A stretch of DNA of 31,186 bases from a virus: positions 1 to 31,186 of IMG/VR virus record IMGVR_UViG_3300040960_000334. One strand, 5' to 3'. Below are positions 1 through 31,186 of this stretch, in pieces (positions within the stretch are counted from its first letter, which is position 1; every line of letters begins with the position of its first letter). A model generated the notes under the pieces. That model worked only from the letters and a program-made list of their open reading frames with translations, did not search any database and was not told the DNA's origin. The position numbers were made by a program, and so were the translations under genes.

Positions 1-58
1 CCTATATTTCCCAACGGCATTAACAGACGAAGAACTCGCAGATTTAACAACAATATAA
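1..58 (+). CDS. 3' end of a tail-fibre gene (partial)
   Basis: Only the last 18 codons are present, ending FPTALTDEELADLTTI and the stop at 56-58. These 58 bases are identical to 30957-31014, the end of the complete fibre gene at 29296-31014. It is either the same gene seen again because the molecule is circular, or the end of another fibre paralogue. The FPTALTDEE-type ending is the tail of the C-terminal lectin-like domain seen in both complete fibres. Confidence 0.85.
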   Translation, partial: LYFPTALTDEELADLTTI

Positions 59-239
59 AATAATATAAGATGAAATATTTTCGCAAGTATCAGTTTGGCT
101 CTAAAAGTGCCGCAACCGCAAAAATCAATGCATTAGGTATTGATGAGGAAGGTAATCAAACACACAACAACGCCATCGTAAGATTAGGGAATCTTGTAGT
201 TACACCAGCAGAGATTGACGCAGAAGGCAATGTTATTAC
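1..239. repeat. Left copy of imperfect terminal repeat
   Basis: This stretch matches 30957-31186. Bases 1-58 are identical to 30957-31014. The intergenic bases then differ by a 9-base indel (11 against 2 bases between stop and start). The start of the next gene is diverged (MKYFRKYQFGSKSAATAK against MKVFRKYQFGSKGSASTK), and the last 53 bases (187-239 and 31134-31186) are identical again. An exact terminal redundancy would not diverge in the middle. Confidence 0.9.
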
Positions 240-441
240 CGAAGCCGTTTTAACAGATACCTATCACGTTGATGTTTTATGGGATGGTGAGCCAAACCCA
301 GATTGGGATGCTCAAATGGTGTGGTGTGCGCCAATGGGTGTGCATACATTCGGCTCGTCAAGTGCCATTGCAGAGTGGACAGAGAAATGCAAGGAACTTT
401 TCCCAGAGTACTTCCCAGAACCAGTTGAAGAAGGCATTTAA
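70..441 (+). CDS. Conserved small protein following the tail fibre (possible fibre partner)
   Basis: This encodes 123 residues, starts MKYFRKYQFGSKSA and ends in an acidic tail (FPEPVEEGI). It has no signal peptide or membrane segment. The middle holds a short Trp-rich stretch (DVLWDGEPNPDWDAQMVW). I do not recognise the family. It begins 11 bases after a fibre stop codon, and a close paralogue begins in the same position after the fibre at 31014. That link suggests a role in fibre assembly or attachment, such as a chaperone or tip protein, but this is inference from position only. Bases 442-515 downstream hold no clear gene. Confidence 0.75.
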   Translation: MKYFRKYQFGSKSAATAKINALGIDEEGNQTHNNAIVRLGNLVVTPAEIDAEGNVITEAVLTDTYHVDVLWDGEPNPDWDAQMVWCAPMGVHTFGSSSAIAEWTEKCKELFPEYFPEPVEEGI

Positions 442-515
442 GATAATATTAATTTTAACTCTTGCCTTTTATAGTTTAAGGGGTATTTGGTTTTTGATTT
501 ATATGTACTATATCT

Positions 516-788
516 ATGAAGGAATTATCAAAGGATAGTAAGTTTAGCATAAGCATTGAAACGCTTGTTATTTTAGGTGGGGTGATTGTTACCGTTGTAG
601 GTATGTGGTTTACGCTTCAGTCTGAAATAAGCGAAGCAAAGAAACTACCACCTTCTGAAGTATCACGAACTGAATACGACTTAAAAGATGAACTTATTCG
701 TAGTTCTATCTTAAACATCGAAGAAAAGGTAGATGCTAATGGTGTTAAGTTAGACAAGATAGAGGAACGATTATATAATATGCAATGA
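516..788 (+). CDS. Single-span membrane protein of the lysis cassette
   Basis: The 90-residue product has a short charged N-terminus, one strong membrane segment at about residues 14-33 (ETLVILGGVIVTVVGMWFTL) and then a charged, probably helical or coiled-coil region up to the C-terminus (NIEEKVDANGVKLDKIEERL). This layout fits a pinholin-like or spanin-like membrane protein, but no diagnostic motif is visible. It overlaps the next gene by 4 bases (ATGA), and the endolysin and 3TM holin lie just downstream. The position supports a lysis role. Which lysis step it serves is not clear. Confidence 0.7.
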   Translation: MKELSKDSKFSISIETLVILGGVIVTVVGMWFTLQSEISEAKKLPPSEVSRTEYDLKDELIRSSILNIEEKVDANGVKLDKIEERLYNMQ

Positions 789-1096
789 AGAAGTTAGTCG
801 TTTTGTTGTTTTTGTTTCCGGGGATAATGTTTAGCCAGGTTAAAGTTGTGCAGATTAATTCATCTTGGAACAAGCAAAATGATTTAAAACTAAACTTAAA
901 GAATTGTCAGTACGAATACGCACTACTAGAGGACTTAAACGACAACCTTAAAAACAAAATTAAAAGTGTTCCGTTCATTTATGTTATAAAAGATGGGCAT
1001 ATTATTAGACAGTATCAGGGTGGCTTAAGAATGCGTTTAAATGTAACCGAAGAAGAACTTCAAGAATTTATAAATAAAATAAATGAAACTTACTAA
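785..1096 (+). CDS. Exported thioredoxin-fold-like protein without CxxC
   Basis: The 103-residue product begins with a signal peptide (MKKLVVLLFLFPGIMFSQ). Residues 20-103 read like a short thioredoxin fold: a beta strand (VKVVQINSSW), a helix, then the cis-Pro segment SVPFIYVIKDG with Pro63 and a final helix (TEEELQEFINKI). Where thioredoxins have WCxxC this protein has Trp28-Asn-Lys-Gln-Asn, so both redox cysteines are gone and Cys41 is the only cysteine. It should reach the periplasm but should not be a disulfide oxidoreductase. It lies between a membrane protein (4-base overlap) and the endolysin (14-base overlap), suggesting a lysis or endolysin-folding role (inference). Confidence 0.65.
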   Translation: MKKLVVLLFLFPGIMFSQVKVVQINSSWNKQNDLKLNLKNCQYEYALLEDLNDNLKNKIKSVPFIYVIKDGHIIRQYQGGLRMRLNVTEEELQEFINKINETY

Positions 1097-1466
1097 AAAC
1101 TTTAACAGGGCAGAATTTGAATGTAAAGATGGTTCACCTATGACAGAGAACCAATTTAAAAACATTCAGGAACTAGCGAATAATCTTCAGGTGTTAAGAG
1201 ATGAATTAGATGAACCTATTTTTATCACTAATGCTTATCGTTCAAGAAAACACAACGAACTAATCGGTGGAAGTAAAAATTCGCAGCATTGTTTGGCTAA
1301 AGCAGCAGACATTTATGTAGAAAGTAAAACACCTAAACAACTTGCTAAAGTAATTGAAGGGTTAATAGAAGAAGGTAAAATGTCTGAAGGTGGTATAGGT
1401 ATCTATTCCCGGAATAAATTCGTACACTACGATATTCGGGGCGTAAAAGCCAGGTGGAATGGGTAA
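1083..1466 (+). CDS. M15-family peptidase, probable endolysin
   Basis: This is a 127-residue zinc D-Ala-D-Ala carboxypeptidase-like enzyme (peptidase M15A/M15_3 type) expected to cut peptidoglycan cross-links for host lysis. The zinc-site signature is complete: SQHCLAKAAD supplies His69 and Asp76, and FVHYDIRG supplies His115. The upstream AYRSRKHNELIGGSKNSQH is the usual family approach to the first ligand. Length is normal for a single-domain enzyme and there is no signal peptide, so export should depend on a holin. It overlaps the upstream gene by 14 bases and the holin gene by 8. Confidence 0.9.
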   Translation: MKLTKNFNRAEFECKDGSPMTENQFKNIQELANNLQVLRDELDEPIFITNAYRSRKHNELIGGSKNSQHCLAKAADIYVESKTPKQLAKVIEGLIEEGKMSEGGIGIYSRNKFVHYDIRGVKARWNG

Positions 1467-1914
1467 GCCTTTTAAAGAAACTAAAGTAGGAAAAGTTCTA
1501 CTTGGTGCAGCTTCTATTATTAATCCTACACTTGGTAGTGTGTTAGAAGGCGTTTTAAGCCCCCAGGAAGCCATTTCAGAGATAATTAAGGCTGACATAC
1601 CACAAGAGGATAAAATCAAGCTACAAACGCTTATATACGAGCAGCAAGTAAAAGAAATGGAAGAGATAAGTGAAAGATGGAAATCTGACGCTTCTTCTGA
1701 CAGTTGGTTAAGTAAGAATGTTAGACCACTTGTTTTAATTTGGTGTATTGTTATTTTTACTATTGCAGGAATAGTCGATAGTGTTCAGGGTATACCTTTT
1801 GAAATTAGCAGTCTTTGGAATACTACTTTTGAAAATGTTATGATGGCAGTAGTATTAGCTTACTTTGGTGGTAGAACAACTGAAAAAGCCACTAATATCT
1901 TTAAAAAGAAATGA
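1459..1914 (+). CDS. 3TM holin (GTA-type)
   Basis: The 151-residue membrane protein resembles the 3TM holin family first named from gene transfer agents. It has a weakly hydrophobic N-terminal segment (about 13-33), a charged helical middle, the family-like stretch RWKSDASSDSWLSKNVRP (73-90), then two clear membrane segments at about 90-107 and 124-138, and a basic C-terminal tail. It presumably permeabilises the inner membrane so that the M15 enzyme just upstream can reach its substrate. It overlaps the endolysin gene by 8 bases and the next small gene by 4. Confidence 0.85.
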   Translation: MGKPFKETKVGKVLLGAASIINPTLGSVLEGVLSPQEAISEIIKADIPQEDKIKLQTLIYEQQVKEMEEISERWKSDASSDSWLSKNVRPLVLIWCIVIFTIAGIVDSVQGIPFEISSLWNTTFENVMMAVVLAYFGGRTTEKATNIFKKK

Positions 1915-2048
1915 GTAAGAAACAAACGGCAGTCGTTAAGATAGACAAGCCAAAGGTCAAAAGACCTAATGTGCATTCTAAAACCAAGTCCTCAAAACTT
2001 AAATCTTCCAAGTTGTACAAAAAAACGTACAAAGGACAGGGCAGGTAA
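1911..2048 (+). CDS. Tiny very basic protein (45 aa)
   Basis: The product starts MSKKQTAVVKIDKPKVKRP and ends YKKTYKGQGR. About a third of residues are Lys or Arg and there is almost no acidic residue. The start overlaps the holin stop as ATGA. Short proteins with a similar KRPNVHSKTKSSKLKSSK stretch are, to my recollection, common in Bacteroidetes phages; their function is unknown. A nucleic-acid-binding role is possible from charge alone. It closes the lysis operon. Confidence 0.75.
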   Translation: MSKKQTAVVKIDKPKVKRPNVHSKTKSSKLKSSKLYKKTYKGQGR

Positions 2049-2059
2049 TTTTTTTTTTA

Positions 2060-2067
2060 TATATTTG
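2060..2067 (+). promoter_or_regulatory. Host-type -7 element ahead of the structured RNA
   Basis: TATATTTG matches the Bacteroidetes TAnnTTTG -7 box exactly, just after a 10-T run that follows the stop codon of the small basic gene. No good TTTG is visible at the expected -33 distance, so this is a half-match. Transcription would begin at about 2072-2075, where the first stem of the predicted RNA starts. Confidence 0.5.
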
Positions 2068-2071
2068 GGAC

Positions 2072-2299
2072 ATCTTGTTTATGCGTCTATAAATCACGAT
2101 TCGGCAAGATTAACTAACTGACTAGAATGGGAAGCTACCAAAGTCAGACTTCAACCTAAAGCAAACGAAGGGTAGTACTACACAGGAGTAGTGGAATTGC
2201 AAACCTAATTAACCTGTTAAAATTAGGTATCTGAATGACTCTGAAGGCTTTGACGAAGTATGAGTAATTTGGATGGGTAGCATAGGGCTACCTATATCC
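2072..2299 (+). ncRNA. Predicted multi-stem structured RNA of unknown family
   Basis: The 329 bases between genes (2049-2377) contain no credible ORF until 2378 but hold a run of hairpins read by eye: 2072-2077 with 2105-2110; 2118-2123 with 2142-2147; 2161-2164 with 2197-2200 enclosing 2177-2181 with 2188-2192; 2203-2210 with 2221-2228 (8 bp); 2238-2241 with 2262-2265 enclosing 2248-2250 with 2256-2258; and a strong last hairpin of 2271-2274 with 2296-2299 and 2275-2281 with 2287-2293. Its base composition is clearly richer in GC than the flanks. A TAnnTTTG box lies just upstream. Bases 2300-2377 are very AT-rich. I do not recognise the family. Confidence 0.6.
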
Positions 2300-2377
2300 T
2301 CTAACAACTGAAACTTTTCTAAAGTATAAATAATTAATATATACTATTATAAATAAAAAAAAATATAATACTATAAT

Positions 2378-2530
2378 ATGAAATTAGATATAAAAATAAA
2401 GCAGAATGAAAATTCAGATGAATTCTATGACATTAAATTATTTACTTATAAAGAAGTTATAGAAACTAAAGTAGATAAAGAAAACCTACGTTATTTGATA
2501 GGAAAAATAGATAACACTATCTTACCTTGA
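2378..2530 (+). CDS. Small hypothetical protein (50 aa)
   Basis: The product begins MKLDIKIKQNENSDEFYDIK and is charged and soluble, with no recognised motif. The start is preceded by an AT-rich stretch (AATACTATAAT), which is typical for the host group. Its TGA stop overlaps the TTG start of the next gene (TTGA), so translation of the two is probably coupled. It is the first gene after the structured RNA, so that RNA could also act as its long 5' leader. Confidence 0.65.
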   Translation: MKLDIKIKQNENSDEFYDIKLFTYKEVIETKVDKENLRYLIGKIDNTILP

Positions 2531-2934
2531 AAAAAAGAAAAAAAAGCCGTAAACAGCTTATAATAGCTTTAGATAGGGTGTTTTCTAAATACATTCGTAC
2601 TAAAAATTTAAGGGACAATTTAGTTGAGTGTGTTACTTGTAAAAGAAGATACCCACTAAAGTCTATTCAAGCAGGACACTTTATGTCTAGAAGGCATTAT
2701 TCTACCAGGTGGGATGAAGAAAATGTTTACCCCCAGTGTATGAAGTGTAATATGTATAGTCAGGGTGAGCAGTATTTGTTTTCAAAGTTTATAGATGAAA
2801 AGTACGGTGAAGGGTATAGTGATGTTTTACTTTTTAAGTCCCGGGAAACAGTTAAGTTTTCAGACTTTGAATTAGAAGAAATGATTGAGGACTACACAAA
2901 CAAGCTAAAAGTTTTGGAAAAGAACTTATTTTGA
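2527..2934 (+). CDS. ninG: NinG/Rap-like HNH-type recombination nuclease
   Basis: The 135-residue product matches the lambda NinG (Rap) pattern: a basic N-terminus (MKKRKKSRKQ), a zinc pair Cys35-x2-Cys38, the AGHF motif with His51, then NVYPQCMKCN with Cys71 and Cys74. Lambda Rap is a structure-specific nuclease that cuts recombination intermediates such as D-loops and Holliday junctions, so a role in recombination-dependent replication is likely. The chosen start is TTG, overlapping the previous stop as TTGA; no in-frame ATG is available before the conserved region. A terminator follows at 3008. Confidence 0.85.
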   Translation: MKKRKKSRKQLIIALDRVFSKYIRTKNLRDNLVECVTCKRRYPLKSIQAGHFMSRRHYSTRWDEENVYPQCMKCNMYSQGEQYLFSKFIDEKYGEGYSDVLLFKSRETVKFSDFELEEMIEDYTNKLKVLEKNLF

Positions 2935-2943
2935 CTATATTCG
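2913..2943 (+). promoter_or_regulatory. Weak promoter candidate inside the end of the ninG-like gene
   Basis: TTTG at 2913-2916 is followed, after 19 bases, by TATATTCG at 2936-2943, one base off the TAnnTTTG consensus. It points at a gene-free stretch (2935-3007) that ends in the terminator at 3008-3034, so it would make a transcript of only about 85 nt. A ten-codon ORF at 2948-2980 is the only reading frame there. This may be a small RNA promoter or a chance match. Confidence 0.3.
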
Positions 2944-3007
2944 CATTATGGAGAACTTTGTAGTAGTAGTTTTTTCATAGTTAATTTGAATTAGTGTTAA
3001 GGAAGAA

Positions 3008-3034
3008 GGGGAAGTTTACGCTTCCCTTTTTTTT
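3008..3034 (+). terminator. Rho-independent terminator after ninG-like gene
   Basis: A 6-bp perfect stem, GGGAAG (3009-3014) with CTTCCC (3021-3026), has loop TTTACG and is followed by eight T residues. A-T and G-T pairs can extend the stem outwards by three or four. It separates the lysis/ninG unit from the early unit that starts at 3044. Confidence 0.9.
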
Positions 3035-3043
3035 ATTTATTTT

Positions 3044-3072
3044 TTTGTTTTAAATAATTTTGTTTATATTTG
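3044..3072 (+). promoter_or_regulatory. Bacteroidetes-type promoter (early unit 1)
   Basis: TTTG at 3044-3047 and TATATTTG at 3065-3072 are spaced by 17 bases, a full match to the host TTTG/TAnnTTTG promoter. It sits immediately after a terminator. The 44 bases from 3062 to 3105 (the -7 box plus the leader up to the start codon) are about 84% identical to 7700-7743, marking a duplicated phage promoter-leader unit. Confidence 0.85.
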
Positions 3073-3101
3073 AATATTGTTTAACGCTAAAACTATTAAT
3101 T

Positions 3102-3305
3102 ATGACAAGCAAAAAACTATTGACATTACAAGAAATGCATCAATTTTCTGAAAACATTTTTTATGAACTACAAGATGAAAAAATAAAAAAAGAATTGATG
3201 TTAAGCGAAGTCCAAAAACAAATTGATGAATTACCAAAGTTCTTATCTATACACTTATTTGTGTTAAGATTTAAAAGAATTATTAGAAGAATTTTTAATA
3301 ATTAG
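3102..3305 (+). CDS. Small hypothetical protein (67 aa)
   Basis: The product begins MTSKKLLTLQEMHQFSENI and ends with a basic stretch (RFKRIIRRIFNN). It is helical and charged, with no known motif. An upstream in-frame ATG at 3060 exists, but it would translate the promoter -7 box, so 3102 is the right start; the same false extension appears at 7698. It is the first gene of the unit driven by the 3044 promoter. Confidence 0.7.
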   Translation: MTSKKLLTLQEMHQFSENIFYELQDEKIKKELMLSEVQKQIDELPKFLSIHLFVLRFKRIIRRIFNN

Positions 3306-3309
3306 AATT

Positions 3310-3513
3310 ATGGAAAAACGATTTAATTACCTTTTTGGTATGGCAAAACATTCTTCACAAAATCCTTTGATTTACAACGAACTGAAGGAACTTAAAAAAG
3401 ACATTTTAAGCTTCCCTATGCTTCGTGTGGGTGCAATGGAAAAACGCATTGAAGAACTTGAACAAGAAAACGAATTACTAAAAGCTAAACTTGAAATTAA
3501 CGGACTAATCTAA
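3310..3513 (+). CDS. Small coiled-coil protein (67 aa)
   Basis: The C-terminal half is a clear coiled coil (MEKRIEELEQENELLKAKLE), so it is probably a dimer. The N-terminal half (MEKRFNYLFGMAKHSS) gives no match. It starts 4 bases after the previous stop, and its last base is the first base of the next start codon (TAATG). Function unknown. Confidence 0.7.
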   Translation: MEKRFNYLFGMAKHSSQNPLIYNELKELKKDILSFPMLRVGAMEKRIEELEQENELLKAKLEINGLI

Positions 3514-3899
3514 TGGACAAGACTAAACTACGAGAACTGTATCAGTATTACGAATTACAACCAAGTGATGTATTTAAACATCAGCACTATGTAATCCTGA
3601 CAAGACAAGCGATTGACAAAATCATAGCCAAAGAACAATTAAACATCAAATACGAAGTTATTCGATGTGAACCGGAGTACTGTTGCTTTAAGGCTATCAT
3701 TGAAAAGGATGGTAAACATTTAGAATCTTTTGGTTCTGCTAAATATGGTGACTTTAAAAACGGAAATAGCCAATCTTGGTATATTGCCGAAATGGCAGAA
3801 AAAAGAGCAAAATCTAGAATCACCTTAATGTCCACAGGTTTCTATGAACTTGGCGTATTTGGAGAAGATGAATCAGAAAGCTTTAAGAAAAATGGATAG
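3513..3899 (+). CDS. Conserved early protein (128 aa), possible DNA-recombination accessory
   Basis: The product has two halves: an alpha-rich N-terminus (LRELYQYYELQPSDVF) and a region with short strands followed by a helix and loop (WYIAEMAEKRAKSRITLMST, then GFYELGVFGEDE). The AEKRAKSR-then-GFYELGVFGED pattern recalls the helix before the C-terminal part of phage single-strand annealing proteins, where AxxxAxxRA precedes a Tyr/Leu-rich loop. This resemblance is weak and no assignment is made. It lies upstream of a single-strand-binding protein, which fits a recombination role. Confidence 0.6.
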   Translation: MDKTKLRELYQYYELQPSDVFKHQHYVILTRQAIDKIIAKEQLNIKYEVIRCEPEYCCFKAIIEKDGKHLESFGSAKYGDFKNGNSQSWYIAEMAEKRAKSRITLMSTGFYELGVFGEDESESFKKNG

Positions 3900-4032
3900 A
3901 TATACAATTCAGAAACTGTTTAAAGGACATTACCAGGTCATAGATGATAGAGGTGAATCCTTGTTTGAAGGTAGTATTTCTGAATGTTATTGCTATCTTC
4001 GTTTATTTGTAATGAATTTAATAGAAGAATAA
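3892..4032 (+). CDS. Small hypothetical protein (46 aa)
   Basis: The product begins MDRYTIQKLFKGHYQVIDD and has a short beta-hairpin-like pattern ending in a hydrophobic helix (CYCYLRLFVMNLIEE). An in-frame ATG at 3844 is possible but would overlap the upstream gene by 56 bases, so the start at 3892 (8-base overlap) is preferred. Its stop overlaps the next ATG by one base. Function unknown. Confidence 0.6.
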   Translation: MDRYTIQKLFKGHYQVIDDRGESLFEGSISECYCYLRLFVMNLIEE

Positions 4033-4130
4033 TGGAATTAAGCGAATGCTGCGATGCTACAAGATGGTTTGAGGAATCAGACATTTGTGGTAAGTGCAAA
4101 GAACACACAGAATTTTATACAGAAGATTAA
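4032..4130 (+). CDS. Mini zinc-binding protein (32 aa)
   Basis: The product is MELSECCDATRWFEESDICG plus 12 further residues (KCKEHTEF then YTED). Cys6, Cys7, Cys19 and Cys22, with His25 close by, make a treble-clef or zinc-ribbon-like set. Very short proteins of this CC...CxxC type are, as I recall, frequent in Bacteroidetes phages, usually near replication genes. It overlaps the previous stop by one base (TAATG). Confidence 0.7.
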   Translation: MELSECCDATRWFEESDICGKCKEHTEFYTED

Positions 4131-4146
4131 TTTTAAATATTTAAAA

Positions 4147-4479
4147 ATGGATTTAAAAGTAAGAGGTAAGATTACCAAAATTAACAACGTACAAACTGGA
4201 ACAAGCCAAAAAGGAGAATGGAAGAAAGTTTCCTTCTTATTAGACAATGGGGCAAAGTATAACAACTTATTTTGCTTTGATATTTTAGGACACGAAAAAG
4301 TAGATGACTTTTTAAAGTACAACAAAGAAGGTAAAGAAGTAGATGTCAGCTTTAATGTTAAATTGCGCGAATACGAAGGAAGATACTACACTACTTTAGA
4401 TGCTTGGAAAGTATTTACTGCAAAAGAACTAACTTCGTCTGACCAACAACCAGACAGAGAAGATGATATGCCATTTTAA
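4147..4479 (+). CDS. OB-fold single-strand DNA-binding protein (DUF3127-like)
   Basis: The 110-residue product begins MDLKVRGKITKINNVQTGTS, followed by an alternating beta pattern and a YTTLDAWKVF strand, as in the DUF3127 OB-fold proteins of Bacteroidetes. After a short linker it ends in an acidic tail, DREDDMPF, which closely resembles the C-terminal tip of bacterial SSB (DDxPF) that recruits partner proteins. It is therefore the probable phage SSB for replication and recombination. The start at 4147 is chosen over one at 4054, which would cover the upstream mini-gene in another frame. A strong terminator follows. Confidence 0.85.
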   Translation: MDLKVRGKITKINNVQTGTSQKGEWKKVSFLLDNGAKYNNLFCFDILGHEKVDDFLKYNKEGKEVDVSFNVKLREYEGRYYTTLDAWKVFTAKELTSSDQQPDREDDMPF

Positions 4480-4483
4480 TTAA

Positions 4484-4506
4484 GGGGGGCTAAATGCCCC
4501 TTTTTT
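4484..4506 (+). terminator. Rho-independent terminator after SSB gene
   Basis: GGGGC (4486-4490) pairs with GCCCC (4496-4500) around the loop TAAAT, followed by six T residues. It lies 5 bases after the SSB stop codon and 14 bases before the helicase start, so some read-through or a hidden promoter is needed for the helicase gene. Confidence 0.9.
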
Positions 4507-4519
4507 AACACCTAACACT

Positions 4520-5458
4520 ATGCTAATTGACTACACAAAAGAACTGCAACACCTGAACAAAATAAGAAAGGGTGAAATACAAGAAGGTTATAAACTAGGA
4601 ATACCTGAAATAGATGAATTTTTTCGTTTTAAGAAAGCGAATTTTAATGTAATACTAGGACAAGCCAACGTAGGTAAAACATCAATGGCTTTATATTTAA
4701 TGCTTTTATATTCTTTACGACATAACATTCGATGGGTAGTTTTTTCAAGTGAGAATGAACCTTATTCTATTATCCGGAAACTGATGGAATATATGTTAGC
4801 TGAACCAATTAATAAGATGTCAGATGAAGCTTACAAATACGCAGCGGATGTAGTGGGTAAGTTCTTTAAATTTATAAGTCCTGAAAAACTTTACACTTAC
4901 AAGGATTTGATTAAATTAGGGGAAAGCTACAAAGCAGCTTGGGACTACCAGGGTATGTTAATTGACCCTTACAATAGTTTAATTAAAGATGCTGAAATGT
5001 CAAAAACGATAGATGGACATAGTTACGATTACCAAGCAATGACTGAATTAAGACAGTTCTGTAAAAGAAATGACATTAGTCTTTGGTTAAATGTTCACGC
5101 AGTAACAGGTTCGATAAGAATGACTCATTCTATGGGACACGAATACGCAGGTTATCCTTTACCGCCAAGCGCAGGTGATGTAGAAGGAGGGGCAAAGTTT
5201 GTGAATCGTGCTGATGACTTCTTGACTTTCCACAGATACACACAGCATCCAAGCGATTGGAATCAAACGCATATGCATATAAGAAAGACAAAAGAAACAG
5301 AAAGCGGAGGTAGACCAACACCTTTAGATAGTCCTGTTAAGTTAAGGTCTTTAAAGAATAATGTAGGCTTTGAAATAGATGGAGAAAACATTTTAGAAAA
5401 AGTCTTAAGAAACAAGAAAGAAACAAAATTTGCACAAGCTAACCTTAGAAAAGCATAA
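4520..5458 (+). CDS. DnaB-type replicative helicase (RecA-core only)
   Basis: The 312-residue SF4/RecA-fold ATPase most likely unwinds the fork during phage replication. It has Walker A GQANVGKT (47-54), the SSEN turn at 76-79, Walker B MLIDP (146-150) and the sensor stretch LWLNVHAVTG (188-197). A loop resembling the DnaB DNA-binding loop follows (GDVEGGAKFVNRADD). Only the C-terminal motor domain is present; the DnaB N-terminal domain is replaced by about 20 residues. No fused primase is seen in the window, so the phage may borrow host DnaG. It is followed by a 47-residue gene with no gap. Confidence 0.88.
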   Translation: MLIDYTKELQHLNKIRKGEIQEGYKLGIPEIDEFFRFKKANFNVILGQANVGKTSMALYLMLLYSLRHNIRWVVFSSENEPYSIIRKLMEYMLAEPINKMSDEAYKYAADVVGKFFKFISPEKLYTYKDLIKLGESYKAAWDYQGMLIDPYNSLIKDAEMSKTIDGHSYDYQAMTELRQFCKRNDISLWLNVHAVTGSIRMTHSMGHEYAGYPLPPSAGDVEGGAKFVNRADDFLTFHRYTQHPSDWNQTHMHIRKTKETESGGRPTPLDSPVKLRSLKNNVGFEIDGENILEKVLRNKKETKFAQANLRKA

Positions 5459-5602
5459 ATGGACTACGAATTAAGATTTATATTTAGTTTACCACACCAG
5501 AGGGTGTGTTTAGGATGGGAGATACTTAACCCAAGTGAGGAATTTCCTTATCAGACTTTAAAACTGTACTTGTTACTTTTAACGATTGAACTTGACCTAT
5601 AA
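5459..5602 (+). CDS. Small hypothetical protein (47 aa)
   Basis: The product begins MDYELRFIFSLPHQRVCLGW and ends LKLYLLLLTIELDL, with a hydrophobic end that could be a membrane helix or an amphipathic strand. It starts directly after the helicase stop, and its own stop overlaps the next ATG by one base (TAATG). This tight packing supports a real gene. No function is assigned. Confidence 0.65.
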   Translation: MDYELRFIFSLPHQRVCLGWEILNPSEEFPYQTLKLYLLLLTIELDL

Positions 5603-6126
5603 TGCTTCAAATTTTATCACGACATCACGACTTATGGTTAGCGTATGTAATTAGTTTTACGGTAAATCCTGATACTGCAAAAGACATAGTGCAGGAATTT
5701 TACTTAAAGATGCACGATTACGATAAGGATATTATGATAGGCGAAAAGATTAATTTCTATTTCGTCTATTTGGTTTTAAGGAATATGGTATTTGACCTAA
5801 AGAAAAAGGAAAAACGATTCTACTTTACAGAAGATTTACCTGCTTTAGAAGATGAAGAATACTTTGAAATAGACAACACAAAAAGCGAACACATTACCAG
5901 GTGGTTAAATGACCACAATTTAGATGAGTTAGATTTAGACAACACACAGAACTTAAAAAACATCTATAACGCTTGTGTATTTAACGAAGTATTCATAGAA
6001 GGTAAAAGTATTGCGGAACTATCTAGAGAAACCACAATCAGTTATTATTCGCTTTACAACACCGTTAAGATAATTAAGAACGAAATAAAACATAATTATC
6101 AGCAATGCAATTCAGAGAACTTGTAA
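5602..6126 (+). CDS. Sigma-70/ECF-like transcription factor 1
   Basis: The 174-residue product has a sigma region 2: DIVQEFYLKM (28-37), the usual core-RNA-polymerase-binding helix, and FVYLVLRNMVFDLKKKEKR (54-72), matching regions 2.3-2.4 that melt and read the -10 element. The C-terminal third (about 128-165, FIEGKSIAELSRETTISYYS then a recognition-like helix) matches region 4, which contacts the -35 element. Both halves suggest a complete alternative sigma factor, a likely driver of middle or late phage transcription. It overlaps a diverged paralogue by 22 bases. Confidence 0.8.
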   Translation: MLQILSRHHDLWLAYVISFTVNPDTAKDIVQEFYLKMHDYDKDIMIGEKINFYFVYLVLRNMVFDLKKKEKRFYFTEDLPALEDEEYFEIDNTKSEHITRWLNDHNLDELDLDNTQNLKNIYNACVFNEVFIEGKSIAELSRETTISYYSLYNTVKIIKNEIKHNYQQCNSENL

Positions 6127-6653
6127 ATCTTTTTGAGTATCGTGATTTATTGCTGAAATATTTGTATAAATATGGAATTGGCTATAATGATGCTCAAGAT
6201 ATTATTCAAGAATTCTTTATTAAAATGATGGATTATGATGGTAAAATATATATAGGCAAAAAACCTAATTACTTATTTCTTTATACTTGTATGAAAAATG
6301 CTGCATTAGATTTTAAAAAGAAAAAATCTTTAATGTTTGGTAATATTTTATCTTATGATGTAGTGAAGAATAATAAAAAATTTGCCGAAAGATTAGAAAC
6401 TATTCTGCATACTAATGAAAGTATTTTTAAATACGATAATGATGAGATAGAGGAATATGACAATAGGTTAAGATATGTATGTAAATTTTTAGATTCATCT
6501 GATGGTTTAATTTTAGATGATTTTTATTTCAATAAAAAAGATAAAAATTCCTACGATAAAAACTATTACAAAATATATAGGGCAGCCAATAAAATAAAAG
6601 AACAAATAAAACATAATTATGAAACTAGGAACGACCTTAGAGAATATATTTAG
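6105..6653 (+). CDS. Sigma-70/ECF-like transcription factor 2 (diverged paralogue)
   Basis: The 182-residue product is a tandem paralogue of the upstream sigma-like protein. It retains region 2: YNDAQDIIQEFFIKMMDYDG (27-46) and YLFLYTCMKNAALDFKKKKS (56-75). The middle is long and acidic (KYDNDEIEEYDNR), and the C-terminal helix-turn-helix is degenerate (DDFYFNKKDKNSYDKNYYKI), although its end (IKEQIKHNY) matches the end of factor 1 (IKNEIKHNY). Its codons are much more AT-rich than its neighbours, suggesting separate acquisition or fast divergence. Promoter -35 recognition may be weakened or changed; it could be an anti-sigma-like or partner factor. Confidence 0.7.
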   Translation: MQFRELVNLFEYRDLLLKYLYKYGIGYNDAQDIIQEFFIKMMDYDGKIYIGKKPNYLFLYTCMKNAALDFKKKKSLMFGNILSYDVVKNNKKFAERLETILHTNESIFKYDNDEIEEYDNRLRYVCKFLDSSDGLILDDFYFNKKDKNSYDKNYYKIYRAANKIKEQIKHNYETRNDLREYI

Positions 6654-6756
6654 AATAACCGGGATAGCCTGGTTAGTAAAAAAGATTTGGGGGGAAGATT
6701 GCGGATGTGAAGAAAGAAAACAAAAGTTAGATAATATAAAAGTGTTCAGAAAATGA
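6619..6756 (+). CDS. Small conserved protein with CGC motif (45 aa)
   Basis: The product begins MKLGTTLENIFRITGIAWLV and continues through KKIWGEDCGCEERKQKLDNI. A hydrophobic N-terminal helix is followed by DCGCEERK, a pattern I recall from many Bacteroidetes phage and prophage mini-proteins. It overlaps the end of sigma-like gene 2 by 35 bases in another frame, and its stop overlaps the next start as ATGA. Function unknown. Confidence 0.7.
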   Translation: MKLGTTLENIFRITGIAWLVKKIWGEDCGCEERKQKLDNIKVFRK

Positions 6757-6950
6757 AACAAGAGAACTACGATTATTGGTCAGAATTCAGAGCAGTAGAA
6801 ACAAACACCTTAACCAAAGCAGACAGAGAACTAATAGTAAAGATATTCGCAGAAGAATTAAATAAGCGTATTACTGTCGATTGTGGATGTAGTGGTAAGG
6901 TTTGGCAACAAAGAATTAACGAGATAAACAAACTTTATGACAAAGGATGA
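6753..6950 (+). CDS. Small conserved protein with DCGCSGK motif (65 aa)
   Basis: The product is mostly helical (TKADRELIVKIFAEELNKR) and then has a Cys-Gly-Cys turn (VDCGCSGKVWQQRINEINKL). The preceding gene carries a similar DCGC turn, so the two may act together or bind the same metal or partner. It overlaps the upstream gene by 4 bases and the downstream nuclease by 14. Function unknown. Confidence 0.7.
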   Translation: MKQENYDYWSEFRAVETNTLTKADRELIVKIFAEELNKRITVDCGCSGKVWQQRINEINKLYDKG

Positions 6951-7374
6951 TACCGATAAATACGAGAAAACTATTTGCTTATGGTTAAATGGATTTTTAG
7001 ACTTTAGATTAGACTGGGTAGGTGAACAAAACACCTTTTACGATTTAATAGGCACTACACCAAAGGGTAATAAGTGCGTTATAGAAATTAAAGTAAGAAA
7101 GAAATACTACAAGGATAAGATGCTTGAGAAGTACAAATACGACAAGCTAATGTCTTTACCTGAAGATGTGGTTAAGCTTTACTATGTAAGTGACCCTAAA
7201 GGAACTTATATCTATTGGCTTAATGATATTAAGATTCCTAAAGTTGAAACGATAAGATGTCCTACTACTACAATGTGGTCAAAAGAACGCAAGGACAAAG
7301 AAGTGTACCTACTACCTGAACGCTTGGCTTCTATTGTAGAATTTGCCACACCACACACAGATTTTAAATATTAA
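6937..7374 (+). CDS. PD-(D/E)XK-type nuclease-like protein
   Basis: The 145-residue product carries the core of a restriction-endonuclease fold: Glu10 in an N-terminal helix, Asp36 in FYDLIGTTPKG, and Glu50-Ile-Lys52 in VIEIKVRKK, the E-x-K half of the active site. The spacing fits the family (D, about 14 residues, ExK). The C-terminal half is Tyr-rich and shows no further domain. It could be a recombination or replication nuclease or a Holliday-junction-type enzyme. No methyltransferase is next to it, so it is unlikely to be a restriction enzyme. Confidence 0.65.
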   Translation: MTKDDTDKYEKTICLWLNGFLDFRLDWVGEQNTFYDLIGTTPKGNKCVIEIKVRKKYYKDKMLEKYKYDKLMSLPEDVVKLYYVSDPKGTYIYWLNDIKIPKVETIRCPTTTMWSKERKDKEVYLLPERLASIVEFATPHTDFKY

Positions 7375-7377
7375 AAT

Positions 7378-7659
7378 ATGGAAATAACAACCAATGAAAT
7401 ACTTGACTTATATGATATATTAAAACGCATAGATAGTTTGAATAATAGGAATATGAATAAACAAAGAATTTTTATTGGTAATCCAGATGCTACAATACAT
7501 ATTGATATAGTTTGTTTTGATAAATGTTGGGAAGTTTATCTGAATGATGAGTCAGTATTTAGAAGTTTATACAATGAAGATAGAATAACTGAAGCCATAG
7601 ATTTAATTAGAAGAGAAGCAAAGATGAATAAGATATTTTATCAATATTCAGCAGACTAA
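7378..7659 (+). CDS. Hypothetical protein (93 aa)
   Basis: The product starts MEITTNEILDLYDILKRIDS, has a middle with beta-strand character (IHIDIVCFDKCWEVYLND) and a charged helical end. It has no recognised motif. The coding sequence is more AT-rich than its upstream neighbour. It starts 3 bases after the nuclease stop and is the last gene before the promoter at 7676. Confidence 0.6.
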   Translation: MEITTNEILDLYDILKRIDSLNNRNMNKQRIFIGNPDATIHIDIVCFDKCWEVYLNDESVFRSLYNEDRITEAIDLIRREAKMNKIFYQYSAD

Positions 7660-7675
7660 AAAAATAATTAACTTT

Positions 7676-7710
7676 TTTGTTGATTAGAAATTAATTAATG
7701 TTTATCTTTG
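7676..7710 (+). promoter_or_regulatory. Bacteroidetes-type promoter (early unit 2)
   Basis: The -7 box TATCTTTG (7703-7710) is an exact TAnnTTTG match. Possible -33 elements are TTTG at 7676-7679 (23-base spacing) or TTG at 7680-7682 (20-base spacing, the better fit). The box and the leader up to the start codon at 7740 repeat the 3062-3105 unit with about 84% identity. Confidence 0.8.
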
Positions 7711-7739
7711 GGTATTGTTTAACACTAATACTACAAATT

Positions 7740-8030
7740 ATGATACTTAAATTTGGTAAACACAAAGGACAAAATTTCTACGAAACACCTAAATCTTATC
7801 AGTCTTGGTTACTATCTCAAGATTGGTTTAAAATGCCTAAATCAAATATGCCACTACACCAACAGTTAAATGGTTGGGATGGACACAGTAAAAAAGGTCA
7901 AGCTATTTACGATGCTATCTTTGAGCAAGAAAAAGCCGAAAGCGATAGTATGTATTGTGATTGCGGTAATATGAAAGAGCCAAATGAAAAATACTGTGGT
8001 TGGGGTTGTATTGCTGAATTAGGCTTATAA
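7740..8030 (+). CDS. DUF3820/ExoX-C-like domain fused to a zinc ribbon
   Basis: The 96-residue product has an N-terminal domain like DUF3820 and the small C-terminal domain of exodeoxyribonuclease X (MILKFGKHKGQNFYETPKSY, then QSWLLSQDWF), thought to bind DNA. A linker and a C-terminal Cys-rich module follow (YCDCGN near 72-76 and KYCGWGC near 85-91), with four or five cysteines as in a zinc ribbon. An upstream in-frame ATG at 7698 would translate the promoter, so 7740 is the start. It probably helps replication or recombination; no nuclease active site is present. Confidence 0.75.
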   Translation: MILKFGKHKGQNFYETPKSYQSWLLSQDWFKMPKSNMPLHQQLNGWDGHSKKGQAIYDAIFEQEKAESDSMYCDCGNMKEPNEKYCGWGCIAELGL

Positions 8031-8040
8031 AAATTAACAG

Positions 8041-8060
8041 GGGGCAGCAATGCCCCTTTT
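8041..8060 (+). terminator. Rho-independent terminator after DUF3820-like gene
   Basis: GGGGCA (8041-8046) pairs perfectly with TGCCCC (8051-8056) across a GCAA tetraloop, a stable GNRA loop, followed by TTTT. The T-run is short, so termination may be partial and allow the downstream genes, which lack a visible promoter, to be read. Confidence 0.85.
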
Positions 8061-8072
8061 AAATCTACTACT

Positions 8073-8180
8073 ATGAAACGACTTGCTAAATTATTTATGA
8101 AGATTCAATGGACATTCTTTGCTTTGTCTTTTGCTTACTTGACTTTTCAATTACTAACTATTTTAAGTGAACTACTATGA
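8073..8180 (+). CDS. Small one-span membrane protein (35 aa)
   Basis: A basic start (MKRLAKLFMK) is followed by one membrane segment (WTFFALSFAYLTFQLLTIL), positively charged side inside. The stop overlaps the next start as ATGA. Function unknown; small early membrane peptides of this type could affect host physiology. Confidence 0.65.
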   Translation: MKRLAKLFMKIQWTFFALSFAYLTFQLLTILSELL

Positions 8181-8389
8181 GAATTGAAGGAACATACGAA
8201 TACGATAATGTAGAATTTGACTACAAAGCTTACATAGAAGAAGGTGGAAAAGGCGATTATTGGACACCACCTGCACCTGATACAATTTATGTTGAATTTG
8301 TAGGATTCTTACCTGATGTAGATTTAACCAACTGCTTAAAAGGTTCTATCATTGAAAAAATCCAAGAGCAAATACAGGAAAACTTATGA
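8177..8389 (+). CDS. Conserved small protein (70 aa)
   Basis: The product is rich in Tyr, Glu and Asp, with a beta-rich N-terminal half (MRIEGTYEYDNVEFDYKAYI), a YWTPPAPDTIYVE segment and a C-terminal helix (SIIEKIQEQIQENL). Small phage proteins with a similar TPPxPD stretch occur in other phages, to my recollection, with no known role. It overlaps neighbours by 4 bases on both sides. Confidence 0.7.
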   Translation: MRIEGTYEYDNVEFDYKAYIEEGGKGDYWTPPAPDTIYVEFVGFLPDVDLTNCLKGSIIEKIQEQIQENL

Positions 8390-8637
8390 ATACCTTACAT
8401 TCATATATCTTCTTAAATTCTACTAAATACGCTTTAGATACTTTAACCAAGTGGTACGAAAAAAAACCAAACAACAAAGAACTACAAAACTTAATCAAAT
8501 CTATTCAGTATATTGTAGAACACACCAATATGGTGGAACTAGAAAGACAGCTTTATAAAGACCATTTAGATTTATTAAGCGAAGAACATTTAAAACTTAA
8601 AAACGAACTAAACGAACTTTGGAATGCGAAAAAGTAG
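8386..8637 (+). CDS. Helical hypothetical protein (83 aa)
   Basis: The product is almost entirely helical, with a Lys/Asn-rich N-terminal half (YALDTLTKWYEKKPNNKELQ) and a coiled-coil C-terminus (EEHLKLKNELNELWNAKK). There is no catalytic motif. The start overlaps the previous stop (ATGA). Confidence 0.65.
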   Translation: MNTLHSYIFLNSTKYALDTLTKWYEKKPNNKELQNLIKSIQYIVEHTNMVELERQLYKDHLDLLSEEHLKLKNELNELWNAKK

Positions 8638-8824
8638 AATAACCCAGGCACAAAAGATAGCAGAACTTAAAGACCATTTAAACTTTGTAGAACAACAGTT
8701 AAGGGTACACATTCAAACCTGCGAAAGACTATTCAGATTTATTTACGAAAAAATGAACATCGATGACACACAAGATACTACCGACACAGATACACACGAT
8801 AACGAACAAGAAGGGGGTAATTAA
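8624..8824 (+). CDS. Helical protein with Asp/Thr-rich tail (66 aa)
   Basis: The N-terminal part is a coiled coil (AQKIAELKDHLNFVEQQLRV). The C-terminal 19 residues are low-complexity and acidic (DDTQDTTDTDTHDNEQEGGN). It overlaps the upstream gene by 14 bases, and its acidic tail is overlapped by 62 bases of the next small ORF in another frame. Function unknown. Confidence 0.6.
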   Translation: MRKSRITQAQKIAELKDHLNFVEQQLRVHIQTCERLFRFIYEKMNIDDTQDTTDTDTHDNEQEGGN

Positions 8825-8903
8825 AGTTTACACCGAAAAAGAATACCAACACCTTACCTGGTGGCAATTAGTTAAACACGAACATAACATCAAAACGATA
8901 TGA
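8763..8903 (+). CDS. Small hypothetical protein (46 aa), start uncertain
   Basis: This frame fills the gap before the exonuclease gene. Its C-terminal half is protein-like (VIKVYTEKEYQHLTWWQLVK), while residues 1-17 overlap the previous gene and look like chance coding. The true start may therefore be further in, at a non-ATG codon near 8817. Its stop overlaps the next ATG (ATGA), which supports a real gene. Function unknown. Confidence 0.45.
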   Translation: MTHKILPTQIHTITNKKGVIKVYTEKEYQHLTWWQLVKHEHNIKTI

Positions 8904-9565
8904 TACTTTTATTTGACATAGATAGCTTATTGTATTCAGCTTGTTTTAATGTAGATTCTCCGGAAGAAGCTATGTTTAAGTTTGATGAAAGTTACCAAAA
9001 AGTAATAAATGACTTAGGCGAATTCTACGAGGTGGAAGAAGTTATTCCCTTTGGTTTATCTAAGAACAACTTCAGAAAGTTTATCACAAAGACATACAAA
9101 GCTAATAGGTCAAAAGAAAAGCCACAGTACTTTAGTATTTTATGTCAATATGTAGCGAAGTATTACGACCCAATACAAGCCAACGGAATGGAGACAGATG
9201 ACCTGGTGGCTATCTACCGGGAAAAGATAGGTGCTGAAAATTGTATAATTATCTCAATAGACAAAGATTACAATCAGTTTCCATTCACTAAGATTTACAA
9301 TTATTATAAAAAGAACTTTCAAACCTTCTCAAAAGAAGATGCTTTATATAACTTTTATGAGCAGATGATAGTAGGAGACACAGCAGACAATATTAACTTC
9401 TGCAAAGGATATGGTAAGGCATACGCTAAAAAGCTATTTAAAGGCGTTTCTACGGACTTTGGCTACAAGAAGAAGGTCTTAGGTCTATTTAAAGAAATCT
9501 ATCGTTCAAAAGGTCGAGAACGATTTATACAATGTTATCACTTATTAAAATTAGGTTACCGATGA
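8900..9565 (+). CDS. FEN-type 5'-3' exonuclease (phage RNase H-like)
   Basis: The 221-residue product is a flap endonuclease/5'-3' exonuclease of the T4 RNase H/T5 D15 type, which removes RNA primers and 5' flaps during replication. Metal-site residues are in place: Asp6 and Asp8 in LLFDIDSLLY, the basic arch-like TYKANRSKEKP (65-75), Asp100-Asp101 in METDDLVA, Asp121 and Asp123 in SIDKDYNQF, and Asp160 and Asp163 in VGDTADNI. A helix-hairpin-helix-like KGYGKAYAKKLFKG follows. It overlaps neighbours by 4 bases on both sides. Confidence 0.88.
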   Translation: MILLFDIDSLLYSACFNVDSPEEAMFKFDESYQKVINDLGEFYEVEEVIPFGLSKNNFRKFITKTYKANRSKEKPQYFSILCQYVAKYYDPIQANGMETDDLVAIYREKIGAENCIIISIDKDYNQFPFTKIYNYYKKNFQTFSKEDALYNFYEQMIVGDTADNINFCKGYGKAYAKKLFKGVSTDFGYKKKVLGLFKEIYRSKGRERFIQCYHLLKLGYR

Positions 9566-9921
9566 ATTACTGCTCAGATTTTAAGTATGACCTGGAAGTA
9601 GGTCAAGTAAAAGAAAAAGAATTAGCGAACATATTTGAAAACGCTAAGATTGAAGTTAAGAATGATTTAGCTGCACACAAAACCGGGAACATTTTTGTGG
9701 AGTATGAAAGCAGAGGCAAAAAAAGCGGAATAGCTATAAGCCAAGCAGACTATTATTGTTTTTGTTTTAACGAATCATTTCACATTATAAAAACAGAAAA
9801 CCTGAAAGAACTGTGTAGAAAATACCTTTGGTCACACAAAGACGTTCTAGGAGGGGATAATAACACAAGTAAAGGAATATTACTACCAATAGAAGACTTA
9901 TGGACACACGAAGTAAAATAG
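9562..9921 (+). CDS. PD-(D/E)XK-like nuclease (second)
   Basis: The 119-residue product has the order expected of a small restriction-fold nuclease: an acidic helix (VGQVKEKELANIFENA), Glu31-Val-Lys33 in KIEVKNDLAAHKTGN, and the strand TGNIFVEYESRGKKSGI (41-57), then a YYCFCF strand. The TGNIFVE stretch is typical of phage proteins related to MRR/VRR-like folds. It may act on recombination intermediates or branched DNA. The start at 9562 overlaps the exonuclease stop as ATGA; an in-frame start at 9532 would overlap it further. Confidence 0.65.
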   Translation: MNYCSDFKYDLEVGQVKEKELANIFENAKIEVKNDLAAHKTGNIFVEYESRGKKSGIAISQADYYCFCFNESFHIIKTENLKELCRKYLWSHKDVLGGDNNTSKGILLPIEDLWTHEVK

Positions 9922-10136
9922 CAGAAATGAAAGAAGAAAAAGAATCCTATTCAGATGCAATAGTAGAAGGTTTAATACAAGAGTACAGAATGCGTTCACT
10001 AAAAGGAATCGCTAAATACAAAACTACCTTAGAAGATAACCAATTAAGCCTTAACCAATGGTTACAACACGCTAAAGAAGAAGCAATGGATATGGCACTT
10101 TATTTACATAAAGCACAAAAACAATTAAATGGATGA
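9900..10136 (+). CDS. MazG-like/dNTP pyrophosphohydrolase-like small protein (78 aa)
   Basis: Helical throughout. The stretch KGIAKYKTTLEDNQLSLNQW followed by LQHAKEEAMDMALYL matches a short family in phages related to all-alpha NTP pyrophosphohydrolases (DUF5664/dGTP-diphosphohydrolase-like), in which EExxD binds metal. Only one EExxD motif is present and the protein is short, so catalysis is unproven. It overlaps the upstream gene by 22 bases and the next by 4. Confidence 0.6.
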   Translation: MDTRSKIAEMKEEKESYSDAIVEGLIQEYRMRSLKGIAKYKTTLEDNQLSLNQWLQHAKEEAMDMALYLHKAQKQLNG

Positions 10137-10276
10137 TTACGAATTCTGGGAACACGACTACACCTGGGACAACCCAGATAAACTATCAAGGTAAACAAGT
10201 TGAAGTCACCGAAGATAACTTTAGGGTATTTTGGGTAAGAGCGATAAATTCTATAACAATGATAAAAGACTACTAA
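10133..10276 (+). CDS. Small hypothetical protein (47 aa)
   Basis: The product begins MITNSGNTTTPGTTQINYQG, then KQVEVTEDNFRVFWVRAINS, a short Gly/Thr-rich lead followed by a strand-helix pattern. The start overlaps the previous stop as ATGA and the frame covers nearly the whole gap before the next gene. I prefer it to the 21-codon frame at 10129-10194. Confidence 0.65.
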   Translation: MITNSGNTTTPGTTQINYQGKQVEVTEDNFRVFWVRAINSITMIKDY

Positions 10277-10288
10277 TAAAGAACTAAA

Positions 10289-10795
10289 ATGGAAAAAGAA
10301 ATACAAGAACAAATCATAGACGTAATCGAAAGACTACACCAAGCTAAAATAACAACAAAAAACAGAAAGCGAAGTAATGTAACAGCAAGAGCAGTTTATG
10401 CTAAACTATGCAAAGACATATTTCCTTATCTAACTTTGAGTAAAATAGCTGAACCAATTAACCGTGACCACGCTACTATCATTCATATGTTTAAAGCCAT
10501 TGATAGTCACCTAAAGAACGATAACGAATACATTAACCTGTACAAGAAGGCAAGTGTGATAATAAACAAAGATGTAATAGCCACACAGAATGTAAAAGAA
10601 ATATCTTACTTAGAGAGTTTAGAAGAAAGACTAATAAGAATGTCAAACGCTCTTATAGAAAAGAACAAAGAAATAGAACAGCTCAAAGGACAAAGAACCA
10701 CAGACAAATACAAACTATTTGAAGCACTACCTGATGAGTTATTTGACACCTTTGTAGAAACAAGACTTAAACCGTACTTAAAACTAAACGGATGA
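10289..10795 (+). CDS. DnaA domain-IV-like DNA-binding protein with coiled coil
   Basis: The 168-residue product has an N-terminal helix-turn-helix like the DNA-binding domain of DnaA: NVTARAVYAKLCKDIFPYLT (30-49), SKIAEPINRDHATIIH (51-66) with the DnaA signature RDHATIIH. After this a long coiled coil (about 105-135) and an acidic C-terminal helix follow. There is no AAA+ ATPase domain. In this phage it is a candidate origin-binding or replisome-organising protein, or a decoy for host DnaA boxes (inference). Its stop overlaps the methyltransferase start by 4 bases. Confidence 0.8.
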   Translation: MEKEIQEQIIDVIERLHQAKITTKNRKRSNVTARAVYAKLCKDIFPYLTLSKIAEPINRDHATIIHMFKAIDSHLKNDNEYINLYKKASVIINKDVIATQNVKEISYLESLEERLIRMSNALIEKNKEIEQLKGQRTTDKYKLFEALPDELFDTFVETRLKPYLKLNG

Positions 10796-11445
10796 AAATA
10801 TTAAATCTATATGCTTGTCTTGGTGGCAATAGATACAAATGGGATGAGGTATCAGATATAGAAGTTACTGCGGTAGAATGGGATGAAGAATTAGCTAGGC
10901 TATATCAAGAACGATTCCCAAATGATAAAGTTATTGTGGCGGATGCACATCAATATCTATTAGACCATTATCAAGAGTTTGATTTTATTTGGAGTAGTCC
11001 ACCTTGCCCAACTCATTCAAGAGCAAGATATTGGGGTTTTGGTGCAAATGGTAAAAAACCTATATTTCCGGATATGACATTGTACCAAGAAATAATATTT
11101 TTAGACTATCATTTTAAGGGTAAATATGTGGTTGAGAATGTCATTCCATATTACGAGCCAATGTTAAACCCAAAGAAAAGAGGCAGACATTTATATTGGA
11201 CAAATTTTAATTTGCCAAATAAATTAAGTAATAGAGGTAATAAATTAAAAGAAGCTAACACAAATTCAGAATCTTTAAGTCATTATAATAGTTTCCACGA
11301 TTATGATTTTACAAAGTATAATGGTGAACAATTAACCTTAAAAATTGCACGAAACCTGGTAGATTACGAAGCCGGAAAAACAATACTTGAAACTGCATTA
11401 GGAATTATAAACAAACAAAATATTAATCAAACACAATTATTTTAA
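10792..11445 (+). CDS. C5-cytosine DNA methyltransferase (orphan)
   Basis: The 217-residue product has the C5-MTase motifs: motif I NLYACLGGN (5-13), an acidic ribose-binding residue in VEWDEE (about 28-33), motif IV SSPPCPTHSR with the catalytic Cys72, motif VI VVENV (113-117) and motif VIII-like KKRGRHLYWTNF (128-139). It is much shorter than typical stand-alone enzymes; the target-recognition region is small. No cognate endonuclease is adjacent, so it is probably an anti-restriction modifier of phage DNA. Its codons are more AT-rich than its neighbours. Confidence 0.85.
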   Translation: MKILNLYACLGGNRYKWDEVSDIEVTAVEWDEELARLYQERFPNDKVIVADAHQYLLDHYQEFDFIWSSPPCPTHSRARYWGFGANGKKPIFPDMTLYQEIIFLDYHFKGKYVVENVIPYYEPMLNPKKRGRHLYWTNFNLPNKLSNRGNKLKEANTNSESLSHYNSFHDYDFTKYNGEQLTLKIARNLVDYEAGKTILETALGIINKQNINQTQLF

Positions 11446-11447
11446 CT

Positions 11448-11588
11448 ATGCCACTACCTAAAAGAAAACCAACAGAAACTAGGGATAAGTTTATTGAAAG
11501 ATGTATGTCTGACAAAACAATGGTAAACGAATACCCTGACAAAAAACAACGACTAGCAATCTGTGCAGTACAATGGAAAAAACAATAA
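11448..11588 (+). CDS. Small conserved head-region protein (46 aa)
   Basis: The product carries KFIERCMSDKTMVNEYPDKK followed by QRLAICAVQW, a compact motif that I recall as a recurring module near or fused to prohead protease and portal genes in Bacteroidetes phages. Here it stands alone, two bases after the methyltransferase stop and before the late promoter. Its function is unknown; a head-assembly link is inferred from that pattern. Confidence 0.7.
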   Translation: MPLPKRKPTETRDKFIERCMSDKTMVNEYPDKKQRLAICAVQWKKQ

Positions 11589-11629
11589 AGAAACAAAACC
11601 TATACTAATTGTATCATTAAATAAACATT

Positions 11630-11731
11630 ATGATGAGAGATAAACAAAAAGAGTTAAGTTATAAGATAACATTCTATTGTATGGTAACAGGAATAGTATT
11701 GCTTTTTATTTCAGCACTATTAAATTTGTAA
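11630..11731 (+). CDS. Small one-span membrane protein (33 aa)
   Basis: The product starts MMRDKQKELSYKITFYCMVT and carries one membrane segment (FYCMVTGIVLLFISALLNL). The second Met could also be the start. The last codons overlap the -7 box of the late promoter. Function unknown. Confidence 0.5.
   Translation: MMRDKQKELSYKITFYCMVTGIVLLFISALLNL
11699..11728 (+). promoter_or_regulatory. Host-type promoter of the late region
   Basis: TTG at 11699-11701, 19 bases, then TAAATTTG at 11721-11728, an exact TAnnTTTG match with ideal spacing. It lies just before the terminase genes, so it can start the packaging/structural operon with host RNA polymerase. Transcription should begin at about 11733-11736, immediately before the TCGTTTTATA motif. 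Confidence 0.8.
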
Positions 11732-11736
11732 ATAAA

Positions 11737-11751
11737 TCGTTTTATAAGTAT
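11737..11751 (+). promoter_or_regulatory. Late-unit motif TCGTTTTATA, copy 1 (before TerS)
   Basis: TCGTTTTATAAGTAT is identical for 15 bases to copy 4 at 24323. Here it is 29 bases ahead of the TerS start and does not overlap an ATG, unlike the other copies. It starts 9 bases after the end of a TAAATTTG box, about where transcription would begin. Confidence 0.65.
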
Positions 11752-11779
11752 AAGTTAGTTACAACGAAAATACAACGAT

Positions 11780-12112
11780 ATGCCAAACCAAGAAAACTTA
11801 AGATACTGGAAGAAAGGCGAAAGCGGAAATCCTAATGGTAGACCTAAAGGTTCAAAGAACAGAAGCACCATAGCAAAGAAATGGTTACAAGTAATTCAAG
11901 AGGCAAAGAATCCTTTAACTTTAGAGTCAGAAGAATTAAGCCAAGAAGATTTAATTACTTTGGCATTACTTAAGAAAGCTGCTAAAGGTGATGTAAACGC
12001 ATACAAAGCATTAATGGATAGTGGCTATGGTTCACCTGTTCAACAAGTAGAACAAACTATTTTAGAACAACCTTTATTTCCAGATGTTCCAAAGGACAAC
12101 GGCAACAAATAA
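11780..12112 (+). CDS. terS: Terminase small subunit
   Basis: The 110-residue product opens with the DUF5681-type motif (WKKGESGNPNGRPKGSKNRS, residues 10-29), a basic segment common in phage small terminases, and continues with a helical oligomerisation region. It should recognise the packaging site and load DNA onto the large subunit. It overlaps TerL by 29 bases in another frame and lies first in the late operon. The assignment rests on the motif and position. Confidence 0.85.
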   Translation: MPNQENLRYWKKGESGNPNGRPKGSKNRSTIAKKWLQVIQEAKNPLTLESEELSQEDLITLALLKKAAKGDVNAYKALMDSGYGSPVQQVEQTILEQPLFPDVPKDNGNK

Positions 12113-13244
12113 AATACTTGCGCTTAACAAACGCATTAAGATAATTCAAGGTGGAACTTCGTCTTCAAAGACATTTTCCATCTTGGCTATTTTAATAGAC
12201 AAAGCTATTAAGAATCCTGACCTGGAGATAAGCGTAGTAGCCGAATCTATTCCACACCTGCGCAGGGGTGCATTTAAAGACTTCCTTAAAATCCTAAAGT
12301 GGACAAATAGATACCAAGATGACCAACTAAACAAATCACTTTTAAAGTACGAATTCAAAAACGGAAGTTATATAGAATTCTTTAGTGCTGACGATTCAAG
12401 TAAGTTAAGAGGTGCTAGAAGGGATATACTGTTTTTAAACGAAGCTACGGCTATTTCTTTAGATGCCTATAACGAACTATCAATACGGACTAAAAAGTCT
12501 ATCTACATTGATTACAATCCATCTAATGAATTTTGGGTACACACCGAACTAATCAACCAAGAAGATTCGGACTTTATCATTCTTACCTACAAAGACAACG
12601 AAGCACTAGACCAGGGAATAGTAGAACAAATCGAAAAGAACAAAGAGAAAGCAAAGACTTCTTCTTATTGGGCGAATTGGTGGAATGTTTATGGACTTGG
12701 ACAAGTAGGTTCTTTAGAAGGTGTGGTTTTTTCTAATTGGCAACAAATCGACACTATTCCACCTGAAGCAAAACTAGTAGGTATAGGTTTAGACTTTGGG
12801 TACACTAACGACCCTACGGCTATTGTTGAGGTGTACAGTTGGAACGGAAAAAGAATAGTAAACGAATTAGTCTATCGAACAAGAATGCTTAATTCAGACA
12901 TAGCGAAAGAACTACCTAAAGGCACTATCATTTATGCGGATTCAGCAGAACCTAAATCCATAGACGAAATCCGGAGATATGGTATCTCGATAAAGGGCGT
13001 AACAAAAGGAAGGGATAGTATCAATTACGGCATTGACATAATGCAGACACAAGAATACCTGGTAACAAAGAATAGTCAGAATCTAATCAAAGAATTAAGG
13101 GCGTATTGTTGGGACACAAACAAAGTAGGTCAAAGACTAAACAAACCAGTTCCGCATTTAGACCACGCCATTGATGCTCTCAGGTATCACGAAATGGAAG
13201 CACTAGGGATGAAAGCCAATTACGGAAAATACGCAGTTCGTTAA
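12084..13244 (+). CDS. terL: Terminase large subunit
   Basis: The 386-residue packaging motor has both domains. The ATPase has Walker A GGTSSSKT (23-30) and Walker B ILFLNE (115-120) with catalytic Glu120. The RNase H-fold nuclease has GLDFGYTNDPTA (Asp237), IIYADSAEPK (Asp286) and HLDHAIDALRY (Asp360, Asp364). The type fits the Terminase_3/XtmB group. Length is slightly short for the family but all key residues are present. It translocates and cuts phage DNA into proheads at the portal encoded at 24665. Confidence 0.95.
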   Translation: MFQRTTATNKILALNKRIKIIQGGTSSSKTFSILAILIDKAIKNPDLEISVVAESIPHLRRGAFKDFLKILKWTNRYQDDQLNKSLLKYEFKNGSYIEFFSADDSSKLRGARRDILFLNEATAISLDAYNELSIRTKKSIYIDYNPSNEFWVHTELINQEDSDFIILTYKDNEALDQGIVEQIEKNKEKAKTSSYWANWWNVYGLGQVGSLEGVVFSNWQQIDTIPPEAKLVGIGLDFGYTNDPTAIVEVYSWNGKRIVNELVYRTRMLNSDIAKELPKGTIIYADSAEPKSIDEIRRYGISIKGVTKGRDSINYGIDIMQTQEYLVTKNSQNLIKELRAYCWDTNKVGQRLNKPVPHLDHAIDALRYHEMEALGMKANYGKYAVR

Positions 13245-13268
13245 TCTAGTTTAAAAATCAAAATAAAA

Positions 13269-13284
13269 TCGTTTTATAGTTATG
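13269..13284 (+). promoter_or_regulatory. Late-unit motif TCGTTTTATA, copy 2 (before tail chaperone)
   Basis: TCGTTTTATAGTTATG, where the final ATG is the start codon of the tail chaperone gene. It is preceded by an A-rich stretch (AAAAATCAAAATAAAA) similar to that before copies 3 and 4. It fills most of the 37-base gap between TerL and this gene. Confidence 0.65.
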
Positions 13285-13932
13285 GAAGTTAAGATAACCG
13301 TACCAGATAGTCTTAAGGATATTCCTTTACACAAATACCAAAGATTCCACAAGGTATTAGAAGTAAACAAGGATGCGTCTTTTGATGACTTATTTATTCA
13401 AGAGAAAATCTTACAGATATTCTGTGATTTGCCTTTAAGTGATGCTATTAAATATAGAAAGACAGACATAGATAAGATTACTGAACTAATATCTAAAACA
13501 CTTGAGCAGAAACCTAATCTAGTTTTAAGCTTTAAGTTAGGAGATACTGAATTTGGCTTTATTCCAAAGTTAGAAGATATGACCTTTGGCGAGTATATCG
13601 ATTTAGACAATAGCATAGGAGACGTACAGAACTTACACAAGGCAATGGCGGTTTTATACAGACCAATAAAACAAAAGATAAAAGACAAGTACTTAATAGA
13701 AGAATACAGAGGGGATAACTATCACGAAGCAATGAAGCACACGCCAATGGATGCGGTAGTTAGTTCTATGCTTTTTTTTTGGAATTTAGGAATCGAATTG
13801 TCGAAAGCTATGATAGTTTATTTACAGGAGGCGGAGGACTTGACTCAAGAGCAAATTTCGGTGCTAAATGGGGATGGTATCAATCAGTATATGCACTTGC
13901 AGATGGAGACGTTACTAAATTTGAAGAAATAA
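13282..13932 (+). CDS. Tail assembly chaperone, short form (G-like)
   Basis: The 216-residue product is the frame-0 partner of a lambda G/GT-type pair. It begins MEVKITVPDSLKDIPLHKYQ and has a hydrophobic core resembling phage tail chaperones. A nine-T run at 13772-13780 (codons CTT TTT TTT TGG) is the probable -1 slip site. After it, frame 0 continues for about 50 residues, and the -1 frame, open to 14027, encodes the conserved T-like part. Both products should coat the tape measure during tail tube assembly. Confidence 0.8.
   Translation: MEVKITVPDSLKDIPLHKYQRFHKVLEVNKDASFDDLFIQEKILQIFCDLPLSDAIKYRKTDIDKITELISKTLEQKPNLVLSFKLGDTEFGFIPKLEDMTFGEYIDLDNSIGDVQNLHKAMAVLYRPIKQKIKDKYLIEEYRGDNYHEAMKHTPMDAVVSSMLFFWNLGIELSKAMIVYLQEAEDLTQEQISVLNGDGINQYMHLQMETLLNLKK
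13771..13782 (+). other. Probable -1 programmed frameshift site
   Basis: CTTTTTTTTTGG gives frame-0 codons CTT TTT TTT TGG and -1 codons ending TTT TTT TTG. A slip after Phe166 would fuse residues 1-166 to 82 residues of the -1 frame. The site lies about 150 bases before the end of frame 0, the usual place in G/GT chaperones. No downstream pseudoknot was evaluated. Confidence 0.7.
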
Positions 13933-14027
13933 CAGAACTGAACGTTAATACTTGTTTATTGATGCTGACGTTTAAAAAAGAAAAGGCTGACATAGAAGCA
14001 CAAGAACTAAAAAGAAAAATGCGATGA
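13779..14027 (+). CDS. T part of the frameshifted tail chaperone (GT fusion, 13282-14027)
   Basis: This -1 frame encodes 82 residues after the slip and gives a 248-residue fusion with the upstream frame. Its content is strongly protein-like: NRIVESYDSLFTGGGGLDSR then ANFGAKWGWYQSVYALADGD and a helical C-terminus (EAQELKRKMR). The KWGWYxSxYALAxGD-type stretch is what I recall from Bacteroidetes tail chaperones. It has no ATG; the only independent start would be a TTG at 13779, inside the slip site, so expression by frameshift is much more likely. The stop overlaps the next start (ATGA). Confidence 0.75.
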   Translation: MEFRNRIVESYDSLFTGGGGLDSRANFGAKWGWYQSVYALADGDVTKFEEITELNVNTCLLMLTFKKEKADIEAQELKRKMR

Positions 14028-14497
14028 CATATAGAGGGATACAATCGTTTTACGACTTAACCACCAAAATCAAAGACATCTTACAAGCAGATGAAAATAC
14101 CAACACGGTAACTTTTGGAGATATTACGGAGGTAGACTTAAACAAGCAGACTATCTTCCCTTTGTCGCATATAATCATAAACAGCGTTACAGATAATGGA
14201 CAGACTTTATCGTATAATATTTCGGTTATGGCTATGGACATTGTGGATACAAGTAAAGACGCAACGACTGATATATTTGTGGGAAATGATAATAGGCAAG
14301 ATGTATTAAACACACAACTATCGGTATTAAATAGAATGCATCAAAAATTAAGAAAAGGCACACCACACCAAGATGGTTATCATTTAGAAGGTAGTGCTTC
14401 ACTTGAGGCGTTCTTTGATAGATTCGAAAATGAGTTAGCAGGATGGGTGAGTACGTTTGACGTAGTTACTATGAATAATATTGATATATGCAACTAG
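14024..14497 (+). CDS. Tail completion/terminator-like protein
   Basis: The 157-residue product starts MTYRGIQSFYDLTTKIKDIL and has a beta-rich middle (LSYNISVMAMDIVDTSKD) and a QLSVLNRMHQKLRKG helix. The pattern (alpha, strands, IVDT then a helix near the end) resembles tail terminator/completion proteins that cap the tube. Its place between the tail chaperones and a gp10-like protein supports a neck or tail-end role. The family was not identified with certainty. Confidence 0.6.
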   Translation: MTYRGIQSFYDLTTKIKDILQADENTNTVTFGDITEVDLNKQTIFPLSHIIINSVTDNGQTLSYNISVMAMDIVDTSKDATTDIFVGNDNRQDVLNTQLSVLNRMHQKLRKGTPHQDGYHLEGSASLEAFFDRFENELAGWVSTFDVVTMNNIDICN

Positions 14498-15039
14498 ATA
14501 ACTTTAAAAAGGCTTTAGAGGAATTTAGGGACAAGGTTATAAAAGAATCTAAGTCTAACTTGCAGCGTTTAGGTAAAGGTGGCGGTGATTTAGAAAACAG
14601 CATTAAACCAGGGCAAGTAAAAGTTACTGATAGAAGTTTGCAGTTTGAAATAGAAATGGCTTACTATGGAACATTCCAAGATAAAGGTGTTCAGGGTAAG
14701 TCTAGTAATAGTAAAGCACCTAGAAGTCCTTATAGATTTGGAACAGGCACAGGGATAAAAGGAGGACTTACACAGGGAATAGATAAGTGGGTAAGAAAGA
14801 AAAGATTTCAGTTCCGGGATAAAAAGACAGGTAGGTTTTTAAGCTATCAGTCTACTGCTTATTTAATTGCTAGAAGTGTATATCAAACCGGGATAAAACC
14901 TAGTTTATTTTTTACTAAGCCATTCGAGAAATACTCTAAAGGATTACCTAACGAATTAGAAAAAGCATTCGCTCTAGATATGGAAGCATTCTTAAAATTC
15001 ACTACTAAACAACAGTTAAAAGACTATCCAAATGGCTAA
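14488..15039 (+). CDS. HK97 gp10-like neck/tail protein
   Basis: The 183-residue product starts with a helix (FKKALEEFRDKVIKESKSNL), then strands and the phrase AYYGTFQDKGVQGKSS, which resembles the FMEYGTxxxxA-type loop of gp10/minor tail proteins, followed by a basic region (WVRKKRFQFRDKKTGRFLSY) and a C-terminal helix. It probably joins the tail tube to the head. It overlaps the upstream gene by 10 bases and the downstream gene by 8. Confidence 0.6.
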   Translation: MQLDNFKKALEEFRDKVIKESKSNLQRLGKGGGDLENSIKPGQVKVTDRSLQFEIEMAYYGTFQDKGVQGKSSNSKAPRSPYRFGTGTGIKGGLTQGIDKWVRKKRFQFRDKKTGRFLSYQSTAYLIARSVYQTGIKPSLFFTKPFEKYSKGLPNELEKAFALDMEAFLKFTTKQQLKDYPNG

Positions 15040-16072
15040 GATAAATGTAAGAAGTCCTTATTTCGTTTCTACCAATCAATCGGGTATGGTATCGGCTTCT
15101 ATTGATATATATATTTACACAGGGGTACAAACAACAGACAGACCTGCTGACCCAACTTATACTTTATCGAGTAACGCAGAACTTGGTAGGGTAGATTTTG
15201 AAATATCTGAACTTGTTAAGGACTATATGAATATGGAACTTGACTACTCTAACACTTCTACGATTGAGAATAATGTTTGGGTAGATTACCAGGTAACAAG
15301 ATATTTTGTAAATACTTCAAGTACTTTATCGATAGTACAACTTACTGCGTTTTATGGGTACGGATATATTACAGATGGTGCTAATCCACAGATAGGAACA
15401 ACGGCAGGACTAATAACAAATAGACACATAGTTAAAAACGCTGACGATGTTTTATATTTCCCGGTAGATAATTCTTTTAATGGCACTACGATAGAATTTA
15501 AAAAGGATGGTTCTTTAGTTAATAGCGTTACTATTTCAAGTACTTCTAATTCTTATGACCAGGTAGAATATTTTTCTAACACAGGGACAACAGATAACGT
15601 AGATGAAATTATAGTTACCACAGGGGTAAAGGTTCAGAACTACACAGTAGAGAATATAGATGAATGTTTAGACACACCTTACAGACTAACATTTGTAAAT
15701 AGATATGGTGCTTTGCAAAGTCTAACGATGTTTAAGAAGTCAGTTAAGAATATGACTACTAACGTATCTTACTTTAAAAGAAACATCATTGAGAATGCTG
15801 CTTATAATTTAGGGGATGCTCAAAAATCAATCGTTAATAAGAACGCTAATGAAACATTGACTTTAAATAGTGGTTTCTACCCTGAAAACAATAATGATGT
15901 CTTTAAAGAATTGTTTTTAAGCGATTATGTTTGGATAGATTACGAATCAAACGAAATACCTTGTAATATTTCTTCAAGTAGTTTTACTTACAAGACAAGC
16001 CGGAATGATAAACTAATTAACTACACCATTGACATAGAATTTGCAAGTGATGTAGTACAAAATATTCGATAG
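15032..16072 (+). CDS. Putative distal tail/baseplate structural protein
   Basis: The 346-residue product is almost all beta strand, rich in Ser, Thr and Asn, with no membrane segment. It starts MAKINVRSPYFVSTNQSGMV and carries a stretch like VRSPYFVS at the N-terminus seen in phage tail proteins of flavobacterial siphoviruses (recollection, not checked). Its place between neck genes and a 786-residue beta-rich protein suggests a distal tail or baseplate role. The stop is followed at once by the next ATG. Confidence 0.6.
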   Translation: MAKINVRSPYFVSTNQSGMVSASIDIYIYTGVQTTDRPADPTYTLSSNAELGRVDFEISELVKDYMNMELDYSNTSTIENNVWVDYQVTRYFVNTSSTLSIVQLTAFYGYGYITDGANPQIGTTAGLITNRHIVKNADDVLYFPVDNSFNGTTIEFKKDGSLVNSVTISSTSNSYDQVEYFSNTGTTDNVDEIIVTTGVKVQNYTVENIDECLDTPYRLTFVNRYGALQSLTMFKKSVKNMTTNVSYFKRNIIENAAYNLGDAQKSIVNKNANETLTLNSGFYPENNNDVFKELFLSDYVWIDYESNEIPCNISSSSFTYKTSRNDKLINYTIDIEFASDVVQNIR

Positions 16073-18433
16073 ATGCAGATAGTTCAGCTATATGTAGAAG
16101 GTGAGCGTGTAGATATGTTTCAAGACGAAAGCATTACTATTTCAGATAGTATCGCTAACGTAAAAGATATATCTAAAATCTACACAACCTATTCAAGACA
16201 ATTTACCCTACCTGCTTCTAAAACAAATAACAGAATATTCAAACACTACTATAACTTTGACATAACAGAAAATACTTTTGACGCAAGGTTTAGAGTAAGT
16301 GCGTATTTGAACGTAAACGGCATAAGATACAAAGATGGCAAGTTAAGATTAAGTGGTGTAAAGTTAAAAGACAACCAAGCGGATTCTTACCAGGTTACTT
16401 TCTTTGGTAATGCCATTACTTTAAAGGATAAGTTTGGAGAAGATAAGTTAGCGGATTTAGTAGGGGGTACTTATGGATTAAATAATTATGACCACGACTA
16501 CGACAATACAACGGTAAGAAATAGTTTCAATAATTCTACACCTTTATTTAGTGGTGATATTAAGTATAGTTTTTTATCACACACAAGGGTGTTTCAATTT
16601 GATGGAAGTGACACTACAACTTCTACTGGTGGTGCAAGTGGTAATGACAGATACGTTACTTACACAGACCTAAAGCCTTCTATTAGATTAAAGGCGATTA
16701 TAGACGCAATAGCTGAAAAGTATAGTCTAGACTTCAGTCAGTATTTTTGGAATACGGCTTATTTTAAGAATCTGTATATGTGGCTTCATAAACAAGCAGG
16801 TGGAATGACTCAAGCCGAAGGTAATAGGCTTACTAGTTACTTTGCAGATAGTTCTGTTTGGACTACACTAGGAACAGACCAAAGGATATTTCCCGGGGGA
16901 TATTTACAAACCTTTGGAACAGAACAACCTAACATAAATTTACGAAGAAGATACATAATAGAAGATTTTATAGTTACTGCACCTAGTGTAGATTATACTT
17001 TAGAAATTAGAGAAGGGGGTACTGTAAGGTTTAGAGGAACTGCCACAGGGACTAACACTTTCACAGTAGATGAAGTTTTAGGAGGAACACAAGCACACTA
17101 TTTAAATTTTACTATAATTAGTGATTCAGTATTTACACCAACAAACCAACAAATTAAAATAAGGGAGCAATATTGGAATAGTTTAAACCAATGGGCAGAT
17201 AGTACTTTAATTACTTATAATTGTGCATCCGGTGCAGTAACACAAACAGTAAGCGTAGCAGAACAGATGCCTGAGATGAAGGTCTACGACTTTGTAATTA
17301 ACTTGTTTAAGATGCACCTTTTAACTTCTTCTATAACTACGGAGTTAAACGGAGACGAAACAATAGAAGTACTTCCTTTAGTAGATTATTATTCGACAGG
17401 TACAGAACACGACATCACAAAATACATAGACGTAAAAGAAACACAAGTAGAACGACTATTACCATACAAAGAAATTAACTTTTCTTACAAGGGTAGAAAG
17501 ACTGCGCTTATTACTGCTTACAATGAGGCATTTCCGAATAACAAGTTCGGTGACTTGAATTGGAACGCAGGAACAGATGATATGGATGGTGAAAAGTTTT
17601 CTGTGGAGTTAGGCTTTGAGCATTTGTACTTTGAAAGACTTTATTCTTCAGGAGGCGCACAAAGTAATGTACAGAATGGTTTATTTATAAATAAAGACCT
17701 TGAACCAGTTGTAGGTTTACCTTTGATTCATTGCATAGTAGAAAGAAATCCTAGTGGACATTTGAAATGGAACAATCCAAGCATAGCACCTACTACTTTA
17801 ACGGCTTATAACGCACCTACTAACATAGACGCAAATAACAATTCTATTCATTGGGGTGCGCAGTTAAACGAATGGGATGAAGGACAAGAGGACAGAAGTC
17901 TTTATAATAGATTTTATTCAGATTACATAAGTTCTATATTTCAAGTAAGTGCTAGAAAACTAACTTACAAAGCCTATTTACCTTTAGGGGTGTTATTGAC
18001 TTATAAATTAAAAGATAGATTTAGAATAGGTAAACATACCTTTAAGATAGATTCTATAAACACTAATTTACAATCACAAGAAAGTACTTTAGTTTTATAT
18101 AATGAACTGCCTTCACTTTGGAATCCTAATAAAAGAGCAAACCTAACAGAAACAGTAAACGCAGGAAGAACTGAAAATGTAAGACTTGGTTCACCATCAC
18201 TTCCTGCTTATGTGAAATTAGAATGGGACAAGGTAGACAACGCTACTGAATATTTTATGTATGCCAATGGTGAATATATCGCTAAAGTCGTTCCAAGTGG
18301 TAGTAAGTTAGAATCTTATGAATTTACAACACTAGACAAAACTGTAAGTAATATCTTATCTGTTCAGGCGTATTTTGGAACGGTAGGGGCATTTAATGGA
18401 TTAGTAACACCTTTAGTATCAATAGCAGGATGA
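16073..18433 (+). CDS. Large baseplate/tail-hub-like protein with C-terminal Fn3 domain
   Basis: The 786-residue product opens with strands (MQIVQLYVEGERVDMFQDES) and a segment IYTTYSRQFTLPASKTNNRI, typical of tail proteins with an antifreeze-like or hub fold in Bacteroidetes phages. The central region is Tyr/Asn-rich beta structure. Residues about 703-786 (SLPAYVKLEWDKVDNATEYF onwards) form a fibronectin-III-like domain, often found at the ends of tail proteins for surface contact. It is a candidate tail-tip hub carrying receptor-facing modules. It precedes the tape measure, the reverse of the usual order. Confidence 0.65.
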   Translation: MQIVQLYVEGERVDMFQDESITISDSIANVKDISKIYTTYSRQFTLPASKTNNRIFKHYYNFDITENTFDARFRVSAYLNVNGIRYKDGKLRLSGVKLKDNQADSYQVTFFGNAITLKDKFGEDKLADLVGGTYGLNNYDHDYDNTTVRNSFNNSTPLFSGDIKYSFLSHTRVFQFDGSDTTTSTGGASGNDRYVTYTDLKPSIRLKAIIDAIAEKYSLDFSQYFWNTAYFKNLYMWLHKQAGGMTQAEGNRLTSYFADSSVWTTLGTDQRIFPGGYLQTFGTEQPNINLRRRYIIEDFIVTAPSVDYTLEIREGGTVRFRGTATGTNTFTVDEVLGGTQAHYLNFTIISDSVFTPTNQQIKIREQYWNSLNQWADSTLITYNCASGAVTQTVSVAEQMPEMKVYDFVINLFKMHLLTSSITTELNGDETIEVLPLVDYYSTGTEHDITKYIDVKETQVERLLPYKEINFSYKGRKTALITAYNEAFPNNKFGDLNWNAGTDDMDGEKFSVELGFEHLYFERLYSSGGAQSNVQNGLFINKDLEPVVGLPLIHCIVERNPSGHLKWNNPSIAPTTLTAYNAPTNIDANNNSIHWGAQLNEWDEGQEDRSLYNRFYSDYISSIFQVSARKLTYKAYLPLGVLLTYKLKDRFRIGKHTFKIDSINTNLQSQESTLVLYNELPSLWNPNKRANLTETVNAGRTENVRLGSPSLPAYVKLEWDKVDNATEYFMYANGEYIAKVVPSGSKLESYEFTTLDKTVSNILSVQAYFGTVGAFNGLVTPLVSIAG

Positions 18434-18567
18434 TAAAAACAATATTAGATGGACTTCAGTACGATGTAAGCGGTGAATATATAGACATCGCTAAAGGCAA
18501 GTACAAGTTAGAAGAAACACTACAAGAAGCACTAACTACAATTAAGAAAGAATGGCGCAAGAAGTAA
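18430..18567 (+). CDS. Small hypothetical protein (45 aa)
   Basis: The product begins MIKTILDGLQYDVSGEYIDI, then a helical, basic C-terminus (ALTTIKKEWRKK). Its start overlaps the baseplate stop as ATGA and its end overlaps the tape measure start by 16 bases. It may be a short linker gene for tail assembly; unproven. Confidence 0.65.
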   Translation: MIKTILDGLQYDVSGEYIDIAKGKYKLEETLQEALTTIKKEWRKK

Positions 18568-20378
18568 TATTAAACGTAAGGGCTAATACCAAAGAAGCTG
18601 AAAACAGCTTAAAAAGTGTTAATAGCGAAATAAAAAACACACAGCAAGTAAGTGGTGAACTAACCGGGTCGTTAGATAAGATGACTGGTGGTGCTATTAC
18701 TAAGTTTACTGCGTTTAAAGGCACTTTAAAAGGTGTTACAGGTGGTTTTAAATCGTTAAGGGTAGCTATACTAAGCACAGGAATTGGTGCGCTTATATTA
18801 GCGGTAACGGCTTTAACTGCTGCGTTTACCGGAAGCGAAGAAGGTCAGAATAAGTTTGCCAAAATAATGGGTGTAATAGGTGCATTAACAGGCAACCTGG
18901 TAGACTTATTGGCAGATTTAGGTGAGGGTATTATATCTGTATTTGAGAATCCTAAACAAGCTTTACTAGATTTTAAGGATTTACTTGTACAAAACATAAC
19001 TAATAGATTTAATTCTATTCTTGAAACTGTTGGTTATGTAGGTAAGGCTATCAAATTAGTCTTTGAGGGTGAATTTTCTAAGGCATTAGACGTAGGAAAG
19101 AAAGCAGCTAGTAGTTTAGTAGATAGTTTTACAGGAATACCTAACACAATAGACAGAGCAACAGAAGCCACTAAAGGATTTATTAAAGAACAAATAGAAG
19201 AAGGAAAGGCTGCTGCTAGTGTAGCCGATATGAGAGCTAAGGCTGACAAAATAGAACGCCAATTAATTGTAGACAGGTCAAAACTAGAAAGCGAAATAGC
19301 ATTACTTAGATTAAAGTCTAGACAAGAAGATGAATTTACTGCAAAAGAAAGAAAACAAGCGTTACTAGATGCTCAAGCATTAGAAGAACAATTATTAGCA
19401 CAAGAAACTGAATACTTAGAACTAAGACGAGATGCGCAGGTCTTAGAAAATACCTTTAGTCGTAGTAATAAAGAAAACTTAGATAAAGAAGCACAAGCAA
19501 TAGCTGAAGTTAATAGGGTAGTAGCAAGACGAGCAGATGCTGCTAGGTCTACACAAAGAGAACTTAATAGGGTATCTAAGGAAATAGAAAGAGATGAACA
19601 GGCTAAAGCGAAAGAAGAACAGGCTAAAATAGACGCTGACATAAAGAAAGAGCAAGATAGACTAGCTGCTATTCAAAAAATTCAAGATGACTTTAGAACA
19701 AAACAAGAAGATAGAGATGTTCAGTCTGCTCTTGAAAAAGTACAATTAGAGGAAAGCAGAAAACTAGCTGAACTAGATAGATTAAATGCAACTGAAGAAG
19801 AAAAACAATCTATAAGGGACTATTACGCTAAAGAAAAGTTAGTGGCAGAAGCTGCCGACACACAAGCATCGATAGAATTGTCTAATAAAGAGGCTGATGC
19901 TAAAAGACAAAACCTTGCTGCGGTAGGAAATGCGCTGTCAAGTTTTGCGTCTCTAGTAGGTGAACAAACAGGGGTAGGGAAAGCTGCTGCTATTGCTGCT
20001 ACTTTGATTAGTACTTATCAATCTGCTCAAGATAGTTATAAATCATTAGCAGGTATTCCTATTGTCGGCCCGGTATTAGGTGCTGCTGCCGCTGCCGCTG
20101 CCGTTGCGTCTGGTTTTAAACAAATACAAGCAATTAAAGCTACTAAAGTGCCAAACGACAGAGGTAAGTCTAATGTCGCTACCCCTGGTGCAAGTTCTGT
20201 GACTGCTGCTGCACAAGCACCTTCTTTTAATGTAGTGGGTGGTGGTGCTACAAATCAGTTAGCAGGGTTATTAGCAGAAGAAACACAAAAACCAGTTAAG
20301 GCTTATGTGGTGAGTAACGAAGTAACAACGGCACAAAGTTTAGATAGGAATATCGTTGAAAGTGCCACTTTAGGGTAA
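18552..20378 (+). CDS. Tape measure protein
   Basis: The 608-residue product fixes tail length and is ejected with DNA. It has the family's profile: an N-terminal helical region, a hydrophobic Ala/Gly-rich segment at about 70-93 (STGIGALILAVTALTAAF), a long charged coiled coil (about 215-440, rich in Glu, Lys, Arg, Ala) and a second hydrophobic segment near 500-520 (VGPVLGAAAAAAAVASGF). At about 1.5 angstrom per residue it suggests a tail near 90 nm (rule of thumb). No lytic domain is evident. Few genes follow it before the head cluster. Confidence 0.88.
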   Translation: MAQEVILNVRANTKEAENSLKSVNSEIKNTQQVSGELTGSLDKMTGGAITKFTAFKGTLKGVTGGFKSLRVAILSTGIGALILAVTALTAAFTGSEEGQNKFAKIMGVIGALTGNLVDLLADLGEGIISVFENPKQALLDFKDLLVQNITNRFNSILETVGYVGKAIKLVFEGEFSKALDVGKKAASSLVDSFTGIPNTIDRATEATKGFIKEQIEEGKAAASVADMRAKADKIERQLIVDRSKLESEIALLRLKSRQEDEFTAKERKQALLDAQALEEQLLAQETEYLELRRDAQVLENTFSRSNKENLDKEAQAIAEVNRVVARRADAARSTQRELNRVSKEIERDEQAKAKEEQAKIDADIKKEQDRLAAIQKIQDDFRTKQEDRDVQSALEKVQLEESRKLAELDRLNATEEEKQSIRDYYAKEKLVAEAADTQASIELSNKEADAKRQNLAAVGNALSSFASLVGEQTGVGKAAAIAATLISTYQSAQDSYKSLAGIPIVGPVLGAAAAAAAVASGFKQIQAIKATKVPNDRGKSNVATPGASSVTAAAQAPSFNVVGGGATNQLAGLLAEETQKPVKAYVVSNEVTTAQSLDRNIVESATLG

Positions 20379-20399
20379 AATACAAAAACACAAACTTAA

Positions 20400-20415
20400 T
20401 CGTTTTATAGATATG
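20400..20415 (+). promoter_or_regulatory. Late-unit motif TCGTTTTATA, copy 3 (before protease)
   Basis: TCGTTTTATAGATATG, with ATG being the start codon of the protease gene. It is preceded by AAAATACAAAAACACAAA, an A-rich stretch like those before copies 2 and 4. It fills the gap between the tape measure and protease genes. Confidence 0.65.
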
Positions 20416-21297
20416 CGCATTATAGAATTAATAATAGACGAAGAACAAGACAATGGTATTGATGCTATTTCTATTGTAGAGCATCCTGCTATTGAAGAAA
20501 ACTTTATCGCACTTAACCAAAAGAAGGAATACAAGTTCCAGGAAGTAGACAATGAGAAACGTATCTTAATGGGTGCGTTACTTGTGCCTAATAAGGCTAT
20601 TTACAGAAAAGACGATAAAGAGGACTATTATATTTACTTTACTAAAAAGACCATTAGAAAGGCTTCAGAATTATTCCTACAAAAAGGCAATCAACACAAT
20701 TCAACCTTTGAGCATTTATACAAAATCGATGGACTTACTTTAGTTGAAAGTTGGATAGTAGAAGATAAGGAAAAAGATAAGTCTGCTTTATACGGAATGG
20801 ATGTACCTGTTGGTACTTGGATGGGAAGTGTTAAGGTAGATAACGAAGAAGTATGGAACGACTATGTTAAGACCGGGGTAGTTAAAGGTTTTTCTATTGA
20901 AGGATTCTTTGCAGAGAAAGAAGAATTATCTAAAGAAATAGAAGCAGGTCTTCAGTTACTAGAGATAAAACAAGAACTTCTAAGATACGAACTACAAACT
21001 TATAGCGATTACCCTGTCGCAGCTAGAAACAACGCTAAGAGAGCGTTAAAATGGGTAGAGAAACACGGATGGGGAAGCTGTGGTGAGGCAACCGGGAAGA
21101 AAAGGGCATCGATGTTAGCTAGTGGAATGCCACTTAGTCGTGATACTATTGCGAGAATGGCAAGTTTTAAAAGACATCAGCAGCACAAAGATGTTCCTTA
21201 TTCAGAAGGATGTGGTGGTTTAATGTGGGATGCCTGGGGAGGAAGTGCAGGAATTAATTGGGCAATCAGTAAACTAAAACAAATAGACAATGAGTAA
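20413..21297 (+). CDS. XkdF-like prohead protease with fused C-terminal domain
   Basis: The 294-residue product begins MRIIELIIDEEQDNGIDAIS and continues with SIVEHPAIEENFIALN and ILMGALLVPNKAIYRKD, as in XkdF-like serine proteases (Peptidase_S78_2) that mature the prohead. GVVKGFSIEGFF near residue 158 and a conserved His-rich NQHNSTFEHLYK support the family. From about residue 198 a second domain follows: YPVAARNNAKRALKWVEKHG, then PLSRDTIARMASFKRHQQHK and a Gly/Trp-rich EGCGGLMWDAWGGSAGINWA. I have seen this module attached to phage head proteins; its role is unknown. Confidence 0.85.
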   Translation: MRIIELIIDEEQDNGIDAISIVEHPAIEENFIALNQKKEYKFQEVDNEKRILMGALLVPNKAIYRKDDKEDYYIYFTKKTIRKASELFLQKGNQHNSTFEHLYKIDGLTLVESWIVEDKEKDKSALYGMDVPVGTWMGSVKVDNEEVWNDYVKTGVVKGFSIEGFFAEKEELSKEIEAGLQLLEIKQELLRYELQTYSDYPVAARNNAKRALKWVEKHGWGSCGEATGKKRASMLASGMPLSRDTIARMASFKRHQQHKDVPYSEGCGGLMWDAWGGSAGINWAISKLKQIDNE

Positions 21298-21460
21298 AAG
21301 GGGATGCTATTGTAAAGACACTAATACTTATCACATAGATTGTTGTGATGGTAGTCTTTGGGCGCAGGGTATCGGTGTAGATAGAAAGAGTCAGTTTTAT
21401 TTAAGACAAGAAAGTAACGATTTAATCTTGCAAGAGAATAACAAAAAAATACTTCTATAA
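21290..21460 (+). CDS. Small Cys-rich protein (56 aa)
   Basis: The product begins MSKRGCYCKDTNTYHIDCCD, a compact set of Cys6, Cys8, Cys18, Cys19 and His15 that could bind zinc. The rest is polar and helical. It overlaps the protease gene by 8 bases and the next start by one (TAATG), so it is translated within the head-gene series. Function unknown. Confidence 0.7.
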   Translation: MSKRGCYCKDTNTYHIDCCDGSLWAQGIGVDRKSQFYLRQESNDLILQENNKKILL

Positions 21461-21900
21461 TGGATAAAAAAATATCACAATTAGGCGATGCTTCTGCTTT
21501 ACAAGGTGATGAGACATTTCCTATCGTACAATCAAGCACAACAAAGAAAGCCACATTACATCAAGTTAAAAACTACATTGTAGCACAGCATTTAACTGCT
21601 CAAGCCGATGTAGATGTAGATTTGGGAAGTTACACGACTGTCAGAATGTTTAAGTTTTCTTGGACTGGCGGTAATGGAACTGCGATTTATACTTTACCTG
21701 ATGCGACCACAAATACAAATAGATTGATTAGGTTTATTGCAGATAGTTCTTTTACAAGTTCGAAGCACGTTGACTTAACACCTATTGATGGGCAAAATTT
21801 AGATGGTAGTTCATCGGCTTATAGAATAAACAAGGACTACGAAGGCATCGCTATTTGGTCAGATGGTGTAGAGTGGTTTATAATTCAGAAGAAAGCCTAA
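21460..21900 (+). CDS. Probable head-fibre/decoration protein
   Basis: The 146-residue product begins MDKKISQLGDASALQGDETF and has the PIVQSSTTKKATLHQVKNYI stretch typical of short phage head-fibre/decoration and tail-fibre N-termini (GDExPIVxxxxTKKxT). The rest is beta-rich with Gly and Asn and ends with a WSDGVEWFIIQKKA strand. It lies between protease and scaffold genes, so a capsid surface role is likeliest. A terminator follows at 21902. Confidence 0.7.
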   Translation: MDKKISQLGDASALQGDETFPIVQSSTTKKATLHQVKNYIVAQHLTAQADVDVDLGSYTTVRMFKFSWTGGNGTAIYTLPDATTNTNRLIRFIADSSFTSSKHVDLTPIDGQNLDGSSSAYRINKDYEGIAIWSDGVEWFIIQKKA

Positions 21901-21901
21901 A

Positions 21902-21951
21902 AGGTGACACAAAAAGTAAATTATACATACATACCGTTTGTCACTTTTTTT
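21902..21951 (+). terminator. Rho-independent-like terminator before scaffold
   Basis: GTGACA (21904-21909) pairs with TGTCAC (21939-21944); a long 29-base loop is followed by seven T residues (21945-21951). AAA and TTT flanks can add pairs. The long loop makes it weaker than the others. Confidence 0.6.
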
Positions 21952-21975
21952 GAAAATGCAAAATAATTTAATCAA

Positions 21976-21986
21976 TCGTTTAATTA
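21976..21986 (+). promoter_or_regulatory. Degenerate late-unit motif before scaffold
   Basis: TCGTTTAATTA shares TCGTTT with the conserved TCGTTTTATA word. It lies 16 bases ahead of the scaffold start, directly after a terminator, the position where a new unit needs a promoter. One base is missing or changed, so it is only a candidate. Confidence 0.35.
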
Positions 21987-22001
21987 ATAAATAAGTTTTT
22001 T

Positions 22002-22652
22002 ATGAAACCAACTGAAATGTTAAAGCGAATCCAAACGCTTCTAAACACCAGGGTTGAACTTGAAGACCGAAAGTTAGATAATGGTACTGTTATTTTTGCG
22101 GATGAATTCGCAGAAGGGCAGCCAGTATTTATCGTTACTGAAGATGAGCGTATTCCTATGCCTGTCGGAGAGTATATGATGGAAGATGGTTCAATGCTTG
22201 TAGTAGAAGAAGAAGGAATAATCGCATCAATCAACGCTGCTGAAGAAGTAGTAGAAGATGAAGTCGAAGAAGTTGAGCAAGAAGTAGTAGAAGAAGAAAT
22301 GAGTGAAGTTAAAGAACCTAAGAAAGTGGTAGAAAGTACTGTTATTGAAACACACTTTTCTGAGGAACAAAAATCTGAACTTGTTGAAGCTATTCTTTCT
22401 AGTGTAAATCCTTTAATCGAGGAACTACAAAACAAAGTGACTGAATTAGAAGCTAAACTTTCTCAGGAAGTAGAGGTAGTAGAAGAAAAAGTAGAAGAAA
22501 ATCTTTCTGCTGAAGTAAAAGAAGAAAAACTTTCAAAAACCTTCAAGCATAGTCCTGAAGTAAAAGGTGAAAAAGTAACACCAAGATTTAATAACGCTCG
22601 TGCTGCTAATACAACTTTGCAGAGAGTATTTCAACGTATTTCAAACAAATAA
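22002..22652 (+). CDS. Capsid scaffolding protein
   Basis: The 216-residue product has an N-terminal beta-rich part (NGTVIFADEFAEGQPVFIVT), a very acidic low-complexity middle (EEVVEDEVEEVEQEVVEEEM), a coiled-coil segment (about 125-170) and a basic C-terminus with Arg/Asn (TPRFNNARAANTTLQRVFQR). Acidic, helical, basic-ended proteins immediately before the capsid gene are typical scaffolds, where the basic end binds coat protein. The assignment is from composition and position; no scaffold signature is formally present. Confidence 0.75.
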   Translation: MKPTEMLKRIQTLLNTRVELEDRKLDNGTVIFADEFAEGQPVFIVTEDERIPMPVGEYMMEDGSMLVVEEEGIIASINAAEEVVEDEVEEVEQEVVEEEMSEVKEPKKVVESTVIETHFSEEQKSELVEAILSSVNPLIEELQNKVTELEAKLSQEVEVVEEKVEENLSAEVKEEKLSKTFKHSPEVKGEKVTPRFNNARAANTTLQRVFQRISNK

Positions 22653-22671
22653 CAAATAAAAACCAATTAAA

Positions 22672-23652
22672 ATGAGTAATAAAGTAAATTTACGAGACAT
22701 TACACCAGGTGGTTCAGGTACTTCTGTTGCTAGTCCTATCACCACTACCTATGAAGGTGCTTTTGCAGGTGAGTATATCGCAGCAGCTATTCTTTCCGGG
22801 AATACACTTGCTAACGATGTAATCACTATTAAACCGAATGTTAAATACAAGCAAGTAGTTAAGAAACTTGACTGGGGTAGCCTTGTAGCAGATGCTACTT
22901 GTGACTTTTCTTCTTCTTCAGATGCGATTACTTTAAGTGAGCGTGTTCTTACTGTTGAGGAATTCCAAGTAAACCTACAAATGTGTAAAGCAGATTACTA
23001 TTCTGACTATATCGGTTCAGAAATGGCTATGAGTGCTTACGCTGACCTTCCTGCTTCTTTTGCTGATTTCTTAATCGCTCAAGTTGCTGCTAAAGTTGCT
23101 GAAGCTGTTGAAGTTTCACTTTGGCGTGGGGCTACTGCCACAGCAGGTCAATTTGATGGTTTCACTACTATCTTAGAAGCAGGTACTACTAACGATGTAA
23201 CTGCTACTACTGTAACTGCTGCTAACGTAATTGACGAATTAGGAAAAATCGTTGACGCTATTCCTTCTTCTGTTTACGGAAAAGATGACCTTTACATTTA
23301 TGCATCACAGAATATCGCCAGAGCATACGTTCGCGCTCTCGGCGGTTTTGGTTCTATCGCTTCTAACGCAGGTGCTAACGGGGTTGACAACAAAGGTACA
23401 CTTTGGTATGGTATGGGTAACCTTGCTTTCGATGGTGTTAAAATCTTTGTTGCTAACGGATTGGCTGACAACACAGCAGTAGCTGCTCAGAAATCTAACT
23501 TGTTCTTCGGAACTGGACTTTTAGAAGACCACAACGAAGTACGTTTGATTGATACTTCTGAAACTTTGGGTGACCAAAACGTAAGAATGATTTTACGTTA
23601 CACAGCAGGTGCGCAAGTAGGAGTTACACAAGATTGTGTACTTTACAACTAA
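22672..23652 (+). CDS. Major capsid protein
   Basis: The 326-residue product has an HK97-like layout: a short N-terminal arm (MSNKVNLRDITPGGSGTSVA), a long helix-rich middle (DYIGSEMAMSAYADLPASFA, then LIAQVAAKVAEAVEVSLWRG), a central strand region and a C-terminal domain (FFGTGLLEDHNEVRLIDTSE). It also has a Gly/Ala-rich region with the DDLYIYASQNIARAYVRAL stretch common in this group. Codons are the most GC-rich and most regular in the window, as expected for high expression. It lies between scaffold and tail-tube genes, and a strong terminator follows. Confidence 0.9.
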   Translation: MSNKVNLRDITPGGSGTSVASPITTTYEGAFAGEYIAAAILSGNTLANDVITIKPNVKYKQVVKKLDWGSLVADATCDFSSSSDAITLSERVLTVEEFQVNLQMCKADYYSDYIGSEMAMSAYADLPASFADFLIAQVAAKVAEAVEVSLWRGATATAGQFDGFTTILEAGTTNDVTATTVTAANVIDELGKIVDAIPSSVYGKDDLYIYASQNIARAYVRALGGFGSIASNAGANGVDNKGTLWYGMGNLAFDGVKIFVANGLADNTAVAAQKSNLFFGTGLLEDHNEVRLIDTSETLGDQNVRMILRYTAGAQVGVTQDCVLYN

Positions 23653-23676
23653 TATTTAACTATTAATCATAGAAAG

Positions 23677-23704
23677 GGGTGGGCGCAACTGCCCACCCTT
23701 TTTT
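23677..23704 (+). terminator. Strong rho-independent terminator after capsid gene
   Basis: GGGTGGGC (23677-23684) pairs perfectly with GCCCACCC (23691-23698) across the loop GCAACT, followed by six T residues. It may set the high capsid level apart from the genes that follow, which then need partial read-through. Confidence 0.92.
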
Positions 23705-23723
23705 ATTTAAAACATAAAACAAA

Positions 23724-24245
23724 ATGGCGTGTACTTTAACAACCGGGCGTGAATTACCTTGTAAGGATTCAGTAGGTGGTATTAAAGCGGTTTATTTGGC
23801 TGACTATGGCACTTTAGGTGCTTTGACAGTAACTTCAGGAGAAGTGACAGCAATCGCAGGAACACCAGACCTATTTCAATTCGATGTAAAAGGAAATTCA
23901 AGTCTTGAACAAGCGATTACAAGTAGCCGTGAGAACGGAACTACTTTTTATGAGCAAACCTTAAACCTTACTCTTACTAAATTAGACCTAGAAACACAAC
24001 AAGAAATCGTAACTATTGCCAAAGCAAGACCACACGTTTTTGTAGAGGATTACAATGGAAACTATTTCCTAGTAGGTGCTGTTCACGGTGCTGATATTTC
24101 AGGGGGTACTATCGTTACAGGTGCTGCAATGGGTGACTTAAGCGGATTCACTTTAGTGTTTTCTGCTCAAGAAACACTTCCTGCGTACTTTGTAGATGCT
24201 GCCGTAGTAACTGGCAACGTAGAACCTACACAGATTCAACCGTAA
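23724..24245 (+). CDS. Probable major tail tube protein
   Basis: The 173-residue product starts MACTLTTGRELPCKDSVGGI and has a regular beta pattern (KAVYLADYGTLGALTVTSGE and TFYEQTLNLTLTKLDLETQQ), ending with a short extension. The size, the all-beta fold and the high-expression-like codon usage fit a tail tube subunit, and I recall similar proteins next to capsid genes in Bacteroidetes phages. It could also be a capsid decoration protein. A terminator follows. Confidence 0.65.
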   Translation: MACTLTTGRELPCKDSVGGIKAVYLADYGTLGALTVTSGEVTAIAGTPDLFQFDVKGNSSLEQAITSSRENGTTFYEQTLNLTLTKLDLETQQEIVTIAKARPHVFVEDYNGNYFLVGAVHGADISGGTIVTGAAMGDLSGFTLVFSAQETLPAYFVDAAVVTGNVEPTQIQP

Positions 24246-24274
24246 TTAGATTAAAAACAATCTAACAAAATTAA

Positions 24275-24302
24275 GCCATCTTTTATAGGTGGCTTTTTTT
24301 TT
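24275..24302 (+). terminator. Rho-independent terminator after tail tube gene
   Basis: GCCATC (24275-24280) pairs with GGTGGC (24288-24293), including one G-T pair, around the loop TTTTATA, followed by nine T residues. Twenty bases later comes motif copy 4, so a new unit starts directly after this terminator. Confidence 0.88.
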
Positions 24303-24322
24303 AGGCAAAATTCAAAATTAAG

Positions 24323-24338
24323 TCGTTTTATAAGTATG
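24323..24338 (+). promoter_or_regulatory. Late-unit motif TCGTTTTATA, copy 4 (before portal unit)
   Basis: TCGTTTTATAAGTATG, with ATG the start codon of the 110-residue gene. The first 15 bases equal copy 1. It follows the terminator at 24275-24302 and the A-rich stretch CAAAATTCAAAATTA. Terminator followed by motif is the best local argument for a promoter role. Confidence 0.65.
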
Positions 24339-24668
24339 AAGATTTTAACGACAAGTACTTCAGCGCAAACGCTTAAAATTATACCTAGAGAATATCAATC
24401 TAATATAGATGTTATTTTAAGGCACAGTAGTACAAATGAATCAACGACTTATTCGGTTGCTACTTCTACGAGTGGTGATTATATGACTTTTGACTTAACT
24501 TTGTCGTTAGTAGAGAATAGATTTTACGATATGACTTGTAAGTTTGGTAGTAATGTGATTTACAAGGATAAGATTTTCTGTACTGACCAGGTAATAGCGG
24601 ACTACACAGTAAATAAAAATCAATATACTACCGAAAACACATACGATAACGATTACATCATATTATGA
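24336..24668 (+). CDS. Structural-region protein (110 aa) upstream of portal
   Basis: The product is all beta (MKILTTSTSAQTLKIIPREY), with FYDMTCKFGSNVIYKDKIFC and a short acidic/Tyr-rich end (TENTYDNDYIIL). I recall similar short proteins next to portals and capsids in flavobacterial phages, with no assigned role. It starts on the ATG contained in motif copy 4 and overlaps the portal by 4 bases (ATGA). Confidence 0.65.
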   Translation: MKILTTSTSAQTLKIIPREYQSNIDVILRHSSTNESTTYSVATSTSGDYMTFDLTLSLVENRFYDMTCKFGSNVIYKDKIFCTDQVIADYTVNKNQYTTENTYDNDYIIL

Positions 24669-26437
24669 GTATAAAAATAGTTGAATTAGCATCTTATACT
24701 GCCCCAAAAATCACAGAGAATAAGAAGGATGAGTGGGTTAATTATGGCGCAGATAATAACTATTATCAGCATCTTATAGACCTTTACAATTCTTCACCTA
24801 CAAATAACGCTGCTATTAACGGAATCAGTCAAATGATATTTGGTAGAGGGTTAGATGCTACGGATTCATCGCAGAAGTTGGAAGAATACGCAATGATGAA
24901 GTCTTTGTTTACTGATGACTGCGTTAGAAAACTATCTTACGACTTAAAATTAATGGGGCAATGTGCTATGCAAGTAGTTTACGACAAGCCACATAAAAGA
25001 ATTATAGAAGTTGCACACTTTCCAATAGAAACTTTAAGAACCGGGAAAGCAAACGAAGAAGGCGAAATAGATTCTTATTACTATTCTTCGGATTGGTCAA
25101 GTAAGAAACCTTCTGAAAAACCTATTCGTTTTAGTGCTTTTGGTACTTCTAAAGATGAAATAGAAATTCTTTGCGTTAAACCTTATCGTGCAGGGTATTA
25201 TTATTATTCACCTGTGGATTACCAGGGTGGACTTCAGTATGCTGAGCTAGAAGAAGAAATATCTAACTATCACCTAAGCAATATCAAAAATGGTCTTGCC
25301 CCTTCTATGCTTATTAATTTCTCGAATGGTGTTCCTGATGAAGAAACACAAGAAATGATAGAAAGAAAGATTAAGCAGAAGTTTAGCGGAACAAGTAACG
25401 CAGGTAAGTTTATACTTTCATTTAACGATAACGTAGATTCTCAAGCTAGTATAGAAACTGTTCAGCTATCGGATGCACATAATCAGTATCAGTTTTTATC
25501 TGACGAATCAATGCGCAAGATAATGGTAGCGCATCGGATTATTTCACCAATGTTATTAGGCATTAAAGATAACACAGGACTTGGAAATAACGCTGATGAG
25601 TTAAAGACTGCTTCTATCTTATTCGATAACACAGTTATTAGACCATTTCAGGAACTTTTACTATCTGCTTTCGATAAAGTACTAGCTTTTAATAATGCTT
25701 CATTAAATCTATATTTTAAGACCTTACAACCACTTGAATTTGTAGACTTGGAAAATGCTTTAACAAAAGAACAAGTAGAAGAAGAAACAGGTCAAAAGTT
25801 AAGTAGTGATGAAGATATACCTGAAGACTTACAAGCATTTTTAGATTTAGGGGAAACGGAAGAAGATTTAGGTGATTGGGAACTTACGGATTCTCGATAT
25901 GTAGACTACGAAACAGAAGAAGCTTTAGATGCTGAAATACAAAAACTAAATGAAGGTAAAACATCGCTTTTATCTAAGTTATGGAACTTTGTAAGTAGTG
26001 GTAGTGCAAGACCAAACAGAAAAAGTGAACAAGACAAAGAAATAGAAGGCGTAAAATACAAGGTTCGTTATAGATACGATAGAGGAAAACCATCTGAATC
26101 CGGGAAAGAAAGAAGATTCTGCACGGTAATGACTAGAGCAAATAAATTGTATCGTAAAGAAGATATTATATCAATGGAAAACAAAGCTGTGAATCCGGGA
26201 TGGGGTGTAGGTGGTGCAGATACTTATTCTATTTGGTTATATAAAGGCGGTGGTAATTGTCACCATAGATGGCGTAGAGAAACTTATAGATACGTTGGTG
26301 AAGGAATTGGTAGTATTGGTGCTTCGGAACAAATAACTACGGCACAAGGCGAGAGTGAAGGTTATAGAGTTAGAAATCCTAGAGAAGTTTCTATGATGCC
26401 TACTGATATGCCAGGTGAAGGATTTGTAAACAAATAA
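24665..26437 (+). CDS. Portal protein with C-terminal extension
   Basis: The 590-residue product forms the DNA-entry ring in the capsid. The first 380 residues read as a portal: NEWVNYGADNNY-like start (EWVNYGADNNYYQHLIDLY), LSYDLKLMGQCAMQVVYD, long helices and RIISPMLLGIKDNTGLGNNA followed by LKTASILFDNTVIRPFQELL. An acidic linker (390-420) leads to an additional domain from about 463 to 590 (VKYKVRYRYDRGKPSESGKE, RFCTVMTRANKLYRKEDI, then CHHRWRRETYRYVGEG). This module resembles C-terminal domains attached to other phage head proteins. The usual position next to TerL is lost here. Confidence 0.85.
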   Translation: MSIKIVELASYTAPKITENKKDEWVNYGADNNYYQHLIDLYNSSPTNNAAINGISQMIFGRGLDATDSSQKLEEYAMMKSLFTDDCVRKLSYDLKLMGQCAMQVVYDKPHKRIIEVAHFPIETLRTGKANEEGEIDSYYYSSDWSSKKPSEKPIRFSAFGTSKDEIEILCVKPYRAGYYYYSPVDYQGGLQYAELEEEISNYHLSNIKNGLAPSMLINFSNGVPDEETQEMIERKIKQKFSGTSNAGKFILSFNDNVDSQASIETVQLSDAHNQYQFLSDESMRKIMVAHRIISPMLLGIKDNTGLGNNADELKTASILFDNTVIRPFQELLLSAFDKVLAFNNASLNLYFKTLQPLEFVDLENALTKEQVEEETGQKLSSDEDIPEDLQAFLDLGETEEDLGDWELTDSRYVDYETEEALDAEIQKLNEGKTSLLSKLWNFVSSGSARPNRKSEQDKEIEGVKYKVRYRYDRGKPSESGKERRFCTVMTRANKLYRKEDIISMENKAVNPGWGVGGADTYSIWLYKGGGNCHHRWRRETYRYVGEGIGSIGASEQITTAQGESEGYRVRNPREVSMMPTDMPGEGFVNK

Positions 26438-26440
26438 GAT

Positions 26441-26941
26441 ATGGCTACTGCGTTATTTATAAAAAGAGAAGATTTAGTAAGAAATAGCATTTTAGATGGG
26501 AATGTAGATACTGATAAGTTTATTCAGTTTATCAAAATTGCCCAACAGATGCACATTCAAAACTATTTAGGTACTGACCTTTACAATAAGATTAGTGATG
26601 ATATTATAGCAGGAACTTTGTCAGGTGATTATTTAACCCTGGTAAACGATTACATTCAGCCTATGCTTATTCATTTTGCTATGGTAGACTATTTACCGTT
26701 TGCAAGTTACGAATTACGAAACGGAGGGTTATTTAGACATAGAAGTGAAAACGCAGATAATCCTACAAAAGAAGAAGTAGACTTTCTTACACAAAAGCAC
26801 AGAAACTTTGCTGACTTCTATACTAGAAGGTTTATAGATTATATGATGTACAACAATAATTTATTCCCGGAGTATAACACAAATTCTAACGAAGATATGA
26901 ATCCGGATAAAGACGCAAACTTTGTAGGATGGGTGTTGTAA
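26441..26941 (+). CDS. Head-tail connector (DUF6712-like)
   Basis: The 166-residue product is helical: LFIKREDLVRNSILDGNVDT, then KFIQFIKIAQQMHIQNYLGT, DLYNKISDDI and QPMLIHFAMVDYLPFASYEL. The order (short start, helix pair with QxYLGxxLY, WxxL helix, final helix ending near FVGW) is that of head-tail adaptor proteins in Bacteroidetes phages (DUF6712). It follows the portal by 3 bases and probably forms the first ring under it. Confidence 0.75.
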   Translation: MATALFIKREDLVRNSILDGNVDTDKFIQFIKIAQQMHIQNYLGTDLYNKISDDIIAGTLSGDYLTLVNDYIQPMLIHFAMVDYLPFASYELRNGGLFRHRSENADNPTKEEVDFLTQKHRNFADFYTRRFIDYMMYNNNLFPEYNTNSNEDMNPDKDANFVGWVL

Positions 26942-27006
26942 AATATAAAGTTAAACCAATCAACTTAAAAAAGTTGGCTGAATACTTAAAGAAGAAGAAA
27001 AAATGA
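26929..27006 (+). CDS. Tiny basic protein (25 aa)
   Basis: The product MGVVKYKVKPINLKKLAEYL ends with five Lys residues. It overlaps the connector by 13 bases and the next start by 4. Such short lysine-tailed ORFs appear between connector and membrane genes in related phages (recollection). It may be a real peptide or the remnant of a leader. Confidence is limited by its length. Confidence 0.5.
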   Translation: MGVVKYKVKPINLKKLAEYLKKKKK

Positions 27007-27158
27007 ATCTAACTGATTTAAAAATATACGCACTTAACGCATCTGTATTAGCAATTAACTTCACTAACATAGAATTAGGGTTAAAGATTATTTTAACTAT
27101 TGTAGCGATTGGCTATACTGCGCATAAGTGGTACTTAATGGTAAATAAGAATGACTGA
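27003..27158 (+). CDS. Small two-span membrane protein (51 aa)
   Basis: The product begins MNLTDLKIYALNASVLAINF and has hydrophobic stretches at about 9-22 and 25-40 (LGLKIILTIVAIGYTAH), giving one or two membrane passes. Short membrane proteins of this shape sit at this place in other Bacteroidetes phages, to my recollection, and are sometimes called holin-like. The start overlaps the previous stop by 4 bases. Confidence 0.65.
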   Translation: MNLTDLKIYALNASVLAINFTNIELGLKIILTIVAIGYTAHKWYLMVNKND

Positions 27159-27237
27159 ATACTCTAGTAACACTTGTGCTAACAACACTTGGGGTGTAGA
27201 GGTAATAATCACATTTAAAGAAAATAAAAATGATTGA
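27151..27237 (+). CDS. Tiny hypothetical protein (28 aa)
   Basis: The product begins MTEYSSNTCANNTWGVEVII, a polar stretch followed by a short strand. It overlaps both neighbours by 8 bases, which fits the local packing. There is little else to support it, and it may be non-coding sequence that is open by chance. Confidence 0.45.
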   Translation: MTEYSSNTCANNTWGVEVIITFKENKND

Positions 27238-27541
27238 CGAAAAAGGATATGGTGCTATCTATGGTTCTACTTGGTGGGGGACTGATAGTGGTCTGTTAAA
27301 TTCTATTTATTGGGGTGATATTTACTGGTACATTCAAGCGGTTGCAGCGTTAAAGGATAGGGCTTATGAAGATGGAGGATATACAGAAGGTTTTGAGTGT
27401 GCAGTAACTGATTTAAGGGTGTTTCCTGAAGCAGATTTAGGCAGACAATTATTTGATGCTTACGATGCAAGGTGTGAGGCGGCAAGTGGAGATACAGAGG
27501 CAAGAGTTTGTACCATTAACGAATTAAACGATTTATTATGA
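27230..27541 (+). CDS. Hypothetical protein before the fibres (103 aa)
   Basis: The product begins MIDEKGYGAIYGSTWWGTDS and continues with aromatic-rich segments (LLNSIYWGDIYWYIQAVAAL) and a Cys pair in the second half (FECAVTDLRVFPEADLGRQL). It has no known motif and no membrane segment. Its stop overlaps the fibre start as ATGA, so it is probably a fibre-associated or tail-tip protein. Confidence 0.6.
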   Translation: MIDEKGYGAIYGSTWWGTDSGLLNSIYWGDIYWYIQAVAALKDRAYEDGGYTEGFECAVTDLRVFPEADLGRQLFDAYDARCEAASGDTEARVCTINELNDLL

Positions 27542-29280
27542 GTTTGTACAATGACGCAAGTTTAGCGATGATTCCATCTGCGGTTAAGGATGGGAAATTA
27601 TATAGCATTAGACCAACGGATGGGAGCGGAGATTTTACGTTTTCAAGAGGTTCTAATTTAGCGGCTACAAGGGTTGATGTTAATGGTTTAATTGAGAAGG
27701 GGAGAGAGAATCTTTTGTTGCAGTCTAATCAGTTTGATACGACTTGGACACTAAACACAGCAACATTAACAAGCGGGCAGACTGGCTACGATGGTAGTTC
27801 TGATGCTTGGGAATTAGATGCTTCCGCAAGTGGTTCTTATGTGCGGCAAGTCATAAGTAAAGGTGGAGTTCATTCTTTTAGTTTTTATGCAAAAGCGGGA
27901 ACAACGGATTTTGTTTTACTTTTAACGTTAGGTGGGGGAAATTCTTTTTTTAATTTAACTACTGGAGTAGTTGCTACTAATAGTGGCTTAATTTCAGCAA
28001 ATATAGAAAGTGTTGGGAGTGGTTGGTATAGGTGTTCAATAACGCAAAATTCATCAATTTCTGATTGTAGATTATACCCAAGTAATTCTGGAGGGAGTAG
28101 TGCTGGCTCAATCTATATCCAAGACGCACAATTAGAGGTTGGTTTAGTTGCCACAGATTATATTGAATCCACAACAACAACTGCGGTAAGTGGTATCACA
28201 GAGGATTTACCAAGATTGGATTATAGTGGTGGGGCGAGTTGTCCAAGTTTGTTGCTTGAGCCGCAGAGAACAAACTTGTTTACTCAAAGTGAGTATTTTA
28301 ATAGTGTAGATTGGACAAAAACGGCAATAAATGTAACGGATAATGCAGTAACATCTCCAGAGGGTATTGCAAATGCTGCGAAATTGGTTGAAACAACTGC
28401 AAACTCTGTTCATCAAATAAATCAGTCGCATTCTTTAAGTGGAAACGATTATTCATTTTCGGTTTTTGTAAAAAAAGCAGAACGCAGATATGTTTCTTTA
28501 GTTTTTTCTGATTTCACAAGATATTTATCTCAATATACTTTTGATTTAGAAGATGGTGTATTAACCAATAGTTTTGATTATGGCGGTGTTACATCAACAT
28601 TTGTTCCCGAAGATTATGGAAACGGGTGGTATAGATTGACTCTTTCATCAAGTTACGCTTCTTGGAGCGGTGCCATTATACCAAGATTTTATATTGAAAA
28701 TACTGCGACACCTTCGCAACCTACCGCTAATAATTATGTAGGAGATGGCACAAGCGGAGTTTATATTTACGGATTCCAACTCGAGTCTGGCAGTTACCCC
28801 TCATCGTACATACCTACTTATGGGAGTGCCGTAACGAGAAGTGGAGATAATTCAAACACTATTGATGTATCATCTCTTGGTGTTACGACAAATTACACCT
28901 TGTTTTATGAAATAAGTGATTTTAATGTTACCGCAAATTCTACTTGGGTTAGCCAAACTAGTTCTAATGGTCCAGCATTAGCGGCTTATGGTAACACTAT
29001 GATTATATGGGTAGATGGAGGTTTTTGGTATCCTTTTGGTCACGGAGCATCGGGAGTTGGTTCTAATACTAAAAAAGCCATTACTTATGATGGAGTTAAG
29101 GTTCGGGCATATGAGGATGGTGTTCTTGTAGGCACAAGAGATGCTGATAAAAACCGATGGGATAACTTAACGGACTTTGATATGACTGATGGTAGTTTGC
29201 AAATGGTAAATTGGAATCAAGTTTTAATCTTCCCAACAGCATTAACTGATTCAGAAGCAATAGCACTCACAACGCTCTAA
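27538..29280 (+). CDS. Tail fibre A: two lectin-like modules plus C-terminal ConA/LamG-like domain
   Basis: The 580-residue product has a short N-terminal part (SLYNDASLAMIPSAVKDGKL), then two related beta modules: residues 57-213 (ENLLLQSNQFDTTW to YIQDAQLEVGLVATDYIE) and 242-436 (PQRTNLFTQSEYFNSVDWTK to YGFQLESGSYPSSYIPTYGS). Each begins with an N-L-x-x-x-S-x-x-F start and ends with a QLE-G-Y signature, as in carbohydrate-binding jelly rolls. Residues 440-580 resemble a laminin-G/concanavalin domain ending FPTALTDSEAIALTTL. It is a strong candidate receptor-binding fibre and is paralogous to fibre B. Confidence 0.8.
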   Translation: MSLYNDASLAMIPSAVKDGKLYSIRPTDGSGDFTFSRGSNLAATRVDVNGLIEKGRENLLLQSNQFDTTWTLNTATLTSGQTGYDGSSDAWELDASASGSYVRQVISKGGVHSFSFYAKAGTTDFVLLLTLGGGNSFFNLTTGVVATNSGLISANIESVGSGWYRCSITQNSSISDCRLYPSNSGGSSAGSIYIQDAQLEVGLVATDYIESTTTTAVSGITEDLPRLDYSGGASCPSLLLEPQRTNLFTQSEYFNSVDWTKTAINVTDNAVTSPEGIANAAKLVETTANSVHQINQSHSLSGNDYSFSVFVKKAERRYVSLVFSDFTRYLSQYTFDLEDGVLTNSFDYGGVTSTFVPEDYGNGWYRLTLSSSYASWSGAIIPRFYIENTATPSQPTANNYVGDGTSGVYIYGFQLESGSYPSSYIPTYGSAVTRSGDNSNTIDVSSLGVTTNYTLFYEISDFNVTANSTWVSQTSSNGPALAAYGNTMIIWVDGGFWYPFGHGASGVGSNTKKAITYDGVKVRAYEDGVLVGTRDADKNRWDNLTDFDMTDGSLQMVNWNQVLIFPTALTDSEAIALTTL

Positions 29281-29295
29281 TAAAAATATAAAATA

Positions 29296-31014
29296 ATGGC
29301 ACTATACGACAAGGCAAGTTTAGTTTTAATTCCAAGTGGAACAAAAGAAGGGGTTTGCTTCAGCCAAAAACCTACTAATGGAGATGGGGATTTCACATTT
29401 ACAAGAGCAAGTTCAGCGACAAGGGTTAATTCTGATGGGTTAATTGAAAAGGAAACGCAGAATTTATTATTGCAGAGTAATCAATTTGATACGACTTGGG
29501 TAAGATTTAATACAAGTGTAACAAGTGGGCAAAGTGGATATGATGGAAGTTCAGATGCTTGGCTTTTATCTAAAAGTGCGGCAAATGCTTATATAAATCA
29601 AAATTTTTCAAGTGGTAACTTAAACACATTTAGCATATATGCAAAAGCCGGCAGTTTAAATTGGATAGCCATACAAATAAGCGGCTCACCAAGTCCTTAC
29701 GCTTATTTTAACCTTTCTGGTAGTGGGGCGGTAGGTACTGAAGTTGATATTATCGATTCGGTGATTGAAAGTGTTGGTGGTGGATGGTTTAGAATAAGTA
29801 TTGCGGGAAACAATACTGGTTTTAATGGGGTTAACATATACCCAGCAGATGCAGACAATGTTTTGAGCGGCACAAGCGGAAACGTCTACATTCAAGACGC
29901 CCAACTGGAAAGCGGTTTAGTAGCAAGAGACTATTTAGAAACAACCACAACGGCAGTTTATGGAGGTATTACAGACAATATCCCAAGACTTGACTACACA
30001 GATGCATCTTGTCCTTCTTTGCTTTTAGAGCCGCAACGGACTAACATCTTATACCATAGTGAATACTTTGGAGCGTGGTCTGCTTTTGGAGGAGCGGTTC
30101 TTACACATAATGATGCTATCAGTCCTGAAGGGATTAGTAATGCAGTAAAAATTTCTACTAATGGAGTATTTAAACAAGACCCTACTGCGGCAAATACTGA
30201 TTATGTATTTAGTGTTTTTGCTAAAACCAATACTGCTACTTCAGTTACTATAAATTATGTAGACCAAACTTCTCCATTCAGAGGGGGTACAATTATATAT
30301 ACATTTGCTACTGATGCCGTAGCAGTTACAGGTCAAAGTGAAAACAATAGTGTAACTGCGGAGAGAGAGGATTACGGCAACGGATGGATTAGAGTAATAA
30401 TGAACTTCAAAACCAATGTTGCTAAAAATTACAACTATCAAGAAATCAGATTTATAGGAGGCGATGGTTGGATTTATGGAGCGCAATACGAAGCAGGAAG
30501 TTACGCAACAAGTTACATCCCTACCTATGGGGCGAGTGTGACAAGGGTTGGAGAAACTTGTAATAGTGCTGGTAATGCATCTACATTTAATGATTCTGAA
30601 GGGGTATTGTATTTTGAAGGTAGTGCTTTAGCTGATGATGGGACTAATAGATGGGTGGCTGCTTTGAGTGATGGCACTAACAATGAGCGTGTGCAAATAA
30701 TTTATTTGTCAGATAATTCAATTGCTGCAAGTGTTATTTCTTCAAATAGCTCACAATGTTCTTTTAATTATAGTGATAGTCCAGCTACTGATTTTAATAA
30801 AATAGCTATCTTATACAAGCAGAATGATTTTAAAATGTATGTAAATGGTACACAAGTGGGTAGTGATACAAGTGGTAATGCACCAAATGGATTAGATACT
30901 TTAGGTTTTGAAAGACCGACAGGGGTTTCTCAATTCTACGGAAACGCAAAACAAATCCTATATTTCCCAACGGCATTAACAGACGAAGAACTCGCAGATT
31001 TAACAACAATATAA
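29296..31014 (+). CDS. Tail fibre B: paralogue of fibre A
   Basis: The 572-residue product has the same layout as fibre A: MALYDKASLVLIPSGTKEGV, modules starting QNLLLQSNQFDTTW and PQRTNILYHSEYFGAW with ends YIQDAQLESGLVARDYLE and YGAQYEAGSYATSYIPTYGA, and a C-terminal LamG-like domain (VLYFEGSALADDGTNRWVAA) ending QILYFPTALTDEELADLTTI. N-terminal and linker parts are close to those of A; the surface loops of the modules and C-terminal domains differ. It starts 15 bases after fibre A, and its last 58 bases recur at 1-58. Confidence 0.8.
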   Translation: MALYDKASLVLIPSGTKEGVCFSQKPTNGDGDFTFTRASSATRVNSDGLIEKETQNLLLQSNQFDTTWVRFNTSVTSGQSGYDGSSDAWLLSKSAANAYINQNFSSGNLNTFSIYAKAGSLNWIAIQISGSPSPYAYFNLSGSGAVGTEVDIIDSVIESVGGGWFRISIAGNNTGFNGVNIYPADADNVLSGTSGNVYIQDAQLESGLVARDYLETTTTAVYGGITDNIPRLDYTDASCPSLLLEPQRTNILYHSEYFGAWSAFGGAVLTHNDAISPEGISNAVKISTNGVFKQDPTAANTDYVFSVFAKTNTATSVTINYVDQTSPFRGGTIIYTFATDAVAVTGQSENNSVTAEREDYGNGWIRVIMNFKTNVAKNYNYQEIRFIGGDGWIYGAQYEAGSYATSYIPTYGASVTRVGETCNSAGNASTFNDSEGVLYFEGSALADDGTNRWVAALSDGTNNERVQIIYLSDNSIAASVISSNSSQCSFNYSDSPATDFNKIAILYKQNDFKMYVNGTQVGSDTSGNAPNGLDTLGFERPTGVSQFYGNAKQILYFPTALTDEELADLTTI

Positions 31015-31186
31015 TTATGAAAGTATTTAGAAAATATCAGTTTGGCAGTAAAGGTTCTGCTAGTACAAAGATTAACGCTTTAGGCGTAGATGAGGAAGGT
31101 AACCCAACACACAACAACGCCATCGTAAGATTGGGGAATCTTGTAGTTACACCAGCAGAGATTGACGCAGAAGGCAATGTTATTAC
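30957..31186. repeat. Right copy of imperfect terminal repeat
   Basis: This partner of 1-239 is identical over 58 bases at its left end and 53 bases at its right end, with point differences and a 9-base indel between. Genome closure or repeat collapse during assembly are the two plausible readings. Confidence 0.9.
31017..31186 (+). CDS. Partial second copy of the post-fibre small protein
   Basis: The visible 56 codons (MKVFRKYQFGSKGSASTK onward) are paralogous to the first 56 codons of the gene at 70-441. Differences cluster in the first 20 codons; codons 39-56 differ at only one base. The gene runs off the end of the window. It starts 2 bases after the fibre B stop, while the other copy starts 11 bases after its fibre stop. 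Confidence 0.85.
   Translation, partial: MKVFRKYQFGSKGSASTKINALGVDEEGNPTHNNAIVRLGNLVVTPAEIDAEGNVI

Follow-up and report, generated by a model that had tools for sequence, protein, structure and literature searches.

The put RNAs of phage HK022, structured and about 70 nt long, lie close to an early promoter and work in cis on their own operon. RNA II of ColE1, a replication primer, has its own promoter, a conserved fold and no close terminator, and it works independently of orientation, while 6S RNA consists of one long hairpin with a central bubble. Stand-alone phage RNAs of riboswitch-like complexity are few and the best known of them, GOLLD and ROOL, are structured phage or prophage RNAs with multiple long-range contacts for which a function is still lacking (PMC12286853). 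A structured non-coding RNA of the phage lysis region, RCd22 or the abiF motif RNA (RF03085), binds a protein in trans (PMC12373285).

The window analysed here is a viral DNA stretch of 31,186 nucleotides (IMG/VR record IMGVR_UViG_3300040960_000334). As judged by comparison with related sequences, its bases 2072 to about 2332 form a structured non-coding RNA of about 260-265 bases, which is referred to as type A. The RNA was found in at least 15 IMG/VR contigs besides the window and these fall into two groups, the window group and the distant group, which are about 60-65% alike. An earlier note, made from this sequence, had proposed that an RNA with several stems, of no recognised family, separates the lysis genes from the early genes; homologues, compensatory changes and the lack of a coding signal fully support that proposal. 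The span given there, 2060-2299, falls short at its 3' limit, as the conserved element extends to about 2332 because residues 2247-2252 pair with 2320-2325. Sequence identity among the relatives drops beyond this point.

Type A, seen here in phages of Bacteroidota, is a new family inside the known class of phage structured RNAs. Like GOLLD and ROOL, it is a structured phage RNA with several long-range contacts, but it is much shorter than GOLLD, which often exceeds 800 nt and lies near tRNA islands, and it is unrelated in sequence and structure; neither model matched it, the one GOLLD fragment seen with the distant homologue scoring 11.9 bits against a cut-off of 150. It is likewise found beside phage lysis genes as RCd22 is, but its structure is different; RF03085 gave no match and none of the neighbour proteins searched matched Abi_2/AbiF. 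The likeness to put lies in a structured RNA close to an early phage promoter, but type A occurs inverted too: the RNA was observed between a promoter and the operon it would serve, on the same strand, in the window group but not in L152, L196 and L198 of the distant group. With ColE1 RNA II it shares its own promoter box, conserved fold, lack of a close terminator and free orientation; to our knowledge there is no sequence relation between the two. The Bacteroidota 6S RNA (6S-Flavo, RF01685) is a polymerase-binding non-coding RNA of the same kind of host. The type A fold differs from it in being multibranched and the 6S model gave no match, where a separate 6S genome search gave none in the control genomes either.

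Neither the window RNA nor the distant homologue matched any Rfam 15 family above the curated gathering cut-off, in keeping with the unknown family first suspected, and a permissive threshold returned only chance matches. GenBank phage and plasmid sequences, searched with BLASTN, gave no match. Exact 23-mer and 18-mer searches of 84,980 bacterial and archaeal genomes gave one 18-mer match, in a Legionellaceae MAG, which was rejected as chance since only the query bases fit the model. Mimicry of rRNA was considered by comparison with E. coli 16S and 23S and was also rejected. One of the eight whole-RNA comparisons beat all 60 shuffles, that of the window RNA with 23S (score 48, shuffle maximum 44), through a long gapped alignment; the distant homologue lacked this resemblance (p 0.47), and a comparison restricted to P1 was not significant. 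No link was found between the RNA and the terminase locus (12084-13244), and the evidence speaks neither for nor against the packaging role (as in the phi29 type of RNA) or the host-polymerase role that the earlier note had suggested.

The RNA occupies a 329-base gap (2049-2377), as originally noticed, which is bounded by a basic ORF of 45 aa (1911-2048) on one side and the ORF starting at 2378 on the other. The absence of a coding frame also held on inspection: open stretches across the gap reach at most 24 aa on the plus strand and 43 aa on the minus strand and 1-nt indels occur among the relatives. The 45-aa ORF is unlisted and very basic with the C-terminus YKGQGR and it overlaps the holin stop codon. 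Its relatives occur at 69 viral loci, often in other types of context without the RNA, and L145, which carries the type B RNA described below, does so without this ORF.

The TAnnTTTG box that the earlier note had placed just upstream is present as TATATTTG. This motif is the -7 box of Bacteroidota sigma-A (PMC9723704; PMC7366714) and sits at -12 to -5 relative to the transcription start (PMC9723704). It was observed directly upstream of the type A RNA, at a fixed place, in all 13 full-length 5' ends examined and in both gene orientations. In 10 of these the +1 predicted from the box coincides with the base at which P1 pairing begins, and in the other three it lies within two bases of it. A second TATATTTG box at 3065, after the terminator-like site that ends the ninG unit, would serve the next early operon. 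Neither the window nor the distant group shows a terminator-like site 3' of the type A RNA; therefore, in the window group, a transcript from the RNA promoter could run on into ORF50-ninG.

The homologues sought in related phage contigs were located in two ways. Those of the window group, in 11 other IMG/VR contigs (L002-L009, L013, L036 and L041), were located through the neighbouring NinG and a 25-mer, and here conservation runs from the promoter box to about 2332 and is followed by an AT-rich linker of about 45-130 nt. For the distant group, a 16-mer from the invariant junction gave 60 stretches which were scored with model R1; L152, L188, L196 and L198 scored 90-101 bits (E about 1e-27 to 1e-31) and the remaining stretches were at background. 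Strong matches are single in each phage record, and the RNA is always placed at the junction of lysis and early genes, where it can face either way. The window RNA is 93.5% identical to that of L041, compared with 78% for ninG, 78% for orf50 and 81% for the small ORF at the DNA level, and on these identities the RNA evolves more slowly than its neighbour genes.

The coordinates of the helices and of the surrounding features are collected in Table 1. The sequence of helix P3, which closes the multibranch junction, is invariant and it therefore shows no covariation; its complement is retained in the distant group, but at a shifted position. Changes on both sides of a pair were observed at four pairs of P1 in the distant group, whereas the U-G pairs 2078-2104 and 2079-2103 occur in all sequences. 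All five pairs of P2 show such changes, with three pair types at position 2119-2146. The 8-bp stem first noticed here, P5, is a genuine helix by the same measure, with both-side changes at 4-5 pairs (five of the eight in the relatives), where L041 and the distant group changed independently. The hairpin seen at 2271-2299 likewise stands, as the apex of P6; its fourth pair, T2274-A2296, keeps T-A throughout the window group but is replaced by C-G in the distant group. The P6 apex is conserved, while the lower stem is clear in the window group only. Most invariant bases fall in loops and junctions.

Table 1. Positions of the type A RNA, its structural elements and neighbouring features in the window, with the type B RNA of other contigs
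Feature	Position	Strand	Remarks
TATATTTG box	2060-2067	+	Bacteroidota sigma-A -7 box; predicted +1 at 2072
Type A non-coding RNA gene (predicted)	2072-2332	+	kept in 15 other contigs, strong covariation
P1 hairpin	2072-2110	+	2072-2079 with 2103-2110; inner 2084-2086 with 2096-2098
P2 hairpin	2118-2147	+	2118-2122 with 2143-2147
PK1 strand 1, GCUACC in P2 loop	2134-2139	+	pairs with 2171-2176
P3 5' strand, CUUCA	2149-2153	+	pairs with UGAAG 2242-2246; closes multibranch junction
Invariant junction ACCUAAAGCAAACGAAG	2154-2170	+	same letters in all homologues
PK1 strand 2, GGUAGU	2171-2176	+	pairs with 2134-2139
P4 hairpin	2177-2192	+	2177-2181 with 2188-2192; both-side changes at 2 pairs
Kissing-loop strand 1, ACAGG in P4 loop	2182-2186	+	pairs with CCUGU 2213-2217
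P5 hairpin	2203-2228	+	2203-2210 with 2221-2228; loop holds kissing strand 2
Kissing-loop strand 2, CCUGU in P5 loop	2213-2217	+	pairs with 2182-2186
P3 3' strand, UGAAG	2242-2246	+	partner of 2149-2153
P6 long irregular hairpin	2247-2325	+	apex 2271-2274 with 2296-2299, 2276-2280 with 2288-2292
AT-rich linker	2333-2377		length and sequence variable; within 93% A+T stretch 2318-2377
50-aa ORF (ORF50)	2378-2530	+	phrog_38034, function unassigned
NinG/Rap-like junction endonuclease	2527-2934	+	phrog_5034, E 9e-29
Strong intrinsic terminator-like site	3001-3034	+	end of ninG unit
Type B RNA	L014:1126-1396; L015:2577-2847; L117:5880-6148; L145:942-1211	L117 (-)	

Two long-range contacts, the pseudoknot PK1 of the P2 loop and a kissing loop between P4 and P5, were absent from every folding prediction and surfaced in the covariation search. 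At the level of sequence comparison, both are proven by matching changes in the relatives. In the distant group PK1 reads GCAGAC/GUCUGU, with both-side changes at three pairs, and a G-U pair of PK1 becomes G-C in L009. The kissing loop was observed as AUAGG/CCUAU in L041 and as GUAGG/CCUAC in the distant group.

Three alignments (A7, A8 and A9) combine the window and distant groups. A7, which was fitted to the model, shows 24 pairs with both-side changes. A9 was aligned by sequence only and searched blindly for helices that pair in all rows; this gave six helices with at least two both-side changes, compared with a mean of 0.03 after column shuffles and 0.59 (maximum 2) after block shuffles. 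The seven core helices pair in all 11 aligned sequences (385/385 cells) and their covariation score is 0.518, where shuffled letters gave 0.192 and slid partners no more than 0.05. The compensatory changes that the earlier note had asked for in the stems are thus abundant, with both-side changes at 18 of the 35 core pairs, PK1 and the kissing loop included, many of the counts reflecting one deep ancestral split because the distant group comprises only four sequences, i.e. two close pairs. P2, P5, PK1 and the kissing loop vary further within the window group, where L041 and L009 are separate events and compensatory changes are present even in P2 and P5.

Single-sequence folding energy is only mildly better than chance (z -1.83 on the plus strand and -0.25 on the minus strand; -1.63 for 2070-2332), with the 3' domain at 2247-2332 standing out (z -3.26). 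The energy minimum of the full-length single sequence equals the multi-sequence consensus except for a few pairs in P2 and the upper P6 hairpin. Some of the pairs given by folding programs yield to the pseudoknot and the kissing loop. For example, a basal stem of P4 proposed by RNAalifold (2172-2176 with 2196-2200) was dropped, as it breaks in the distant group and PK1 takes over. The proof of structure, such as letters can give, is therefore the comparative evidence and not single-sequence energy.

In the window group the promoter, RNA, ORF50, ninG and the terminator-like site all lie on one strand. In L152, L196 and L198 the lysis/early junction again holds the RNA, but here it runs against the flanking lysis and early genes; in these three and in L188 the early ORF has a separate, divergent TAnnTTTG on the strand opposite to the RNA. 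The lysis side consists of a phage lysozyme (PF00959) and a spanin-like ORF in L196, whereas in L198 a different peptidase-like ORF stands ahead of the spanin-like one. L198 also has an ORF containing an HNH-like motif (1476-1892, minus strand; no Pfam match) that begins within the last bases of the RNA and is absent from the close relative L196, as if inserted at the RNA 3' end.

The earlier note had also offered a leader of the 2378-ninG unit as the function. As a general or shared function this is ruled out, since the distant RNAs point away from the early genes and the early ORF has its own box; the variable window-group linker speaks against it too. We found neither a constant position relative to a regulated gene nor an expression platform of the kind expected of a cis-regulatory leader or riboswitch. 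Type A is thus almost certainly a stand-alone structured RNA gene, on the evidence of its arrangement in these contigs.

Another structured RNA, type B, about 260 nt long and likewise conserved but different in sequence, follows the same box in L014-L017, L117, L145 and L011 (where it is cut) and extends nearly to the ORF50 start codon. It is 93-96% identical among these, compared with 86-89% for ninG, and shows some both-side changes (CCGAG/CUCGG and CGCA/UGCG). A search of Rfam with type B gave no family, only chance matches. Homology between A and B was considered and rejected: pairwise alignment gave p values of 0.01 to 0.7, models R1 and R2 miss B and R3 misses the window. The two are mutually exclusive, as no record holds both. 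In L041 the small ORF and the overlapping upstream ORF resemble those of the B phages, yet the RNA is type A, and this mixed make-up suggests that the RNA may be exchanged at the lysis/early slot. In the more distant relatives L021-L035 the slot holds the promoter and a short leader only. That one slot is filled by either of two unrelated RNAs, A or B, suggests a need for an RNA at this place.

We consider the best overall explanation, with a probability of about 0.5, to be a promoter-driven separate RNA that acts in trans by binding a protein. Host sigma-A polymerase would transcribe it early in infection as a separate transcript starting at P1, and its folded, nearly invariant surface would bind a host or phage protein and so change how host or phage genes are expressed, or block a defence; in the sister phages type B, though unrelated, would do a like job. 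Protein binding in trans, taken by itself, falls a little short of even odds. It is favoured because the invariant bases are distributed across loops and junctions, the RNA occurs in either orientation and none of the possible antisense targets is conspicuous. As invariant bases lie mostly in loops and junctions, a binding surface seems a better description than a short antisense seed. Any one particular target is improbable. Tentatively, and well below even odds, type A may represent a class of RNA effector new to phages: small, pseudoknotted and produced early, it would act within an RNP to put a host machine or defence out of action or to redirect it, and its slot would be exchangeable; if so, the non-homologous type B of the sister phages would serve the same or a rival target there. 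A short RNA with covariation-proven helices, an exactly predicted 5' end and natural compensatory variants makes the function directly testable.

The constant lysis/early position could equally mean a role in cis, for example in replication. The main rival, rather unlikely in our estimate, is a replication primer or origin RNA like ColE1 RNA II or the T4 origin transcripts: the folded transcript would form an R-loop, either within the AT-rich stretch or past it, and prime DNA synthesis. It accounts equally well for the promoter box that is always there, the lack of a terminator, the occurrence in either orientation and the location, which is constant, with one copy per record, beside replication genes (SSB and helicase). 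The A+T-rich sequence right downstream in the window fits this and the alternative types A and B resemble replicon types. However, no GC-skew switch and no direct-repeat iterons nearby were found, neither L152/L196 nor type B has an AT-rich linker behind the RNA, and no RNA II-like family was recognised.

Two further models fit the window group only, because the distant RNA is opposite to the early genes. In the first, distinctly less probable than a primer, the RNA is a cis antitermination leader like put, the nascent transcript modifying polymerase so that it reads through early-operon terminators. The window-group RNA would be the first part of the transcript from an early-type promoter, ninG has a strong terminator behind it and so complex a fold would be apt for binding polymerase during transcription, but read-through from the distant RNA would be antisense to the spanin and lysozyme genes and the next early operon has its own box. 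The second, a leader or riboswitch for ORF50-ninG, has slighter prospects still. The same strand and the lack of an intervening terminator in the window group agree with it, but not the opposite orientation in the distant group, the next early gene of L152, which is not ninG, or a linker of such variable length without a recognisable expression platform.

An antisense regulator of lysis genes is very improbable: the distant RNA is convergent with spanin and lysozyme, abutting the spanin stop codon in L196 and lying near it in L152, but in the window group it is downstream of the lysis genes on the same strand, the stretches in which it is complementary to the phage genome are short and fall largely within its AT-rich tail, and a conserved pseudoknotted fold would be unnecessary. 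A candidate target, with 14 nt of perfect complementarity between the RNA tail (2316-2329) and the coding strand at 16993, is AT-rich and was rejected as probably chance. Chance hairpins or a cis DNA element such as a recombination or packaging site with no transcript, the least probable reading, would suit the mildly non-random folding and a case built from DNA letters, but not G-U pairs kept on one strand only, a fixed promoter box and six covarying helices.

Other features were noticed in the window. Two similar but non-identical genes beginning MK-(Y/V)-FRKYQFGSK lie at 70-441 and at the right end; no terminal repeat of the record was found, and given these end genes the record may be incomplete or may hold a tandem gene pair. 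A 217-aa ORF at 10792-11445 matches C5 DNA methylase over residues 1-82 only (PF00145 positions 1-82). Furthermore, two adjacent ORFs at 5602-6653 each match the phage sigma-factor family phrog_1740, the second also matching Pfam Sigma70_r2, and the phage may therefore encode its own sigma factor(s).
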